From Bacteroidales bacterium (lineage in GTDB: Bacteria > Bacteroidota > Bacteroidia > Bacteroidales > GCA-2748055), in the NCBI GenBank assembly GCA_029210725.1, contig JARGFM010000011.1, positions 12,390 to 76,389 of the forward strand: 64,000 nt of DNA, in the 5' to 3' direction. A model generated the notes under the pieces. It was not told the DNA's origin and made no database searches. It saw only the letters and a list, made by a program, of their open reading frames with translations. The translations under genes and the position numbers were made by a program. Of the stretch, positions 1 through 64,000 are shown piece after piece; position 1 is the stretch's first letter, and every line of letters begins with the position of its first letter.

Positions 1-1688
1 GGGTAAATGACGGAACGGTGGATGTGGACACCACTTTCACGATTCATGTGTATAATGCCAACGATGCCCCCGTCTTTACAAGCATTCCGGATACCACGGC
101 CCTGGAAGATACTCCCTACTCTTCAGGAGTCACTGCCCTGGACATCGATGGAGACAGCCTTATTTTCAGAGCACCTGTGCTTCCTTCCTGGTTACTCTTC
201 AATGATACCACACACATCCTGAGCGGAACACCTGTCAATGACGATGTGGGCGATCATGATGTTACCCTTACCATCTTCGATGGAACGGTAATCATCGATA
301 CCTCCTTTGTAATTACCGTTACCAACACAAATGACCTTCCCGTCTTTACCTCTGTGCCGGTCACCACGGGGCGGCAGGGAACTCTGTACACCTATACCGC
401 CACGGCAGAGGATATGGACGGAGACACACTCACTTTCAGCGCTCCTGTGCTTCCCCTCTGGCTGACCTTTGATCCTGTAAGCCGTGTATTAAGCGGGACC
501 CCCGCTAATGAGCATGTCGGGAATCAGAGTGTGTCCATAAATATCAATGATGGAACGGCAGATGTGGTACAATCCTTCACCATTGTTGTGGAGAATGTTA
601 ACGATCCCCCTGTCTTTACCTCCACACCCATTCTTGAAGCCCGGCCGGGAAGCGCTTATTCCTATACGGTTAGCGCCATGGATATGGACGGCGATGAGCT
701 CTCTTTCACAGCGCGGGTGCTCCCCGGATGGCTGGACTTTGATCCGGTCACTCATGTGCTGAGTGCCACACCGGGAGACGGAGATATAGGGGATCAATTT
801 GTTTCTATCCGGGTGTCTGATGGTTTGCTCCATGCGGATCAGATCTTTACCATTACTGTTGGTGACGGAAATCATTCCCCGACCTTCACTTCCGATCCGG
901 CAACCTCCGTGGTGCTGGGAGATTCCTATGTTTATACCATTATTGCTCAGGATATTGACGGGGATGCCCTGACCTATTCTGCCCCTGAACTTCCCGGGTG
1001 GTTAACTTTCTATCCTGCAACCCATGTAATCAGCGGGGTCCCCCGTGTTGGAGATCTGGGTCGTCACTCTGTGACGGTAAGAGTAAGCGACGGAACCGTG
1101 TCGGCCGATCAGTCCTTCCGCATCACGGTCGAAAATCCAAACACTGCTCCGGTATTTACCTCCACGCCCAATACAAGCATCGTGGAAAAAAGGCTCTACG
1201 TCTATTATGTGACAGCCGAGGATGCAGACGAGGATAATCTGAGCTTCTCAGCTCCTCAGTTGCCCGGCTGGCTTAGCTTTGATCAACTGACCGGAGTTCT
1301 TCACGGCACCCCCGATTATGGAGACCTGGGTGATCACTCTGTGACACTGAGGGTGACAGATGGAGATATGGCCACAGACCAGAACTTCACCATCACGGTT
1401 GAAGCGGAATCGGGTGTGGGCATCTCGGATCTGCAATCGCCCGGCTTCATGAAGATTTATCCGAATCCGACCGGAGGCAGATTTGTGGTGGAGATGGCGG
1501 CCGGGCTTGAACAGGAGCTTATCCTGGAAATCCTGGATCCCCTGGGAAAAACTGTAATAAAGCAGGTATTCCCTCCTTACCATTTGATTCGCGAGGAGTA
1601 CGATCTGACCAAGCGGCCCCCGGGCCTCTACTTTATCCGGATTTATCACGATTCGGGCCGGATCATTGGAAAACTGATTGTTTATTAG
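1..1688 (+). CDS. Secreted Ig/cadherin-like repeat protein with type IX sorting domain, 5' truncated
   Basis: The frame is open to the window edge, so the N-terminus lies upstream. Five full repeats of about 92 residues are visible plus the tail of another. Each starts with N-x-x-P-x-FTS-x-P, carries an acidic D-x-DGD-like motif (DADED in the last), then WLxF, a G/ATP turn, and ends in a DG...FxIxV strand. This is the pattern of putative-Ig/cadherin-like beta-sandwich repeats, whose acidic motifs often bind calcium. The last 90 residues contain YPNPTGG and end GLYFIRI...GKLIVY, the type A C-terminal signal of type IX secretion. The protein is therefore expected on the cell surface or released, probably as an adhesin or structural protein. 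The ligand is unknown. Confidence 0.85.
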   Translation, partial: VNDGTVDVDTTFTIHVYNANDAPVFTSIPDTTALEDTPYSSGVTALDIDGDSLIFRAPVLPSWLLFNDTTHILSGTPVNDDVGDHDVTLTIFDGTVIIDTSFVITVTNTNDLPVFTSVPVTTGRQGTLYTYTATAEDMDGDTLTFSAPVLPLWLTFDPVSRVLSGTPANEHVGNQSVSININDGTADVVQSFTIVVENVNDPPVFTSTPILEARPGSAYSYTVSAMDMDGDELSFTARVLPGWLDFDPVTHVLSATPGDGDIGDQFVSIRVSDGLLHADQIFTITVGDGNHSPTFTSDPATSVVLGDSYVYTIIAQDIDGDALTYSAPELPGWLTFYPATHVISGVPRVGDLGRHSVTVRVSDGTVSADQSFRITVENPNTAPVFTSTPNTSIVEKRLYVYYVTAEDADEDNLSFSAPQLPGWLSFDQLTGVLHGTPDYGDLGDHSVTLRVTDGDMATDQNFTITVEAESGVGISDLQSPGFMKIYPNPTGGRFVVEMAAGLEQELILEILDPLGKTVIKQVFPPYHLIREEYDLTKRPPGLYFIRIYHDSGRIIGKLIVY

Positions 1689-1781
1689 CGCATACAGCGA
1701 CCACCGACCTGGAAAGGGCTATCTGTTCCTGATCCCCGAACACTGAGCATCTGACAATATGTCAATTCCAGCTCATTGGCT

Positions 1782-1812
1782 CAATATTTGACCTATCAGG
1801 GTCAAATTATTG
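1782..1812. promoter_or_regulatory. Inverted repeat upstream of grpE-dnaJ
   Basis: Left arm CAATATTTGACC (1782-1793) and right arm GGTCAAATTATTG (1800-1812) are complementary except for one extra base, around a 6-base centre. It lies 22 bases before the grpE ATG. A further 8-base palindrome CGTATACG sits at 1824-1831. The arms do not match the CIRCE element of HrcA. It may be an operator for this chaperone operon, or a hairpin in its leader. There is no T-run, so a terminator is unlikely. Confidence 0.45.
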
Positions 1813-1834
1813 AATTGTAATAGCGTATACGAAT

Positions 1835-2428
1835 ATGGCAAGGAAGTCTGAAAAAGCTGATAACCAGCGGAATAAAAAGGTCGAGGTTGAGGAACCCGTG
1901 AAACAGGAAGAGTCTCAAAAGGAGTTGGAGCAGGAAGAAACAGCTGAAGTGGCTGAAGAAGAAGAGCAGGAAGAGCCCCAAAAAGAGCCCACGGCAGAAG
2001 AAAAACTGGCAGAATTGCAGGATCGCTACCTGAGGCTGTCAGCCGAGTATGACAACTTTCGAAAAAGAACCCTGAAGGAGAAGATCGACCTGCAGAAAAA
2101 CGCCAACGAGAACCTGCTGGTGGCTTTACTGCCTGTTGCAGATGATTTTGACAGGGCCCTGCTCTCGGTGGATGAAGCCCGGGATATTGAAGCGCTTAAA
2201 GAGGGAATGAAGCTGATCTCCGGCAAGTTCCATGGTTTCCTGAACCAACAGGGAATTAAAGAGATAGAGGCTGTCAACAAGGATTTTGACACAGACCTGC
2301 ACGAGGCAGTTACCAAGATACCGGCCCCTTCAAAGAAGCTAAAAGGCAAAGTGGTGGATGTCATTCAAAAAGGATATTATCTGAATGACAGGGTCCTGAG
2401 ATTTTCAAAGGTGGTTATTGGGGAATAA
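1835..2428 (+). CDS. grpE: GrpE nucleotide exchange factor
   Basis: 197 residues. The first ~60 are a very acidic, Lys/Glu-rich, disordered or coiled tail, followed by the GrpE long helix ([18 protein letters not shown]) and the C-terminal beta domain with DLHEAV and [18 protein letters not shown]. GrpE opens the nucleotide pocket of DnaK so that ADP leaves and the folding cycle restarts; it acts in the cytoplasm. The gene starts an operon with dnaJ one base after its stop codon. dnaK itself is not in the window, as is common in Bacteroidota. Confidence 0.96.
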
Positions 2429-2429
2429 G

Positions 2430-3581
2430 ATGGGAAAAAGAGATTATTACGAAATATTAGGCGTTTCTAAAAATGCCGCCCAGGACGAGATAAAGAAAGC
2501 TTACCGGCAACAGGCCCTCAAGTATCATCCCGATAAAAACCCGGGCGACAAAGAGGCTGAAGAGAAGTTCAAAGAGGCTGCTGAAGCCTATGAGGTCCTC
2601 TCCGATGAACAGAAACGGCAAAAATATGACCAGTATGGTCATGCTGCTTTCCAGAACGGCGGGGCCGGAGGTTTTGGAGGCGGAATGACCATGGAGGATA
2701 TCTTTTCCCAGTTTGGGGATATCTTTGGGGGTTTCGGCGGCTTTGGCGGCTTCGGCGGCTTTGGCGGAGGTTCCAGGGGTGGCCATGTCACCAAGGGATC
2801 CAACCTGCGAGTGAAGGTAAATCTGAATCTGCAGGAGGTTTCGAGCGGCGTGGAGAAAAAGATAAAAGTTAAAAAATACGTCTCCTGCGATGCCTGTAAC
2901 GGGTCGGGAGCCAAGCACGGTACCGCCAAAAGCACCTGTCCTACCTGTCACGGAAACGGCCAGGTAACCCGGGTAACCAATACCTTCCTGGGACAAATGC
3001 AAACCGCATCCACCTGTCCCACCTGTCATGGCGAAGGGACCACCATCAGCGAGAAGTGCGAGAGCTGCTATGGCGAGGGGATAGTGAAAAAGGATGAGGT
3101 GATCAAGATCAATATCCCCGCGGGAGTCGCTGAAGGCATGCAGGTGAAGATGAGCGGGAAAGGCAATGCAGCCCGGCGGGGTGGAGTCAACGGCGACCTC
3201 CTGGTGATGATCCATGAGGAAAAACATCCGGAGCTTACCCGGGATGGAAGCGATCTGCTCTACCCTCTTTATCTGAGTATCCCGCAGGCCACCCTGGGAT
3301 CCACCGTGGAAATCCCAACGGTAGAGGGACGGGCCAAGATCAAGATCGAAGCCGGAACCCAGCCGGGAAGGGTCCTGCGGCTCCGGGGAAAAGGCCTGCC
3401 CGAGGTTAACGGGTATGGAAGAGGCGATCTGCTGGTACAAATCAATGTCTGGATCCCCAAAGTACTGGATAAAGAGGAGAAGAAGCTCTTTGAAAAAATG
3501 GAACAATCGGATACCTTTACTCCCCGACCCGATAAAAGTGAACACGGTTTTTTCAACCGGATGAAAAATCTCTTTGAATGA
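2430..3581 (+). CDS. dnaJ: Chaperone protein DnaJ
   Basis: 383 residues from the ATG at 2430 ([12 protein letters not shown]), chosen over an upstream TTG because it gives the standard DnaJ N-terminus one base after grpE. The J domain carries the HPD loop (YHPDKNPG) that stimulates DnaK ATPase. It is followed by a Gly/Phe-rich linker of GFGG-type repeats, then four zinc-binding CxxCxGxG motifs ([32 protein letters not shown]), and the substrate-binding beta domains. It is a full-length type I Hsp40. Its TGA stop overlaps the ATG of the ABC transporter gene by four bases, so the chaperone genes and the transporter may be co-translated. Confidence 0.97.
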
Positions 3582-4519
3582 CTCTGATATCAGCCAGTAA
3601 AGTTGTCAAGGACTTTAGCGGACACAGGGCACTGAACCACGTGTCGATGGAGGTCCCCGAAGGCAGCATCTATGGCTTGCTTGGACCCAATGGTGCCGGA
3701 AAGACCACCCTTCTCCGGATTATTAATCAGATTACTGCACCCGACCAGGGCAGCATTCTTTTCGAGGGAAGCCCAATCGGTCAGGAACACCGGCCCATGA
3801 TCGGGTACCTGCCGGAGGAGCGGGGCCTCTACAAAAAAATGAAGGTCGGAGAACAGGCCCTCTATCTGGCACAACTGAAGGGCCTCTCCAGGAAAGATGC
3901 CATGGACCGGCTGAAGCTGTGGTTCCGGAAATTCGAGATGGAGAGCTGGTGGGACAAAAAGGTGGAGGAGCTTTCCAAGGGAATGGCCCAGAAGGTACAA
4001 TTCATCACCACGGTCCTGCACCAGCCCAGACTCCTGATTTTTGATGAACCCTTCAGCGGCTTCGACCCGATCAATGTGAACCTGCTGAAGCAGGAGATTT
4101 TACAAATGAAGGAGCAGGGAGCCACGATCATTTTTTCCACCCATAACATGGCATCCGTGGAGGAGCTCTGCGATCATATCACCCTGATAAACGAATCGGA
4201 AGTGGTGCTTCAGGGAGAAATCTCGGAGATCAGGGAGCGATACCGGTCCAATAAGTACCGGGTCACTTTCTCCGGAAGCAGGGAGCAGCTGAGCGGCGGC
4301 CTGGATCCCCGCTTCGAATTGCTGGCTGTGGAAGAGAACGGCATGGGACAGAATGCCATTATCCGGATCAGGAATGAGGAAGAGGGTTCGGGAAAGCTGA
4401 TCAGGAATCTCCTCGATATCACAGAGATTAAGGCCTTTAACGAGATATTACCGGGTATGAATGACATATTTATACAGGTGGTCCATGACACCATTAGAAG
4501 GGAGGCCGGTCATGAATAA
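3578..4519 (+). CDS. ABC-2 type transporter ATP-binding protein
   Basis: 313 residues. Walker A is GPNGAGKTT (around residue 34), the signature is LSKGMAQK, Walker B is [13 protein letters not shown], and the H-loop is FSTHNM. The ~90-residue C-terminal extension after the H-loop is usual for NatA-like ATPases (DUF4162 type). With the next gene it forms an ABC-2 exporter; sodium or drug export is known for relatives, but the substrate cannot be read here. The start overlaps the dnaJ stop (ATGA), and the 3' end overlaps the permease start by eight bases. Confidence 0.92.
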
Positions 4520-5891
4520 AATCAGTCTGATCATCCGGAGGGAGTACCTGACCCGTATCCGGAAGAAGTCCTTTATTATCATGTCCGTACTCGGACCCCT
4601 GATCTTTGCTGCCTATATACTGATCCCCATGTACTTTGCCACCCTGGAGGATAAAGAAGAGAAGACCATGGTGGTGATCGACGACTCCGGACTTTTCACC
4701 GAACGGCAGGCGGAAGGTCCCGTTTTTACCATCCCGGGAACCGAAACCCTTAAATTCCAGGTAGTGGAGGGTATTCCCATTGAAATTTTCAGGGAGACTT
4801 TTGAGGAGTCCGGCTATTATGGCCTGCTCTTTATCCCCTCCAATATACTGGCTTCAGAATCATCCCTGATCTACTCGACCAAACAGACCTCCCTGGAGAT
4901 ATCGGAATACCTGGAGCGCTCCATGGAGAGCGAGATTGAACATCTGAAGCTGGCGCAGCATGAGATCAGCGATATTGAGAAGATCCTGGCGGAGGTGGAA
5001 ACCAATATCAACGTCAGAAACATCAAGTGGACCAAGGACGGGGAGACCCAGGAGAGCAACACCGGGGTGATCATGGCCATCGGTTACCTGGGGGGCATGC
5101 TGATCTTTTTCTTTATCTTTTTCTTCGGCTCGCAGGTCATGCGGGGAGTGATCGAAGAAAAAGTGAGCCGCATTATAGAGGTGATCGTCAGCTCGGTAAA
5201 ACCCTTCCAGCTGATGATGGGTAAAATCATTGGAGTGGGGCTCACCGGACTGACCCAGTTCCTCATCTGGATGATATTTTCGGCTGCCCTGGTCACCGGA
5301 CTGAAAGCAGCTTTCTTCCCGGAGCTCAACCGGACCCCGACCGAGCAGGTAGTGAGCTCTGGTCTCTTTGACCAGGGAACAGAAGTCCAGGCCCCTGGCA
5401 TGGAGAGCCCGGAGAGTTTGGCCGGTGAAGATATGCTTCAGGAGATATTCGTATCGCTGCAGTCGATCCATGCCGGGGTAATGATCGGATCCTTCCTTTT
5501 CTACTTTATTTTCGGCTACCTGCTCTACGCAGCCATGTTTGCGGTAATCGGATCGGCCGTCGATAACGAGACTGATACCCAGCAACTGATCTTTCCGGTG
5601 ATCCTTCCCCTGATCCTGGGCCTTTATGTGATGATCAGCGCCATCAATAATCCGGATAACGCCCTGTCCTTCTGGTTTAGCATCATCCCCTTTACCTCGC
5701 CGGTGGTCATGATGGTGCGGATCCCCTTCGGGGTCCCCTGGTGGCAGGTTGCGGTCTCCGGCACCCTGCTGGTAGCCACATTCATCGGAATGACCTGGGT
5801 GGCCGGAAAGGTGTACCGTACAGGGATCCTGATGTACGGAAAGAAAAACAGCTACAAAGAGATCTGGAAATGGTTAAGGTATAGCTCATGA
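4512..5891 (+). CDS. ABC-2 type transporter permease (NatB-like)
   Basis: 459 residues from the ATG at 4512 ([21 protein letters not shown]), the usual start of this family; an upstream in-frame start would lie deep in the ATPase gene. There is an N-terminal membrane helix (about 22-42), then a ~150-residue extracytoplasmic domain. Next come membrane helices beginning at IMAIGYLGGMLIFFFIFFFG, with the VIEEKVSRIIEVIVSSVKP segment typical of ABC-2 permeases. A second soluble loop sits between helices 3 and 4. It pairs with the ATPase encoded just before. The stop overlaps the next ATG by four bases. Confidence 0.9.
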   Translation: MNKISLIIRREYLTRIRKKSFIIMSVLGPLIFAAYILIPMYFATLEDKEEKTMVVIDDSGLFTERQAEGPVFTIPGTETLKFQVVEGIPIEIFRETFEESGYYGLLFIPSNILASESSLIYSTKQTSLEISEYLERSMESEIEHLKLAQHEISDIEKILAEVETNINVRNIKWTKDGETQESNTGVIMAIGYLGGMLIFFFIFFFGSQVMRGVIEEKVSRIIEVIVSSVKPFQLMMGKIIGVGLTGLTQFLIWMIFSAALVTGLKAAFFPELNRTPTEQVVSSGLFDQGTEVQAPGMESPESLAGEDMLQEIFVSLQSIHAGVMIGSFLFYFIFGYLLYAAMFAVIGSAVDNETDTQQLIFPVILPLILGLYVMISAINNPDNALSFWFSIIPFTSPVVMMVRIPFGVPWWQVAVSGTLLVATFIGMTWVAGKVYRTGILMYGKKNSYKEIWKWLRYSS

Positions 5892-6805
5892 TCACAGCCA
5901 TCCTGGATTTTGGAACCAACACCTTTAACCTGCTGATCGCTGAACGAAAGGACCGCAGTTTTCATATCCTGCACAGCAGCAAGCAACCGGTAAAGCTGGG
6001 AAAAGGAGGGATCCAGATCAACCGGATTACTCCGGATGCCTGTGAGCGGGGCTTTGTGGCCATACAGAACCATATGGAGAACATAGCCCGTTATCCGGTG
6101 GATGAGATCCGCGCTTTTGCCACTTCCGCCATCCGGAATGCAGCCAACGGGGAGGAGTTTACCGAAGAGGTATACCGAAGATTTGGTTTCAGGGTCCGGA
6201 TCATCCCCGGGGAACGGGAAGCAGAACTGATCTATAAAGGGGTCCGGCAAGCGGTCCCTCTGACTGAAGACTATGTGATGATTCTCGATATCGGGGGAGG
6301 AAGTAATGAGTTTATCATTTGTAACAGGGAGGGGATTCTCTGGAAACGCAGTTTCGAACTGGGCATGGCCAGGCTCCTGGAGCTGTTTGCGTTTTCGGAT
6401 CCCATCCGGCCGGAGGAGATCCGGGCCCTGGAATCCTATTTCAGGCAGGAGCTGTCTCCCCTGCTGGATGTGGTCAGAAGCATCGGGCCGGAAACTCTGA
6501 TCGGGGCCTCAGGTTCCTTTGATACCTTTCATGAACTGATCCGCTTTCACCTGGGACAGGAAAAAGATGAGTTCCACGGAAGAGAAATCTCCATGAAAGA
6601 GTACCATAAACTTCACCGCCGCCTGCTGTCCTCCACCCTGGCGGAGCGCAGGACCATGCCCGGCATGGAAGCCGTGAGGGTGGAAATGATCGTAGCCGCC
6701 ACAATTTTTGTTAGTTTTGTAATACGTTCCTGCCAGATCAAAAACCTTCACCACTCGGAATTTGCATTAAAAGAGGGTGTCATCTCCGAGCTGGCAGGCT
6801 TCTGA
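5888..6805 (+). CDS. Ppx/GppA-family phosphatase
   Basis: 305 residues of the exopolyphosphatase/guanosine pentaphosphatase family. The actin-like ATPase fold is shown by the phosphate 1 motif ILDFGTNTFNLLIAE at the N-terminus and the phosphate 2 motif ILDIGGGSNEFI around residue 133, with GxxRLLE after it. Only the N-terminal Ppx-GppA domains are present; the C-terminal HD-like extension of long E. coli-type enzymes is absent, as is common in Bacteroidota. It would act on polyphosphate and/or pppGpp in the cytoplasm. It overlaps the permease stop, so it belongs to the grpE operon transcriptionally. Confidence 0.88.
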   Translation: MITAILDFGTNTFNLLIAERKDRSFHILHSSKQPVKLGKGGIQINRITPDACERGFVAIQNHMENIARYPVDEIRAFATSAIRNAANGEEFTEEVYRRFGFRVRIIPGEREAELIYKGVRQAVPLTEDYVMILDIGGGSNEFIICNREGILWKRSFELGMARLLELFAFSDPIRPEEIRALESYFRQELSPLLDVVRSIGPETLIGASGSFDTFHELIRFHLGQEKDEFHGREISMKEYHKLHRRLLSSTLAERRTMPGMEAVRVEMIVAATIFVSFVIRSCQIKNLHHSEFALKEGVISELAGF

Positions 6806-6821
6806 ATCGAAATAATTATAT

Positions 6822-7988
6822 ATGGTAAATATCCTGGTAATAGACGACGAGAGAAGTATCCGGAATACCCTGAAGGAAATTCTGGAATATGAAAAATTCA
6901 GGGTTGAGCTTGCCGAACACGGAGCAGAGGGGCTGGAGCTTTACCGAAAGGGGCACTTTGATATCGTCCTGTGCGATATCAAGATGCCGGAAATGGACGG
7001 ACTGGAAGTGCTGGAGAAGATCTTTGAAGAGGAAGGTGATGCCCAGGTCATTATGATCTCCGGTCATGGAAACATTGATAATGCGGTGGAGGCCATTAAA
7101 AAGGGGGCCTATGATTTTATTGAAAAGCCCCTGGACCTGAATCGCCTGCTGATCACCATACGCAATGCCCTGGATAAATCGAGTCTGATCACGGAAACAA
7201 AGGTATTGAAGCGGAAAGCGGGCAAGGGCTTCGATATGGTGGGTGAATCCTCAGCCATTCAGCAGGTCCGGGACATTATCCGGAAGGTGGCCCCTACCGA
7301 TGCCAGGGTCCTGATTACCGGTTCAAACGGAACTGGCAAGGAGCTGGTCGCCCGCTTCCTGCATGATAACAGCAACCGTGCCTCTGCTCCGTTTATTGAA
7401 GTAAACTGTGCGGCGATCCCTTCCGAACTGATTGAAAGTGAACTATTTGGCCACGAGAAAGGGGCCTTTACCTCTGCCATAAAGCAGCGCAAAGGTAAAT
7501 TTGAACAGGCCGACGGAGGCACCATTTTTCTGGATGAGATTGGCGATATGAGCCTCTCCGCCCAGGCCAAGGTGCTGAGGGCCCTTCAGGAGAATAAGAT
7601 CACCCGGGTGGGCTCTGACAAGGACATCCATGTGAATGTGCGCATCGTGGCAGCCACCAACAAGAATCTGAAAACAGAGATAGAAAAAAACAGGTTCCGC
7701 GAAGACCTCTATCACAGACTCAGCGTGATCCTGATCCAGGTACCCACCCTGAACGAACGGCTGGAAGATATCCCCCTGCTGGCCGAGCATTTTAATCAGC
7801 TAATCGCCGAAGAGTATGGCAACTCTCCCAAAGTAATCAGGGAGGATGCCATTAAAGAATTGCAGAAGATCAACTGGACCGGGAATATCAGGGAGTTCCG
7901 AAATGTGCTCGAGCGACTGATTATCCTGTGTGAGAAGGAGATCACCGCCAAAGATGTGATCAACTTTGCCATGCCCATCTCCAGGTAG
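6822..7988 (+). CDS. Response regulator with sigma-54 AAA+ domain, no DNA-binding domain
   Basis: 388 residues. The receiver domain (1-120) has the acidic pocket DDE and phosphoacceptor D52 (LCDIKMP). The AAA+ domain (about 135-370) has Walker A GSNGTGKE (K173), a GAFTSA loop at 214-219 where the sigma-54 contact loop is normally GAFTGA, and Walker B FLDEIGD (236-242). The protein stops 18 residues after the lid helices (NVLERLII). The Fis-type HTH that follows in NtrC is therefore absent, so it is either an enhancer-independent activator or one that works without site-specific binding. No histidine kinase is adjacent. It starts 16 bases after ppx. Confidence 0.88.
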   Translation: MVNILVIDDERSIRNTLKEILEYEKFRVELAEHGAEGLELYRKGHFDIVLCDIKMPEMDGLEVLEKIFEEEGDAQVIMISGHGNIDNAVEAIKKGAYDFIEKPLDLNRLLITIRNALDKSSLITETKVLKRKAGKGFDMVGESSAIQQVRDIIRKVAPTDARVLITGSNGTGKELVARFLHDNSNRASAPFIEVNCAAIPSELIESELFGHEKGAFTSAIKQRKGKFEQADGGTIFLDEIGDMSLSAQAKVLRALQENKITRVGSDKDIHVNVRIVAATNKNLKTEIEKNRFREDLYHRLSVILIQVPTLNERLEDIPLLAEHFNQLIAEEYGNSPKVIREDAIKELQKINWTGNIREFRNVLERLIILCEKEITAKDVINFAMPISR

Positions 7989-8032
7989 CCGGAAGTCCCT
8001 GAAGCTGAAAGCAGATAAAGGCCTGTAGGCTC

Positions 8033-9550
8033 CTAGAACTGAAAGTAAATAAAGGGCTGCAGGTCGGCCGACCATGACTGGTATATCACAAACACCACCA
8101 GGACCGTAATCAGCACCTTGGCCCACAGAGGGGTCCGGATAAAGCCGTTGAGCAGGTTCAGTTTCCACCGCTCCGGTACCCAGTGTGTGAAATAACCCAG
8201 GACCATCACCCCGAAAACCAGCCGGTAGCTCCATATGACTTCCGGAATGATCCGGGCATTAAATTCATGAAGCACCTGGTGAATCAGTTGATTGGCCTTC
8301 TCCATGGACTCGGAGCGGAACCAGATCCGGGTAAAGGTGATAAACACAAAGGTGTTGAATATCTTCCAGAAACGCACGGCCCAGTGTTTGCTTTTTTCGT
8401 AGGGCGAGACTCTTTTCCAGAGCTTATAGACGATCAGTCCCACCCCATTGAGTCCGCCCCAGACCATAAATTGCCAGCTGGCCCCGTGCCAGAGTCCCCC
8501 CAGCAACATGGTGATCATCAGGTTTACATCGGTTAAAATCCTCCCCCTGCGGTTACCTCCCAGGGGAATATAGAGGTAGTCCTTCAGCCAGCTGGACAGA
8601 GAGATGTGCCAGCGTTTCCAGAAATTCCCCACACTGGTGGCCTTGTAAGGAGCGTTAAAATTCTTGGGCAAACGAAAACCAAGCAGCAGGGCCACGCCGA
8701 TGGCAATATCGGTGTAGCCTGAAAAATCGACATAGACCTGCAGCGAATAGCCAAACAAGGCCGAGAGATTCTCAAAACCGGAGAATCCGGTGGGATTAGC
8801 AAAAACGCGGTCCACAAAATTGAGGGCTATATAGTCCCCGATAAACATTTTTTTAAAAAGCCCCTTCAGGATCAGGAAAAGGGCAAAGCCAAACTCCTGC
8901 ATGGAGAGGCTGTACCGCTTATAGAGTTGGGGAATAAACTCCGAAGCCCTGACGATGGGGCCGGCCACCAGCTGGGGAAAAAAGGATACATAGAATCCGA
9001 AATCGAGCAGGTGCCTGACGGGATCGACCTTCCCCCGGTAGATATCCACCGTATAGGAGATGGTCTGGAAGGTATAGAAGGAGATTCCCACGGGAAGCAG
9101 GATGACCGACACATCAAAATGGGTCCCGGAAAGTTGGTTGGACCAGGACGCCAGGTGGTTGACCACCTCCAGCTGGAGATGAAAAAGCCTGTTCACCGTA
9201 TCCACAAAGAGGTAGGTATATTTGAAATAGGAGAGCAAAAACAGGTTCACAAACACACTCATGATCACCCCGAATTTTTTCCATCCCCGTTTTCCGGCAT
9301 GATGGATCAGCATGCCCAGATAGTAATCCGATACCGTGGAGAAGACCAGGATCAGAAAAAAGAGTCCGGAGGTCTTCCAGTAGAAAAAGAGACTGGCCGC
9401 AAAAAGAAAAACGTTCCGGGCTGCCCGCTGGCGGTATATCACTGAATAAACCAGCAACACCACCAGGTAAAATCCCCAGAAAAAGAGTCTGGTGAAGATA
9501 AGCGGCTTTTCCGGATGAAACAGGAATATATCGGACAGCACCTGGATCAC
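8033..9550 (-). CDS. MBOAT-family membrane O-acyltransferase (AlgI/PatA-like)
   Basis: 505 residues, about ten membrane helices. The MBOAT hallmarks are VDFSGYTDIAIG, the PKNFNAPY...SVGNFWKRWHISLSSWLKDYLYIPLGG stretch, and the GGLWHGASW motif with the invariant histidine. Such proteins pass acetyl groups across the membrane to alginate, peptidoglycan, teichoic acid or other polymers, usually with a partner SGNH protein. The SGNH gene lies immediately upstream and overlaps by four bases, so the pair is probably an O-acetylation machine. Alginate is unlikely since no alginate genes are seen; peptidoglycan or an exopolysaccharide is possible. Confidence 0.88.
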   Translation of the reverse strand: MIQVLSDIFLFHPEKPLIFTRLFFWGFYLVVLLVYSVIYRQRAARNVFLFAASLFFYWKTSGLFFLILVFSTVSDYYLGMLIHHAGKRGWKKFGVIMSVFVNLFLLSYFKYTYLFVDTVNRLFHLQLEVVNHLASWSNQLSGTHFDVSVILLPVGISFYTFQTISYTVDIYRGKVDPVRHLLDFGFYVSFFPQLVAGPIVRASEFIPQLYKRYSLSMQEFGFALFLILKGLFKKMFIGDYIALNFVDRVFANPTGFSGFENLSALFGYSLQVYVDFSGYTDIAIGVALLLGFRLPKNFNAPYKATSVGNFWKRWHISLSSWLKDYLYIPLGGNRRGRILTDVNLMITMLLGGLWHGASWQFMVWGGLNGVGLIVYKLWKRVSPYEKSKHWAVRFWKIFNTFVFITFTRIWFRSESMEKANQLIHQVLHEFNARIIPEVIWSYRLVFGVMVLGYFTHWVPERWKLNLLNGFIRTPLWAKVLITVLVVFVIYQSWSADLQPFIYFQF

Positions 9551-11007
9551 CGGCCGGAATTTTGGATTTCGAATTCGTTTAACTCCAGAATCAGGGCATT
9601 GTAAAACATCTCAGCCACCAGGTTGACGCCCAGACCGGTAAAATGCACATAATCGGTGGATGCCAGGGGCGGATCGGCATTCACAAAAGAGGCCATGGAG
9701 TTCTTTCCTCCCATGGCCTCATAAAGGTCCCAGAATCCGGCCCCACTCTCCAGGGCTGCTTCCCGGAGCGCATCCCTGATGGCCTCCAGTCCCGGATAGG
9801 TGGTAAAACGGCCATCGGCACGAACCGACATGTCGGCCGGTCCAATGACGATCACAGGGGTTTGCGGACAGGTCTCCTTAAAAAACTGAAGCTGTCTCAT
9901 AAAGGCTCTGCGGTAATACTTCGCATTCATATAAGGGACCACATTGCCCCCGTACTGCAGAAGGATCAGTCCGGGCGACAGGTGATCCAGCATGTTCTGC
10001 TGGGTAGCCCTGTTCATTCTGGTAAAGATCAGTCCGGATCCTCCCCTCATGGCAATATTGTCCATCTGCAATCCGCCGTCCGACTCCAATGAGATCCCGT
10101 AGATCCTCCCTCCTTCCGGCAGCCTGAAAGAGATGCGGACATCCTGCAAATCCTCCGGGTGCCGGAAATCGGCCACACTGAATCCATCCGGAAGTCCGGC
10201 CAGGGTATCGGAAAACTGATCATTTGCCCGGAAAACCACCGCAGCACTGTCCACATAGGAGTGCATAAACACCCGGATCCGCCTGACCCTGCCCCCTCTG
10301 CAGGCGGTATTAAAGCGGTAATGGAGCCCGGGCCACTCCTCCCCGGGCAGGGGTACCGATGCAAAGGCCCCCATGATTCCATAAGAATGATGCGATATGG
10401 TGCTGTCGCGCTTCCCATAATAGGTATAGCGCAGCCACTGGCCCGACTCCTCCTGCTGGTAGGCCAGGTTAGCCGAATAGAGCGGAATGGCCTGCACCAG
10501 GCCGATTCCGGTACCTCCAAAACGCTTCTGCATGCGGTACCTGATCAGTGCGGTCATCCGGTCGCTTTCAATCTGCGAATCGCCGAAATGGAGAATCCTG
10601 GTATGCTGCTGATTCCCCGAGGCCAGGCCCTTCAGGTTCCTGAAAAAGGGGTGGAGGAGCGTGGAACCCCCTTCGGTAAACAGGATCCGGTAAACACTTT
10701 TTTTAAGGCTGTCCAAATTGGCCGGCATTCCCACCGGGATAAGGGCCTCGTTTGCACTCCCGGTCCCCGGGGAAAGTTCCATCCCGGGATCAGATTCCGG
10801 ATCTTCGCTCAGCGATGAACCTGCAAGCAAAGCTTCAAGTTCCACAGGGGTCCGGGCAGTATCCTTCCGGCTCAGATCAGAAAGAGTCGCAAAGGAAAGC
10901 CTGAAATTGCTGCCAACACCGATCCCCTGTTCGGGAAAAAGGAGGGCCAACAGGAGAAGCATTAACAGAACAGCCACAAAAAACAGGAAGATCCGCAACG
11001 GCTTCAT
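9547..11007 (-). CDS. Membrane-anchored SGNH/GDSL-like acetyl-handling protein
   Basis: 486 residues from the ATG at 11007; an in-frame TTG at 11022 would only add five residues. An N-terminal membrane helix (about 5-26) anchors a periplasmic domain. ILHFGDSQIESDR provides the SGNH block I serine, and STDYVHFTGLG near the C-terminus gives the Asp-x-x-His dyad of block V; ILLQYGGN and VIVIGPADMS fit blocks between them. The family includes AlgJ/AlgX- and PatB-like partners of MBOAT proteins. It lies between the mltD and MBOAT genes, in the same direction and tightly packed, so it is probably the periplasmic transferase or esterase half of an O-acetylation pair. Confidence 0.78.
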   Translation of the reverse strand: MKPLRIFLFFVAVLLMLLLLALLFPEQGIGVGSNFRLSFATLSDLSRKDTARTPVELEALLAGSSLSEDPESDPGMELSPGTGSANEALIPVGMPANLDSLKKSVYRILFTEGGSTLLHPFFRNLKGLASGNQQHTRILHFGDSQIESDRMTALIRYRMQKRFGGTGIGLVQAIPLYSANLAYQQEESGQWLRYTYYGKRDSTISHHSYGIMGAFASVPLPGEEWPGLHYRFNTACRGGRVRRIRVFMHSYVDSAAVVFRANDQFSDTLAGLPDGFSVADFRHPEDLQDVRISFRLPEGGRIYGISLESDGGLQMDNIAMRGGSGLIFTRMNRATQQNMLDHLSPGLILLQYGGNVVPYMNAKYYRRAFMRQLQFFKETCPQTPVIVIGPADMSVRADGRFTTYPGLEAIRDALREAALESGAGFWDLYEAMGGKNSMASFVNADPPLASTDYVHFTGLGVNLVAEMFYNALILELNEFEIQNSGR

Positions 11008-11022
11008 ACACAAATATAACAA

Positions 11023-12666
11023 TTACCCTTTAGGCTTAATCTTCAGGAGCTGTCCGGATTTGATTTTTGAGGAATTGGCTATGTTGTTGAGCCTGGTGAT
11101 ATCGGTCTCGCTTACCCCCGGATACTTCCGGGCGATCTCCCACATGGAATCGCCCTCCCGGACCCTGTAGGTGATATACTCTCCGGAATCCGCAGTGCCG
11201 GAAACGCTGCCGGACTCAGCGCCGGCCGAACTTGTTGTTTCCGACGGAAGCCTGCGCCCGGCAAAGCTCTGTTTCTCTGCAAAACTCATGGAATTAAGCT
11301 CTTCGTAAGGGGCCGAGCTGCCCCTGGGTTTATAGATAACAAGCTTTTGTCCCACCCGGATCAGGTTGCGGCTGATGTTGTTCCAGTAACGCAGGTCGGA
11401 AGACTTTACGTCGTACCAGTCGGCAATGTATCCCACATTATCACCCGATTTGACCGTGTATATAAGCTTCGTGTACTTGTCCGGGGGCAGATCGACCTGG
11501 TAGGCCGACGAGTATCGCTGAGGGGAAGCCACTTTCTTAGCGGGATCGAAAAAGATGGAATCCTTGTGGGAGAAAATACTGTCCTGCAGGTCGATAAAGG
11601 CAGCGACCTGCTCCTGCGGAATGGTGATGGCATAACCCTGTCTGGCGGTGCCCGGCACGATATCCTGCCTGTACTGGGGATTGAGATCGCGCAGCAAGGC
11701 CATGGGAATATGCAGGACCTCGGCCACCTGACTGAGATGTACCGGCTCATACACCATCAGGGTATCGGTCACCCGGGGAAGGGTGAGCGGCGCCCTGCTG
11801 ATGAGGTGTTCTTCGTAATAATTCATGGTGTAGGCAGCTGCAATATAGGCGGGAACATAACCCCGGGTCTCCCTCGGCAGGTAGTAATAAATGTCCCAGA
11901 AGTTCCTGCGCCCCCCTGATCTTCTTATGGCCTTGTTTACATTGCCCGGCCCGCAGTTATAGGCTGCCAGCGCCAGGGTCCAGTCGTGATAGATTTCATA
12001 GAGGTCAGCCAGAAACCTGGCTGCAGCATGGGTGGCAGCCACGGGATCGCGGCGTTCGTCGACCAGCGAATTGATAGTGAGCCCGTAATGTTTCCCGGTA
12101 CTGTACATAAACTGCCAGGTCCCTACAGCACCGACCCTGGAAACTGCCCTGGGATTGAGGGCCGACTCGATGACCGCAAGATACTTGATCTCATAGGGGA
12201 TCCCGTAGAGGTCGAAGATCTCTTCAAAAAGAGGGAAATAGTATTCCGAAAGCCCCAGCATGACCCTCACCTGTTCGCGCCTCTTTCGGGAATATACATG
12301 GATGTAATTCCGGACGATTCTGTTGTAGCTAAGGTCTATCAACGAGGGAATCTCAGCAAGCCGCTGCATGTATACCGAGTCGCTGAAATCGGGAATCAGG
12401 GTATCCGCTTCGGCCAGGTAGTCGTCGGTGGCAGCTTCGAGCGACTGGTTCACATACCACAGATTAAGCAGACTATCCAGGTTGGCCCCGGTGCGGAGCT
12501 CGATCTCCCCCTCCATGGAAAAAGAATCCCGGATGGTTGTGTCTGTAAGGTGGGAAAAGGCCTCCAGGCTGTCAGGGACTTCCTGGGACAACAGGCGGGC
12601 GCTGAAAATAAGCGAGCCCAGCAGGGTCGCAACTCCGCTTAAGTATAGAAAGCTCTGCCTTCTCAT
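11023..12666 (-). CDS. mltD: Membrane-bound lytic murein transglycosylase D-like with two LysM domains
   Basis: 547 residues with an N-terminal signal sequence. The lysozyme-like SLT domain (about 130-270) contains the catalytic glutamate in AVIESALNPRAVS, then GAVGTWQFMYSTGKHYGL and AYNCGPGNVNKAI. Two C-terminal LysM modules (YTVKSGDNV... and YRVREGDSM...) bind peptidoglycan. The enzyme cuts MurNAc-GlcNAc bonds, forming anhydro-muropeptides. The gene overlaps DUF5683 by four bases, as in many Bacteroidota parAB-DUF5683-mltD clusters. The downstream O-acetylation pair is notable because O-acetylated MurNAc is known to block lytic transglycosylases. Confidence 0.92.
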   Translation of the reverse strand: MRRQSFLYLSGVATLLGSLIFSARLLSQEVPDSLEAFSHLTDTTIRDSFSMEGEIELRTGANLDSLLNLWYVNQSLEAATDDYLAEADTLIPDFSDSVYMQRLAEIPSLIDLSYNRIVRNYIHVYSRKRREQVRVMLGLSEYYFPLFEEIFDLYGIPYEIKYLAVIESALNPRAVSRVGAVGTWQFMYSTGKHYGLTINSLVDERRDPVAATHAAARFLADLYEIYHDWTLALAAYNCGPGNVNKAIRRSGGRRNFWDIYYYLPRETRGYVPAYIAAAYTMNYYEEHLISRAPLTLPRVTDTLMVYEPVHLSQVAEVLHIPMALLRDLNPQYRQDIVPGTARQGYAITIPQEQVAAFIDLQDSIFSHKDSIFFDPAKKVASPQRYSSAYQVDLPPDKYTKLIYTVKSGDNVGYIADWYDVKSSDLRYWNNISRNLIRVGQKLVIYKPRGSSAPYEELNSMSFAEKQSFAGRRLPSETTSSAGAESGSVSGTADSGEYITYRVREGDSMWEIARKYPGVSETDITRLNNIANSSKIKSGQLLKIKPKG

Positions 12667-13280
12667 CTGCCTTTAAAATTTATGCTGCATGAAAGTCCCC
12701 CCGATAGACCATTAAACCCATTGGGATCCATCATGGGCCGGATCGATGGGGAGATACCCAGTGAAAGATTGTCATTTACGTTCCAGCTGTAGAGATGGGC
12801 ATCCACATAGGCATCCAGGATCTGAAGTCCATAGACCGCGATGGCAATGATATAGCTGTATTCCATGTTTCTTTTCCAGTACTCCAGTTTCTGTTCATTC
12901 AAGCTGCTCTCCTCCAGGATATAGTCGATGGTGGCCTGCTCGTATTCCCTGGTGTTGTAAACTGCTGCATACCCGACACCCCCAAGTGCAGCCCAGACAA
13001 TGGGCATTTTCCAGTATTTTCCGTTATAGGCCTGTCCCAGTCCGGGGAGTACCAGGGCCAGCATCAGGGCCCTGGACGGAGACTTGACCTTAACCGGTTC
13101 TGTCATCAGGGAATCGGGTAAAAGAAAATTCTCCTCTGCGAAACGAAAAACAGAATCCGGATGCTGAAGCACCTGAAGGCTGTCCGGATGCTGGCTGTGA
13201 AAAACCGTATCACTCTCCTGGCCGGTCGCCGAAAGCGTCGTAAAGAAACAAAGAAGCACCGCTACCGTGAATTTGTTCAT
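12663..13280 (-). CDS. DUF5683 membrane protein
   Basis: 205 residues. A signal peptide (MNKFTVAVLLCFFTTLSATG) precedes a polar, His/Ser-rich stretch and then the conserved SRALMLALVLPGLGQAYNGKYWK segment that defines DUF5683. Further hydrophobic helices follow (YIIAIAVYGLQILDAYVDAHLY). It has no established function but is one of the most conserved neighbours of parB in Bacteroidota. Both ends overlap neighbouring genes by four bases (parB stop, mltD start), which suggests translational coupling and a role in envelope work tied to chromosome segregation. That role is inferred from position only. Confidence 0.85.
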   Translation of the reverse strand: MNKFTVAVLLCFFTTLSATGQESDTVFHSQHPDSLQVLQHPDSVFRFAEENFLLPDSLMTEPVKVKSPSRALMLALVLPGLGQAYNGKYWKMPIVWAALGGVGYAAVYNTREYEQATIDYILEESSLNEQKLEYWKRNMEYSYIIAIAVYGLQILDAYVDAHLYSWNVNDNLSLGISPSIRPMMDPNGFNGLSGGLSCSINFKGR

Positions 13281-14158
13281 TTACCCGGTTTGTCGAGGAT
13301 GCTGACTATCCGTTGCAGGTCCTCGTCCGATTTAAATGGAATAACGATCCGGCCACTCCCTTTATTGCTGCGCATAAATTCAATGGTCGCTCCAAAGTGA
13401 TGGGAAAGGTGTTCCCTGAGGTCTTCGTAATCGGAGCGTGAGTCCTCCCGGGAAAGCTCAGACGGATCCCCGTTGGCCTTCGATTTTCTGGCCAGACTCT
13501 CCACCTGTCGTACCGACAGGTCCTGGGAGAGAATTTTACTGAATACCTCCACCTGGTAATCCGGATCTTCGATCCCGACAAGCGCCCGGGCATGACCCAT
13601 GGTAATTTTCTTCTCACGTATCCCGTTCTGTATCTCTACGGGCAGATTAAGTAAACGCAGGTAGTTGGTGATGGTGGCCCGCTTCTTCCCCACCCGGTCG
13701 CCCAGTGCTTCCTGGGTGAGGTCAAACTCCTCGATAAGACGCTGGTATGAAACAGCCACCTCAATGGCATCCAGGTCCTCCCGCTGTATATTCTCGACCA
13801 GGGCCAGTTCCAGCATATGCTCATCGCCGGCTTCCCTGACAAAAGCGGGGACCCGTTTAAGCCCTGCCTTTTCAGCAGCCCGTATACGACGTTCTCCACT
13901 GATCAGCTGGTAGCTGTTGTCAGCAGTCCTTCGGACGGTAATAGGCTGGATGATCCCATGCTCCTCCACTGACATCACCAGTTCGTTCAGGGACTCTTCA
14001 TCAAAGGAGGTTCGGGGCTGGAAAGGATTGACTGAAATATTTTTTATAAGTATTTCATTGACCGCGGAAGGGGAATGCAACAGACTGCGATCCTGCTGCT
14101 CCTCGCCTACATCAATCAATGCTCCCAATCCTCTTCCTAAAGCATTCTTTTTTGCCAT
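13277..14158 (-). CDS. parB: Chromosome-partitioning protein ParB
   Basis: 293 residues. The N-terminal MAKKNALGRGLGALI is the ParA-stimulating tail. The ParB/Srx CTPase domain has ISVNPFQPR, GERRIRAAEKAGL and ENIQREDL, followed by the HTH region (LTQEALGDRVGKKRATITNYLRLL) that recognises parS and a C-terminal dimerisation domain. ParB loads at parS as a CTP-gated clamp and works with ParA to segregate the origin region. It is ten bases downstream of parA. No parS palindrome was found in the window by eye. Confidence 0.96.
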   Translation of the reverse strand: MAKKNALGRGLGALIDVGEEQQDRSLLHSPSAVNEILIKNISVNPFQPRTSFDEESLNELVMSVEEHGIIQPITVRRTADNSYQLISGERRIRAAEKAGLKRVPAFVREAGDEHMLELALVENIQREDLDAIEVAVSYQRLIEEFDLTQEALGDRVGKKRATITNYLRLLNLPVEIQNGIREKKITMGHARALVGIEDPDYQVEVFSKILSQDLSVRQVESLARKSKANGDPSELSREDSRSDYEDLREHLSHHFGATIEFMRSNKGSGRIVIPFKSDEDLQRIVSILDKPGK

Positions 14159-14168
14159 CAGTTATATG

Positions 14169-14969
14169 TTAGTCCATTACTTTTTCTTCCTGCTTCAACA
14201 AGGTCTCTTCATTCTTCTGAAGAATCTCCCTGGCCAGGTTCAGGTGACTGACAGCACCCCTTGATTCGGCATCATACAGAACTGCAGGCTTTCCGAAGCT
14301 GGGTGCTTCACTGAGTTTAATATTACGTTGTATGATGGTTTCAAAAACCATCTGCTGAAAGTGTTTACGCACCTCGTCCACCACCTGGTTGGAGAGCCGG
14401 AGCCTTGCATCGTACATGGTGAGCAGGAAGCCTTCAATCTCCAGGTCGGGATTCAGACCCCGCTGAATAATATTAATGGTATTCAGCAGCTTGCCCAGAC
14501 CTTCCAGTGCAAAATACTCACACTGAACAGGCAGAATCACCGAATCGGCAGCCGTGAGGGCGTTCACCGTAATCAAGCCCAGAGAAGGAGAACAGTCGAC
14601 CAGGATATAGTCGTAATTATCACGCACCTGATCAATGACCTTCTTAAGCATATATTCCCGCTCATTCATATTCAGCATCTCAATCTCCGCGCCCACCAGA
14701 TCAATGTGTGAGGGAATCAGATCCAGATTACTGATTTCACTGTTCAGGATAATTTTTCTGGGATCGGCATCCTCAATCAGACATTCATAGATGCTGGTCT
14801 TCACCTTTTTTGTATCAAAACCAGTGCCGGAAGTGGCATTGGCCTGCGGGTCCGCATCAATGATCAATACTCTTCTCTCCAGCACCGCCAGGCTCGCTCC
14901 CAGGTTAATTGCTGTCGTCGTTTTCCCAACGCCTCCCTTCTGATTTGCTATCGCAATTACTTTACCCAT
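14169..14969 (-). CDS. parA: Chromosome-partitioning ATPase ParA (Soj)
   Basis: 266 residues. The deviant Walker A is [14 protein letters not shown] near the N-terminus with the signature lysine, the A' motif is [14 protein letters not shown], and Walker B is [11 protein letters not shown]. The ATP-bound dimer binds DNA non-specifically and is displaced by ParB-parS. It heads the minus-strand operon parA-parB-DUF5683-mltD-SGNH-MBOAT, which reads away from the divergent lipid kinase gene through a 183-base AT-rich intergenic region. Confidence 0.96.
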
Positions 14970-15010
14970 CGGCCTTTTTCTTTAAATTTAACTGGAATTA
15001 AAACGGGCTT

Positions 15011-15018
15011 CAAATTTA
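15011..15018 (-). promoter_or_regulatory. Possible -7 element of the parA operon promoter
   Basis: Read on the minus strand the bases are TAAATTTG, an exact match to the Bacteroidota -7 consensus TAnnTTTG. It lies 42 bases upstream of the parA ATG. No good TTG was seen 18-20 bases upstream of it, so the -33 half is missing or weak. Confidence 0.4.
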
Positions 15019-15105
15019 CTATTTTAGAGTCCCCCGGTAATTTAAGCCTTTTCGTTATTGTAAACATTAATTTTTCATTTATAAACAGCTTTTCAACAAA
15101 TTTCA

Positions 15106-15133
15106 TTGATAACTCCGTAAATACTTATCTTTA
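15106..15133 (+). promoter_or_regulatory. Possible promoter of the lipid kinase gene
   Basis: TTG (15106-15108) is followed after 17 bases by TATCTTTA (15126-15133), one base off TAnnTTTG, 20 bases before the ATG at 15153. The region is AT-rich and between divergent genes, where a promoter is expected. Confidence 0.4.
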
Positions 15134-15152
15134 ACGCAACAAGAGCTGGCAT

Positions 15153-16091
15153 ATGAATAAATCAAACTGGATCGCCATTATAAATGTGGCAGCAGGCGGT
15201 GGAAAGACCAAAAAAGACTGGCCCTCCATTGCACAAATTCTTCAAAAAGAAGGCATTCAGTACGAACCCTACTTCACGGACAGAAGGCTGCACGCTTCCA
15301 TTATTGCCCGGAATAAAATCAATGAGGGTTATTCCAGGATCATCGTGGTGGGCGGCGACGGAACCATGAACGAAGTGATTAACGGGGTGTTTGCCCAGAA
15401 GCGAATCCATACCACCGAGGTGATGCTGGGCATGATCTCTGTGGGAACCGGAAACGACTGGGCCAGAACCTTCAATATCCCGTCCGATTATGAAGGGGCC
15501 GTCAGGACCATCAAGCAGCAGAAAACCTTTATCCAGGACGCCGGTCTGGTCAACTACCAGAAGAACGGGAAGGAGTGGAAGCGTTATTTCATCAATATTG
15601 CCGGGCTTGGTTTCGGGGCGCGCGTGGTGGAACGGACCAACCGCATGAAAGAGCAGGGGAGAAACGGAACCATGCTCTACTTCTATAACATCTTTTACAG
15701 TCTCATTAAATACAGGTCCAAAAAAGCGGTTATTGAGATAGACGGAATAAGCTACAACCGCAAGATCTTCTCCCTGAACGTGGGAATCGGCAAGTACAAC
15801 GGGGGAGGAATGATCCAGGTTCCCCATGCCATAGCCGATGATGGGCTGTACAGCATCACCCTGATTAAAAAAATGGGTAAACTGAATGTGATTGCCAACA
15901 TGAAGAAACTCTACAACGGAAATATTACCAGGCATTCCAAGGTGGAGACCTATATGGCCAAAACCGTGCAGATTGCAGATTCGGCCCTGCTGAAGGTGGA
16001 AACGGATGGTGAATCGCTGGGACACGGACCGGTCAGTTTCCAGATTATCCCCAGGAGCGTCCGGGTGATTTCCGGAGAACTAAGTGCCTGA
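15153..16091 (+). CDS. Diacylglycerol kinase-family lipid kinase
   Basis: 312 residues. IINVAAGGG at the N-terminus, the nucleotide-binding VVGGDGTMNEVINGV (around residue 68) and GTGNDWARTFNIP identify the DAGK/LCB5 catalytic domain; the C-terminal beta domain includes GGGMIQVPHAIADDGLYSITLI. The family phosphorylates diacylglycerol, sphingosine-like bases or related lipids at the inner membrane face. Bacteroidota make sphingolipids, so either substrate is possible here. The gene is alone on this strand, and its end overlaps the convergent glutaminyl cyclase gene by 12 bases. Confidence 0.88.
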   Translation: MNKSNWIAIINVAAGGGKTKKDWPSIAQILQKEGIQYEPYFTDRRLHASIIARNKINEGYSRIIVVGGDGTMNEVINGVFAQKRIHTTEVMLGMISVGTGNDWARTFNIPSDYEGAVRTIKQQKTFIQDAGLVNYQKNGKEWKRYFINIAGLGFGARVVERTNRMKEQGRNGTMLYFYNIFYSLIKYRSKKAVIEIDGISYNRKIFSLNVGIGKYNGGGMIQVPHAIADDGLYSITLIKKMGKLNVIANMKKLYNGNITRHSKVETYMAKTVQIADSALLKVETDGESLGHGPVSFQIIPRSVRVISGELSA

Positions 16092-17198
16092 TTCTATGAT
16101 TCTGATCTCAAATAACAGGGGCCAACGCTTCCCTGTTACAAAGATTCTGTCCCCTTCGCGGTCCCAGGCAATTCCATTAAGCACATCGGTATCGGGTTTC
16201 CTGTCGGTGGCCTTCAGGATCCCTTTCAGGTTGATCCTTCCCTCCACCCTGCCCGTTTGCGGGTCAATAATGACAATTTCATCGGTGAAGTAACGGTTGG
16301 CCCAGATCTTCCCATCGATGTACTCCAGTTCATTCAGGCTGGAGGCAGGGCCCTGGTCATGATAAACCTCAATTTGCCTCTTAATGGTAAACATCTCCGG
16401 ATCAAGAAAATAGATCACATTGGTTCCGTCACTCATGATCAGTTCCTGCCCGTTATTGGTGAGGCCCCATCCCTCCCTGTTCTGGTAATATACCTTTTGA
16501 ATTTCCTCAAAAGTGGCCCTGTCATAGATAAAACCAACCTGTGATTTATAGGTCAGCTGGTAAATCCGGTCACCCAGTACGCTTATTCCCTCCCCAAAGA
16601 GAGACTGATCCAGGTTCCTGATCCTGGTCACTTCACCCGTCTCCAGAGAGACGCGCCGCAGCGATGAGGTACCGTAATTTCCGGTTCCTTCGTAAAGGAC
16701 CCCGTCCACGTATTCCAGTCCCTGGGTGTAAGCGCTTACATCGTGGGGATAAGCAGACACTACCTGGTAAGTGTATTCCCGGGGTTTCACATTGGAAAGA
16801 AAGGTGAGCTGGCTGCTGTGGTTTTCGCTCCGCCCGTCTGCAAAAAAGAGCCTCAGGCGGAGTCCGGATTTTCCCGTATTCTCCCCTTCGCCGGGAAGCA
16901 GGAATTCAAAGGATCCCCTGACGGGCTCCTCCGCAGATGCATGAATGCTTCTTTTCAGCTTCCCTCCGAGGTAGACGTTGACAGAATCGACCCGGACCGT
17001 GTCGGGAATGACCAGGACGACCCGGATTTCCTCTCCCACAGGGATACTTAAGGGAGCGGAAGGCTCCAACAGCCTGGTGATTTTATCCGGATTCGCCGGC
17101 GAAACCGGAATCCGTTCCGTGCTTCCGTTCCCGGAACTGCAGGAGCGGGCAGTGAAAAAAAACAAACTCAGCAGAAGTAATCCCGGAATTCTCATCAT
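16080..17198 (-). CDS. Glutaminyl-peptide cyclotransferase (glutamine cyclotransferase), lipoprotein
   Basis: 372 residues. The N-terminus ends in FTARSCSSG, a lipobox-like site, so the protein is probably a lipoprotein. Residues ~30-135 form an Ig-like accessory region. The rest is a five-bladed propeller of the plant/bacterial glutamine cyclotransferase family, with YTQGLEY, YEGTGNYGTSSLRR, LFGEGISVLGDRIYQLTYK, GWGLTNNGQELIMSDGT and LNELEYIDGKIWANRY. The enzyme makes N-terminal pyroglutamate from glutamine, which protects exported proteins from aminopeptidases. Type IX substrates often start with Gln after signal cleavage, which fits this organism. Confidence 0.88.
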   Translation of the reverse strand: MMRIPGLLLLSLFFFTARSCSSGNGSTERIPVSPANPDKITRLLEPSAPLSIPVGEEIRVVLVIPDTVRVDSVNVYLGGKLKRSIHASAEEPVRGSFEFLLPGEGENTGKSGLRLRLFFADGRSENHSSQLTFLSNVKPREYTYQVVSAYPHDVSAYTQGLEYVDGVLYEGTGNYGTSSLRRVSLETGEVTRIRNLDQSLFGEGISVLGDRIYQLTYKSQVGFIYDRATFEEIQKVYYQNREGWGLTNNGQELIMSDGTNVIYFLDPEMFTIKRQIEVYHDQGPASSLNELEYIDGKIWANRYFTDEIVIIDPQTGRVEGRINLKGILKATDRKPDTDVLNGIAWDREGDRIFVTGKRWPLLFEIRIIESGT

Positions 17199-17208
17199 TC
17201 GTCCCCGT

Positions 17209-17640
17209 TTACCAGCCCAGTATCTTTTTAAGAAGTGGCCGTTTCTTGTCAGTCAGGCTCTTTAACTCCTCCTCCAGGCTCGGTTTTTCATGTGGATTGA
17301 TCATCTGGTAAATCTCGCCCCAGGAAGGAAGCCCTCCAATGTTCCGGTCGTCAATAAAAAGATCAACATCGATCTTTCTGCTGTCATAGTCTTCATCAAA
17401 CTCCTCTTCGGGATAACTGGCATTAACGGCATAAAATTCGATCCCGTTCCTGCGGCAATAATCAACGGCATCCTCCAGTTCCTTGCCCGAACGGTAGGTC
17501 CAAAGAATCAGCTGGTGCCCCTGCTCCTGCAAGGCTCTCAGAGTCTGAATGGCAAACATGATCTCCTTCCCTATCTCCGGATACCTGTGCTCCACAATGG
17601 TACCATCAAAGTCCACAGCTATTTTCAAAGACCCATCCAT
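17209..17640 (-). CDS. Small HAD-like hydrolase (BT0820-type)
   Basis: 143 residues. IAVDFDGTIVEHRYPEIG is HAD motif I with nucleophile and acid Asp, LWTYRSG is motif II, and VDLFIDDRNIGG supplies the motif IV acidic residues. There is no cap domain. Small single-domain HADs of this type are common in Bacteroidota; the substrate is unknown. It lies ten bases upstream of the glutaminyl cyclase gene on the same strand. Confidence 0.82.
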   Translation of the reverse strand: MDGSLKIAVDFDGTIVEHRYPEIGKEIMFAIQTLRALQEQGHQLILWTYRSGKELEDAVDYCRRNGIEFYAVNASYPEEEFDEDYDSRKIDVDLFIDDRNIGGLPSWGEIYQMINPHEKPSLEEELKSLTDKKRPLLKKILGW

Positions 17641-17683
17641 AGCTGACTAAATTGAAAATTTCAAATAAATGTAATAAATCCTG

Positions 17684-18595
17684 TTAAAAGAGATCGTTTA
17701 CGGAAAGATATCTTTCGCCGCTATCGTAATTAAAAGTGAGAATACCTGCCATATTTCCAGTCTTTTCCAGAAGCTTTGAGACTGCTGCCAGCGATGCGCC
17801 TGTCGATATCCCGACAAAGATCCCCTCCTCTCTGGCCGAGCGTCTCGCATATTCGTAGGCTTCCGCTTTCTTTATCTGAAAAGTCCCGTCTATCTGGCTC
17901 ATATCCAGGTTTTCGGGAAGAAACCCCGCCCCGATTCCCATAAGGGCATGGGGCCCTGCTTCCCCCCCGCTGATCACCGGTGAATCGGCCGGCTCCACAG
18001 CAAATACCCGGATCCCCGGCATGTTTTGTTTCAGGATCCTGGAGACTCCGGAGATATGACCACCGGTTCCCACACCGGTAACCAGGTAGTCAATGCCGCC
18101 CGGAAAATCATCCAGGATCTCCCGCGCGGTGGTTGCCTCATGAATCGAAGGATTGGAGGGATTGTCAAACTGGGAAGGGATCCATGCACCTTCGATCTCC
18201 CCGGCCAGTTCCTCTGCCTTTTTTATGGAACCCTTCATGCCCAGCTCACGCGGGGTAAGCACAATTTCAGCTCCATAGGCCCTCAGGATGTTCCGCCTCT
18301 CCACGGACATGGATTCGGACATCACCAGAATGACCCTGTAACCCTTTACAGCGGCCACCATGGCCAGGCCTATGCCTGTATTCCCGGATGTGGGCTCCAC
18401 CAGGGTGCTGCCACTTTTAAGAACTCCACGCTCCTCGGCATCCCTGACCATTGCCAGGGCGATACGATCCTTGATGCTTCCACCCGGATTGCTCCGCTCC
18501 AGTTTCATCCAGATATTGCCGGCTCCGGGAAATAGTTTGTTGATTCGTACATGCGGGGTGTTCCCCACACTCTCCAGAATATGATTGTATTTCAC
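17684..18595 (-). CDS. cysK: Cysteine synthase (O-acetylserine sulfhydrylase)
   Basis: 303 residues from a GTG at 18595, chosen because [13 protein letters not shown] is the normal family start; an in-frame TTG at 18622 would overlap cysE. The PLP lysine is in [11 protein letters not shown], the substrate loop is [11 protein letters not shown], and the phosphate-binding loop is [12 protein letters not shown]. It converts O-acetylserine plus sulfide to cysteine. cysE lies ten bases upstream in the same orientation, so both steps of cysteine synthesis are co-expressed. Assignment to CysK rather than CysM is by general similarity. Confidence 0.92.
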
Positions 18596-18605
18596 AAGTG
18601 AATAT

Positions 18606-19448
18606 TTAAATGACAAAATCAATGGGTGGCTTGAAATCCTTTCTGTCTTTCACCAGCACCCGGTGGTTCCGGTACACGACCGAATGGGGAGGAATGCACT
18701 CGGTAATCCAGGTATTCCCACCCACCACGGTATGGTGCCCGATCACTGTGTCTCCCCCCAGGATGGTACTCCCGGCATAAATCACCACATGGTCCTCAAT
18801 GGTGGGATGCCGTTTTGTATTCGCCATGGAACGCTCCACGCTCAGGGCACCCAGGGTAACTCCCTGGTAAATACTTACCTCCTTTCCAATCCGGGCCGTC
18901 TCACCGATCACAATCCCCGTGCCATGGTCTATGAAAAACGGCGACTCGATCTGTGCCCCCGGGTGAATATCGATCCCTGTTTTTTCATGGGCATATTCAG
19001 ACAAAATCCGGGGAAGGACCGGGACTTTTAAGTCGTACAGGATATGGGCCATCCGGTACACGGTAATGGCATAAAAACCGGGATAGCAAAGAATAACCTC
19101 CTCCACACAGCTGGCAGCAGGATCCAGTTTGGTGACAGTAACAGCATCGCAGGCCAGCTGCTCAAAAGCTTCCGGCACCCTGGATAAGAAATCATCCGCC
19201 AGCCCGGCAGGCGGACGATCGAGCGTTTTGCGAATGGAGTAGAGCAGCTCCCTCAGCTTTACGGCAGAGCGATCCAGCTCAATGGCTATATGGTCTTCAT
19301 CGACCGCACAATTCCGCCTTATGGGAAAGAGCGCATGGACCAGGTTTTCCAGAAACTGCTGCGACAACTCCATGGATGGAACTTCCGCACAATATCCCGA
19401 GTTAAACTGGCTTAAGCTGCGGGCAAAAGCCCTGTTATCATAAGTCAT
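18606..19448 (-). CDS. cysE: Serine O-acetyltransferase
   Basis: 280 residues from the ATG at 19448 ([12 protein letters not shown]), two bases after the pssA stop; the longer open frame into pssA is not coding. The N-terminal half is helical. The C-terminal half is a left-handed beta helix with hexapeptide repeats and the catalytic [16 protein letters not shown] motif, followed by [22 protein letters not shown]. It makes O-acetylserine from serine and acetyl-CoA for the CysK step encoded next. The extended N-terminus resembles the longer Bacteroidota/plant-type enzymes. Confidence 0.92.
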
Positions 19449-19450
19449 GC

Positions 19451-20182
19451 TTATACAACCCTCCGGACAAGTAAAAGGTTCAGCAGAGAAAGAAGAATAT
19501 AGACCAGGATCACCAGGGAGAGCCCTCCCCATCCGGTGAAGATCAGGATCAACAGTGCCAGCAGCAGCAGCAGGTAGCGGATCAGATTCCCTCTCAGGCG
19601 CATATGCTCGAACTTCAGGCTGTACATGGGGACAGGCAGGATCATATGAAAGGCCATGATGAACATGATGGTCCACATAAAAAAAAGGTTGAGGGGGGTC
19701 CCGAAAATGGTTCCACTCTGCATAAACTGCCAGAATATTCCGGTCCAGAACAGGGTATGAGCCGGGGTGGGAAGCCCGAAAAAAAATGTTCCCTCGTCCG
19801 CTTCCGTGTTAAAGCGGGCCAGCCGGATGGCAGATAAGGCCGGCACCAGCAGGACTGAAGCCAGAACCACCCACTGCAGGCTGTTATAAAAGGGCCCCGC
19901 CTCTGCCGGCAGGTTCAGGAACAGGTTCTTAAAAAGGGTATAGATAAAAACCCCCGGAAGCAGTCCGAAGGAGATCATATCGGCCAGAGAGTCGAGCTGC
20001 TTCCCGGTGCGACTGCCGGCCTTGAGCAAACGGGCCGCAAGACCGTCCAGGAAATCGAACACCGAAGCAGCCAGCACCAGGTAAACGGCCCAGCGCCATT
20101 GCCCTTCGAATGTGAGTAAAATGGCCAGACTGCCGCAGGCCAGGTTAAGCAGGGTGATCAGGTTGGGAACATGCCTTCTCAC
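19451..20182 (-). CDS. pssA: CDP-diacylglycerol-serine O-phosphatidyltransferase
   Basis: 243 residues, several membrane helices. The CDP-alcohol phosphotransferase signature is FLDGLAARLLKAGSRTGKQLDSLADMISFG, with the four conserved aspartates. The enzyme makes phosphatidylserine, the precursor of phosphatidylethanolamine. The GTG start at 20182 gives the usual MRRHVPNLITLLNLACG N-terminus. Its GTG overlaps the TGA of the 40-residue ORF upstream (GTGA), which implies translational coupling with the cytochrome bd operon. Confidence 0.93.
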   Translation of the reverse strand: MRRHVPNLITLLNLACGSLAILLTFEGQWRWAVYLVLAASVFDFLDGLAARLLKAGSRTGKQLDSLADMISFGLLPGVFIYTLFKNLFLNLPAEAGPFYNSLQWVVLASVLLVPALSAIRLARFNTEADEGTFFFGLPTPAHTLFWTGIFWQFMQSGTIFGTPLNLFFMWTIMFIMAFHMILPVPMYSLKFEHMRLRGNLIRYLLLLLALLILIFTGWGGLSLVILVYILLSLLNLLLVRRVV

Positions 20183-20301
20183 CGCTCCCCTCCTGAGTTT
20201 GCACGTTTCTCAAAATGTCTCAGTGCCCAGCGTACCGCCAGGTAAGAGACCAGGATCATAAATGGCCAGCTCAGATATCCGATAATAGCTCCTATATACA
20301 T
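20179..20301 (-). CDS. 40-residue single-helix membrane protein, CydX-like position
   Basis: An ATG at 20301 opens a 40-codon frame: MYIGAIIGYLSWPFMILVSY, then a second hydrophobic part, an Arg-rich turn (VRWALRHFEKR) and a polar tail. One membrane helix is predicted, with a basic end. It lies 23 bases after cydB and its TGA overlaps the pssA GTG. In Proteobacteria a similar-sized one-helix protein, CydX, is the third subunit of cytochrome bd and is encoded right after cydB. There is no clear sequence match to CydX, so the role is inferred from size, topology and position. Confidence 0.6.
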   Translation of the reverse strand: MYIGAIIGYLSWPFMILVSYLAVRWALRHFEKRANSGGER

Positions 20302-20324
20302 GGCTTAAGGTTTTTATTTTCTGA

Positions 20325-21455
20325 TTAATAGACATGATGCTCTTCCTTCATCTCCTTCTCATCGATCTTTTTCCTGTTTAATGCCCGCCAGGCTACAACA
20401 ATATAGGCCAGCACAAAGGGAATAAAGAGGGAAACCCAGCTCATGGCCACCAGGGTATAGTGGCTCGAGGAGGCATTCTCTATGGTCAGCGAGCTCTGCA
20501 GATCATAGGACGAAGGGTAGAAGGCGGTATGGTTAAAGCCGGCCAGCATAAAGAGCGAAAAGACCACCAGTACCGTACCGGGACCTGCCATCCAGATGCC
20601 ATTCCCGCAGTCCCGCAACACACCGCTGGCGATCCCGCCCAGTACGGCCAGGACACCTGCCAGGAACATCACCAGGACCACCGGCATGGCCAGGAGATTA
20701 TGGAAATACTTATTGGGATCCATATAAACCTCACCGCTTTCGGGATGCACTGCAAAACCATCACGAAGCATCAGCCAGACGGCAAATGCCAGGAAAAACA
20801 CCACAAAGGGAATGGCATTCCGGAACAGAGCTTTTTTGCTTCTGGCAAGGATGTTCTCATTGTCGATGGTCTTCATGAAATAGAGCAACCCAAGCACCCT
20901 GGCCAGGAAAAAGACCGTGAGACCAAGCAGCAGATTGAAGGGATTCAGCGCTGCTTCCAGACCGTGTGCCCCGGTGGCCCATGTCACGCTGTTCATTTCA
21001 TTCAGCGAAAACTGTGATCCCGAAAAGAAAGTGGCCACAGCCACTCCCACCAGGAAGGTCCCCAGCAGCCCATTGATAAAGAGGAACCATTCATAGGTCT
21101 TCTTCCCCAGAAAATTACTGGCCTTTGAGCGAAACTCATAGGAAACTGCCTGAATGATAAAGGCAAAAAGAATAAGCATCCATACCCCGTAGGCGCCTCC
21201 GAAGCTGGTGGCATAAAAAAGCGGGAAGGAGGCAAAAAATGCCCCTCCAAAAGTGACCAGGGTGGTAAAGGTAAATTCCCATTTCCGGCCCAGGGAATTG
21301 ACAATCATAGTCCGCTCCGCATCCGATTTACCAATACGGAAAATAAAGGTTTGTCCGCCCTGTACAAAAAACAGGAACACCAGGATAGAACCCAGCAGAG
21401 AAACGATGACAAACCAGTACTGTTGTAAAGCTAAATGTGACAGGTCTCCAAACAT
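20325..21455 (-). CDS. cydB: Cytochrome bd ubiquinol oxidase subunit II
   Basis: 376 residues, about eight to nine membrane helices. The N-terminus (LQQYWFVIVSLLGSILVFLFFVQGGQT) matches the CydB start, and FYATSFGGAYGVWMLILFAF and the C-terminal SFFIPFVLAY-type helices fit. CydB pairs with CydA in the bd-type quinol oxidase, which reduces oxygen at high affinity without proton pumping. It starts two bases downstream of cydA. A low-oxygen niche is suggested by the presence of both bd and caa3 oxidases. Confidence 0.95.
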   Translation of the reverse strand: MFGDLSHLALQQYWFVIVSLLGSILVFLFFVQGGQTFIFRIGKSDAERTMIVNSLGRKWEFTFTTLVTFGGAFFASFPLFYATSFGGAYGVWMLILFAFIIQAVSYEFRSKASNFLGKKTYEWFLFINGLLGTFLVGVAVATFFSGSQFSLNEMNSVTWATGAHGLEAALNPFNLLLGLTVFFLARVLGLLYFMKTIDNENILARSKKALFRNAIPFVVFFLAFAVWLMLRDGFAVHPESGEVYMDPNKYFHNLLAMPVVLVMFLAGVLAVLGGIASGVLRDCGNGIWMAGPGTVLVVFSLFMLAGFNHTAFYPSSYDLQSSLTIENASSSHYTLVAMSWVSLFIPFVLAYIVVAWRALNRKKIDEKEMKEEHHVY

Positions 21456-21457
21456 GA

Positions 21458-23020
21458 TTATTTTCCTCCAGGTCCTTTTTTAATTTGTGAAATCATAATT
21501 TTTATCTCTGCAATAAAGAGCACCGTAAAGGTGAGCAGGAAGATCCAGAAAGTGAGCTGGACTGCCCCGGGTTTTAAGCGTGTCACTGCCGAGATGGTGG
21601 GCATCATTTCGTAGACCACCCAGGGCTGACGCCCCAGTTCGGCCAGCACCCACCCTGCCTGGCTGGCAATCCAGGGCATGGGTATGGTGATCAGTGCCAC
21701 CCAGAGCAACCATTTGTGATTTCCCCAGCGGTTTTTCATACTGAGCCAGAGCACCAGGACGGAAAGGATCAGGAAATGGACCCCCAGGATCACCATGATG
21801 TGAAAGGTGTAAAAACTAAGCTTCACATTAGGGATTAACTCTTTTAACTCACGCCCCTGATAATACCCGAATCCAAAATGTGCAAAATACTCTTCGAGCC
21901 ATTCCGGATCACTGAATTTGGTTCGCAGGGCAGAATAGGCCGCTTCATCGCCCCGGTCCTTCGCCTTTTTCAGCTCTTTCAGGGTCTGAATGGCTATGGC
22001 ACCCCGCTCGATTCTCTCCTCATAAGCCATCAGGCCCTGCTCTTCATTCCCGTAAACCAGATCAGATATACCCGGAATAAATCCGCTTGGAGTCAGAAAA
22101 ACCATATAGGAAAGCGCGTTGGGTATTTCAATTTTGAAAATAAACTCCTGCCTGGGGTTGGGAAGCATGGTGGTATCGGTCCGCATCGCTCCGATAGCCA
22201 CCAGAGGTGCATGGGTCTGCCCTTCATAGAGGGCCTCCATGGCCGCAAATTTCATGGGCTGTTCCCGGGCCACGATTCTGGCCGAGGTGTCGCCTGTGGC
22301 AATGGTGGCAATGGCTGCAATCACGCCAAATACCGAAGCCACGATGGTACTTCTTTTAGCGAAAAGTACTTCATGCTTACGCAGCAGGAACCAGGCAGAA
22401 ATCCCGATCACAAACACAGAGGCCAGCAGAAAGCTGGAGGTAATGGTGTGGAGAAACTTGTTAACCGCCACCTCTGAGAAAATCACATCCCAGAAACTGG
22501 TCATTTCGTTACGGGCCGTGTCGGGATTAAACAGAGTTCCCACCGGGTGCTGCATCCAGGCATTGGCCACCAGGATCCATACCGCCGAAAGATTGGCCCC
22601 GAAAGCGGTCAGCCAGGAGGCCGCCAGATGGAAACGCTTACTGACTTTGTTCCATCCGAAAAACATGACGGCAATAAAGGTCGATTCCATAAAGAAGGCA
22701 AGGATGCCTTCAATGGCCAGTGGTGCCCCGAAAATATCCCCCACAAACCAGGAGTAGTTGGACCAGTTGGTTCCAAATTCAAATTCCAGGATAATTCCGG
22801 TGGCAACACCGATGGCAAAATTAATCCCGAAGAGTTTCATCCAGAATTTCGTGATCCGCTTCCACTCCTCATCGCCTGTTCGCACGTAAATGGTGTGCAT
22901 AAAAGCAACCATAAAGGAGAGTCCCAGGGTCAGCGGTACAAAAATCCAGTGAAACATGGCTGTGAGCGCAAATTGCCCCCGAGACCAGTCGACCAGTGAC
23001 ATATCTATTGATTCAAGCAT
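21458..23020 (-). CDS. cydA: Cytochrome bd ubiquinol oxidase subunit I
   Basis: 520 residues. Heme-ligand regions are visible: FALTAMFHWIFVPLTLG (N-terminal His), FLHTITSSFLLASVFVIG (second His), and a Met-containing helix. The periplasmic Q-loop between EIPNALSYMVF and YTFHIMVILGVHF is long, like E. coli CydA, placing it in the long-Q-loop class. It oxidises quinol and carries hemes b558, b595 and d. The neighbours are DUF4492 upstream and cydB downstream. Confidence 0.96.
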   Translation of the reverse strand: MLESIDMSLVDWSRGQFALTAMFHWIFVPLTLGLSFMVAFMHTIYVRTGDEEWKRITKFWMKLFGINFAIGVATGIILEFEFGTNWSNYSWFVGDIFGAPLAIEGILAFFMESTFIAVMFFGWNKVSKRFHLAASWLTAFGANLSAVWILVANAWMQHPVGTLFNPDTARNEMTSFWDVIFSEVAVNKFLHTITSSFLLASVFVIGISAWFLLRKHEVLFAKRSTIVASVFGVIAAIATIATGDTSARIVAREQPMKFAAMEALYEGQTHAPLVAIGAMRTDTTMLPNPRQEFIFKIEIPNALSYMVFLTPSGFIPGISDLVYGNEEQGLMAYEERIERGAIAIQTLKELKKAKDRGDEAAYSALRTKFSDPEWLEEYFAHFGFGYYQGRELKELIPNVKLSFYTFHIMVILGVHFLILSVLVLWLSMKNRWGNHKWLLWVALITIPMPWIASQAGWVLAELGRQPWVVYEMMPTISAVTRLKPGAVQLTFWIFLLTFTVLFIAEIKIMISQIKKGPGGK

Positions 23021-23024
23021 AGGG

Positions 23025-23228
23025 TTATGGATTAGTTAGTTGTTCCAGTACGTGGTCGGCCCGCTCCTCGTCACTGTTGAAATCACGCTTCAGCAGGTCA
23101 GGGAAAAAGAAGAGCCTGAGTACAACAAACATAATAAACAGTTTGATCAGGATAATAGCCCAGAGATTCCGACCCCAGGTCATCTTTCTGAACCCCTCGT
23201 AATAGAATAGAAAAATTCTTCTAAGCAT
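23025..23228 (-). CDS. DUF4492 small membrane protein
   Basis: 67 residues: a basic amphipathic N-terminus (FYYEGFRKMTWGRNLW), one membrane helix (AIILIKLFIMFVVLRLFFF) and an acidic tail. DUF4492 proteins are known as conserved first genes of cydAB operons in Bacteroidota and Campylobacterota. They are probably assembly or accessory subunits, but this is not demonstrated. It lies four bases before cydA and is the first gene of the operon. Confidence 0.85.
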   Translation of the reverse strand: MLRRIFLFYYEGFRKMTWGRNLWAIILIKLFIMFVVLRLFFFPDLLKRDFNSDEERADHVLEQLTNP

Positions 23229-23277
23229 CGTATCCGGAATCTACTGCAAATTAATAAAATGAAATATGAAGTATCAG

Positions 23278-23305
23278 CAAATGTACTATTTTTACTTATT
23301 ACAAA
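23278..23305 (-). promoter_or_regulatory. Possible promoter of the cytochrome bd operon
   Basis: On the minus strand TACATTTG (23278-23285) matches the TAnnTTTG -7 consensus. A TTTG lies at 23302-23305, 16 bases upstream, which is shorter than the usual 19. It is about 50 bases before the DUF4492 start codon. Confidence 0.4.
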
Positions 23306-23423
23306 TAACTAAAAATTTATCTGTGGATTGGTGGGAATTCCATTAAAAACGACGCATATTTGTTATGCCACCCTCTATGCTGATGAAAAAGAAGATATTG
23401 CCCTGAAAACTTAAATCGAAAGG

Positions 23424-24191
23424 ATGAAACGCACCCTGAGCACCTTGCTCCTGAGTATTATTATTTTCCCATTGCTCGCACAAAGCGATGCGGATATAGA
23501 AATCGGAGTGATCGAAAAACTGGACCAGTATATCCCGCTGGATGCCAAGCTGATCAATGAAAATGGCGATACAGTGATTATTGGAGATCTTCTGGATAAA
23601 CCTACTATTCTGAACTTTGTATATTATCGCTGTCCCGGAATCTGTTCCCCTCTTATGGACGGACTGGCAGATGCCATGGACGGCAACGATCTGATACTGG
23701 GGGAGGATTATCAGGCCCTGACCATCAGTTTTGATGCCAGGGAAGCCACTTTCCTGGCGGTCCGGAAAAAGAACAATTACCTCAACCTGATGGAGAAAAA
23801 GGACCAGGCCGAAAAGGGCTGGCTCTTTTTTACCAGCGACAGTGCGAGCATTGCCCGCCTGACCGAAGCGGCCGGATTCCGCTATAAACCCACGGGCAAC
23901 GATTTCATTCATTCGGCCACGCTGATCATCCTGGATCCCAAAGGCAAGATCACCCGTTACATGAATGGCATCTATTTCCTGCCCTTCGAGTTGAAGATGT
24001 CTTTGCTGGAAGCTGCCGAAGGGAAGTCGGGTCCCACCATCAACAGGGTCCTGCAATATTGCTATTCCTATGACCCGGAAGGACAAAAATATATGCTGAA
24101 CATCACCAAGGTATCGGCTACCCTGATCCTTTTTTTCGCGGTGGTCCTGTTCCTTGGGCTGATATTTTTCAGAAAAAGAAAAACACAATAA
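23424..24191 (+). CDS. SCO1/SenC-family copper protein
   Basis: 255 residues with signal peptide (MKRTLSTLLLSIIIFPLLAQ). The thioredoxin-like fold carries the copper-binding CPGIC within YYRCPGICSPLMDG, plus the distal histidine in FIHSATL. A C-terminal membrane helix (around 225-250) followed by RKRKTQ anchors it, so it has two possible membrane elements. SCO proteins deliver copper to or reduce the CuA site of cytochrome oxidase subunit II. It begins the oxidase operon, three bases before the subunit I gene. Confidence 0.92.
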   Translation: MKRTLSTLLLSIIIFPLLAQSDADIEIGVIEKLDQYIPLDAKLINENGDTVIIGDLLDKPTILNFVYYRCPGICSPLMDGLADAMDGNDLILGEDYQALTISFDAREATFLAVRKKNNYLNLMEKKDQAEKGWLFFTSDSASIARLTEAAGFRYKPTGNDFIHSATLIILDPKGKITRYMNGIYFLPFELKMSLLEAAEGKSGPTINRVLQYCYSYDPEGQKYMLNITKVSATLILFFAVVLFLGLIFFRKRKTQ

Positions 24192-24194
24192 CCC

Positions 24195-25808
24195 ATGAGT
24201 TCGAATACAACAGATTATACAGCCTATAAATCCTACCTGGAGGAAGACGGGGGAAGAAAGGGCATCTTCAAATGGATCCTGTCCACAGACCACAAACGGA
24301 TCGGCCTGCTCTACCTCTATGCCATGATGGGCTGGTTCATCGTTGGGGTGGTGCTGGGACTGCTCATGAAACTGGAGCTGATCGCCCCGGGCAAAACCCT
24401 GATGGGACCACAGTCATACAATGCCACCTTTACCGTCCATGGCGTGATCATGATTTTCCTGATCGTGATTCCCGGACTCCCGGCGGTTTTTGGGAACTTC
24501 TTTCTGCCTATCCAGATCGGGGCCAAAGACGTGGCCTTTCCCAGGCTCAACCTGTTTTCCTGGTACATCTATGTGCTGGGGGGGATCCTGGTGATTATCT
24601 CCCTGTTTGGAAACGGGGCTCCCGATACCGGCTGGACCTTTTACGCTCCCTACAGTTTTAAGACGGGAACCAACATGCTGCCCGCTGCACTGGGGGCCTT
24701 TGTGTTGGGTTTCTCTTCCATCCTGACCGGACTGAACTTCATTGTGACCATTCACCGGATGCGGGCCCCCGGCATGAGCTGGTTTAAAATGCCATTGTTT
24801 ATCTGGACCTTGTATGGCACAGGCTGGATACAATTGCTGGCTACCCCCATAGTGGGCATCACCCTGCTGATGGTGGCCGGGGAACGGATTTTGGGGATCG
24901 GTTTCTTTGATCCTGCCAAGGGAGGTGATCCCCTGCTGTACCAGCACCTGTTCTGGATCTATTCCCATCCGGCAGTATATATTATGATCCTGCCGGCCAT
25001 GGGGGTCATTTCGGAGATCATCCCCACCTTTTCGAAAAAAACCATCTTCGGGTACAGGGCTATTGTTTTCTCCACCCTGGCCATTGCTTTTGTGGGCTAT
25101 TTTGTCTGGGGACACCACATGTTTACCTCCGGCATGAGCGGCACCGCGCTCTGGGCCTTCTCCCTGCTCACTTTCATCGTGGCCATCCCCAGCGCCATCA
25201 AGGTATTTAACTGGATCTCCACCATGCACCAGGGATCTATCAGTGTAGAGGTTCCCTTCCTCTGGGCTGCTTCCTTTATATTTATTTTTATGATCGGGGG
25301 ACTTACGGGACTGGTGCTGGGTTCGCTGGCTACCAATGTGCATGTACACGATACCGCCTTTGTGGTGGCTCACTTCCATTTCATTGTCTTTGGAGGGGTG
25401 GGATTTGCTTTCTTCGGGGCCATGCACTACTGGTTCTCCAAGATTTTTGGCCGCGTGTATGATAAAAGCTGGGCCAAAACCGGCTGGATCACCTTTTTCA
25501 TTGGCTTTGTAAGTCTGTACGGACCCATGTTCTACCTGGGAATCAAGGGCATGCCACGTCGCTACTTCGACTATCTGGAAGAGTTTCACGGGCCCAACAT
25601 CATCTCCTCCTTCGGAGCCCTGGTCATGATCGCCGGTTTTGTGATCATCCTGATCAACCTGATCAAATCGGCAAGGCACGGGGAAAAGACCACGGAAATG
25701 AATCCCTGGGGAGGCACCAACCTGGAATGGCAGGTTCCCACACCCCCACCCCTGGAAAACTTTGATGAAATACCGGTGATCGAGAAAGCCACCTATAAAT
25801 ACGATTAA
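24195..25808 (+). CDS. ctaD: Cytochrome c oxidase subunit I (A2-type heme-copper oxidase)
   Basis: 537 residues, 12 membrane helices. Heme and CuB ligands are seen in FTVHGVIMIF, WIYSHPAVYIMILP (His-Tyr crosslink), VWGHHMF and VHDTAFVVAHFHF. The helix VI motif is YSHPAVY instead of HPEVY, so the D-channel glutamate is absent; this YS form defines A2-type oxidases. The K-channel lysine region is PTFSKKTIFGY. It reduces oxygen and pumps protons. It is the second gene of the SCO-I-III-IV-II operon. Confidence 0.96.
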   Translation: MSSNTTDYTAYKSYLEEDGGRKGIFKWILSTDHKRIGLLYLYAMMGWFIVGVVLGLLMKLELIAPGKTLMGPQSYNATFTVHGVIMIFLIVIPGLPAVFGNFFLPIQIGAKDVAFPRLNLFSWYIYVLGGILVIISLFGNGAPDTGWTFYAPYSFKTGTNMLPAALGAFVLGFSSILTGLNFIVTIHRMRAPGMSWFKMPLFIWTLYGTGWIQLLATPIVGITLLMVAGERILGIGFFDPAKGGDPLLYQHLFWIYSHPAVYIMILPAMGVISEIIPTFSKKTIFGYRAIVFSTLAIAFVGYFVWGHHMFTSGMSGTALWAFSLLTFIVAIPSAIKVFNWISTMHQGSISVEVPFLWAASFIFIFMIGGLTGLVLGSLATNVHVHDTAFVVAHFHFIVFGGVGFAFFGAMHYWFSKIFGRVYDKSWAKTGWITFFIGFVSLYGPMFYLGIKGMPRRYFDYLEEFHGPNIISSFGALVMIAGFVIILINLIKSARHGEKTTEMNPWGGTNLEWQVPTPPPLENFDEIPVIEKATYKYD

Positions 25809-25819
25809 AGCCGAACCCT

Positions 25820-26437
25820 ATGTCAGAAACCCTATCACATCAGGTCGTGCACAGAGACGATGAGGCATCGAAGCTTGGCATATGGCTTTTCATATTTACC
25901 GAGCTCTTGTTTTTCGGGGGACTCTTCCTTACCTATGCGGTATACCGGAACATGAACCGACAGGCCTTTCACCTGGCTGCCGAAGAGCTGGATGTGGCCG
26001 TGGGCACCATCAATACCGTGATCCTGCTGATCAGCAGCATGACCATGGCCATGGCCACCACTTCCATCCAGAAAAAGGACAAGCGGACCACCCTGATCCT
26101 GATCTGGATCACCCTGCTCCTGGCCCTGGCCTTCCTGGTAAACAAATACTTTGAATGGAGCGGCAAGATCGGGCATGGAATCTGGCCCGGATCCCCCTTA
26201 CTGGAAGAGCTGGGCAGGGGGGACACCCTCTTTTTCGGACTCTATTTCTTTATGACCGGACTGCATGCCCTGCACATCATCATCGGCATGGTCCTGCTGG
26301 CGGTGGTCCTGGTCAGGGTGCAAAAGGACAGGATCACCTTTGACAACTTTCAATTGCTGGAAAACGGGGGCCTTTACTGGCACCTGGTGGATTTGATCTG
26401 GATCTTTCTTTTCCCGCTCTTCTACCTGATCACTTAA
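25820..26437 (+). CDS. ctaE: Cytochrome c oxidase subunit III
   Basis: 205 residues, five membrane helices as in short bacterial CoxIII. Conserved segments are KLGIWLFIFTELLFFGGLF, FFMTGLHALHIIIGM, and GGLYWHLVDLIWIFLFPLFY at the C-terminus. It stabilises subunit I and takes part in proton uptake. The gene follows subunit I by 11 bases and precedes the small subunit IV gene by 12. Confidence 0.95.
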   Translation: MSETLSHQVVHRDDEASKLGIWLFIFTELLFFGGLFLTYAVYRNMNRQAFHLAAEELDVAVGTINTVILLISSMTMAMATTSIQKKDKRTTLILIWITLLLALAFLVNKYFEWSGKIGHGIWPGSPLLEELGRGDTLFFGLYFFMTGLHALHIIIGMVLLAVVLVRVQKDRITFDNFQLLENGGLYWHLVDLIWIFLFPLFYLIT

Positions 26438-26449
26438 AACATCATCACC

Positions 26450-26734
26450 ATGACGGATACGCCACATCATATTGTACCCTATCGCACCTACGGATTGATC
26501 CTGCTCCTCCTGCTGGTTCTGACCGCCGTTTCGGTGGCAGTCACCCAGATAGAGCTGACCCGGTGGGCCACTATAGTGGCCCTGCTGCTGGCCGCTACAA
26601 AATCGGCCGTGGTCCTGGCCGTATTTATGCATCTGAAGTTCGATCAAATGGTATATAAAGTCATGGCCATCTTTGTCGTTCTGTTAGTACTCGCGGTCTT
26701 TGTGCTCACTTTCTTTGATTACGCATTCAGATAA
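26450..26734 (+). CDS. Cytochrome c oxidase small subunit IV (prokaryotic COX4 type)
   Basis: 94 residues with three hydrophobic helices: YGLILLLLLVLTAVSVAVT, TIVALLLAATKSAVVLAVFMHL and VMAIFVVLLVLAVFVLTFF. The AATKSAxVxxxFMHLK motif is typical of the caa3/bo3 small subunit (CtaF/CyoD-like). It is structural, helping assembly of the complex. The gene lies between subunits III and II. Confidence 0.9.
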   Translation: MTDTPHHIVPYRTYGLILLLLLVLTAVSVAVTQIELTRWATIVALLLAATKSAVVLAVFMHLKFDQMVYKVMAIFVVLLVLAVFVLTFFDYAFR

Positions 26735-26745
26735 ATCCTTGCCTA

Positions 26746-27696
26746 ATGTATACTGCAGATCCACAACAAGCTTCCAATTTTGTCGCCGGTGTCGACCAGG
26801 TCTTCGCGATCATTCTGGGGGTTTCCATATTCTTTCTCATCGCACTTACGGTAATCATGCTGGTTTTTATCCGCAAGTACCGCAAGGATAAGCATCCAAA
26901 GGCCATACAGAATGAGGGCAGCAATAAGCTCGAAATTCTGTGGACTGTAATCCCCCTGTTGCTGGTCCTGGTGATGTTCTATTTCGGATGGATGGGTTGG
27001 AGACCCATGAAAAACCCTCCGGAGGATGCCATGCGCGTGAAGGCCATTGCCCGCATGTGGAACTTCAGGTTCGAATATCCCAATGGAAAGTTCACCGACA
27101 GTCTCTATGTACCCATCAATGAACCGGTGATACTCGACCTGGTGGCGCTCGATGTGCTGCACAGCCTCTACATTCCTGCCTTCAGGGTCAAGGAGGATAT
27201 GGTGCCCGGACAGGAAAAGGAGATGTGGTTCATCCCCGGCACTGTGGGGGAATTCGACCTGTTCTGTACAGAGTATTGCGGACTGGAGCACTCCTACATG
27301 TTTACCATGGTGAAGGTCTTGCCCAAGGAAGAATTTGATGCCTGGATTGCCGATACTTCGGCCGTGGTGACTGTGGTGGATACAGAAACATCCCTGGCCG
27401 ACCAGGGCTGGGAGGTGCTCAGGCGAAACGGCTGCAATGCCTGTCATTCCAGCGACGGCAGCAAACTGGTGGGCCCCTCCTACCTGGGTGGCTGGGGGGG
27501 TACACGCACGGTGACCACCGGAAGAGAAGTGCGTGAAGTCAGCGTGGATGAGGAGTATATCAAACGATCCGTTTTTGATCCCAATGCCGATATTGTGGAA
27601 GGGTTCAACCGGGGACTGATGCTCTCCTACGAAGGAATGGTCACCGAACAGGAGGTGGAGCTGATCATCGAATACCTGAAAGAACTGAATGAATAG
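26746..27696 (+). CDS. ctaC: Cytochrome c oxidase subunit II with fused cytochrome c (caa3 type)
   Basis: 316 residues. Two membrane helices (about 15-45 and 65-85) precede the cupredoxin domain, whose CuA site is CTEYCGLEHSYM (two Cys, His, Met). The C-terminal domain after ~residue 220 is a cytochrome c with NGCNACHSS and a distal Met region (GLMLSYEGM). Electrons from the alternative complex III or a soluble cytochrome enter here. No signal peptide is cleaved before helix 1. The gene is last of the structural subunits, unlike the common order with subunit II first. Its end overlaps the heme O synthase gene by eight bases. Confidence 0.95.
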   Translation: MYTADPQQASNFVAGVDQVFAIILGVSIFFLIALTVIMLVFIRKYRKDKHPKAIQNEGSNKLEILWTVIPLLLVLVMFYFGWMGWRPMKNPPEDAMRVKAIARMWNFRFEYPNGKFTDSLYVPINEPVILDLVALDVLHSLYIPAFRVKEDMVPGQEKEMWFIPGTVGEFDLFCTEYCGLEHSYMFTMVKVLPKEEFDAWIADTSAVVTVVDTETSLADQGWEVLRRNGCNACHSSDGSKLVGPSYLGGWGGTRTVTTGREVREVSVDEEYIKRSVFDPNADIVEGFNRGLMLSYEGMVTEQEVELIIEYLKELNE

Positions 27697-28537
27697 ATTT
27701 CTGAAGCTGGGGAAGTTTAGCATCTCCGTCCCCGTATCCCTCACAGGCTTCCTGGGCTACTTTCTGGCCAGGCCCGCCTTTGATCCGGATGCCCTCTATA
27801 CCGTGCTTGGCATCTTTCTGCTTTCATCGGGCTCATCGGCGCTCAACCAGATCCAGGAACGTCATACAGATGCCCGTATGGAGCGAACGGCAAAACGCCC
27901 CCTTCCCGCGCGACAGATCACCCTTCGGGGAGCCATCCTTTTTTCGGTAATTTGTGCAACAAGCGGTACCATCCTGCTTCTGCTTACCGGCTACCCGCTG
28001 GCTGCTGTCTTCGGAGTATTTACCCTGCTCTGGTATAACCTGGTCTATACTCCTTTAAAAAAAATTACCGCTTTTGCAGTACTTCCCGGTGCCCTGATCG
28101 GGGCCATGCCGCCCCTGATCGGGTGGACGGCAGCCGGCAGAGATCCGCTGGATATGGAGATCCTGGCGGTGGCTTTCCTGCTTTTCGTGGGACAAATGCC
28201 GCACTACTGGCTTCTGATGCTCAAGGTGGGCAAGGAGTTTCAAAAAGCGGGGATCCCGGTCATCACCAGTCTGTTGGATGAGCGGCAGATCCGCAATCTC
28301 AGTTTTGTATGGATCGCCACCACCGGCGCCTGTGTAATGATGCTGCCCGCCACTCCTGTTATCCGGCACCGGGGCATGTCGCTGCTTATGATCGTGGCAG
28401 CCATCTGGTTTATCGTCCGCATGTTCCGGCTCTCTTACCGGAGAAATCTGGTGGAACATTGGAAAAAAGCATTTATTACTGTAAATTTGTTTTACCTCTT
28501 GCTGATTCTGGTTTTAATTGCCGACAGAATGATCTGA
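27689..28537 (+). CDS. ctaB: Protoheme IX farnesyltransferase (heme O synthase)
   Basis: 282 residues, about eight to nine membrane helices, UbiA superfamily. The first Asp-rich motif appears as NQIQERHTDARMERTAKRP, followed by YTPLKKITAFAVLPGALIGAMPPLIGW, which is characteristic of CtaB/CyoE. It attaches a farnesyl group to heme b giving heme O for the oxidase. No heme A synthase gene is visible in the window, so whether the enzyme uses heme A cannot be judged. The start overlaps ctaC. Confidence 0.93.
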   Translation: MNRFLKLGKFSISVPVSLTGFLGYFLARPAFDPDALYTVLGIFLLSSGSSALNQIQERHTDARMERTAKRPLPARQITLRGAILFSVICATSGTILLLLTGYPLAAVFGVFTLLWYNLVYTPLKKITAFAVLPGALIGAMPPLIGWTAAGRDPLDMEILAVAFLLFVGQMPHYWLLMLKVGKEFQKAGIPVITSLLDERQIRNLSFVWIATTGACVMMLPATPVIRHRGMSLLMIVAAIWFIVRMFRLSYRRNLVEHWKKAFITVNLFYLLLILVLIADRMI

Positions 28538-28566
28538 TACCATATAAACCTGAAAACCCTACAAAA

Positions 28567-28893
28567 ATGAAAAAAGTATTTGTTTTACTTCTAGCACTTT
28601 TACTGATGTCAGCCTGCAACTCAGCCACCGAGAAGAAAGAGCAGGCCGCTGCGGAACAGGAGGCTCCTGCCGCCGAATGGGTGGAGGTCACCCTGGATGT
28701 GGAGGGGATGACCTGCGATGGCTGTGAGAACGCCATTAAGGCAGGCGTGGAGAACCTGGAAGGCATTGCGGAGGTGGAATCCTCCCACGAAGAGGGCTGG
28801 ACCAGGGTCAAATATGACAAGAACCAGACCTCGGTGGATGATATCCAGGCCAGGATCACCGAGACGGGCTATGAGGTGAAGGGAGAGCTTTAG
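28567..28893 (+). CDS. HMA-domain lipoprotein, probable periplasmic copper chaperone
   Basis: 108 residues from the ATG at 28567. LLLMSACNS is a lipobox, followed by an Ala/Glu-rich linker and a heavy-metal-associated domain with VEGMTCDGCENAIKAGV, the MxCxxC copper site. The domain ends with the typical ITETGYEVK. As a lipid-anchored periplasmic protein directly after the oxidase genes, it may pass copper to SCO or CtaC; mercury or other metals are possible. The larger open frame running in from ctaB is not needed. Confidence 0.87.
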   Translation: MKKVFVLLLALLLMSACNSATEKKEQAAAEQEAPAAEWVEVTLDVEGMTCDGCENAIKAGVENLEGIAEVESSHEEGWTRVKYDKNQTSVDDIQARITETGYEVKGEL

Positions 28894-28964
28894 CCTCCTT
28901 TAAAACTGCTCCGGCAGGAGCGACCGGAATCATATCCGGCAAGCAGGCCTGCAGAGGGTAAGTG

Positions 28965-29804
28965 CTATTTAATAAGCAGGGAAAGAAATCCCATAAAGAG
29001 CACCGCATCGGCAGTCAGCCGGAAGTAATCGTTTTTCCTGAAACGAGAAGGATAATAGAGGACCAGCAGAAGAATGGTGGCCATCCCGGACAGGATCAGT
29101 GCATATTTGGAAAAATGGTCCATTTCAAAAACCAGGAACTGCAGCAGGGAAAGCAGGTAGATCGTCAGGGCCGTCCCCAGAAGCAGATTCCGGCTCCGCT
29201 GCTTCCCCAGCAGCCTGGCCAGCGAGGCAATACCCATCCGGCTGTCGAGCTGAATATCATAGAGAGAGATAATCCCCAGGTTCATCAGAAGGACTCCCGG
29301 AAAGATCAGGGCAATCATGCCATGACCCGTTTCAAAACTTCCCTCATAAGCCACAAAGGGACCCAGCCAGGTTCCTGCCATATAAAGCAGCATTACAAAG
29401 AATTCCCCGGGGATATTCAGAATCCTGTTCTTCCTGAACACATGACGCATGGCGTAAAAAAGCAATACCAGTCCGGCCAGTAACAGGGCATATTTCATCA
29501 GCTCCTGGTCCAGCAGATTAAAGATCAGCAGGATGTTTACAGTGGCTACCAGTCCCATGCTCCATACCAGGGTCTTCCGGTTTTTTATCATGAAATAATG
29601 GTGTTCCCGCTGGATTTTTTTCCGGTGCTTCCAGGCATCCAGCAGATGATCGCCCGTATAGAGCAGCCAGACTGTCAGCGCCAGGGTGATCCACCACACC
29701 CATCCGGGATCCACAGCGAACAGCCGGGCAGCAAAACAGGAGGAGGCCAGGGCCCCCAGCACAATATCCAGACTCAGAAAATGGAAATACCGGTAAAACT
29801 TCAT
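28965..29804 (-). CDS. UbiA-family prenyltransferase-like membrane protein
   Basis: 279 residues, about eight membrane helices. Two acidic motifs in the right positions (YTGDHLLDAWKHRKK near residue 50 and LYDIQLDSRMG near 185) resemble the paired Asp motifs of UbiA enzymes, though the first is not the classical NDxxDxxxD. The substrate is unknown. It is on the same strand and 49 bases downstream of actF, convergent with the oxidase operon, so it could serve quinone or heme side-chain formation. Confidence 0.68.
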   Translation of the reverse strand: MKFYRYFHFLSLDIVLGALASSCFAARLFAVDPGWVWWITLALTVWLLYTGDHLLDAWKHRKKIQREHHYFMIKNRKTLVWSMGLVATVNILLIFNLLDQELMKYALLLAGLVLLFYAMRHVFRKNRILNIPGEFFVMLLYMAGTWLGPFVAYEGSFETGHGMIALIFPGVLLMNLGIISLYDIQLDSRMGIASLARLLGKQRSRNLLLGTALTIYLLSLLQFLVFEMDHFSKYALILSGMATILLLVLYYPSRFRKNDYFRLTADAVLFMGFLSLLIK

Positions 29805-29853
29805 TCAGAAGATCCAATTAGAAAGGGCGAATTTAAGAAAAACCTGGCGGATC

Positions 29854-31017
29854 TCAGGTGTGGTGTTTTTTACACTCCTCCAGGTAGGGATGATTCACCG
29901 GGTAAAGTCCGGCCCTGCTCAACACCCACCCGGTAACCAGCATAAACAGTCCCGCAAATCCCACAAAGGATCCAATCTCCTGGAATCCGAGCACCTGTGT
30001 TCCCAGGGTCCCCGGGAATATCTGGATATAGAGATCGATAAACTGTCCTATGATCAGGAAGGGAATCACCATTTTCAATACCGTCCGGTTCCTGGCCGTG
30101 GCTTTGGGCATCAGCAGCACAAAGGGAAGGAACCAGTTTATGGCGATATTGGCAAAGAAAAAGAACCTCCAGCCCTCGCCCCTGACCCTGGACAGAAAAT
30201 AGACGGTCTCTTCCGGAATATTGGCATACCAGATCAGCATAAATTCGGCGAACCAGAAGTAACCCCAGATGATGCAAAGCATAAATATGTAGCGGGAGAA
30301 GTCGCCCAAATGGCTTTTGTTCAGGAAGGGGAAATGCCCCCGCTGATTCATGATCAGGACTACGAATGTGATTATAATGGCCGCGTGATGAAAGGCAGCC
30401 ACAAAATTCTTGATGGCAAATATGGTGCTGTACCAGTGGGCATCAATGGACATGATCCAGTCGATCATGGCAAAGGAAAAGGTGATAATCACGATGAAGA
30501 TAAAAACCCTGGACCGGTGCTCCAGTTTTTTGAAGATCTCCATTCCTCCCAGCGCATCCTCCTTTAGAGAAAGACGGCGGATGATCACAAACATCAAAAT
30601 CCAGAGTGCAAAATAAAGGACCAAACGGGCTGCCCAGAAGGGCAGGTTCAGATAGGGGGCCTTATGAGCAAGAAGCGGGTCCTGCGCCACCTCCAGGGTA
30701 TGGCTCCAGTGGTACAGGGAATGGGCCCCGAATATCATCACCAGGAATAAAATGGCTCCCACCGGCAGGTATCCGGCCATGGCCTCAGGCACTCGGATAA
30801 ATCCGGCCGACCAGCCGGAATGGGTCACCCGCTGAATCGATACAAACAGGAGGGCCCCTACCGCCAGCGAAACAAAATAGACGTTGTTCAGCAGGAGATT
30901 TGCCCATCCCCTCTGGGGATCCCCGGCAAAAGCAGTGATAAGAGCTGCGACTCCCACCACTACCATGATCAGGGTAGAGATGATATAGAAACGCGATAGT
31001 TTGATTTTCTCTTCCAT
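29854..31017 (-). CDS. actF: Alternative complex III subunit ActF
   Basis: 387 residues, about ten membrane helices. GAHSLYHWSHTLEVAQDP, FAALHHAAI-like AFHHAAIIITFV and WGYFWFAEFMLIWYANIPEE are conserved in ActF. It is an NrfD-like quinol-interacting or structural subunit of the menaquinol:cytochrome c oxidoreductase. It is the last gene of the actABCDEF set. Confidence 0.9.
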   Translation of the reverse strand: MEEKIKLSRFYIISTLIMVVVGVAALITAFAGDPQRGWANLLLNNVYFVSLAVGALLFVSIQRVTHSGWSAGFIRVPEAMAGYLPVGAILFLVMIFGAHSLYHWSHTLEVAQDPLLAHKAPYLNLPFWAARLVLYFALWILMFVIIRRLSLKEDALGGMEIFKKLEHRSRVFIFIVIITFSFAMIDWIMSIDAHWYSTIFAIKNFVAAFHHAAIIITFVVLIMNQRGHFPFLNKSHLGDFSRYIFMLCIIWGYFWFAEFMLIWYANIPEETVYFLSRVRGEGWRFFFFANIAINWFLPFVLLMPKATARNRTVLKMVIPFLIIGQFIDLYIQIFPGTLGTQVLGFQEIGSFVGFAGLFMLVTGWVLSRAGLYPVNHPYLEECKKHHT

Positions 31018-31036
31018 GTTATAATATTTAGGCCAT

Positions 31037-31591
31037 CTACTTCTGAAGGGAAGAACGAATATGCAGGATGATTTTCCACCGGTCTTCCGGAGTAATCATC
31101 CCTCCGTGTGCTCCCATAATTCCGTAACCAACCGTGATAGAATGGTAGATCTCCCCGTCCCTCAGGGCTTTTACCTGGTCGTTGATCAGGCTGGCCGGGG
31201 GATAAGGATAGCGCATGCTGGTAAACAGGTAACCCTGCCCGTCACCCTCTGCTCCGTGACAGGAGATGCAGAAGATCTCATAGGCTGCGAGGCCCCGGGC
31301 AAGGTTCTCAGAAGAGGCCTCCAGGGGGTTCGCCAGGGCCTCACCGGCAGCGATGCGGCCCTCATCGGTCTTCTCCCAGGGGAAGGGAAGCGCTCCCCTG
31401 GGGATGGTTCCTTCCACCGGGATCCTCATGGTCATGTGATCGCTGAAATTGGGATTGGGTGTATAGGACTCGTAAGCAAACGAATAGTACATGTCGGGCA
31501 TATAGTCCCACCCGGTACTGGAACGGGTCCGGTCGCAGGAGAGCAGTGCCAGAAAGAGGATGGAGCCTGCCAGGATGTTTCTGTATTTCAT
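31037..31591 (-). CDS. actE: Alternative complex III subunit ActE, monoheme cytochrome c lipoprotein
   Basis: 184 residues. LFLALLSCDRT is a lipobox. The N-terminal part (WDYMPDMYYSFAYE) is typical of ActE, and the cytochrome c domain has EIFCISCHGAEGDGQG with distal Met in GIMGAHGGMI. It probably hands electrons on to the caa3 oxidase. It lies six bases after actD. Confidence 0.92.
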   Translation of the reverse strand: MKYRNILAGSILFLALLSCDRTRSSTGWDYMPDMYYSFAYESYTPNPNFSDHMTMRIPVEGTIPRGALPFPWEKTDEGRIAAGEALANPLEASSENLARGLAAYEIFCISCHGAEGDGQGYLFTSMRYPYPPASLINDQVKALRDGEIYHSITVGYGIMGAHGGMITPEDRWKIILHIRSSLQK

Positions 31592-31597
31592 AGCTTG

Positions 31598-32101
31598 TTA
31601 CTTTTCTATAACTTCAATGGCCCCGGTCTCTTTCATCAGCGTCACAGCCCGGGCAGCATCGGCCTTCTTTCTGCTGACCAGGATCACAAACTTATCGTCG
31701 GTAGCCTCCCGATGGTAGATGGGTTTCTCATGAGATGGCCAGAGATTGGCCCGCCAGGAGAAGGTAAAAAGACTCAGAATGGTGATGCTGAAAATGACCA
31801 GTATGATGGTTATCACCAGAAAGGATGGAAATGCATTGCTGGGTTTCCCTCCATAATTCATGGGCCAGTCAATCACCGCCGTATAGATCAGGAAGGCCAG
31901 TACCCCCAGGGTGGCAAAAAAACCATAGAACCAACCCACGATGGTCATTCTGGACTTCCGGCCCTGCTTCTCCAGGATCTCGTGGACCGGGTATGGGGTA
32001 AAGATATCCTCGATCTCGATCTCCTGCTCCTTCATCTTCCTGAAGGCCCTGAGCAGGGTCTCTTCGTCCTTAAAAACGCCCAATAAATAATCGGAGTCCA
32101 T
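31598..32101 (-). CDS. actD: Alternative complex III subunit ActD (DUF3341)
   Basis: 167 residues. The soluble N-terminus (LLGVFKDEETLLRAFRKMKEQ) is an ACT-like alpha/beta fold, followed by HEILEKQGRKSRMTIVGWFYG and two membrane helices. This DUF3341 architecture is specific for ActD. It is a structural subunit of the complex with no cofactor. One base separates it from actC. Confidence 0.92.
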   Translation of the reverse strand: MDSDYLLGVFKDEETLLRAFRKMKEQEIEIEDIFTPYPVHEILEKQGRKSRMTIVGWFYGFFATLGVLAFLIYTAVIDWPMNYGGKPSNAFPSFLVITIILVIFSITILSLFTFSWRANLWPSHEKPIYHREATDDKFVILVSRKKADAARAVTLMKETGAIEVIEK

Positions 32102-32102
32102 A

Positions 32103-33470
32103 TTAGCTGCTTTTATCCTTTTTCAACTGATACTTATTTACCGCTTTCACTTCGCTGATGGCAATCATGGGGATGTACTTAAAGAAGAGCAATACCCCGA
32201 AAATAAAGATCCCCAGGGTTCCCAGGTACATGGCAATCTCCACAAAGGTCGGCGAATAAGAGGCCCAGGCCGATGGCAGGTAATCCTTTGACAGAGAGGT
32301 GACCACAATGTTGAAACGCTCAAACCACATCCCCACGTTGATCAGGATGGAGATGATAAACACCACCACCAGATTGCTCCGGATCTTTTTGAACCACATG
32401 AGCTGGGGAACCAGGGCATTGAAGATAAACATGGCCCAGAACTGCCTGGTGAACTCGCCGGTGATCCGGTTATGAAAGAAGGTGAAGATCTCGTATTCGT
32501 TCCCGGAATACCAGGCCACGAAGATCTCCGTCAGGTAGGCCGATCCCATAATCAACGAAACAAAGATCAGTATTTTGGCCACCTTGTCGAGATGGGAATC
32601 TGTCACATAATCTTCCAGCTTGTAAATCTTTCTCAGGATAATCATCAGGGTCATCACCATGGCAAAGCCGGAGAAGATTGCCCCCACCACAAAATAGGGG
32701 GGAAAGATGGTGGTATGCCATCCCGGTTCCACCGAGACCGCGAAATCCGTCGATACAATGGAGTGCACCGATACCACCAGTACGGCTGCAATACCTCCCA
32801 GGATATAGCTCAGTCCTTCGTAGCGTTTCCACTCTCCCACGGATCCCCGCCAGCCCATGGCAAAAAAGCCGTATACCGCTTTTTTAACTTTCGATTTTGT
32901 ATGATCGCGGATGGTGGCGAAATCGGGAATCATTCCCAGGTACCAGAAGGAGGCAGAGATAAGCAGGTAGGCCGAAATAGCAATGAAGTCCCAGAATAGC
33001 GGAGAGTTGTAATTGACCCAGAGCGGTCCCCGTGTATTGGGATAGGGGAAAATAAAGAAGGCGTTCCAGATCCGGCCCATATGCAGAGCCGGAAAGATAG
33101 CGGCACATCCCACGGCCACCACCGTCATGGCTTCGGCGGCCCGGTTGATGGACGATCGCCACTCCTGCCTGAGAATCAGGAGGAAGATGGAGAAGGCTGT
33201 ACCGGCATGCCCGATCCCGATCCACCAGACAAAGTTAATAATGGCCCAGCCCCAGCCAACTGTATTGTTCACGCCCCAGGTACCGATCCCGGTAGAGATG
33301 GTCACATAGATGGACCAGAACCCCAGCAGCATCAGGATGGAACTGATGCCCAGTCCCACGATCCACCAGAATTTGGGCCTGGCATAAAGCGGAGAGGTAA
33401 TATCTGCCGTGATATGGTTCAGGGATTTATTTCCCAGCACCAGAGGGCCCCTGACTTCCGTATTATACAT
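32103..33470 (-). CDS. actC: Alternative complex III subunit ActC (NrfD-like)
   Basis: 455 residues, about ten membrane helices. GVNNTVGWGWAIINFVWWIGIGHAGTAFSIFLLI and RAAEAMTVVAVGCAAIFPALHMGR are characteristic of ActC/NrfD. This subunit is thought to bind menaquinol next to the iron-sulfur clusters of ActB. It lies 17 bases after actB. Confidence 0.94.
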   Translation of the reverse strand: MYNTEVRGPLVLGNKSLNHITADITSPLYARPKFWWIVGLGISSILMLLGFWSIYVTISTGIGTWGVNNTVGWGWAIINFVWWIGIGHAGTAFSIFLLILRQEWRSSINRAAEAMTVVAVGCAAIFPALHMGRIWNAFFIFPYPNTRGPLWVNYNSPLFWDFIAISAYLLISASFWYLGMIPDFATIRDHTKSKVKKAVYGFFAMGWRGSVGEWKRYEGLSYILGGIAAVLVVSVHSIVSTDFAVSVEPGWHTTIFPPYFVVGAIFSGFAMVMTLMIILRKIYKLEDYVTDSHLDKVAKILIFVSLIMGSAYLTEIFVAWYSGNEYEIFTFFHNRITGEFTRQFWAMFIFNALVPQLMWFKKIRSNLVVVFIISILINVGMWFERFNIVVTSLSKDYLPSAWASYSPTFVEIAMYLGTLGIFIFGVLLFFKYIPMIAISEVKAVNKYQLKKDKSS

Positions 33471-33487
33471 ATATCCTGTATTAGTTA

Positions 33488-36457
33488 TTATCCATGTTGT
33501 TCATGAGCCGAAGCATCCTCCGTCCCGGGAGATTTCTCAGTTCCCGGTTCTGCTTCCAAATTCCGTACCCTGGTCAGGTAAGCCACTGAGGGCAGGGTAT
33601 GAAGCTGCTCCAGCAAATGATAGTTGCGTTCCTCTCTTTTCAGTTTGCTCACCTTCGATTCCGGATCATTCATATTCCCGAAAACCAGCGCCCCGGACGG
33701 ACACGATTGCACACAGGCGGGCTGTATTTCTCCATCCTGCAGTACCCGGTCCTCCAGCTTGGCCTCCAGTTTCTTCTCCTGGATCCGCTGTACACAAAAC
33801 GAACACTTCTCCACCACGCCCCGCTCACGCACCGTGACGTCGGGATTCAGGACCAGTCTGGAGAGCTCGCTGTTCTGATTGAAATCGAACTTCTCATTGT
33901 TCATATATTTGAACCAGTTGAAACGACGTACCCGGTAAGGACAGTTGTTTATGCAGTACTTGGTCCCGATACACCTCACATAGGCCACCTGGTTGAGCCC
34001 TTCGTTACTATGCATGGTGGCCGATACAGGGCAGACATTCTCACAGGGTGCATGATCGCAATGCTGGCACATCACCGGCTGGTGAAATACCCTGGGATTA
34101 TCGGGATGTTCACTGAAATAGCGGTCGATACGCATCCAGTGCATGATCCTCCGGTTCTTCACTTCCTCTTTTCCCACCACGGCCACATTGTTTTCGGCAA
34201 TGCAGGATACCACGCAGTTGTTGCACCCGGTGCACTTGTTCAGATCGATCACCAGTCCCCAGTGAAAACCATCAAAGCTGGCTTCCGGATAGAGGGTCTG
34301 GTGATGGGCCTCGGCCTCGAGGTGAAAGTGGTTCCCTGCGGAAGGATCGGAGCGGAACTCTGTCAGAGTGGTCTCCCTCACAATGGGCCTCCCCTCCATG
34401 GTATGGTGGGTCTGGGTCCGCGCCAGGGGATAAGAACGGCCGGTGGGCTCCATCCTGATCCGCCGGTTGATATAGTCGCGATGGCCGTCCCGGCTGGTCA
34501 CCCACCGGAAAGCGTTAACGCCCAGGCCATCACCCACTTTTCCGGCCCTTTCACGGCCATATCCAAGTGCCAGGGAAACGGTTCCCCTGGCCTGTCCGGG
34601 CTGGATCAGCACAGGGACCTCCATCTCGTCGATGCTTACCAGGGTTTCATCGGCCAGCCCCATGGCCCCGGCATCGGCCGGGGAGACAGTCAGGTAGTTG
34701 TCCCAGCAGGCCTTGGTGACCGGGTCGGGAAGCTCCTGCAGCCAGGGATTGTTTGCATACCGTCCGTCGTTCAGAGCCACCGTGGAATAAAGGGTAAGCA
34801 CCAGGTCCGACTCTTCGGGATGCAGCTCCAGTACCGGGGGGCTATAGACCACAGAAGCCGGCAAGGGTTTCCCGGCCTCAAAACACCCCTTCTGTAGTGT
34901 TTGCACCCACCAGTTCTCGTCGCCCCGGACCCCGGGAGGAGCGATGGTACTTTGCCACCAGTTTTTCAGCAGATCCTCATAGCTAAGCTCTTCCCCGGCC
35001 CATTTCATCAGTGAGTCCTGGTAGGCCCGGGTATTAAAAATCGGGTGAATACAGGGTTGCTGAAGGCTGAAGGACCCGGAGACCGGTTCTGCATCTCCCC
35101 AGGCTTCCAGGTAATGATGATCGGGACAAATAAGCTGGCAGGCACTGGCTGTTTCGTTGAGTGCCGTACCCAGATAGGCGGTAAAACCCGCCTGTTTCAT
35201 GGCTTCAAAACCGCCAAGGCTGTAGAGGGGATTTACCTGGACCAGCAGAAGATTATCCACCTCCCCCCTCTGGAGGGAGTCGACAAAATCGTTAAACTCC
35301 CGGTCGTTCCCCTGTTTAAGCTGAATGGTGCGCTCCAGGTCCAGGGTGGAGCCATAATTATCCAGCATCTGGTTGATCCCTGCGACCATCTTCTGCACCA
35401 CGGGATTATTCGAACCGCAAACCACCAGGGATCTCCCCCGGTTCTCCAGCAGCTCCGCCACCAGTGATCCCACATCCAAGATACAGGGAGGTGCCGATAC
35501 TCCGGGCTGACCCGTGGCTTCGGCCAGCCGGTTGTAGATGGCTGCAAGCATCAGCTCCGATTCAGCAGGAGTCACCGGTAAACGTTCATCGGCACAGGAT
35601 CCCGTCATGGAAAGTGCGGATTCGACCTGGATATGACGGGACATATGGGGATGAGCCGTACTCAACTCCCTTTTGGAGGCATAAGCACGGGCAAATTCCA
35701 CCGGAGCGATCCAGGTACCCAGGAAGTCGGCATCAAAACTGAGAATATAGTCCGCCCTTTCGAAATGCAGCCCCGGGATCACAGAGGCGCCAAAAAGATC
35801 CAGATGCGCTTCCCTGATCCCGGAAGCAGAAATTTCATCGTACTGGATCCATCTGGCTCCGGGAAAGGCCTCCAGAAAGATCCGCAGAACCTCCCTGGTA
35901 GTGGGACTAATCATGGTCGGCGTTACAAGGACGGTGTTCCCGGCATCTTTTAACCTGCCGCTCACCATGGAGTCCGCTTCCTCCCAGGAAATCCTGTTTC
36001 CCCCTGATTCCGGTTCCTTATAACGGGCATCATCGTACAGGTTCAGAACGGAGGCCTGCACCCTGGCACTGGTTCCTCCGAGGGAGACAGGCGACTGGTG
36101 GTTCCCTTCAATTTTAATAGGCCGTCCGTCACGCACCTTAACCACCACACTGCAGTATTCGCTGCCGTCGAAAAAAGTGGAAGCATAGTAATTGGCTTTC
36201 CCTGGAACTATCTCTTCCGGTTTAATCAGGTAGGGGATGGCTTTCTGAACCGGCTTCTCACAACTGCTGACCAGGGCAGCCGTCCCAAAGCTGAAGCCCA
36301 CCAGTTTCAGGAAATCACGGCGCGAACCGCTGGCTTCAACAGCTTTGCTGTCCAGCAAATCCAGCACGGCATTTTTATGCTTATCCTCGTCGCTGTCTAC
36401 CTCCTCGGGATTCCTGCCATCTCTGTATTCTTCAATGCTTCTCCAATGCTTTTCCAT
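33488..36457 (-). CDS. actB: Alternative complex III subunit ActB (molybdopterin-like plus Fe-S)
   Basis: 989 residues from the ATG at 36457 (MEKHWRSIEEYRDGR). A twin-arginine-like SRRDFLKLVGFSFGTAALVSSC precedes a domain related to molybdopterin oxidoreductases that in this family has lost its cofactor. The C-terminal ferredoxin-like domain carries four cysteine clusters: CTGCNNCVVSC, CQHCDHAPCENVC, CIGTKYCINNC and CSFCVQ...CVQSC, for one 3Fe-4S and three 4Fe-4S clusters in known complexes. The fused MopB-plus-FeS form is usual for Bacteroidota. Confidence 0.95.
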   Translation of the reverse strand: MEKHWRSIEEYRDGRNPEEVDSDEDKHKNAVLDLLDSKAVEASGSRRDFLKLVGFSFGTAALVSSCEKPVQKAIPYLIKPEEIVPGKANYYASTFFDGSEYCSVVVKVRDGRPIKIEGNHQSPVSLGGTSARVQASVLNLYDDARYKEPESGGNRISWEEADSMVSGRLKDAGNTVLVTPTMISPTTREVLRIFLEAFPGARWIQYDEISASGIREAHLDLFGASVIPGLHFERADYILSFDADFLGTWIAPVEFARAYASKRELSTAHPHMSRHIQVESALSMTGSCADERLPVTPAESELMLAAIYNRLAEATGQPGVSAPPCILDVGSLVAELLENRGRSLVVCGSNNPVVQKMVAGINQMLDNYGSTLDLERTIQLKQGNDREFNDFVDSLQRGEVDNLLLVQVNPLYSLGGFEAMKQAGFTAYLGTALNETASACQLICPDHHYLEAWGDAEPVSGSFSLQQPCIHPIFNTRAYQDSLMKWAGEELSYEDLLKNWWQSTIAPPGVRGDENWWVQTLQKGCFEAGKPLPASVVYSPPVLELHPEESDLVLTLYSTVALNDGRYANNPWLQELPDPVTKACWDNYLTVSPADAGAMGLADETLVSIDEMEVPVLIQPGQARGTVSLALGYGRERAGKVGDGLGVNAFRWVTSRDGHRDYINRRIRMEPTGRSYPLARTQTHHTMEGRPIVRETTLTEFRSDPSAGNHFHLEAEAHHQTLYPEASFDGFHWGLVIDLNKCTGCNNCVVSCIAENNVAVVGKEEVKNRRIMHWMRIDRYFSEHPDNPRVFHQPVMCQHCDHAPCENVCPVSATMHSNEGLNQVAYVRCIGTKYCINNCPYRVRRFNWFKYMNNEKFDFNQNSELSRLVLNPDVTVRERGVVEKCSFCVQRIQEKKLEAKLEDRVLQDGEIQPACVQSCPSGALVFGNMNDPESKVSKLKREERNYHLLEQLHTLPSVAYLTRVRNLEAEPGTEKSPGTEDASAHEQHG

Positions 36458-36471
36458 GGGTATCGCTCGGT

Positions 36472-37599
36472 TTAATAGTGACATTTGGAGCACTCGGTGC
36501 CGCCGGTCAGCTCGGCGGTAACCCGGTCGATCTCACCGGACTCCATTTGCCTGTGAAGCTCCTTGTATTGTTTATAGAACTGATTATCAAAAAACTGTAC
36601 CCCGGTATCCCGGTGACAGTTGATGCACCACCCCATACTCAGGTCTCCTACCTGCCGTACCCGGTCCATCTCCTCTACGGCCCCGTGGCAGGCAGCACAT
36701 TCGATCTCGCCTATGTTAACATGTTGGGCATGACTGAAGTAAACATGTTCCGGAAGATTATGCACCCTGATCCAGGCCAAGGATGTTCCCTGTTCGTAAG
36801 CATCCACCACTTTACTGATCTGGTGTTTTCCCGAATAGGATCCCTCCCGGACAATGGAGTGGCAGTTCCAGCAAACATCTACTCCGGGAATGCCTGCATG
36901 CCTGGACTGGTCGACGATGCTATGACAGTACCTGCAATCAATCCGGTTATCGGAAGCATGGACCACATGGGAAAACTTCAGGGGTTGATCCGGTTCATAA
37001 AGCTCCTGCCGGCCCAGTGAAGTTCCGGCCTCATAAAGCAATTTAGCCTGCCAGCCCAGGGCAACAAAGAAAATGATCCCCAGGATATAACGACGCTTTA
37101 CCTTCTTGAAAAAGAAAATATCCAGGATCACCCAGGTCAGGACCACTCCCAGTAGTATAAAAAGAAATATCTTATTGATTACCGGCTTTGTTTTAGAAAG
37201 GCCATATCCGGAGAAATCATCCAGATACAGTTTGATCATCTCCACATCGCTTTCATTCAGGTGAAAGGTGCGGTGCATCTCCCCCATCGTCACTCCAACG
37301 GGATTCAGAACAGCCTTCCGGAACTCATCCAGACTCTTATCCCGGTACTGGATGGCGATTTCGAATGCACTGGGGTTCCAGTTAAAGGTGTCGATCTCCA
37401 CGGTATTGTGACAATCGGCACAGGCTTTCGTCTCAAACTTCCCGTCGATCAATCCGTAAAAGAGGCGCTCTCCACGCATCAGTCCTTCTGCAGACGAGCG
37501 GGTTCCATGCTCCTCCTGTATCCCGGAAGCAGAGGCAGGCGGAAAGAGAAAAAGGATCAGGAAGCTAAGAGAGAAAGAAAGACTTGAGATTCTTCTCAT
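36472..37599 (-). CDS. actA: Alternative complex III subunit ActA, hexaheme cytochrome c
   Basis: 375 residues with signal peptide. Six CxxCH heme sites are visible, starting at C60 (CADCH), C222 (CRYCH), C243 (CWNCH), C301 (CAACH), C325 (CINCH) and C370 (CSKCH, six residues from the end). The first lies in a separate N-terminal cytochrome domain, followed by two hydrophobic helices (about 143-163 and 171-187) and then the pentaheme domain that corresponds to known ActA. It forms the periplasmic electron wire of the complex. It is first in the operon. Confidence 0.93.
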   Translation of the reverse strand: MRRISSLSFSLSFLILFLFPPASASGIQEEHGTRSSAEGLMRGERLFYGLIDGKFETKACADCHNTVEIDTFNWNPSAFEIAIQYRDKSLDEFRKAVLNPVGVTMGEMHRTFHLNESDVEMIKLYLDDFSGYGLSKTKPVINKIFLFILLGVVLTWVILDIFFFKKVKRRYILGIIFFVALGWQAKLLYEAGTSLGRQELYEPDQPLKFSHVVHASDNRIDCRYCHSIVDQSRHAGIPGVDVCWNCHSIVREGSYSGKHQISKVVDAYEQGTSLAWIRVHNLPEHVYFSHAQHVNIGEIECAACHGAVEEMDRVRQVGDLSMGWCINCHRDTGVQFFDNQFYKQYKELHRQMESGEIDRVTAELTGGTECSKCHY

Positions 37600-37758
37600 G
37601 TAATGGCGGGTTAGTATTCAGTAAATTTCTTTTCAGGGTATACATGCAATTTAAAACCTTCGTGGAAAAATAGCAACTAGGATCTGATCTGAGATCTTTC
37701 CAGCCCGGGATATTCACTATTTGTACTCCATATAAATAATTTTCAACTATATTCGGTC

Positions 37759-38652
37759 ATGCAATCGCTTTTCTCCGGATATTTCCTGCCTTTCACTCTG
37801 GCCATTATCACTCTGGGTATGGGACTTTCACTTACCGACAGGGATTTCCGGAATATTTTTGTGCGACCTAAAGCGGTTGTTATCGGGCTATGTTGCCAGA
37901 TGATTCTTCTTCCGCTTATCGCCTGGCTGATCGCACGGTCTATTCATATAGATCCATATTTTAAAGTAGGACTGATGATCATAGCAGCCTGTCCGGGCGG
38001 GGCGACCTCCAACCTGATTACCTATCTCCTGCGCGGAAACGTGGCTCTCTCCATTTCCATGACCGCTCTCAACAGCCTGATCACCCTGATAAGCATTCCG
38101 CTGGTGGTCCACTTCTCCCTGCAGGCCTTTGTGCAGGAAGATGCTGCCATCCGCCTCCGGGTGGGCGAAACCATCCTGAAGGTCTTCCTGATCACGATCC
38201 TCCCCGCATTTGCAGGCACCCGGATCAGGAAAAACTACCCGGAATTCTCCGTCCGCCTGGAAAGACCCCTGAGATTGGTGCTCCCGATACTCCTGCTGAT
38301 TGTTTATGCCGGCGTTATATTCATCGACCAGGGAACCGGTGCCGCCACCCGCTCGGATTTTATGAAGATCTTTCCACACACCCTGCTGCTGAATATCCTG
38401 GCCATGGTATCAGGCTTTCTGGTGGCCCGCATCTTCCGCCTGCGGGTACTCAACCAGTTTACCATATCCATCGAAGTAGGGCTTCAGAACTCGGCCCTGG
38501 CCATATTTGTGGCGGCCACACTGCTTAATAGCAATGATATGGCTCTGGTGCCCGTGGTATACGGATCCTTTTCATTCTTCAGTACCCTGCTTTTTGGATG
38601 GGCCGTAAAAAAATTGGGGTGGGTTCCGAGGATTAACGGAAAAGATGCATAA
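37759..38652 (+). CDS. Bile acid:sodium symporter-family (BASS) transporter
   Basis: 297 residues, about nine to ten membrane helices. MGLSLTDRDFRNIFVRPKAV, MIIAACPGGATSNLITYLLRGNVALSISMTA and EVGLQNSALAIFVAATLL are hallmark segments of the family, the last two lining the sodium and substrate sites in known structures. Substrates of bacterial members include organic anions; the one here is unknown. It is divergent from actA and its end overlaps the convergent type IX mini-protein gene by 20 bases. Confidence 0.9.
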   Translation: MQSLFSGYFLPFTLAIITLGMGLSLTDRDFRNIFVRPKAVVIGLCCQMILLPLIAWLIARSIHIDPYFKVGLMIIAACPGGATSNLITYLLRGNVALSISMTALNSLITLISIPLVVHFSLQAFVQEDAAIRLRVGETILKVFLITILPAFAGTRIRKNYPEFSVRLERPLRLVLPILLLIVYAGVIFIDQGTGAATRSDFMKIFPHTLLLNILAMVSGFLVARIFRLRVLNQFTISIEVGLQNSALAIFVAATLLNSNDMALVPVVYGSFSFFSTLLFGWAVKKLGWVPRINGKDA

Positions 38653-39058
38653 ACCCGGCTGTTTCATAGGGATTACTGCCTCCTTCTTCTTCGATCACGT
38701 AGTAATAGATTCCCTCCTGCAAAGCTTTGCCATCCAGGCTGTTTCCATCCCAGAAGATACGTGTGGAGAGGGTATGATAAATCCGGGCACCGTTTCTTGT
38801 AAACACCGAGAACTCATATACGGTGCTTCCATCGGTGGCCACCTCGAAAAAGTCGTTGACCTGGTCTCCGTTGGGGGTGAACACATTGGGAATCTCCAGG
38901 GGATCCCCTGCTGCTTCGGCAAGCATAGAGTCCAGCATAATCAGCTGTTTATCTGAAAGTTGAATATTTTCAACAGAAGGCTCTGCTTCCTGTCCATACA
39001 GGCCCGGGATAAGGAGGGCCCACAGACAAACGGGGGCAATGATTCTGGTTAGGGTCAT
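38633..39058 (-). CDS. Short secreted protein consisting mainly of a type B type IX sorting domain
   Basis: 141 residues. A signal peptide ending LYGQ is followed by ~30 polar residues, then a gliding-motility-associated C-terminal domain: PNVFTPNGDQVNDFF, YEFSVFTRNGARIY, FWDGNSLDGKALQEGIYYYVI. This is the type B sorting domain of type IX secretion, normally at the end of proteins of several hundred to thousands of residues. Here almost no cargo is left. The ATG overlaps the AI-2E-like gene stop by four bases. Confidence 0.85.
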   Translation of the reverse strand: MTLTRIIAPVCLWALLIPGLYGQEAEPSVENIQLSDKQLIMLDSMLAEAAGDPLEIPNVFTPNGDQVNDFFEVATDGSTVYEFSVFTRNGARIYHTLSTRIFWDGNSLDGKALQEGIYYYVIEEEGGSNPYETAGFMHLFR

Positions 39059-40170
39059 ATCTTTTCGGTCAGCTTCTGAACCACCCTAAAGTTATTAAAA
39101 AATTCTTTGGCGAATACCCTGACCACCGTATATGTTGGAATGGCCAGGATCATTCCCACTACTCCGGCCAGGCTGCCAGCCATCATAATCACTATAAATA
39201 TTTCAATGGGATGGGCATAAACGCTGGTTCCGAAAATAAGCGGCTGGAAAACCAGGTTATCGGTAAGCTGGGTGATGGCAAATACCAGGGTCATGTACCC
39301 CACCAGGGGCAGCAGTTGCGTGGTAATATCCATCTCCAGATGCGTAGCCACGCCCAGAATAATTCCCAGGGCAGCCCCTATCCAGGGTCCCAGATAGGGA
39401 ATAATATTTAGTACAGCAGCAATGAGGCCAATAACGAGCCCGTGCCTGAACCCCACCCCAACCAGGGTCATCCCCAGGGTAATCATGGTGAGTATTCCGG
39501 TCATCTGCAGCAGGATCCCTATAAAATAGCGCCTGAGCAGGTGCTTGACCGATTCCAGGGCATGGCGGAAGGATTCCACACTTTTTTCGGGAACCACCGT
39601 TACGATATAGCCACTGATCAACTTATCCTCCCTGAGGAGGAAAAAGGTGATAAAAGAAATGGCAAAGAGGGCCCAGGCAAAGTTGCCCAGAACAGAGGCC
39701 ACGGTGGCAATCAGATCGGTGATGACATCGATATTCAGGACAGATGCCAGACCACCCTGCAAACCCTCACTCAGGGTCAGGGCCCCCTCTCCGCCCAGAT
39801 TCATTTTTTCGTACCAGATACCGAATCTTTCAATAGGACCCTCAAAAGCCTCTATAATCAGACCGGTATCGATACTGGACAATTCCTGGGCCTCGCTGGC
39901 CACCACGGGAATAAAGATTCTGAAAAAGCCGAAGAAGACCCCCCAGATCACCAGCAGGGTGATCAGGGCCCGAATGAAGACCGGCAGCTGCCACGTTCCG
40001 ATGCGGATCCTGCCCAGCAGGCGGACCAGGGGACGGGTAATCAGGGAGAGCACCGAGGCAATCAGGATATAGGCCACGATGCTGGAGAATCGCCAGACCA
40101 GTAGTCCGATCAGTATGACTCCTGCCAGAACCAGCAGGGAATGGGGACGGATCCAGTTTTTCACAGACAT
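39055..40170 (-). CDS. AI-2E/PerM-family transporter
   Basis: 371 residues from the ATG at 40170; a TTG six bases earlier is less likely. About eight membrane helices in the family pattern: paired N-terminal helices (LLVLAGVILIGLLVWRFSSIVAYILIASVLSLI), a large loop, then ISFITFFLLREDKLISGYI and NIIPYLGPWIGAALGIILGV, LVFQPLIFG. Members export autoinducer-2, act as Na+/H+ antiporters or have unknown substrates. The true substrate here is not determined. Confidence 0.88.
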   Translation of the reverse strand: MSVKNWIRPHSLLVLAGVILIGLLVWRFSSIVAYILIASVLSLITRPLVRLLGRIRIGTWQLPVFIRALITLLVIWGVFFGFFRIFIPVVASEAQELSSIDTGLIIEAFEGPIERFGIWYEKMNLGGEGALTLSEGLQGGLASVLNIDVITDLIATVASVLGNFAWALFAISFITFFLLREDKLISGYIVTVVPEKSVESFRHALESVKHLLRRYFIGILLQMTGILTMITLGMTLVGVGFRHGLVIGLIAAVLNIIPYLGPWIGAALGIILGVATHLEMDITTQLLPLVGYMTLVFAITQLTDNLVFQPLIFGTSVYAHPIEIFIVIMMAGSLAGVVGMILAIPTYTVVRVFAKEFFNNFRVVQKLTEKI

Positions 40171-40213
40171 AATCAACTGCTAATATAGTGATTAATCCTG
40201 TTGATAATTATTC

Positions 40214-40244
40214 TTTTGAAATCGGGCTTGTTTGGGTACTTTTA
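40214..40244 (+). promoter_or_regulatory. Probable thyA-folA promoter
   Basis: TTTTG (40214-40218) is followed after 18 bases by TACTTTTA (40237-40244), one mismatch to TAnnTTTG, and the thyA ATG begins 25 bases further on. It lies in the AT-rich gap between divergent genes. Confidence 0.5.
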
Positions 40245-40268
40245 CCTGCCATTGAAGAGAAGGATTTT

Positions 40269-41063
40269 ATGAAGCAGTATCTTGATTTACTTGCACATGT
40301 GATGGAGCATGGAACCCGTAAGGAGGACCGTACAGGAACCGGCACGATCTCTGCCTTTGGCTACCAGATGCGCTTTGACCTGCAGGATGGTTTCCCCTTG
40401 ATGACCACTAAAAAACTCCATCTGAAATCGATCATTCATGAATTACTGTGGTTCCTCGCAGGCCATACGAATACCCGTTACCTCAACGAACATGGAGTCA
40501 GGATCTGGAACGAATGGGCCGATGAAAACGGGGAGCTGGGACCCATTTACGGTTACCAGTGGAGAAGCTGGCCGGCACCGGACGGAACCCAGATTGATCA
40601 GATTTCCCGCGTGCTTGAATCGATCCGTGAGAATCCCGATTCCAGGAGACATGTCGTGAGTGCCTGGAACGTGGGAGAGCTGGATAAAATGGCACTCCCC
40701 CCCTGTCACATTCTCTTCCAGTTCTACGTTGCCAGGGGGAAACTCTCCTGTCAGCTCTATCAGCGAAGTGCGGATATTTTCCTGGGGGTACCCTTCAATA
40801 TTGCCTCTTACTCTTTCCTGTTAATGATGATGGCACAGGCTACGGGGCTGGAGCCCGGTGAATTTATTCATACCCTGGGTGATGCCCATATTTACCTGAA
40901 CCACGAGGAGCAGGTAAAACTGCAGCTGAGCCGGGAGCCCAGGTCCCTGCCCGGTGTCAGACTGAATCCGGAGATCCGTTCGGTATTTGATTTTCGCTTC
41001 GAAGACTTTATCGTGGAAAATTATGATCCCCATCCCCATATCAAGGGGGCCATCTCTGTGTAA
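40269..41063 (+). CDS. thyA: Thymidylate synthase
   Basis: 264 residues from the ATG at 40269 ([15 protein letters not shown]), the usual length for ThyA; the longer frame upstream has no support. Visible motifs are [18 protein letters not shown], the catalytic cysteine region [33 protein letters not shown] and GDAHIYLNH. It methylates dUMP with methylene-tetrahydrofolate, yielding dihydrofolate. The next gene, folA, recycles that product and starts one base after the stop. Confidence 0.97.
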
Positions 41064-41064
41064 T

Positions 41065-41571
41065 ATGGAAGCAACAAAGCTGAAAAATATTTCCATCATT
41101 GTAGCCATAGCCCGCAACCGCGCCATTGGAAAGGACAATAAACTGCTCTGGCATCTGCCGGATGACCTGAAGCGCTTTAAGAAACTGACCACCGGCCATA
41201 CCCTGATCATGGGCCGCAATACCTTTCTCTCTTTGCCCAACGGAGCGCTTCCAGAGCGAAGACATATTGTGATCTCCGATCAGCCCGGGGAGTCCTTCGA
41301 AGGCTGTGAAATGGCAGGATCCATGGAGCAGGCTATTGAACTGGCCGGTACAGAAGAAGAGTGTTTTGTGATCGGCGGGGGAATGGTATATGAGCAGTTC
41401 CTGCCGGTGGCCGGGAAACTGTATCTCACCCGGGTTCATGAATCATTTGATGCCGATACTTTTTTCCCTGAAATAGATTTCAGTGAATGGAAGGCCGTAT
41501 TCTCGGAGGAGCTTCCGGCCGGGGACCGCAACCAGTATGCCCACAGCTATACAGCGTATATCAGGGCCTGA
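41065..41571 (+). CDS. folA: Dihydrofolate reductase
   Basis: 168 residues from the ATG at 41065. ISIIVAIARNRAIGKDNKLLWHLPDDLKRFKKLT carries the substrate-site Asp, TLIMGRNTFLSLP binds NADPH, and CFVIGGGMVYEQFL is the conserved Gly-Gly loop. It reduces dihydrofolate to tetrahydrofolate. It is co-transcribed with thyA. The 3' end overlaps the convergent flippase-like gene by 11 bases. Confidence 0.96.
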   Translation: MEATKLKNISIIVAIARNRAIGKDNKLLWHLPDDLKRFKKLTTGHTLIMGRNTFLSLPNGALPERRHIVISDQPGESFEGCEMAGSMEQAIELAGTEEECFVIGGGMVYEQFLPVAGKLYLTRVHESFDADTFFPEIDFSEWKAVFSEELPAGDRNQYAHSYTAYIRA

Positions 41572-42445
41572 TATTAAGGCCCTGCCCTTCCAGTTTTATG
41601 CCCGGGCCCATGCTGTAAATAATGCCCCATAAAGAGGTAAAGGCAGTGATCAGGTAGAAAAGCAGGCTCAGGGCAATGGAAAGGCTCAGATCCAGTCCCA
41701 GCCACTGAGCCCCCAGCATAAAGGTAAATTCCCTGGAACCAATCCCCCCGATGGTCAGGGGCAGGACCGCCACCATGGAGGAAATCAGAAACACAAAGAG
41801 GTAGCTCTCCGGTTTATCGCTTACATGCAGGGAAAGCAGGATCAGTAAGGCCGAGAGTGCCTGCAGCAGCTGAACCGCCAGCGAAAGTAAATTTGCGGGA
41901 CCGAATACGGGAAGCAGGTAAGGAAAGAACTTCCTGTAAATCAGGTAGACGACCATAAGGGAGAGGGGAATAAGGATCCAGATATACCAGGCATAGACCG
42001 ACATGCCGGGAATAAAACAGAAGAGAAGCACCGCCATGCAAAAAAGCGCTAACACCCCGATGATCCGGTCCATCATTACGGCCCAGAATATCTTCCCGGC
42101 AGCCGTATCGTAGCTCCTGTTCAACAAATAGATCTTATAGCCGTCCCCACCAATCCCGCCGGGTAAAAAAAGATTGTAATACATTCCCAGCAGATAAAGT
42201 TTCATATTGCTCCGTCCGGAAATATGAATTCCAATGGAGCCCAGGTATTTGTTGAGCCTGAATGAGGAAATCATTTTGGACAGGACAAAAAGCAACAGGG
42301 CGCCGGCCAGATATAAAAAATTCGAGTGTGCCATGGTTCCAAGAACCTGTTGCAGATCAATTTTTGCAAACACGTACCAGAGAGCAGCCAGGGTAAGCGT
42401 CAGTTTTAAAAAGACTTTAAGCTTTGTCGGGAATTTAATCTTCAC
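41561..42445 (-). CDS. LPG synthase/flippase-like membrane protein (UPF0104)
   Basis: 294 residues, about eight membrane helices. NLFLPGGIGGDGYKIYLLNR, the Arg-rich cytoplasmic loop, and IGGIGSREFTFMLG are typical of the lysylphosphatidylglycerol synthase transmembrane-region family, many of which lack the synthetase domain, as here. It is probably involved in moving or modifying lipids. It is 11 bases overlapped with the GT2 gene upstream, suggesting joint function in envelope glycosylation. Confidence 0.82.
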   Translation of the reverse strand: MKIKFPTKLKVFLKLTLTLAALWYVFAKIDLQQVLGTMAHSNFLYLAGALLLFVLSKMISSFRLNKYLGSIGIHISGRSNMKLYLLGMYYNLFLPGGIGGDGYKIYLLNRSYDTAAGKIFWAVMMDRIIGVLALFCMAVLLFCFIPGMSVYAWYIWILIPLSLMVVYLIYRKFFPYLLPVFGPANLLSLAVQLLQALSALLILLSLHVSDKPESYLFVFLISSMVAVLPLTIGGIGSREFTFMLGAQWLGLDLSLSIALSLLFYLITAFTSLWGIIYSMGPGIKLEGQGLNIRP

Positions 42446-43385
42446 GAAGAATGATTCGTTTTACCCTGTAGGGCTTTTTATGCTGGGACTCGTAATAGGT
42501 GCGCATCAGAATCTCCGAAATGATCCCGATGGTGATGATCTGAATGCCGCCGATGGTCAGCATAAATCCCAGCAGCAACAGTGGTTTTCCCCAGATATCT
42601 TCTCCCAGAAACTTAAGAACCAGGAAGTAGATATCTATCACAGCCCCGGCTCCAAAGGTGAGGATCCCCAGGGTGCCGAAAAAATGGATGGGCCGGTTCT
42701 GGTATCTTTTAAAGAACACGATCAGTAAAAGGTCGCTTATCACTCGGAAGGTCCGCCTCATTCCGTAACTGGATTTCCCAAACTGCCTTCTGTGGTGGGT
42801 CACCGGGACCTGTTCCATGCGCGCTCCCTGAAGCACGGCCAGTACAGGAATAAAACGATGCAGTTCCCCGTAGAGACCCAGGTTCCTGGCAATATCGCTT
42901 CGGAACACTCGCAGGGCACAGCCGTAATCCCTGAGCTTCACCCCGGTAATCAGGCGAATAAAAAAATTAGCTATCCTGCTGGGGATCCTCCTGAAAATGG
43001 CTGAGTCTTTTCGCCGGACCCGTTCGCCGGAGACCACGTCGCAATCTCTCTCTTTCAGGATTTCAATCATTCCGGGAACATCGGCCGGATCATTCTGCAT
43101 ATCCCCGTCCATCAGGACAATCAGTTCACCCTCAGCCTGGTCAATCCCCGCGGAAAGTGCCGAACTCTGGCCGTAATTGGTAATCAGATCGATGGCCACC
43201 AGGTTCCGGAAATCTCCTGCAACCCTCGATATCTCGGCCCAGGTATCGTCAGCGCTTCCATCATTCACCAGGATCATCTCATAGGGATATGAGGTGGCGT
43301 CCATGGCAGAACTGATGGCCCGGCAGAGGGGTTCAATATTCTCCTTCTCATTGAATACGGGAACCACAAAAGAGACTTTCTCCAT
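42435..43385 (-). CDS. Family 2 glycosyltransferase (GtrB/DPM1-like)
   Basis: 316 residues from the ATG at 43385 (MEKVSFVVPVFNEKENI); a TTG further up is less likely. The GT-A fold carries VPVFNEKENIEPL, the DxD-like LMDGDMQNDP, and the acceptor region around YGCALRVFRSDIA. Two C-terminal membrane helices follow (GTLGILTFGAGAVIDIYFLV and LLLLGFMLTIGGIQIITIG). Such proteins load a sugar on a polyprenyl phosphate carrier. It overlaps the flippase-like gene and is divergent from a large multi-helix protein, a layout like Gtr-type modification systems. Confidence 0.88.
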   Translation of the reverse strand: MEKVSFVVPVFNEKENIEPLCRAISSAMDATSYPYEMILVNDGSADDTWAEISRVAGDFRNLVAIDLITNYGQSSALSAGIDQAEGELIVLMDGDMQNDPADVPGMIEILKERDCDVVSGERVRRKDSAIFRRIPSRIANFFIRLITGVKLRDYGCALRVFRSDIARNLGLYGELHRFIPVLAVLQGARMEQVPVTHHRRQFGKSSYGMRRTFRVISDLLLIVFFKRYQNRPIHFFGTLGILTFGAGAVIDIYFLVLKFLGEDIWGKPLLLLGFMLTIGGIQIITIGIISEILMRTYYESQHKKPYRVKRIILRED

Positions 43386-43461
43386 CTGTATGACCGGCTT
43401 GTTTAGATCCCTCAAAGTAACCAAATTTTGCTATATTTCCGGTCACGCAACCGATTGATTT

Positions 43462-45750
43462 ATGAAGAAAAGTACCATCGCCTTATTCGCGGTTCTGGGC
43501 AGCGGGCTCCTCATCCTGGCTGTACTTTTCGGCAGGGTGATGGTAAATCCCGATTCCTTTCTTTTCTCCGGATCGGGCGATGCGGTAAAAAGTTATTATA
43601 ATTTCAGCTACTATCTGAAATATGATTCCGGGATCGACCACAACGGAATCAACTATCCTTACGGAGATCATCTGCAATACATCAACTCCCATCCGCTCCA
43701 CCTCCAGGTCATCAAATTTCTGGACCGGGTGTACGATCCCCTCTCGGATCATGGAGTGGGCATCCTCAATCTGAGTATGATTTTTTCCCTGTGGCTGGCT
43801 ATTCCATTTATCTTCCTGGTATTGAGGAAATTTTCCCTGCCGCCCTGGTATGCGGCTGTGGTCTCCCTGATCATTCTTTTTCTGAGTCCGCAGGTAGACC
43901 GCCTCGGGGGCCACTTTGAAATGGTCTATGCCTTTTTTATACCCCTGTTCTGGTACCTTCTGATTCGCTGGCAGGAGGCCGGCAGGAAGGCCGGATGGAC
44001 CGTGCTCCTGCTGCTTACCGCGCTGCTAGGCGGTTTTACAAGTGCCTACTATGCCGCCTTCCTGGCTATCTTTCCCCTGGCCATCTTCCTCGTCCAGCTC
44101 TGGAACCACCGCCGGAAACTAAAACAATATGTTCCGGAAGGCCTGCATCTGCTGATGATTGCCATTCTGCCCCTTCTGCTTGTAAAAGGGGTAGTGAACC
44201 TGACCGACTGGGTGGACGACCGTCCCGATAATCCTTGGGGTTTTTTCATCTTCCATTCCAGCATTTTCAGCATCTTTCTTCCTCCTGACTCCATGCTCAG
44301 GGAGTTGAGCAGCGGGATCGTCGATATAACATATACCTGGGAGGGACGGGCTTATGTGGGTTTACCTGCCACGCTGCTGGCTCTCTCCTTTCTGATCCTG
44401 ATTTTCCTGCAGCTGGCCGGCCGGGATAGACCCTCCTGGAGCTCCTTCTTTCCAAACAAGAAACTGAACCTGTACCTGGCTGCCTCCGTGATTGTTCTGC
44501 TCTTCTCCATGTGTATCCCCTTTAAGTGGGGCCTCGGTTTTTTAACCGAGCTGCTTCCCTTGCTCAAGCAGTTCAGATGCCTGGGGCGCTTCTCCTGGAT
44601 ATTTTATTACGTTAGCACTGTATTTACAGCCACCTATCTGTACTACCTCTACAGAGTGCTGCGGAGAAAGGGCTACGGCCGACAGGCCCTGGCAGTCCTG
44701 CTGATTATCCTTTCTTACTGGGGCCTGGAAGCCGCCTCCCGGATATATAAAAATACCCGTCCCATCTATAATCAGAATGACTTGCTGAATACCCGTGCCG
44801 TCGACCTGAAGGAGGTTCTGGAAGCTTCAGGGAAAAGCAGTGATGATTTCCAAGGAATCTTTTTTCTGCCCTTTGCCAACACCTGTGGAGATAAACTGCA
44901 GTTTGAAAGAGGATTGTCTGCCTTTTCTGAAGCCATGAGCTGCAGCTACCAGACCGGCATCCCCATCGTGCAGAGTTTCTCTCCCCGTATCTCCCTTTCC
45001 CAGGCCATGAGCTCCATTCAGCTGCTGGCCGACAGCAGCATTTATAAAGTGCGCGTGAAGGATATGAACCAGAAGCCCCTGCTCCTGGTGACCGGCCTCC
45101 AGGAACTGAACCACCAGGAATCGGCTTTGCTTCAGAAAGCCAGACACATCTGGTCGGGCAACAGCTTCTCCCTGGCCCTCCTGCCCGTCGAAGCTTTCAA
45201 CCAGGGTTATAAGGAGTGGGTGGAGCTGGCTGCCCCCCTGCTGGACAGCCTCCGGAATCCGGGGATGCTTTGTACCGGTGCGGACCCGCGGCAGGTGATC
45301 TATGATGATTTTGAAGGGCTTCCCTCCGGGCAGGTTTTTACCGGATCCGGGGCAAAGTATCTAAAGAAAGGGACCATGGAACTGTTCCGTGAGAACCTGT
45401 TCGAACGTTTTTCAGATTCAGAGCTGGAACTCTCTCTCTGGCTTTATGTGGACCACCGGACCGATAACATGCCCACCCCGGAACTATGGCAGTGGGATGA
45501 AAAGGGTAAGCTGATAAACAAGGAGAAACTGAACTCCCGCGAGGTCCATAATGTGGACGGAATGTGGATCCGGGTCGGCAAAAACCTGATTCCGGAAGCG
45601 GGAACAAGCTACCAGCTTAGCATCAGGGGCAAATATATCTCCGTGGATGACCTGCTGCTAAAACCATCCGGCAGCCGGGTGGTGGTCCGCCAGGCAAACG
45701 GAGACTTCTTGATGGATAATTTTCGGCTTCCTGTTGCTACTGATCTTTGA
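43462..45750 (+). CDS. Large multi-helix membrane protein, possible GT-C-like glycosyltransferase
   Basis: 762 residues. About ten to twelve membrane helices in the first 430 residues, then a large extracytoplasmic part (440-762) ending in a beta-rich, galactose-binding-like region. The first loop (FSGSGDAVKSYYNFSYYLKYD...NYPYGDHLQY) has acidic residues after helix 1, as in GT-C enzymes that use polyprenyl-phosphate sugars. No family was recognised with certainty; YfhO-like or GT39/GT87-like assignment is possible. The divergent GT2 and flippase-like genes are compatible with a lipid-linked sugar donor. Confidence 0.6.
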   Translation: MKKSTIALFAVLGSGLLILAVLFGRVMVNPDSFLFSGSGDAVKSYYNFSYYLKYDSGIDHNGINYPYGDHLQYINSHPLHLQVIKFLDRVYDPLSDHGVGILNLSMIFSLWLAIPFIFLVLRKFSLPPWYAAVVSLIILFLSPQVDRLGGHFEMVYAFFIPLFWYLLIRWQEAGRKAGWTVLLLLTALLGGFTSAYYAAFLAIFPLAIFLVQLWNHRRKLKQYVPEGLHLLMIAILPLLLVKGVVNLTDWVDDRPDNPWGFFIFHSSIFSIFLPPDSMLRELSSGIVDITYTWEGRAYVGLPATLLALSFLILIFLQLAGRDRPSWSSFFPNKKLNLYLAASVIVLLFSMCIPFKWGLGFLTELLPLLKQFRCLGRFSWIFYYVSTVFTATYLYYLYRVLRRKGYGRQALAVLLIILSYWGLEAASRIYKNTRPIYNQNDLLNTRAVDLKEVLEASGKSSDDFQGIFFLPFANTCGDKLQFERGLSAFSEAMSCSYQTGIPIVQSFSPRISLSQAMSSIQLLADSSIYKVRVKDMNQKPLLLVTGLQELNHQESALLQKARHIWSGNSFSLALLPVEAFNQGYKEWVELAAPLLDSLRNPGMLCTGADPRQVIYDDFEGLPSGQVFTGSGAKYLKKGTMELFRENLFERFSDSELELSLWLYVDHRTDNMPTPELWQWDEKGKLINKEKLNSREVHNVDGMWIRVGKNLIPEAGTSYQLSIRGKYISVDDLLLKPSGSRVVVRQANGDFLMDNFRLPVATDL

Positions 45751-45788
45751 TTTTACTACTTTTTCAGGCTCAAACCAAATCGATTCCT

Positions 45789-46235
45789 ATGAAAAAGTTA
45801 CTGCTAACTGCCATGACCATTCTCTTTGTTCCTCTGTTCCTGCATGCACAGGCCAACATAATAGAGGGGACCTGGTACAATGACGAGAAAACCTCCACCA
45901 TTGAGATTACCAAGGGAGCTGATGGAAAATATGTTGGAAAAATCTCCTGGCTGGAGGAGCCTAACGAGGATGGCAAGCCCAAAGTGGACAAAGAAAATTC
46001 CGACCCCAAACTGGCCAAACGCCCCTTACTGGGACTGTCAATAGTAAAAAATTTTGTATACGACAGCAATTCCAAACAATGGGAAAAAGGCTCAATTTAT
46101 GATCCGGACAATGGTAAAACTTATGACTGTTTTGCCTGGTTTGAGGACGGTAATAATAACAAGCTGTATCTCAAAGGTTACGTGGCCGGAATCAAAGCGC
46201 TGGGCCGCAAAACCATCTGGACCAGGAAAAATTAG
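45789..46235 (+). CDS. DUF2147 secreted protein
   Basis: 148 residues from the ATG at 45789 with a signal peptide (LLLTAMTILFVPLFLHAQ). The beta-rich domain with IEGTWYNDEKTSTIEI, GKISWL, GSIYDPDNGKTYDC and LKGYVAGIKALGRKTIW is DUF2147, a periplasmic lipocalin-like fold of unknown function. It follows the large membrane protein by 38 bases and ends before a strong bidirectional terminator. Confidence 0.88.
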   Translation: MKKLLLTAMTILFVPLFLHAQANIIEGTWYNDEKTSTIEITKGADGKYVGKISWLEEPNEDGKPKVDKENSDPKLAKRPLLGLSIVKNFVYDSNSKQWEKGSIYDPDNGKTYDCFAWFEDGNNNKLYLKGYVAGIKALGRKTIWTRKN

Positions 46236-46508
46236 TCCGCTGCTGAAATCTGCGCTTTAACTGTTGTGCTAAAATCGTCCGGAAACGTACAATACATTCC
46301 CGCAAGCGTTCACTTTTCTAAATAAGCCGGAGAGGAGAAAAAATCTTATCTGACTGCTTTTTAAACAGTTACGATTTTTGGCATATAAAATGATATAAAT
46401 AAGCTGAAAACAAATCTTACGTCCTTTTACATTTCACTAACGGGTGATACAGTAAAATTTCTTTTTAGGTTTAAGTGGTTAGTAAAAAGGGGCCTTCCGG
46501 CCCCTTTT
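46236..46508. other. Intergenic region with no gene
   Basis: 273 bases, AT-rich, between convergent genes. Only the terminator at its right end is recognisable. No RNA gene or small ORF with support was seen. Confidence 0.6.
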
Positions 46509-46510
46509 TT
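46484..46510. terminator. Bidirectional rho-independent terminator
   Basis: Arms AAAAAGGGGCC (46484-46494) and GGCCCCTTTTT (46499-46509) pair perfectly around a TTCC loop. There are A-runs and T-runs on both sides, so it can stop transcription from DUF2147 (+) and from the GldL-like gene (-), whose stop codon overlaps it. Confidence 0.9.
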
Positions 46511-47729
46511 AATGATGCAGCAGGTAGGCAATGGCTGAATATTCGGCCAGGGCTATTCCCTTGGCCGCATCTGTGTTCTTGTAATAGTTTTTCACCAGGG
46601 GGGAATCCAGTACACCGCCTTTGCCGTGTTCATGCTCAAAGGGCAGACTGATGTATTCCATATGATCCTCAATCCGGGTATTTGTCACCGGATCGTTGAC
46701 CACCTCATATAGCATGGCCCTGAATTTCCGGGACTCCAGGATGAAGTCTGGCCCCATACCACTTTCCAGGATGACCTCTCTGCCGGCATTTTTGTTGTCT
46801 TTACCCTTGATCTCCTTAATGCTCACCCCCGGTTGACCCACGAATGCCATCATTCCCTCCTGCATTTCCCGGATCAAAATCTGCAGATTCCTGGCCTGGT
46901 CGTGAATTTGCGTGATGGTGGCCAGTTGATCCGCCCGGGTACTGTCGCGGGCCAGCTCCAGCAATACAGCTGTTTCTTCCTGGACATCCTCCACCCGCTG
47001 TTCATTGGCCAGCGCTTCGTTCTGGTAGATATCCATTAATTCTTTGCCCATATTGACATTTCCCATCAGCATCACACAGGCGATGCCTACGAGCAACATC
47101 ACTATATAAGGCAGTTTCACCTTCTCGCTTCCGCTTCGCTGGAAAACATTAACCACATAAAGGGGGACAAAGCCAATCAGAAGGAAGCCTATGCTGGCAT
47201 AAATCAGCCAGCCGGCTCCCGGCCAGTGCATGATCTTGAAGGTAGCACCGGCCAGCAACAGGGCGATGGTCAGGTAACCCACAATGGCATAGACCGGGTT
47301 CTTCTTTTCCAGTTGTTCCTTGTGGTTGGTAATAAAATAAAGTGGAAGGAAGACAAATACGATCAGTAGCATACCCACTGTAATCAAAATACCGGCCCCG
47401 GGCCAGTGCATTCGCTTAAAAAGGGATCCCACTATAGTCAGGATCGCTGAGCTTAATCCGAAGATGTACGTGAAATTTTTCATACGTTGATGTTTTTTGT
47501 CAAGGTTTAGCAAGGTCTGGTGCTGGATCAGTGCGAGCTGCTTTTCGCCAATGGAGTCGAGTACCTGGGAGTAGGAGGATTCAAAGTCCTTTCCTTCATC
47601 CATTTTCTCCTCCACCAAACAGCAGACATGGTCCAGCAGGTCATCCATCAGCCTCTCGCAGGTCAGTCCGAGTCTGACCAGATCGGCCCGGATGCGTTCA
47701 TAATTGTCGTTAATAATCTCTACAATCAT
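46509..47729 (-). CDS. Membrane protein with HAAS-like N-terminus and two GldL-like HWPGAG motifs
   Basis: 406 residues. Residues 1-80 are a helical cytoplasmic domain resembling the HAAS/permease-prefix domains that accompany PadR regulators. Five membrane helices follow, and the motifs FKRMHWPGAG (104-113) and FKIMHWPGAG (164-173) end helix 1 and helix 3. This FKxxHWPGA signature is known from GldL/PorL, the proton-driven motor protein of gliding and type IX secretion. After helix 5 (205-223) comes a ~180-residue extracytoplasmic helical domain, loosely like the N-terminus of GldM. It starts one base after the padR stop. The function is unknown. Confidence 0.75.
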   Translation of the reverse strand: MIVEIINDNYERIRADLVRLGLTCERLMDDLLDHVCCLVEEKMDEGKDFESSYSQVLDSIGEKQLALIQHQTLLNLDKKHQRMKNFTYIFGLSSAILTIVGSLFKRMHWPGAGILITVGMLLIVFVFLPLYFITNHKEQLEKKNPVYAIVGYLTIALLLAGATFKIMHWPGAGWLIYASIGFLLIGFVPLYVVNVFQRSGSEKVKLPYIVMLLVGIACVMLMGNVNMGKELMDIYQNEALANEQRVEDVQEETAVLLELARDSTRADQLATITQIHDQARNLQILIREMQEGMMAFVGQPGVSIKEIKGKDNKNAGREVILESGMGPDFILESRKFRAMLYEVVNDPVTNTRIEDHMEYISLPFEHEHGKGGVLDSPLVKNYYKNTDAAKGIALAEYSAIAYLLHH

Positions 47730-47730
47730 T

Positions 47731-48063
47731 TCAGGCAGGACCCGGTTTAAGCACGAAGGACAATGTATTTACAAAATCAAAAAATTCATCCACCTTCTGC
47801 TCCGACCAGGTACGCCCTTTATCGGTGAGAGTGTAATACTTCCGGACCCGCCTGCCGATATACTCCTTTTCGATGGCGATATGTCCGTCAGCCTCCAGTT
47901 TATGTAAAACCGGATAGAGTGCACCGAATGTAAGTTTGATCTTACCGGTGGATAGCTCTTCCACCCGCTTGGTAATCTCATACCCGTACATCCGTCCGTT
48001 GTCGGCCAACAACTTTAAAACAATGGTTCTCAAAGTACCTTTTAACAAATCATTTGCTATCAT
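47731..48063 (-). CDS. PadR-family transcriptional regulator
   Basis: 110 residues of the short PadR-s2 type. The winged helix has DNGRMYGYEITKRVEELSTGKIKLTFGALYPVLHKLEADGHI and the wing YIGRRVRKYYTLTDKGR, then a short C-terminal dimerisation helix. PadR proteins repress their own and neighbouring membrane-protein genes and are released by small molecules or stress. It is first in a two-gene operon with the GldL-like gene. An AT-rich palindrome sits on its promoter. Confidence 0.93.
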   Translation of the reverse strand: MIANDLLKGTLRTIVLKLLADNGRMYGYEITKRVEELSTGKIKLTFGALYPVLHKLEADGHIAIEKEYIGRRVRKYYTLTDKGRTWSEQKVDEFFDFVNTLSFVLKPGPA

Positions 48064-48068
48064 AAAAA

Positions 48069-48099
48069 CAAATATATAACATTATTATATATACACAAA
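48069..48099 (-). promoter_or_regulatory. padR operon promoter (consensus match)
   Basis: On the minus strand TTTG (48096-48099) is separated by exactly 19 bases from TATATTTG (48069-48076), a full match to the Bacteroidota vegetative consensus TTTG-N19-TAnnTTTG. The predicted start of transcription is within a few bases of the padR ATG (48063), so the mRNA would be nearly leaderless. Confidence 0.7.
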
Positions 48100-48109
48100 T
48101 TATATATAA
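48085..48109. promoter_or_regulatory. Palindromic operator, probable PadR site
   Basis: TTATATATA (48085-48093) and TATATATAA (48101-48109) form a perfect 9-base inverted repeat with a 7-base spacer CACAAAT. The spacer contains the -33 TTTG of the padR promoter. PadR sites are typically AT-rich dyads of this size, so binding here would block RNA polymerase and give autorepression. Confidence 0.65.
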
Positions 48110-48178
48110 GGATATTTTATATCTACCCCCCCCTGTTTACGCGGCTCGTAAAAAAAAATCAAAAAAAATGAAAAAAAG

Positions 48179-48219
48179 TTGCCAAAACCGGGTAACAATT
48201 TCCTGCCCTTTCTGATTAA
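48179..48219 (+). repeat. Shared leader element, copy 1
   Basis: A 41-base element (starts TTGCCAAAACCGGGTAACA, ends CTGATTAA) that recurs at 48874-48913, with about 34 of 41 positions identical. GGGTA and TGCCC within it can pair as a short hairpin. It lies 91 bases before the 59-residue ORF, after an A-rich tract (48150-48178). Confidence 0.6.
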
Positions 48220-48310
48220 ACGGTATGAAATAAAAAAAATAAATCCGGGTAAATTCATTATATGCCTGATAATAAGTATATTAACGTATAAAACGCAAAA
48301 AGAAACAGAT

Positions 48311-48490
48311 ATGAGAGCCCTTCACGAAAAATACGGAACGAAAAACCTGGTTTTTCTCTCCCGGAGAGATAAAGATGTTTTGATCTACATGAACAGCGAC
48401 GTATGGATCACTCCGGATCTGAAAAGATTTAAAAATGATCTGCTTGAAAAAGTTATGAAAGAAAATCTGAATTCAAATACAGATCGTTGA
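48311..48490 (+). CDS. Small protein of unknown function
   Basis: 59 residues from the ATG at 48311 (MRALHEKYGTKNLVFLSRRD). It is basic and soluble, with a likely beta hairpin (NLVFLSRRDKDVLIYMNSDVWIT) and a C-terminal helix. No family was recognised. The stop is two bases before the next ATG, and both genes sit behind leader element copy 1, so they are probably co-expressed. An upstream in-frame start would add a hydrophobic stretch but has no support. Confidence 0.55.
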   Translation: MRALHEKYGTKNLVFLSRRDKDVLIYMNSDVWITPDLKRFKNDLLEKVMKENLNSNTDR

Positions 48491-48492
48491 AC

Positions 48493-48765
48493 ATGAGAAC
48501 AGAGAATATGAAACTAAGAGAAATTTGCTGGGACAGAGAGTTAAAGGAAGCCGTCTGGAAAAAAGGCCGGATCAATCCGGACTACGCCCCACATGTACTG
48601 CGCTGGGATTACCGGGGCCGGATCATGATGTGGTCGAAATACGGAAGAACAGATTCGATCTTCGGATGGACCATTGAAGCCCGGGATCCGGTAAAGGAGG
48701 AGGATGGGATCAACCTGGACAATCTGTATCCTGTTAATTCTTTTAGCCCGGATAAAAATGAATAG
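48493..48765 (+). CDS. Degenerate HNH-nuclease-like protein
   Basis: 90 residues. The order W-x-KG near residue 22, LRWDYRGRI, SKYGRTDS, GWTIEARDPV (59-67) and NLDNLYPV (74-81) follows a common small HNH family. In active members these read RKDxxGAWI, YGxxxSxYGWEIDHIxPV and LxNLQPLHWxNN. Here the catalytic Asp-His is replaced by Glu-Ala (62-63), and the HWxNN motif is absent. The fold is probably kept and nuclease activity lost. It ends before a strong terminator. Confidence 0.65.
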   Translation: MRTENMKLREICWDRELKEAVWKKGRINPDYAPHVLRWDYRGRIMMWSKYGRTDSIFGWTIEARDPVKEEDGINLDNLYPVNSFSPDKNE

Positions 48766-48787
48766 CGAAGATTTGGAATCTCCCGTC

Positions 48788-48858
48788 GGCAGGTGGCCGA
48801 TGTTGCACTGGCATGGGTCTAAGCCGTCCTCCAGAAGTCGCGCCACCTGTCTTTTTTT
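48788..48858 (+). terminator. Terminator with long branched loop
   Basis: GGCAGGTGGC (48788-48797) pairs with GCCACCTGTC (48842-48851) as a 10-base-pair stem with one G-U, directly followed by seven T. The 44-base loop can fold further (ACTGG with CCAG). It should end the transcript of the HNH-like gene and separate it from the peptide gene. The large loop is unusual for a simple terminator. Confidence 0.7.
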
Positions 48859-48863
48859 CTATT

Positions 48864-48903
48864 CCCGGCTTTTTTGCAAAAACCGGGTAACACTTCGTTG
48901 CCC
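48864..48903 (+). promoter_or_regulatory. Two mutually exclusive hairpins in the peptide gene leader
   Basis: CCCGG-C-TTTTT (from 48864) can pair with AAAAACCGGG (48878-48887). Alternatively GGGTAAC (48885-48891) pairs with GTTGCCC (48897-48903). Both use the GGG at 48885-48887, so only one can form at a time. This is the layout of an attenuator or of a protein-binding leader. The fold is by eye only. Confidence 0.4.
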
Positions 48904-48913
48904 TTCTGAATAA
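48874..48913 (+). repeat. Shared leader element, copy 2
   Basis: Second copy of the element at 48179-48219 (starts TTGCAAAAACCGGGTAACA, ends CTGAATAA), ending 29 bases before the ATG of the GG-motif peptide. In this copy the hairpin stem is longer (GGGTAAC/GTTGCCC with one G-U pair) than in copy 1. Confidence 0.6.
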
Positions 48914-48942
48914 TTAATCATTCACTTTAAAAACAAAAGATC

Positions 48943-49080
48943 ATGAAAAAGAAAATGCAAACAAGAAACGAACTGGTACAGAAGTTCCACAAAGAAATGA
49001 TCGAAACCAAAAAAATGAACTACCTGACCGGTGGTGACGGTGACGGAGGCCAGGGTTCCATCGGTGATCCCTGGGATTAA
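48943..49080 (+). CDS. 45-residue GG-motif peptide, possible secreted signal or natural-product precursor
   Basis: The ATG at 48943 encodes a basic, helical leader (MKKKMQTRNELVQKFHKEM) followed by IETKKMNYLTGG, then a 14-residue acidic Gly/Asp tail that ends in GDPWD. The M-N-x-L-x-GG turn resembles double-glycine leaders of Bacteroidota natural-product precursors, which are cut by peptidase-containing ABC exporters. The tail lacks cysteine and has a single serine, so lanthionine or thiazole formation is unlikely. No modifying enzyme or exporter is adjacent. The next gene encodes a CHAT protease. Confidence 0.6.
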   Translation: MKKKMQTRNELVQKFHKEMIETKKMNYLTGGDGDGGQGSIGDPWD

Positions 49081-49171
49081 TATAGCCATGATCAGGGCAA
49101 CAATCCGGACTTTCTCTTTTATCAGGGCTGTATTTTAAATACCTTTACCTACCCTGTGAAACCTGATAATA

Positions 49172-51931
49172 TTGAGAAAGCCAATTGTTTCCCTGGTATT
49201 CGGCTATATCTGTTTTGCCGCTGCATACGGACAGCAGGCGGCAGATTCGGCCAGGTTCCTTTATGAAGAATCTTATAAGTCTGTTTATGCAGGTGATTTT
49301 TCCCAGGCTGAATCCTATCTGGCAGAGTTGTTTAAGTATGGTCATACCCTGTCTGTTTACCAGATGGCCCTGGTACATAACAGACTGGGGTTTGTGTACT
49401 CTGAAACGGGACGCTTAAGGGAAGCCCTGGAGGAGTACCGGATTGCCGAAGTCCTTACTGAAGGGGCAGACACAAGGTTTATACAACTCAGGATCAGCAT
49501 CCATATCAATCAAGGCTTACTCTATAATAACCTTGGTGATTACACCAATGCCCTGGAGTATAATAACGAGGCGGAAAGGCTGTTGAGGTCAGTCCCAGCC
49601 TGGGACAGTATCTCTTATGTCAAATTATCCGCTCTCCTGCTTAATAACGGGATTGTCTTAAACCATTTGGGCAGGCATGAGGAGGCGCGGGAGGTTCTGG
49701 AAGAATGTGCGCAGATTAAAAAGACGTATAAGCACTCCTACCTGGGAAGTGTCTATTTTAATCTGGCCCGGGTGTATCTGAACCTGGGAGATCCGGAACT
49801 TGCCCATCAGAACTATCTGAAAGGAATTGAGCAATGGACCTCAGAATATGACTCGGATTATTTTGAATTAGCCAATATTTATCTTCATTTCGGACAGTTC
49901 CTGAACGCTCAGGGAAAGCCGGAGGAAGGCTTTGAATACCTGCAAAAAGCACTGCAGAACTATTTGCAGAATTATGATCCCGGGCACCCCCTGACGGCGG
50001 CCTGTTATGAAGCGATCGCCCGGTATTTCCTGAACCGGTGCGAATTTGAAAAATCCCTGGAGTATCTCCAGCTGGCACTGCATTCCATTGCAGGATCGTT
50101 TAAAGAACAGGATTTGTTTTCAAATCCGGAACCCGGAAGTGCCAGTCATGACCCGACCCTGCTCAGGATCCTTGCTACAAAAACAGAGGCCCTGGAAAGG
50201 ATCTCTGCCGGTGCCGGAACAACCGAATACAAGAGGAAGTATACAGAAGCTGCCCTTTCCACCAATCTTCTCTCCCTGGAGGTGCTTCAGCAGATCCGGA
50301 ACGCTTTCCTTTCATCTGAAAGCAGGATGTTCATGAGCTCCCGGCAAAAAGATCTCTTTACTGCCGGGATCCGCCTCAACCTCCGGATGTTCAGACTAAG
50401 CGGTCAAGAAAGATTTATCGAAGAGGCTTTTCTGATGGCTGCAAAAGGAAAGTCCGGGGAGCTGATGTTCGAAATGAAGAATAAGGAGTGGCTCTATCTG
50501 GAAAGCCTGTCGGATACTATGGCCATAAGCGCCATTGAGCTCAGGCAACAGATTGACTATCTCTCAAACCTGATCCAGTCGCACATCATGGATATGAATC
50601 CGGACTCTGTCCAGCTGGTAAACTGGCAGGACCAGCTCTTTCAAACCAGGGATTCCTTTAACAGACATATGGAACAGCTTCGCAGGGATCTTCCCCAGAT
50701 TGGCCAGTTCGAGCCAGATATGCAGGATTTCTCCCTGGAACAGATCCGCAGAAGCATGAAGCACGGCGAATCCCTGGTAGAATACTTTATCGGAGCTGCT
50801 GATTCAGCAGACAGGGAGCAGTTATTCATTTTTGTAGTAAGCAGGCAGGGATGCCAATACTACCAGTCCACTCTGGATTCTGCTTTCAGGGAAAACCTGG
50901 AAACCATCATGGATAAGCTGCACCTTTTCGTACCTTACAATGAAAGCAGGGAACGGTTTGACAGTCTGAAGCTTGCCCTGTACGGAGCCTATCAGGAACT
51001 TGTAGAGCCTGTGGAGTCATTTTTCAGGGGCCGGAATCTGCTGATTGTCCCTGATGAAACCCTCTCCTATATTCCTTTTGACGCATTGATCACCCGTCCG
51101 GACCCGGACAGTATTGCCAACTACGCCGGGATTTCTTATCTCCTGCAGGATTATAACATTTCCTATATCTATAATTCACAGCTGATTGCACATAAGCGCC
51201 CCCGGGACTGGCGTTTCCCCCGGGTAACTGCCTGGATCCCTGAACAGGCCGGGTCGCCGGTACGCGCCTATGGAAAGCTGAGCGGAGCTGAACAGGAGGT
51301 CGGGGATATCCTGAAGCTGGTTCAGGGCCGCTGTGTCCAACAAATAATCAGTAAGCCGGAGCTTGCAGCTTTACTGCAGGAGAGCTCCATCCTTCACCTG
51401 GCCATGCACTCCCTGGCAACCGAGATTACAGGGAAGTCGCCCTATTTCATCCTGGATACGGTCGCGGATCCCCTGCTGGGAAACCGGATGCACGACTATG
51501 ATATAAATGCCCTGAAGCTCTCGGCTCCCATGGTGGTCCTGAGCAGTTGTGAAACAGCAGGGGGACCCTTAAAAAGCGGGGAAGGCATTATGAGCCTGTC
51601 CAGAAGCTTTTTGCAGGCCGGTGCAGCATCGGTGGTCCATACCCTCTGGCCCGTGGATGATGTAAAAAGCAGGGAAATCATGATAGCCTATTACCGGGAA
51701 TTAAAAAAAGGCCGCTCGAAAAGCAGGGCCCTTTCCAATGTGAAGAGACAGTATATGCTCGGGCAGCCGCCTTTCTATACCCATCCATACTACTGGGCGG
51801 CCTTCCAGATAAGCGGCGACAATGCCCCGCTGAACCTCCGCAGGAGTATATCCATCATCCCGGGATCCGTCCTGCTTGTTCTTCTCTACTTGTTTTATTT
51901 AAAACGGCGAAGTTTCTTCCGGAGGCCCTGA
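49172..51931 (+). CDS. TPR-CHAT caspase-like protease, exported and membrane-anchored
   Basis: 919 residues, with a TTG start at 49172 (no ATG or GTG between the upstream stop at 49157 and this point). It has a signal peptide (residues 1-20, ending AAAYG), then TPR repeats (about 45-330), a helical linker, and a C-terminal CHAT domain (about 600-885). The catalytic dyad is H746 (ILHLAMHS) and C793 (VVLSSCETAGG), with the following GEGIMSLSRSFLQAGAASVV and LWPVDD motifs typical of CHAT. A membrane helix (about 893-910) and RRSFFRRP end it. The protease therefore faces the periplasm. It overlaps the convergent TPR anti-sigma-like gene by 37 bases. Confidence 0.87.
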   Translation: MRKPIVSLVFGYICFAAAYGQQAADSARFLYEESYKSVYAGDFSQAESYLAELFKYGHTLSVYQMALVHNRLGFVYSETGRLREALEEYRIAEVLTEGADTRFIQLRISIHINQGLLYNNLGDYTNALEYNNEAERLLRSVPAWDSISYVKLSALLLNNGIVLNHLGRHEEAREVLEECAQIKKTYKHSYLGSVYFNLARVYLNLGDPELAHQNYLKGIEQWTSEYDSDYFELANIYLHFGQFLNAQGKPEEGFEYLQKALQNYLQNYDPGHPLTAACYEAIARYFLNRCEFEKSLEYLQLALHSIAGSFKEQDLFSNPEPGSASHDPTLLRILATKTEALERISAGAGTTEYKRKYTEAALSTNLLSLEVLQQIRNAFLSSESRMFMSSRQKDLFTAGIRLNLRMFRLSGQERFIEEAFLMAAKGKSGELMFEMKNKEWLYLESLSDTMAISAIELRQQIDYLSNLIQSHIMDMNPDSVQLVNWQDQLFQTRDSFNRHMEQLRRDLPQIGQFEPDMQDFSLEQIRRSMKHGESLVEYFIGAADSADREQLFIFVVSRQGCQYYQSTLDSAFRENLETIMDKLHLFVPYNESRERFDSLKLALYGAYQELVEPVESFFRGRNLLIVPDETLSYIPFDALITRPDPDSIANYAGISYLLQDYNISYIYNSQLIAHKRPRDWRFPRVTAWIPEQAGSPVRAYGKLSGAEQEVGDILKLVQGRCVQQIISKPELAALLQESSILHLAMHSLATEITGKSPYFILDTVADPLLGNRMHDYDINALKLSAPMVVLSSCETAGGPLKSGEGIMSLSRSFLQAGAASVVHTLWPVDDVKSREIMIAYYRELKKGRSKSRALSNVKRQYMLGQPPFYTHPYYWAAFQISGDNAPLNLRRSISIIPGSVLLVLLYLFYLKRRSFFRRP

Positions 51932-52701
51932 GCGTCTTGTTTATACATCCCATCGTATCTTTCCAGCTGCCCCAGTAGTGAGCCGGTCTTTTCGTACTCC
52001 CCGGTTTTCAGACAGCAGAGACTCAGATACCACAGACTCTCTGCCTGATATCTTATTTGACTGTCCACCAGGGGTGCCAGCAGACTTTGTGCCTGCTCGT
52101 ACTGCCCAAGTCCCAGGCAGGAAAGAGCCGAGAAGAAGCTGACCTCGGATTCTAAGGCCGGGTCTGAGGCCAGTCCGTCAAGCTGGTCGATGGATTGTTG
52201 ATAATTCCCGTCCAGGTAATGGTTGATCCCCAGGGCAACTTCCCGGAACATTTCGCCCGATTCACCACGCTGCGTAAAATCAGAAGCCTCAAGGGGTGCA
52301 TAATACCGGTCGAACAGGCGATCCTGATCAACTCCCGGGGGCAGGATCCCAAAGGTGAATAAAAGCGCAACTGTTGCCGCAATGGCTGCTGCAGCTGTGA
52401 TTCTCCTGAACCTGATCTTTTTTCCGGCGGGCTCCAGCATCCGTTCAGATGGTTCACGGGATTCAGATGCAAATGCCAGATCTGCCAGTTTCTCCACATC
52501 TTCCAGCCGGGGATCCGATCTCATCTCCTCCAGTTGTAGTTTTGTCTGCAAATACTCCTTCACCTGCCTGTGGAGCTCATAAGATTCCCGTAGTTCAGGA
52601 TCAACCGCGATTTCCATCTCCATCTCCACGGTCTGTTCCGGGCTCAGATCATTGTAGATATAATCTGCCAGGCTCCTGTTTCTATCCATTTTCCGATCCA
52701 T
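51895..52701 (-). CDS. Anti-sigma-like membrane protein with periplasmic TPRs
   Basis: 268 residues. Residues 1-95 (LADYIYNDLSPEQTVEMEMEIAVDPELRESYE...) look like the helical cytoplasmic domain of non-zinc anti-sigma factors. One membrane helix (101-119) is followed by a periplasmic part with TPR-like helical repeats (about 150-265: INHYLDGNYQQSIDQLDGL, SALSCLGLGQYEQAQSLL, SLCCLKTGEYEKTGSLL). It lies 14 bases downstream of the sigma factor gene. It probably holds the sigma factor inactive until a periplasmic event releases it. Confidence 0.75.
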   Translation of the reverse strand: MDRKMDRNRSLADYIYNDLSPEQTVEMEMEIAVDPELRESYELHRQVKEYLQTKLQLEEMRSDPRLEDVEKLADLAFASESREPSERMLEPAGKKIRFRRITAAAAIAATVALLFTFGILPPGVDQDRLFDRYYAPLEASDFTQRGESGEMFREVALGINHYLDGNYQQSIDQLDGLASDPALESEVSFFSALSCLGLGQYEQAQSLLAPLVDSQIRYQAESLWYLSLCCLKTGEYEKTGSLLGQLERYDGMYKQDAQGLRKKLRRFK

Positions 52702-52715
52702 AGCGTCCGAGTATA

Positions 52716-53303
52716 TTAATCCATATCCAGAGTTAGTTCGATCTGCCTGATTTTTTTGAATGTGGGATGGTTCTGGATCATCTTCATCAGAAAATCATGG
52801 CACATGCTTTTCCGTTTTCGCACATAGCCATAGCTAAATCCCAGCTTTTCTGAAATTTCCCGTGGCGAATAATCTTTCAGGTATCCCCCCAGAATATCCT
52901 GACAGACTGTGTCCAGCTGCTGAAAGCTTTCCCAGAAAATCTCCTGGTATAACTGCAGGTCGGCTTCTTCTGAAAAATCCCATTCCGGTGTATTATCCAG
53001 CTTCCGCAAATGATAATTACGCACGGCGACCTGCTTCTCCAGGTGCTGCTTCCAGGTTATCTTGCACAAGGCATAGACCAGGGTTCCCAGCTTACAGGTC
53101 AATTCAAAATCTTCCCGGTCCACCAGGCGAATCAGTGCGATCAGGCCTTCACTGAATACATCCCTGGCATCCTCCTGGCTTCCTCCCATCTCCATGACCA
53201 TGATGCGAATGCTTTCCTGGAACTTAGCCTGGAGATATACAAAGGCAACATCCTCCCGTTTCCGGATAGAATTGATAATATGTTGATCACTGTATTTTTC
53301 CAT
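52716..53303 (-). CDS. ECF-type RNA polymerase sigma factor
   Basis: 195 residues from the ATG at 53303 (MEKYSDQHIINSIRKRE). Region 2 helices include AFVYLQAKFQESIRIMVMEMGGSQEDARDVFSEGLIALI, which has the DA.DVF core of sigma-70 region 2. Region 4 is QQLDTVCQDILGGYLKDYSPREISEKLGFSYGYVRKRKSMC, a helix-turn-helix for the -35 element. It is the first gene of a two-gene unit with the anti-sigma-like gene and is divergent from the VTT gene. Its promoter is of the vegetative type, not autoregulated in an obvious way. Confidence 0.85.
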   Translation of the reverse strand: MEKYSDQHIINSIRKREDVAFVYLQAKFQESIRIMVMEMGGSQEDARDVFSEGLIALIRLVDREDFELTCKLGTLVYALCKITWKQHLEKQVAVRNYHLRKLDNTPEWDFSEEADLQLYQEIFWESFQQLDTVCQDILGGYLKDYSPREISEKLGFSYGYVRKRKSMCHDFLMKMIQNHPTFKKIRQIELTLDMD

Positions 53304-53335
53304 GGCAACGATCAGGCAGAGAAACTTGCGCGTGC

Positions 53336-53364
53336 CAAAGTTAGCAAAAGAAGTACATATACAA
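53336..53364 (-). promoter_or_regulatory. Promoter of the sigma/anti-sigma operon
   Basis: On the minus strand TTG (53362-53364) is 18 bases from TAACTTTG (53336-53343), matching the Bacteroidota consensus. The sigma factor ATG lies 33 bases past the -7 element. Housekeeping transcription is therefore likely. Confidence 0.6.
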
Positions 53365-53429
53365 TTATAAAATTGGTCAAATTCAGAAGCCGAAAGCAGG
53401 CGCTGAGCTCCGGCTCCCGTTAAGAATGC

Positions 53430-53437
53430 TATTTTTG
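53430..53437 (+). promoter_or_regulatory. Possible -7 element for the VTT gene
   Basis: TATTTTTG matches TAnnTTTG and ends four bases before the ATG at 53442, which would give a leaderless or nearly leaderless mRNA. No TTG was found at the right distance upstream, so support is weak. Confidence 0.3.
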
Positions 53438-53441
53438 TGCC

Positions 53442-53999
53442 ATGAAGAATAAAATAAAGGTCCGGCGAAAAACCTTGTTCCTGTGGATGGCTGTTGTTGC
53501 TGTAAGTCTTATTCTCTTTTTTTTTAACCGGGATCTTTTTGATATCACTTTTCTGAAAAAATATGTAAGCGATCACCGGGTGCTTGTATTGAGCCTTTAT
53601 CTGCTTATTCTCACTTTTATTGGCCTGACCTTTATTCCGTCCACTCCTTTTGCCGTGGCAGGGGTCCTTATGTTTCCTCCCCTGGAAGCCTACTTTATAA
53701 ATCTCATTGGAATAATCACTTCATCGCTGGTTGTTTACTACTTCACTCAGTATCTCCGGCTCGACCACTGGCTGGAGGCTAAATACCCGGCAAAAATAGA
53801 AAAGGTGAAAAAGGCCCTGAGCAAAAAGGAACTGCCCATTATCGCCGGCTGGAGTTTTTTCCCCGTGGTGCCTACCGACCTGATCATTTATGTGAGCAGT
53901 ACCCTGAACATCCCTTACTGGAAATGCCTTAGCGGAATAATCATCGGAGAAGGCACCCTGAATGCTTTTTATATCTTTTCTGTAGATTTCTTTATTTAA
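53442..53999 (+). CDS. VTT/DedA-like small membrane protein
   Basis: 185 residues, about five hydrophobic segments. LTFIGLTFIPSTPFAVAGVLMFPPLEAYFINLIGIITSSLVVYYFTQYL and GWSFFPVVPTDLIIYVSSTLNIPYWKCLSGIIIGEG fit the VTT (SNARE-associated/TVP38) domain, whose re-entrant helices occur in DedA and TMEM64/41 proteins. Relatives flip lipids or undecaprenyl phosphate. It is divergent from the sigma operon. It ends before a hairpin that terminates the tRNA transcript. Confidence 0.83.
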   Translation: MKNKIKVRRKTLFLWMAVVAVSLILFFFNRDLFDITFLKKYVSDHRVLVLSLYLLILTFIGLTFIPSTPFAVAGVLMFPPLEAYFINLIGIITSSLVVYYFTQYLRLDHWLEAKYPAKIEKVKKALSKKELPIIAGWSFFPVVPTDLIIYVSSTLNIPYWKCLSGIIIGEGTLNAFYIFSVDFFI

Positions 54000-54031
54000 T
54001 ATTCTGGCCGGACCGGCCTTATCCAACAAAA

Positions 54032-54059
54032 AAACCGCCGGGCTCTCGCTGGGCGGTTT
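54032..54059 (-). terminator. Rho-independent terminator of tRNA-His
   Basis: AAACCGCC (54032-54039) pairs with GGCGGTTT (54052-54059). On the minus strand the stem is followed by a run of seven T (GGCGGTTTTTTTG), nine bases after the tRNA 3' end. In the plus direction the T-run is short, so it also serves the VTT gene only weakly. Confidence 0.8.
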
Positions 54060-54068
54060 CTCTTGTCG

Positions 54069-54143
54069 GGTGGAAGACCGGGTTCGAACCGGCGACCTCT
54101 GGAACCACAATCCAGCGCTCTAACCTACTGAGCTACATCCACC
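54069..54143 (-). tRNA. tRNA-His (GTG anticodon)
   Basis: 75 bases, including the extra 5' G (G-1) opposite C73 that marks tRNA-His. The cloverleaf has acceptor GTGGATG/CTTCCAC, D stem GCTC/GAGC, anticodon loop TTGTGGT with anticodon GTG, and T loop TTCGAAC. The 3' CCA is not encoded. The acceptor stem contains one T6-T67 mismatch. It reads on the minus strand and is alone. Confidence 0.95.
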
Positions 54144-54154
54144 ATTTGGGTGTG

Positions 54155-54162
54155 CAAATTTA
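54155..54162 (-). promoter_or_regulatory. tRNA-His promoter -7 element
   Basis: On the minus strand TAAATTTG matches the TAnnTTTG consensus and ends 11 bases before the mature 5' end, the expected distance for a short 5' leader removed by RNase P. No clear -33 TTG was seen. Confidence 0.5.
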
Positions 54163-54197
54163 CAAATTTTTTTATTCCGGTATTCTATTCCGGGAAA

Positions 54198-55382
54198 TTA
54201 TTCCCCGAGCACTTGAAGAAAGAGCCGGTTGTACTGTGCCATTACCACCTTTTCTCCATATATATCAAGGGTTTGCTGCCTGATTTTCCCGGCAGAATAA
54301 TTGCGGATATTTACCATCATTCCCTGCATGGCCCCGGCCAGTTCACCCGCATCCCCGGGTTTAATCAGCAGGCCATTCTCCGGGTTGACCATGGAATCCG
54401 GACCGCCCGACCGGGTAGCGATCACCGGAAGCCCGGTGGCCATGGCTTCGATCAGCACCACCCCGAATGCTTCGTAGCGGGAGGGAAGTACAAAACAGCT
54501 GGCCTCCCTCATCTCCTTCTGCATCTCCTCCCGGTTCAGCCTGCCCAGAAAGCGGACCCGTTCGCTAATTCCAAGTTCGACGGCCTGCCGCTCCAGCTCC
54601 TCTCTCAGGGAGCCTCTCCCAGCCAGCCGGACCAGGAAATTCTGACCGCCTTGATCGGCCAGTAATTTTACAGCCTCCAGGAGCAGGTCCAACCCCTTCA
54701 CAAACTCCAGCCGGCCGGCCCAGAGAAATACACAGGGATTTGTGGTACGGGGCTCCGGCGGGGGAAGAAAGAGGTCCTCACGAATCATATTGGGAATCAC
54801 CATGGTTTTTTCCAGGACAGGGGCGACCAGGGCCTCTATCCCCGCTCTCAGGCTGCCGGAGACCAGGACCAGCTTGTTGCAGTGGCCATATGCCCTCTCA
54901 AACAGTGGAACATAAAAGGCCTTCACCATCTGCCGCGCCTCTTCAGTGCTCCACACAAAAAAGCTCCGGTGCTCCACAACCAGATAGGGAACCCCCTGTT
55001 CGCGGTTCAGCAGGTAAGCCGCGAATCCGGCCCAGGTCACGCTGTGCGCCAGAATAAGGTCCGGCTTCCCGAACTGTTCCACATATTTCCGGTAGATCCT
55101 GACGGTTTGCCGGGCCCATCCGGCAATGTTATACCTTTCATTACCCGGTACCTTCAGGTAGGTGGAGCGCACCACCCGCAAGCCATCTTCCTCCTCTACC
55201 CGGTAAGGGCGAAAGGCCGTCCGGCCGGTCTGGAACAGCTTCCGGATACCTGCCAGACGGGTGACCAGCACATCCACCTGCCAGCCCGTCTTCCGGATGG
55301 CCTCGCTGTGTTCCTTGAAAAAATAACCTCCGTCGGGCGGGTACCAGGAAGGGATGATCAGGATGCGCTTTTCATTTTTCAT
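54198..55382 (-). CDS. Family 4 glycosyltransferase
   Basis: 394 residues, GT-B fold. PSWYPPDGGYFFKEHSEA at the N-terminus is common in GT4 transferases of Bacteroidota surface-sugar clusters. The C-terminal domain has VFLWAGRLEFVKGLDLLLEAV, RVRFLGRLNREEMQKEM, and the nucleotide-sugar motif PSRYEAFGVVLIEAMATGLPVIATRSGGPDSMV. It adds a sugar to a surface polysaccharide or lipid carrier in the cytoplasm. It is third in a minus-strand block with a methyltransferase and a flippase. Confidence 0.9.
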   Translation of the reverse strand: MKNEKRILIIPSWYPPDGGYFFKEHSEAIRKTGWQVDVLVTRLAGIRKLFQTGRTAFRPYRVEEEDGLRVVRSTYLKVPGNERYNIAGWARQTVRIYRKYVEQFGKPDLILAHSVTWAGFAAYLLNREQGVPYLVVEHRSFFVWSTEEARQMVKAFYVPLFERAYGHCNKLVLVSGSLRAGIEALVAPVLEKTMVIPNMIREDLFLPPPEPRTTNPCVFLWAGRLEFVKGLDLLLEAVKLLADQGGQNFLVRLAGRGSLREELERQAVELGISERVRFLGRLNREEMQKEMREASCFVLPSRYEAFGVVLIEAMATGLPVIATRSGGPDSMVNPENGLLIKPGDAGELAGAMQGMMVNIRNYSAGKIRQQTLDIYGEKVVMAQYNRLFLQVLGE

Positions 55383-55394
55383 ATTTTCAAAAGA

Positions 55395-56216
55395 TCAGGT
55401 TTGCGATTCCTTCAGGATATGCCGGGAGATTACTGTTTTATAAAACTCGCCGGGCACCCTGTTGAATTCTGCCGGCCGCGACGGCAGGCACTCTCCTGTA
55501 AAGACAGCCGATTTGGTATGTCCCACATGATATACCCTGGCTGCCCGTTCTTTTCCCACCCCGTCGAGGATGGCTGCCAGCACCTCAAAGCGCACCCGGT
55601 CGGGGTGAAAGCCATAGTCATGCCAGACCACGATGCTCTTCTCATGGACCAGGTGTCTGAAGACCTGGATCGTATCGCTTTTGATATTCTCATAATGATG
55701 GTCCCCGTCAATGAATATCAGGTCGAATTTCCTGTTAAGCTTTGCAAAATCGAAGCTGAGGGAATCGCCGCGCAGATGGGTAACATTCTTAAGTCCTTTT
55801 GAAAAGAGCATGTGGGAGGCAATGGCAGAAGAATGCATCCCCCTCTGCAACATCTCCTTTTCGCTCAGGCATAAGGTATAACAGCTGGCCGCCCTGGAGG
55901 CAAGGGTGGCCACACTTTCGCCCCGCCAGGTCCCGATCTCAAAATAGGTGCAATTCCCGATCCTCTCTGCCAATCCGGCGAGCAGCATCAGGTCGGTGGG
56001 CAGGGAACCACCATCGAGATAGGTCATGGGACCAAGTTCGAAAATCGCCGCGCCAATCAGTTCATCCATCTCCACCATGGGAAGTCCCCCGGACAGACTA
56101 TATCTTTTCTCCACATAAGCCTGCCAGGTATTTTCATCCGTCAATACCCGGTTTAATAGGACCGGTTTGCGGAGTATCCACCAGAGGGCTTTGCATGCTT
56201 TTCTTATCTTACTCAT
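55395..56216 (-). CDS. Class I SAM-dependent methyltransferase (Methyltransf_24)
   Basis: 273 residues. Motif I is TYFEIGTWRGESVATLA, followed by VTHLRGDSLSFDF and FDLIFIDGDHHYENIKSDT, the post-motif pattern of the Methyltransf_24 family common in O-antigen and glycan gene sets. Its target is probably a sugar or polymer end, but this is inferred from neighbours. It overlaps the flippase gene by eight bases. Confidence 0.82.
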   Translation of the reverse strand: MSKIRKACKALWWILRKPVLLNRVLTDENTWQAYVEKRYSLSGGLPMVEMDELIGAAIFELGPMTYLDGGSLPTDLMLLAGLAERIGNCTYFEIGTWRGESVATLASRAASCYTLCLSEKEMLQRGMHSSAIASHMLFSKGLKNVTHLRGDSLSFDFAKLNRKFDLIFIDGDHHYENIKSDTIQVFRHLVHEKSIVVWHDYGFHPDRVRFEVLAAILDGVGKERAARVYHVGHTKSAVFTGECLPSRPAEFNRVPGEFYKTVISRHILKESQT

Positions 56217-57519
56217 TCTTTCCTAAAGGTATAAGCCGCTCTTCGGCCGACGGGGGTGTTTTCACCAGCTTCAGATACCAGAAGAGGCTGTAAGCGATAA
56301 TCAGGGTGCTCAGTCCGCTGTAAAGGGCCAGACCAATATAGACATTTTCCAGGATCACTCCTGCCGCCAGGCCTCCCAGTCTGGCCACCAGTTTGACTGC
56401 ATCAATCGTCATAGCCGCCCTCTGCTTATTATAGAGATCGGGAATAAAAGAGAGCGGCATGACCAGACTGACCATAAAAATCCAGGGCAAAATGATCTGG
56501 GCATACCGGCCTGCTTCTACCCACTTGTCTCCGAAAATAAATCCGAAAATCTCCGGGAAAAAAATACCCGATACAATAAAGGGAAGCAGCAAAAACTGTG
56601 TGGTACGTTTCAGGAAGAGCATAACTTCGGGATGCAAAGGGCTGTGCTTTTGCTTCTTCTCCACAAAGCGCCGGAACATTACCTGGTAGAAAGCATTGGC
56701 CACCAGGTTCACAGGTCTGTAGAGGACCATATATCCGAAGGTATATATTCCGGCCATGCCCGTGGAAAAATAGGAGCTCAGGATGAAAACCGGGAAGGCC
56801 CCGGAGAGATTGTTGATCAGTCCCTGCCACATGTTGTACTTCGGGAAGAGGATATACTGCCTGCCCAGCCGTTTCATCTCCTTCCAGGAGATCCAGCCCG
56901 CTTTTGATCCATTGTAACGCCAGTGTACCGCGAAAAAAACCAGGAAGCCCGCCACTTGTCCGAAAATCGCTCCAAAGATCAGGCCGGCTGCTCCGGCAAT
57001 CATCACTCCCAATCCAAGCTTCAGAAGCGAATTACTGAAACTCTGTGCGATATTGGCCCCGGCGATCAGCCGATAACGCTTCTGCCGGTTGGAGAAATTA
57101 CGGAAAGCGGTGAACCAGCCCACCATCAGGGTGGAAGGCGGAATAAAATAGAGCCATACCGAAATCTTTTCGCTGCCCAGCCAGTTGCATATCCATCCAT
57201 TCATGGAAAGCACAATCAGGAGCAGGAGGAGGCAAACAAGCACAGAAATCAAAGCGGAAAGTCCCAGCAGATTCACAGAGTCCCGCTCACTTTTTGGAAG
57301 CAGAATGGCCAGTTCATACTTGGCGGTGGAGAAGATCACGGTGATATTCAGGATATTCATATAGAGACCGAATACCCCGAAATCCTCCTCGCTATATATC
57401 CGGCTCAGAACAATATAGATCAGCACGGAAAATGCCTGTGCCAGGGTGGTCCCGGAGATCAGTGTGGCCACGTTCCTGAAGAACTCGCTGTTCCAGATTG
57501 TACGAAAGGCCCGATTCAT
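56209..57519 (-). CDS. Polysaccharide flippase (Wzx-like, MOP superfamily)
   Basis: 436 residues from the ATG at 57519 (MNRAFRTIWNSEFFRNV), about 12-14 membrane helices. LISGTTLAQAFSVLIYIVLSRIYSEEDFGVFGLY and GIYTFGYMVLYRPVNLVANAFYQVMFRRFVEKK are typical of the polysaccharide synthase/flippase family. It moves lipid-linked glycan repeats to the periplasm. It is first of the three-gene block, which lacks a polymerase, so the cluster may be completed elsewhere. Confidence 0.9.
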   Translation of the reverse strand: MNRAFRTIWNSEFFRNVATLISGTTLAQAFSVLIYIVLSRIYSEEDFGVFGLYMNILNITVIFSTAKYELAILLPKSERDSVNLLGLSALISVLVCLLLLLIVLSMNGWICNWLGSEKISVWLYFIPPSTLMVGWFTAFRNFSNRQKRYRLIAGANIAQSFSNSLLKLGLGVMIAGAAGLIFGAIFGQVAGFLVFFAVHWRYNGSKAGWISWKEMKRLGRQYILFPKYNMWQGLINNLSGAFPVFILSSYFSTGMAGIYTFGYMVLYRPVNLVANAFYQVMFRRFVEKKQKHSPLHPEVMLFLKRTTQFLLLPFIVSGIFFPEIFGFIFGDKWVEAGRYAQIILPWIFMVSLVMPLSFIPDLYNKQRAAMTIDAVKLVARLGGLAAGVILENVYIGLALYSGLSTLIIAYSLFWYLKLVKTPPSAEERLIPLGKNE

Positions 57520-57615
57520 AATCAAAAATAGAAATTTAACTGCAATTCTGTCAGTATTTGACTTTGGCTGCGCAATGGCATGTCTTTTGACTCCCTACCA
57601 TTTGATAAAAACCTA

Positions 57616-57623
57616 TATATTTG
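57616..57623 (+). promoter_or_regulatory. Possible promoter -7 element for the Bax-inhibitor-like gene
   Basis: TATATTTG matches TAnnTTTG and lies 17 bases before the ATG at 57641. A -33 TTG at the ideal distance was not seen. Confidence 0.45.
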
Positions 57624-57640
57624 ACGCAAATTAGAAGAAG

Positions 57641-58393
57641 ATGAGAGCAATGAGGTCATCCAATCCTGCGATGACAGGAAAGATTTTCGAGAAAGCGGGT
57701 ATTGCAGCCGCCGGCAGCAGTACCATGACCATAAACGGAACCATCAATAAAATCGGATTAATGCTGCTTATGCTTATCGCAGCGGCAGCCTATACCTGGA
57801 ACATGGTGATGGGAGCCGATCCGGGCAGGGCAGGAACGCTGGCCATGGTTGGAGCCATTGGCGGATTTATCATGGCCCTGGTTACCATTTTCAGGCCGCA
57901 ATCATCGGCCGTCACGGCACCGATCTATGCCATCCTGGAAGGACTCTTCCTGGGTTCCATCAGCGCCGTAATAAATTCCAGGTACCCCGGCGTGGCCTTC
58001 CAGGCTGTCTTGCTGACCATAGGCACCCTGTTTACCATGCTTTTTTTATACCGCTCGGGACGGATCCGGGCCACACCCAGATTCAGACGCGGGGTGATGA
58101 TGGCCACAGGGGCCGTTTTCTTTGCCTATCTGATCAGCTGGATTCTGGGAATGTTTGGCATGCCGGTGGGTTTCATGCACTCGTCCGGAACTATGGGCAT
58201 TCTGATTAACCTGGTCATTATCGTAATTGCCGCCCTGAACCTGATCCTGGATTTCGATTTCATCGAGAAGGGCTCTCAGATGGGAGCTCCAAAATATATG
58301 GAGTGGTACGGGGCCTTCGGACTGATGGTCACCCTGATCTGGCTCTATATTGAGTTCCTCAGGCTGTTATCCCGGTTCGCAGGCAGAGATTAA
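57641..58393 (+). CDS. Bax inhibitor-1/YccA-family membrane protein
   Basis: 250 residues, seven membrane helices. The N-terminal SSNPAM...FEKAG segment and TMTINGTINKIGLMLLMLI, ITAPIYAILEGLFLGSISAV-like APIYAILEGLFLGS, and LDFDFIEKGSQMGAPKYMEWYGAFGLMVTLIWLYIE are characteristic of the YccA/BI-1 family, including the paired acidic residues of the C-terminal pore. Relatives conduct calcium or regulate the FtsH protease. The role here is not established. Confidence 0.9.
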   Translation: MRAMRSSNPAMTGKIFEKAGIAAAGSSTMTINGTINKIGLMLLMLIAAAAYTWNMVMGADPGRAGTLAMVGAIGGFIMALVTIFRPQSSAVTAPIYAILEGLFLGSISAVINSRYPGVAFQAVLLTIGTLFTMLFLYRSGRIRATPRFRRGVMMATGAVFFAYLISWILGMFGMPVGFMHSSGTMGILINLVIIVIAALNLILDFDFIEKGSQMGAPKYMEWYGAFGLMVTLIWLYIEFLRLLSRFAGRD

Positions 58394-58403
58394 AAAAAAA
58401 TGA

Positions 58404-59876
58404 GTGAGTAAGCTGGAAAAATATTTTGAACCCTTCAGGGATAAGATCATCGGGAACGATGCCACCTTTGAGTCTCCCTACGGAACAAAAAGAATTCTCT
58501 ATGGCGACTGGATTGCCAGTGGCAGGCTCTACGAACCCATTGAACAGAAACTGCAGACCCAATTCGGGCCCTACGTGGCCAATACGCATACGGAAACTAC
58601 CCTGACAGGAACCCTGATGACCAAAGCTTACCACCGCTCCCACCAGTTGATCAAGGAGCATGTGAATGCCGGTCCTAACGACATAATCATTACTGCCGGC
58701 TACGGGATGACCGCGGTGATCAACAAATTGATGCGTATCCTGAGTCTGAAAGGGTGCGGGGGAAGCAATCATGATTGTGTCAAAAAAGGGGACCGGCCGG
58801 TGGTGTTCCTTACCCATATGGAGCACCATTCGAACCACACCTCCTGGTTCGAAACCATTGCCGATGTGGTCATGATCGAACCGGACAGGCACCTGAGGGT
58901 CGACCTGGACGATCTGAAAGCGAAGCTGGAGCTCTATAAGGATCGCAAGTTTAAGATCGGTTCCTTCACGGCCTGCTCCAATGTAACCGGTGTTATAACT
59001 CCTTATCATCAGATGGCCAAGCTGATGCATACCTATGGAGGGCTTGTATTAATAGATTTTGCAGCCAGCGCGCCTTATATGGATATAAATATGCACCCGG
59101 AGGATCCCATGGAGAAACTGGATGCCATCTTCTTCTCTCCCCATAAGTTTCTGGGGGGACCCGGATCATCGGGTGTTCTGATCTTCGACAAGGCCATGTA
59201 TACGGCCGAAGTTCCTGACAACCCCGGGGGAGGCACGGTCGACTGGACCAATCCATGGGGGAAATACAAGTATGTGGATGACATCGAGGTCCGCGAGGAT
59301 GGCGGCACTCCCGGTTTCCTGCAATCCATCAAAGCGGCCCTGGCCATCCAGCTGAAAAACGAGATGGGTGTGGAGAATATCATGAGGCGCGAAGAGGAGC
59401 TGCTGAAGATTGCACTGCCCGGGCTCCGGCAGATTGATGGAATCCGGATTCTGGCCAATAACGTGGACGACCGGCTGGGAGTGATCTCCTTCTACCACCC
59501 CGATATCCATTTTAATCTTTTTGTGAAATTGCTGAATGACCGCTTCGGCATCCAGACCAGGGGGGGCTGTGCCTGTGCCGGCACCTATGGGCACTTCCTG
59601 CTGGAAGTGACCTATGATAAGTCACAGGAGATCACCGAGAAGATCAATCATGGCGATCTTTCGGAAAAACCCGGATGGGTCAGATGGTCGCTGCATCCCA
59701 CCATGACCAATGAGGAGGTGCACCAGGTACTCTATGCCATCAGGGAGGTAAGCCTGCACCACCTCGAATGGGCCGGGGAGTATAAGTATCTGACAAACAA
59801 AAACGAGTTTATCCACTTAAGTCACCTTCAGCGCAAGCCCGAAGATGAGATGATGAGCGATTGGTTCAATTTGTAA
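58404..59876 (+). CDS. Class V aminotransferase (cysteine-desulfurase-like)
   Basis: 490 residues from a GTG at 58404. The PLP fold shows DFAASAPYMDI (Asp binding the pyridine N), the Schiff-base lysine in SPHKFLGGPGSSGVL, and the substrate-side TRGGCACAGTYGHF, which resembles the cysteine loop of desulfurases. It is about 80 residues longer than SufS. An ATG four bases upstream reads ATG-AGT-GAG-TAA out of frame. Substrate unknown; cysteine or another amino acid in secondary metabolism is possible. The 3' end overlaps the open frame of the next gene. Confidence 0.82.
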   Translation: MSKLEKYFEPFRDKIIGNDATFESPYGTKRILYGDWIASGRLYEPIEQKLQTQFGPYVANTHTETTLTGTLMTKAYHRSHQLIKEHVNAGPNDIIITAGYGMTAVINKLMRILSLKGCGGSNHDCVKKGDRPVVFLTHMEHHSNHTSWFETIADVVMIEPDRHLRVDLDDLKAKLELYKDRKFKIGSFTACSNVTGVITPYHQMAKLMHTYGGLVLIDFAASAPYMDINMHPEDPMEKLDAIFFSPHKFLGGPGSSGVLIFDKAMYTAEVPDNPGGGTVDWTNPWGKYKYVDDIEVREDGGTPGFLQSIKAALAIQLKNEMGVENIMRREEELLKIALPGLRQIDGIRILANNVDDRLGVISFYHPDIHFNLFVKLLNDRFGIQTRGGCACAGTYGHFLLEVTYDKSQEITEKINHGDLSEKPGWVRWSLHPTMTNEEVHQVLYAIREVSLHHLEWAGEYKYLTNKNEFIHLSHLQRKPEDEMMSDWFNL

Positions 59877-59893
59877 AAAAGACCCCTTTACTC

Positions 59894-61096
59894 ATGCATA
59901 TTGTATCTGTTGAAAGCAAAAAGGAAGAGAAGTGTTTCCTGGATTTCCCCAGGAAACTGTACCGCAACGACCCTAATCATGTGGTGCAGTTTGACAGCGA
60001 AATCAAATGCGCCTTCGACCGGAAGGTAAACCCTTACTTCAGGCACGGCGACGCGGTCCGCTGGATTGTACGAAACGACCGGGGCGAAACGCTTGGCCGC
60101 ATAGCTGCATTCTACGACACCCATAAGGACGAGGCCGACTATGTGCGCAGCGGTGGCTGTGGTTTTTTTGAATCCATCGACGACAGGCAGGTGGCTTTTC
60201 TACTCTTTGATACGGCCAGGGAATGGTTGCAGAAGAATGGCTATGAAGCCATGACCGGGCCCATCAATTTCGGGGAAAACGATACCAACTGGGGCTGCCT
60301 GGTCCAGGGATTTATCCCCCAGGGACTGGGTATGACCTATAACCTGCCTTACTACAGGGAGTTGTTTGAAAGCTATGGCTTCCAGCTCTACTACAGGCAA
60401 CTGTCCTTTCACCTCGACATCGTAAAACCCTTCCCGGAACGCTTCTGGAAGATTGCCGAGTGGGTCAACAAGCGAAAAGGCTTCACTTACAAGCACTATG
60501 AACCAGATAAGACGGCTAAGTTCGTAGACGATACGGTCTATATCTACAACCAGGCATGGAGCAAACTCAGAAAGGATTATACTCCCCTGGATCCGGCCTC
60601 TCTCTACGATGAATTGAGGAAGGTAAAAATAATCATGGACCCGGAAATGATCTGGTATGCCTACCACGGGGAGGAGCCTATCGCCTTTTTTATGTTTCTT
60701 CCCGATGCCAACCAGATTTTCAGGCGCCTGAACGGAAAGCTGCACCTGGTCAACAAGCTGAAATTTCTCTATTATAAAAGAACCCATTCCATTACACGGG
60801 CCAGGGGGACGGTGGCGGGTGTCATCCCGAAGTTTCAGAATTCAGGGGTGGAATCGGGTATTTTTTTCCAGTTGAGAGATGTAATGGCCCGTAAGCCGCA
60901 ATATAAAGAGTTTGAACTCTCCTGGGTAGGTGACTTCAATCCCAAAATGATCTCCCTCTATATAAATACCGGAGCTGTCCATACGAAAACTCATCACACC
61001 TACCGCTACCTGTTCGACCGCGAAAAACCTTTCCAGCGATTTATGGAAGAGGCTGTGGATGAGTCAAAACTTCCTGAAAATATTTTGAAGTTGTAA
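59894..61096 (+). CDS. YghO-like GNAT-superfamily protein
   Basis: 400 residues from the ATG at 59894 ([15 protein letters not shown]). The sequence resembles the E. coli YghO family: [74 protein letters not shown] and [18 protein letters not shown]. These are thought to be GNAT-type acyltransferases of unclear role. The C-terminal half has NSGVESGIF and [16 protein letters not shown] motifs, consistent with a second GNAT lobe. It directly follows the aminotransferase gene, so an amino-lipid pathway is possible. Confidence 0.72.
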
Positions 61097-61114
61097 CAAA
61101 CATTTCTATCTTTG
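61084..61114 (+). promoter_or_regulatory. rpmE2 promoter (consensus)
   Basis: TTTG (61084-61087), a spacer of exactly 19 bases, then TATCTTTG (61107-61114): a full match to the Bacteroidota consensus. It overlaps the end of the YghO-like gene and lies 44 bases before the rpmE2 ATG. Confidence 0.75.
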
Positions 61115-61158
61115 CATTCCGTTTTGAAAAAAGCGCAGATATTGAAACCAATAAGACA

Positions 61159-61425
61159 ATGAAGAAAGATATACATCCGAAGAACTACAGGCTTGTTGCA
61201 TTCAGGGACATGTCCAATGGATTCACATTCGTAACCAAATCAACAGCTCCCTCGAAGGAGACGGTTAAACTGGAAGATGGCCTTGAATATCCGCTGATTA
61301 AACTTGAAATCTCCAGTACTTCGCACCCTTTTTATACCGGTAAGATGAAACTGGTAGACACCGCCGGACGTGTGGACAAGTTTATGAACCGCTATAAGAG
61401 TCACCTGGACAAAAAAAACAAATAG
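61159..61425 (+). CDS. rpmE2: 50S ribosomal protein L31 type B
   Basis: 88 residues. [30 protein letters not shown] and the tail [31 protein letters not shown] define L31. The zinc-binding cysteines of type A are absent, so it is the zinc-independent type B, common as the only form in Bacteroidota. It has its own consensus promoter and a strong terminator, so it is transcribed as a single gene. Confidence 0.97.
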
Positions 61426-61444
61426 CAGATCAGCAAATCTGTTT

Positions 61445-61478
61445 AAAAGCCATCTCTTCAAGGATGGCTTTTTTTTTT
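61445..61478 (+). terminator. rpmE2 rho-independent terminator
   Basis: AAAAGCCATC (61445-61454) pairs with GATGGCTTTT (61463-61472) around an 8-base loop and runs into a T-tract. Confidence 0.92.
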
Positions 61479-61494
61479 ACTTTTAAATAAAAAA

Positions 61495-62676
61495 ATGGCG
61501 CTGATCCTGTTCGATGATCACTCCTGGGACAACCTGCTTCCCCTTACCTTCACCCGTCCGGTTTCGGAGCTCAGGATCGGGATTCTGACCATTGCAGAAA
61601 AGTGGGAACATGATCTTAAGATCAAATCCACCCCCCTGACCAGGGAATACCTGCGCGACAAGTTTCCCTGCCGGACCGGGTCGGATAATCTCTACGTGAA
61701 CAGCACCCTTTTACCCGACAGGGAGATCGTCGCTGCCATTCAGAATCTGCAGGATAAGCAGGCTGTTGTGAAGAACGGCGTTTTGCTGGCAGCCCGGACC
61801 AGCGAGAAGCCGGAACCAGGGTTTGATCCGGATAAATGGATCGCTAAGGGAAAAGAGTATGGCGCTGAGCTTTCATGGGTGGACTACCCCTGGAAGATCT
61901 TTCGTCTGAACGGACAGGAGATTGAGGCTGATTTCCTCAGGATCTCCGGGGGAAGAAAGAGCGAAAAACTGAATGATAGCGTACGGGTGGATCAACCCGG
62001 GAGGGTATTTGTGGAACCCGGGTTCAGCGGAGGGTACTTTACCCTGAATGCCTCACGGGGCCCTGTCTATCTGGGTAAGGACAGCGAGATCATGGAGGGA
62101 AGCCTGATACGGGGACCTTTTGCGCTTTGCGAGGGGGCCGTGGTAAAGATGGGTGCCAGAATCTATGGGCCCACCACCATCGGGCCCTACAGTAAAGTGG
62201 GAGGAGAGATTAATAATTCGGTTCTGCTGGGGAATTCCAATAAAGCCCATGATGGTTTTCTGGGGAATTCGGTGATAGGTGAATGGTGCAACCTGGGAGC
62301 CGACACGAACAATTCCAACCTGAAAAATAACTACGCCGAAGTGAAAATCTGGAACTACCCCTCCGGCACCTTTATCCCTACCGGAAATCAGTTTTGCGGA
62401 CTGATCATGGGCGATCATTCCAAGTGCGGGATCAATACCATGTTTAACACCGGTACCGTGGTAGGCGTTTCTGCCAATATCTTCGGACCCGGCTTCCCCC
62501 CCGCCTTTATTCCTTCCTTCAGCTGGGGAGGTGCAGAGGGGTTTAGCGAATACCGGATGGAAAAGGTCCTGGAGACCGCCAACCTGGTTATGGAACGCAG
62601 GGGAATGCAGCTATCACAGGATGACCGGGAGATCCTGAATCATATAAGCCAGTACAGTCTGGCTTTCCGGAGCTGA
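61495..62676 (+). CDS. GlmU-family putative sugar nucleotidyltransferase
   Basis: 393 residues. LILFDDHSWDNLLPLTFTRPVSELRIGILTI is the distinctive N-terminus of the Bacteroidota GlmU-like family; the usual LAAGxGTRM loop is missing. The C-terminal half is a left-handed beta helix with hexapeptide repeats (GPVYLGKDSEIMEGSLIRG, GEINNSVLLGNSNKAHDGFLGNSVIG) and an acyltransferase-like GVSANIFGPGFPP. It may make a UDP-sugar or acetylated sugar for wall or polysaccharide synthesis. Confidence 0.85.
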   Translation: MALILFDDHSWDNLLPLTFTRPVSELRIGILTIAEKWEHDLKIKSTPLTREYLRDKFPCRTGSDNLYVNSTLLPDREIVAAIQNLQDKQAVVKNGVLLAARTSEKPEPGFDPDKWIAKGKEYGAELSWVDYPWKIFRLNGQEIEADFLRISGGRKSEKLNDSVRVDQPGRVFVEPGFSGGYFTLNASRGPVYLGKDSEIMEGSLIRGPFALCEGAVVKMGARIYGPTTIGPYSKVGGEINNSVLLGNSNKAHDGFLGNSVIGEWCNLGADTNNSNLKNNYAEVKIWNYPSGTFIPTGNQFCGLIMGDHSKCGINTMFNTGTVVGVSANIFGPGFPPAFIPSFSWGGAEGFSEYRMEKVLETANLVMERRGMQLSQDDREILNHISQYSLAFRS

Positions 62677-62677
62677 T

Positions 62678-64000
62678 CTACAAATCCAGAATGTCGTCAA
62701 AATCCTCACTGAGCTTGATATCCTTCTGCCAGTCGTAAAGGGTAAGTCCCCTCAGGTCAAAGTAGTAGTCCCAATAATTTCTCATGGCCTCCACATAGCC
62801 TCTGCGGGCCACATCCTTCTCCTCGAGTGCCACATTCAGATCGAGCACATCGATCTTCCCTATTAAGAAACGCTGTTTGGTCACTTCGTAGCGAAGATCG
62901 GCAATGGTATCGGCCTTGGCTGCGATGGCCACCTGGTCGTCCTGCAGGTTGAACTGCATCACCTGCAGGAAAATATTCTCATTGAAATCGATCAGCGACT
63001 GGCTGACGTCCATTTTTACCACCTCTTCGGCCGACTGGGCCATGCGGTACCTCCCCTTTCCAAGGCCCCAATCCAGGATGGGAATCTGAACCCCCACCTC
63101 AACACGCTGCTGCCGGGCCATATCCGTATAGGCGCTGCGCAGATCCTCATTGACTCCACTGAAGCCGATCTGTGCAAACAGGTCGCCCCGGATCCCCTTT
63201 TGCGACCGGGCCTCGGCCACCGCCCGTTCAGCCTCCAGCAGTTGCTGTTCCATGGTCAGGATCTCCGGATTATTCTCTCTGGCTTCGGTCAGTGTCCTGT
63301 TATAATCCATGGTAATCTCCGGAACCTCTCTGGGGAGGACCAGCTTCAGGCTCACTCTTTCGTTGAACCCCAGAAAGGAACGAAGCCTCGACTTCCGTAA
63401 TTCCAGATCGATGGTGGCCTCATTATATTGCGTTTCCGAATTAAGACGGCTGAGTTCCAGTTGTAAAAGATCGTTCTCCGCAATGGTCCCCAGCTGGTAA
63501 CGACCCTGGGCAATCTGATATAGGGTGTCTGAATTGGCCAGGTTCTTCTGAGCAATCTCCAGGTTGATCTGGGCCAGGGCCAGGTCAAAGAAATACCTCA
63601 CCGACTGCTGACTTACACGTTCCATGGTATTGATATAGGTCAGCTGGGCCGCCTCATACTTCATCGGTTCAATCTTCCGGTCCCACTTAAACTCATTGTA
63701 CCCGTTGATGGGCTGCATAAATCCTATGGTTACCGGGTAAGAAAGATATTTGGTCGGTGGCTCCTCTCCGAAATTATCGTTCCGCTGGAGCTGGGAGGAG
63801 ACAAATACCCGTCCGCCGGTGAGCCAGATATTCTGGTTCAGCTGCATATCCAGGGAAGTCCTCATAAAGGAACGTTCCACAAACTCTTCTGTCCCATCGG
63901 GTTGTATCACACTCTCGGTGGCATTGGTCAGTGAGGGCAGGGTTCCCTCCAGGGTCAGGCCTGGCCTGGTGCTTGCCTTGTGGGCCCTGAACTCCCAATA
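62678..64000 (-). CDS. TolC-family outer membrane protein, 5' end beyond the window
   Basis: 441 residues visible; the frame is open to base 64000 (reading into NIWLTGGRVFVSSQLQRND from upstream residues), so the N-terminus with its signal peptide is outside. Long heptad-rich helices (YFFDLALAQINLEIAQKNLANSDTLYQIAQGRYQLGTIAENDLLQLELSRL) occur twice, in the outer membrane efflux protein pattern. It would form a trimeric channel for efflux or type I export with a pump located outside the window. The N-terminal half has an atypical beta-like stretch (FEEFVERSF...NQNIWLTGGRV). Confidence 0.85.
   Translation of the reverse strand, partial: YWEFRAHKASTRPGLTLEGTLPSLTNATESVIQPDGTEEFVERSFMRTSLDMQLNQNIWLTGGRVFVSSQLQRNDNFGEEPPTKYLSYPVTIGFMQPINGYNEFKWDRKIEPMKYEAAQLTYINTMERVSQQSVRYFFDLALAQINLEIAQKNLANSDTLYQIAQGRYQLGTIAENDLLQLELSRLNSETQYNEATIDLELRKSRLRSFLGFNERVSLKLVLPREVPEITMDYNRTLTEARENNPEILTMEQQLLEAERAVAEARSQKGIRGDLFAQIGFSGVNEDLRSAYTDMARQQRVEVGVQIPILDWGLGKGRYRMAQSAEEVVKMDVSQSLIDFNENIFLQVMQFNLQDDQVAIAAKADTIADLRYEVTKQRFLIGKIDVLDLNVALEEKDVARRGYVEAMRNYWDYYFDLRGLTLYDWQKDIKLSEDFDDILDL

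Follow-up and report, generated by a model that had tools for sequence, protein, structure and literature searches.

A conserved TPR-CHAT, ECF sigma and anti-sigma gene group with a double-glycine peptide in Bacteroidales, and its possible role in regulated proteolysis

The window, i.e., the whole stretch of DNA that was analyzed, comprises 64,000 nucleotides of contig JARGFM010000011.1 from a Bacteroidales bacterium. On its forward strand lie genes for a 45-aa double-glycine leader peptide (48943..49080), with a leader ending in MNYLTGG and the core DGDGGQGSIGDPWD, and for a 919-aa TPR-CHAT protease-like protein (49172..51931) with predicted export, a predicted C-terminal anchor and the residues H746 and C793. 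The CHAT gene runs tail to tail with two reverse-strand genes, which encode a 268-aa TPR anti-sigma-like protein (51895..52701) and a 195-aa ECF sigma factor (52716..53303), so that the group spans positions 48943-53303. The original prediction had named these four features, and the open reading frames, family models and synteny all agree with it. The same four genes were found in the same order and orientation in a Bacteroidia MAG (L033, CHAT 63% identical) and in the same-genus genome G007 (L036, CHAT 53% identical), and this recurrence shows that the group is not a chance arrangement.

Two small forward-strand ORFs precede the group, and similar ORFs were seen by eye in L033 and L036. The first (48311..48490, 59 aa), which has the same position in both relatives, had no match in PADLOC or PHROG, and its longer form (48290-48490) had none in Pfam or NCBIfam. 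The second (48493..48765, 85-90 aa depending on the start codon) was searched as 48502-48765 and had no match in Pfam, NCBIfam, PADLOC or PHROG. A promoter-like element, CGGGTAAC-N18-ATTAA (48189..48219, forward strand), stands 5' of the two ORFs, and a second, GGGTAAC...TCTG...ATTAA (48885..48917, forward strand), stands 5' of the peptide gene as a spacing variant outside the strict pattern described below. L033 and L036 carried elements at both places (48189 and 48885 in the window). A defense-system search of the group gave a single match, a 17-bit local one to BovA, and a defense label was dropped for want of anything beyond it. PHROG relatives were likewise dropped after the PHROG search.

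The CHAT protein matched the Pfam CHAT family PF12770 (1.4e-44, 153.1 bits, cut-off 24) in addition to TPRs, and with its His/Cys dyad it belongs to that family. Its start codon is TTG, as in L033 and L036. The intact dyad H746/C793 claimed in the original prediction was borne out, both residues being unchanged in all 28 sequences of an alignment that includes the one from the window; 52 of the 53 CHAT ORFs with at least 500 aa kept the dyad, the exception being a fragment lacking the dyad region. Proteolytic activity of the window protein is predicted. By hydropathy, the N-terminus is hydrophobic and a second hydrophobic stretch, followed by a basic tail, lies at the C-terminus; from this signal-like start and membrane stretch the protein is predicted to face the periplasm. 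An AlphaFold model built on a two-sequence alignment was unusable (pLDDT 44). In sequence searches of the PDB, a profile of the full-length protein retrieved TPR proteins among the best 60 of 270 matches, and the CHAT part alone retrieved the CHAT-domain chain 8rot (E 0.032) and one unrelated match. The NCBIfam model for Csx29 scored 14.3 bits against a cut-off of 300, which ruled out identification of the protein as Csx29.

The sigma factor scored above the cut-off of the sigma70-ECF superfamily model TIGR02937 (43.1 bits vs. 42.9), which places it among ECF sigma factors, and below that of Pfam Sigma70_r2 (19.4 bits vs. 24). The anti-sigma-like protein reached 22.1 bits with an NCBIfam anti-sigma model over residues 11-142 (cut-off 100) and 20.1 bits with Pfam TPR_2 (cut-off 27). 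Because these scores are weak, both identities rest also on synteny and family comparison. By hydropathy, the anti-sigma-like protein has a cytoplasmic N-terminal part, one hydrophobic stretch at about residues 101-119 and a TPR part on the far side, and with its gene beside the sigma gene it has the layout of a membrane anti-sigma protein. Its AlphaFold model had a pLDDT of 62. The claim that the protease and the anti-sigma TPRs share a compartment holds as a hydropathy-based prediction, which also puts both proteins in the same membrane.

CHAT relatives (E ≤ 1e-30) were present in 48 of 119 genomes of the order, including the window's own. Counts for the order cover 52 CHAT genes (45 anchored and 7 unanchored) in the fetched part of their neighborhoods; five CHAT ORFs shorter than 500 aa (L012, L038, L042, L048 and L085) and the 677-aa fragment at L048 were omitted. 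Among the omitted loci, L038 has both sigma and anti-sigma genes and L085 shows neither. A sigma or anti-sigma gene lay within 3 kb of 32 of the 45 anchored CHAT genes vs. none of the 7 unanchored ones, and in 28 of these 32 loci both were present. Where at least 3 kb was available on both flanks, 22 of 28 anchored genes had a sigma or anti-sigma neighbor, and the remaining six (L039, L043, L045, L059, L067 and L078) lacked the pair. Among 35 CHAT genes from the wider class and phylum, such a neighbor accompanied 14 of the 18 with an anchor and 4 of the 17 that lack one. Pooled, the counts were 46/63 anchored vs. 4/24 unanchored (Fisher 2e-6, kinship ignored).

The own genome of the window repeated this pattern. 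It contained two CHAT genes, one C39-peptidase ABC transporter, three sigma factors of this family (E ≤ 0.001) and three members of the anti-sigma family (E ≤ 0.01). These sigma and anti-sigma genes are spread over three contigs, and for all three of each the distance to a CHAT gene or the C39 exporter gene was at most 1.6 kb. The second CHAT gene (contig 22) has an anti-sigma gene 0.5 kb upstream and a sigma gene 1.5 kb downstream, and on contig 31 a sigma and an anti-sigma gene immediately precede the transporter gene. G007 showed the same scheme. In the reverse direction, 22 sigma places (E ≤ 1e-12) were collected from 16 CHAT-bearing genomes, and 18 of them adjoined a CHAT or exporter gene; by coordinates, 17 were within 3 kb (16 of a CHAT, one of an exporter), and at L124 the adjoining CHAT gene was cut by the contig end. 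The other four (L125-L128) had neither neighbor. Among the 71 genomes without a CHAT match, 14 had anti-sigma-profile matches (E ≤ 1e-10) at 18 places. Seven of these places were read: four (L209, L210, L211 and L213) adjoined a CHAT-domain protein, which indicates that the E ≤ 1e-30 search had missed divergent CHATs, and three (L212, L214 and L215) had no CHAT in the stretch read. The association of CHAT with the sigma/anti-sigma pair is thus strong, not absolute, and we are nearly certain that the four parts form a conserved module.

The original prediction proposed comparing homologues across Bacteroidota for joint presence of all four genes. This was borne out for CHAT, anti-sigma and sigma genes; the peptide was present in 18 of the 36 anchored CHATs of the order for which 600 bp of upstream sequence was available. 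It also took regular absence of the pair as evidence against the idea, and such absence is the rule for unanchored CHATs and is seen in the six well-flanked anchored ones named above.

A leader profile was built on 19 peptides and used to scan 6285 small ORFs from 62 loci. The training peptides had been chosen by eye from GG-pattern matches near CHAT genes, so that closeness to CHAT was built into them; the unbiased parts of the test are the two untrained matches, the absence of E < 0.05 matches elsewhere and the leave-one-out ranks. The profile retrieved 21 of the 6285 ORFs at E < 0.05. A distance of 43-474 bp separated each of them from the 5' end of a CHAT gene, and the two untrained ones lay beside the own genome's second CHAT and at L065. 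When each locus was left out in turn, 16 of the 19 peptides ranked 1-5, including that of the window (rank 5, E 1.4), and those of L078, L079 and L033 ranked 211-565. A profile lacking the window clade found this clade weakly (E 1.4 for the window, 0.079 for L036 and 200 for L033).

All 21 leaders, that of the window included, had Leu, Ile, Val, Met or Phe at positions −4, −7 and −12 relative to the cleavage site. Together with GG, hydrophobic residues at these positions make up the canonical leader pattern cut by C39 peptidases. The GG motif first noted in the window peptide therefore stands, and we amend its description to a canonical double-glycine leader and add a C39-type exporter, which the genome encodes on another contig than the window, beside sigma and anti-sigma genes of the same families. 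Cleavage at GG and export of the window peptide are predicted. The cores were 12-32 residues long, net acidic in 19 of 21 cases and in many cases Pro/Asp-rich, with one Cys in the whole set. The three peptides of the window clade are on the CHAT strand and the other 18 are divergent. Of the 45 anchored CHAT genes of the order, 9 had a C39 exporter gene no more than 6 kb away. In a quick tree, used for this point only, peptide-bearing CHATs fell on several branches.

The leader was not found within 600 bp around CHAT in 32 class- and phylum-level loci, and 18 of the 35 CHATs at this level nonetheless had a sigma or anti-sigma gene nearby. L185 had a weak leader candidate 1.5 kb from CHAT (E 0.07). 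Other secreted proteins take the position of the peptide in some lineages. Eight order-level CHAT genes had, just upstream and on the same strand, a gene for a protein resembling type IX-sorted proteins with an SdrD-like domain (assigned by Pfam for L054 and by similarity for the others). In class-level loci the upstream gene often had a signal- or lipoprotein-like start, as judged by eye; among ten such genes scanned, three encoded subtilases (L171, L173 and L185), one had PKD and DUF domains and six had no Pfam family. The exported partner thus seems exchangeable between lineages. A constant core of anchored CHAT, anti-sigma and sigma with a varying partner fits a receptor or protease that reads or handles that partner.

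The upstream element consists of GGTWAC (often GGGTWAC), about 18 bases and ATTAA, and it precedes five sigma genes (L041, L051, L057, L065 and L071) by 37-43 bp. The strict pattern GGTWAC-N17-19-ATTAA occurred within 350 bp upstream of 6/21 peptide, 5/35 sigma, 3/8 type IX cargo and 2/20 exporter genes, vs. fewer than 0.5 per gene class in shuffled sequences; some of these sites are orthologous and hence not independent. It also preceded 2/58 CHAT and 1/39 anti-sigma genes, at the same sites as those of the peptides, 0/14 HlyD genes and 2/314 other genes, both in module loci. At L079 (genome G065), the peptide and exporter elements agree in 24 of 28 letters and are more than 13 kb apart. The strict element was missing before 30/35 sigma and 15/21 peptide genes, including the sigma and peptide genes of the window, and inspection of the sequence upstream of the contig-31 operon and of the sigma gene in the window revealed no such element.

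At the scale of whole genomes, GGGTWAC-N17-19-ATTAA matched twice in the own genome vs. two matches in a reversed control, with both genuine matches in the module, and seven times in G007 vs. one, with three in CHAT loci. One wider pattern gave 8 vs. 5 control matches in the own genome. Another gave 6 vs. 1 there and 8 vs. 0 in G007, with 3/6 and 2/8, respectively, in CHAT loci. No gene was clearly common to two other strong sites in G007, and simple k-mer counts were too noisy for use alone. The element is likely the promoter of this ECF group. Since it precedes some peptide genes, the peptide is probably under sigma control too, i.e., at least also downstream of the sigma factor.

An aromatic pair and an Arg-[Ser/Gly/Thr] stretch are conserved after the membrane segment of the anti-sigma proteins; in the window the segment reads YYAPLEASDFTQR145-G, with the Arg pair at R145-G146. 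Certain clan CD proteases cleave after Arg. Among anti-sigma proteins of 201-329 aa, those outside this range being omitted, juxtamembrane R-[SGT] was present in 28 of 32 CHAT-linked members of the order, where shuffles expect 8.0; control segments from the TPR region had it in 8/114. The Arg was also found in 3/4 exporter-linked and 4/4 unlinked anti-sigma proteins, and the idea that it marks CHAT partners was discarded. As only 10/18 class- and phylum-level proteins carry it as well, R145-G146 is a lead only.

Taken together, the data suggest a switch in which regulated proteolysis controls an ECF sigma factor, a reading to which we give a probability of roughly 50%. The sigma factor would be held by a single-pass anti-sigma protein with a periplasmic TPR part. 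The TPR-CHAT cysteine protease would be exported and anchored in the same membrane, facing the same compartment, and the short acidic double-glycine peptide would leave through the C39-peptidase ABC transporter. The exported partner, as a ligand or substrate of CHAT, would set its activity. Active CHAT would then make the first cut in the juxtamembrane segment of the anti-sigma protein, with R145-G146 as candidate site, and the freed sigma factor would raise production of the peptide and, in some lineages, of itself and the exporter, forming an autoinducing loop. Of this scheme, the module, leader type, exporter link, intact dyad, predicted topology and shared promoter-like element have computed support. 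The original prediction is thus borne out in part, in its gene set and its shared compartment, and its two mechanistic steps, activation of the protease by the peptide and cleavage of the anti-sigma protein, are candidates. Whether CHAT acts on the anti-sigma protein is, in our judgment, an even bet. That the peptide is the CHAT ligand is a tentative proposal, against which we lean somewhat. We consider unlikely, though worth stating, the fullest form: a peptide-pheromone pathway driven by a caspase-like protease, in which the CHAT TPRs read the peptide in the periplasm, the anti-sigma protein is cut and the sigma factor makes peptide and exporter, with other partners in other lineages. The cleavage, its site, the role of the peptide and the direction of signaling are inferred.

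The main alternative is that the anti-sigma TPRs themselves sense an envelope signal and the sigma factor induces an exported product (the peptide, type IX cargo, a subtilase or another secreted protein), which CHAT processes or guards while sparing the anti-sigma protein. The element before some peptide, cargo and exporter genes would fit this arrangement, as would the change of exported partner while CHAT stays and the exporter-linked sigma pairs with no CHAT in the stretch read (L073, L074 and L077). It leaves unexplained why anchored CHATs mostly come with the sigma pair and unanchored ones mostly do not, and we hold it to be a serious possibility, though less likely than not. Another view takes the peptide as a bacteriocin-like or self-directed toxin and CHAT as immunity protein or executioner, under ECF control. 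Many bacteriocins use C39 exporters and double-glycine leaders, and CHAT proteases are found in conflict systems. The acidic, Pro/Asp-rich cores of 12-32 aa differ from cationic or hydrophobic bacteriocins, and the group matched no defense family beyond the BovA hit, which makes this view quite improbable; a bacteriocin as first choice was dropped on core composition. Lastly, shared regulation of envelope genes might keep CHAT and the sigma pair adjacent with no direct biochemical link, as the six anchored CHATs without the pair and the four sigma places with neither CHAT nor exporter beside them would allow, yet the three-of-three association on separate contigs of the own genome and the recurrence across many families with differing gene order make this very improbable.

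The proposed switch has its closest experimentally shown case in Craspase, in which the TPR-CHAT protease Csx29 cleaves Csx30, which inhibits an ECF-like sigma factor (PMC10028731). As far as the part of that source at hand describes it, type III-E (Csx29, Csx30 and CASP-sigma) shares with our module a TPR-CHAT protease, an ECF-like sigma factor and a sigma inhibitor, whereas Csx29 acts together with Cas7-11 as part of an RNA-guided complex and the present CHAT is predicted to be exported and anchored. Here, the inhibitor would be a membrane TPR anti-sigma protein, and peptide and exporter would replace the RNA. If true, an exported peptide would gate a path from a caspase-like protease to transcription, which would make the module an extracytoplasmic equivalent of RNA-gated Craspase and would point to a signal for one set of ECF sigma/anti-sigma pairs. 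The module supplies a testable partner set, namely substrate and ligand candidates, exporter, sigma factor and target promoter. In the literature searched, which included few subscription papers, we found no description of a Bacteroidota system that combines an anchored CHAT, a membrane TPR anti-sigma protein, a GG peptide and a C39 exporter, nor of a partner set for the CHAT relatives of this order.

A link between ECF sigma factors and CHAT is not new, since the portion of the source used here describes ECF54 with CHAT, subtilase and carboxypeptidase genes nearby, proposes proteolytic control, lists the group without an anti-sigma protein and takes its model member from Geodermatophilus (PMC8999054). 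Our sigma factor resembles ECF54 in its CHAT gene context and departs from the listed context in that an anti-sigma-like gene adjoins it. Geodermatophilus is an actinobacterium; the Bacteroidota sigma factors differ, relative to that portion of the description, in usually having a TPR anti-sigma protein and a GG peptide or other exported partner.

DegS is an HtrA-type protease, whereas the first protease here would be the caspase-like CHAT. The likeness to RseA/DegS and RsiW, where anti-sigma proteolysis frees an ECF sigma factor in the account available in part (PMC10028731), lies in sigma release by anti-sigma proteolysis, here a proposal. HetF of cyanobacteria, which acts in cell division and in the initiation of heterocysts and has its CHAT part at aa 1-555, resembles our protein in combining CHAT and TPR with a single predicted TM segment, and differs in that the available part of its description mentions no sigma pair (PMC8406250). 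Double-glycine/C39 ABC secretion systems share the leader pattern and exporter, and the difference lies in the short acidic, often Pro/Asp-rich cores, which here belong with a CHAT protein and an ECF sigma factor in one module.

The second CHAT protease locus of the window's genome (L034, on another contig) carried its own double-glycine leader peptide at 4033-4158 on the reverse strand and the CHAT gene at 4386-7226 on the forward strand, with the anti-sigma gene divergent and the sigma gene downstream. The sole C39 ABC exporter of this genome was encoded at L073 (L073:7262-10787), immediately after a sigma/anti-sigma pair that belongs to the family of the window's pair, and the L073 stretch read contained no HlyD match.

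In the window, two small ORFs (48311-48765) lay 5' of the peptide, with similar counterparts in L033 (a Bacteroidia MAG) and L036 (the same-genus genome G007). They gave no library matches, and the second may resemble HNH-type proteins. Upstream was a promoter-like element of the same kind as the peptide's. G007 contained an additional copy at L122 (G007:C31:68094), and an ORF that appeared TIR-like by eye started ~1.3 kb downstream of it.

At L041, L051, L054, L055, L057, L059, L060, and L062, the peptide was replaced 5' of the CHAT gene by a protein similar to that of L054, which is SdrD-like and type IX-sorted. No sigma pair was found in the stretches read around three class-level CHATs lacking a predicted C-terminal membrane anchor (L160, L161, and L167), each of which was preceded by a secreted-looking protein of 312-314 aa.
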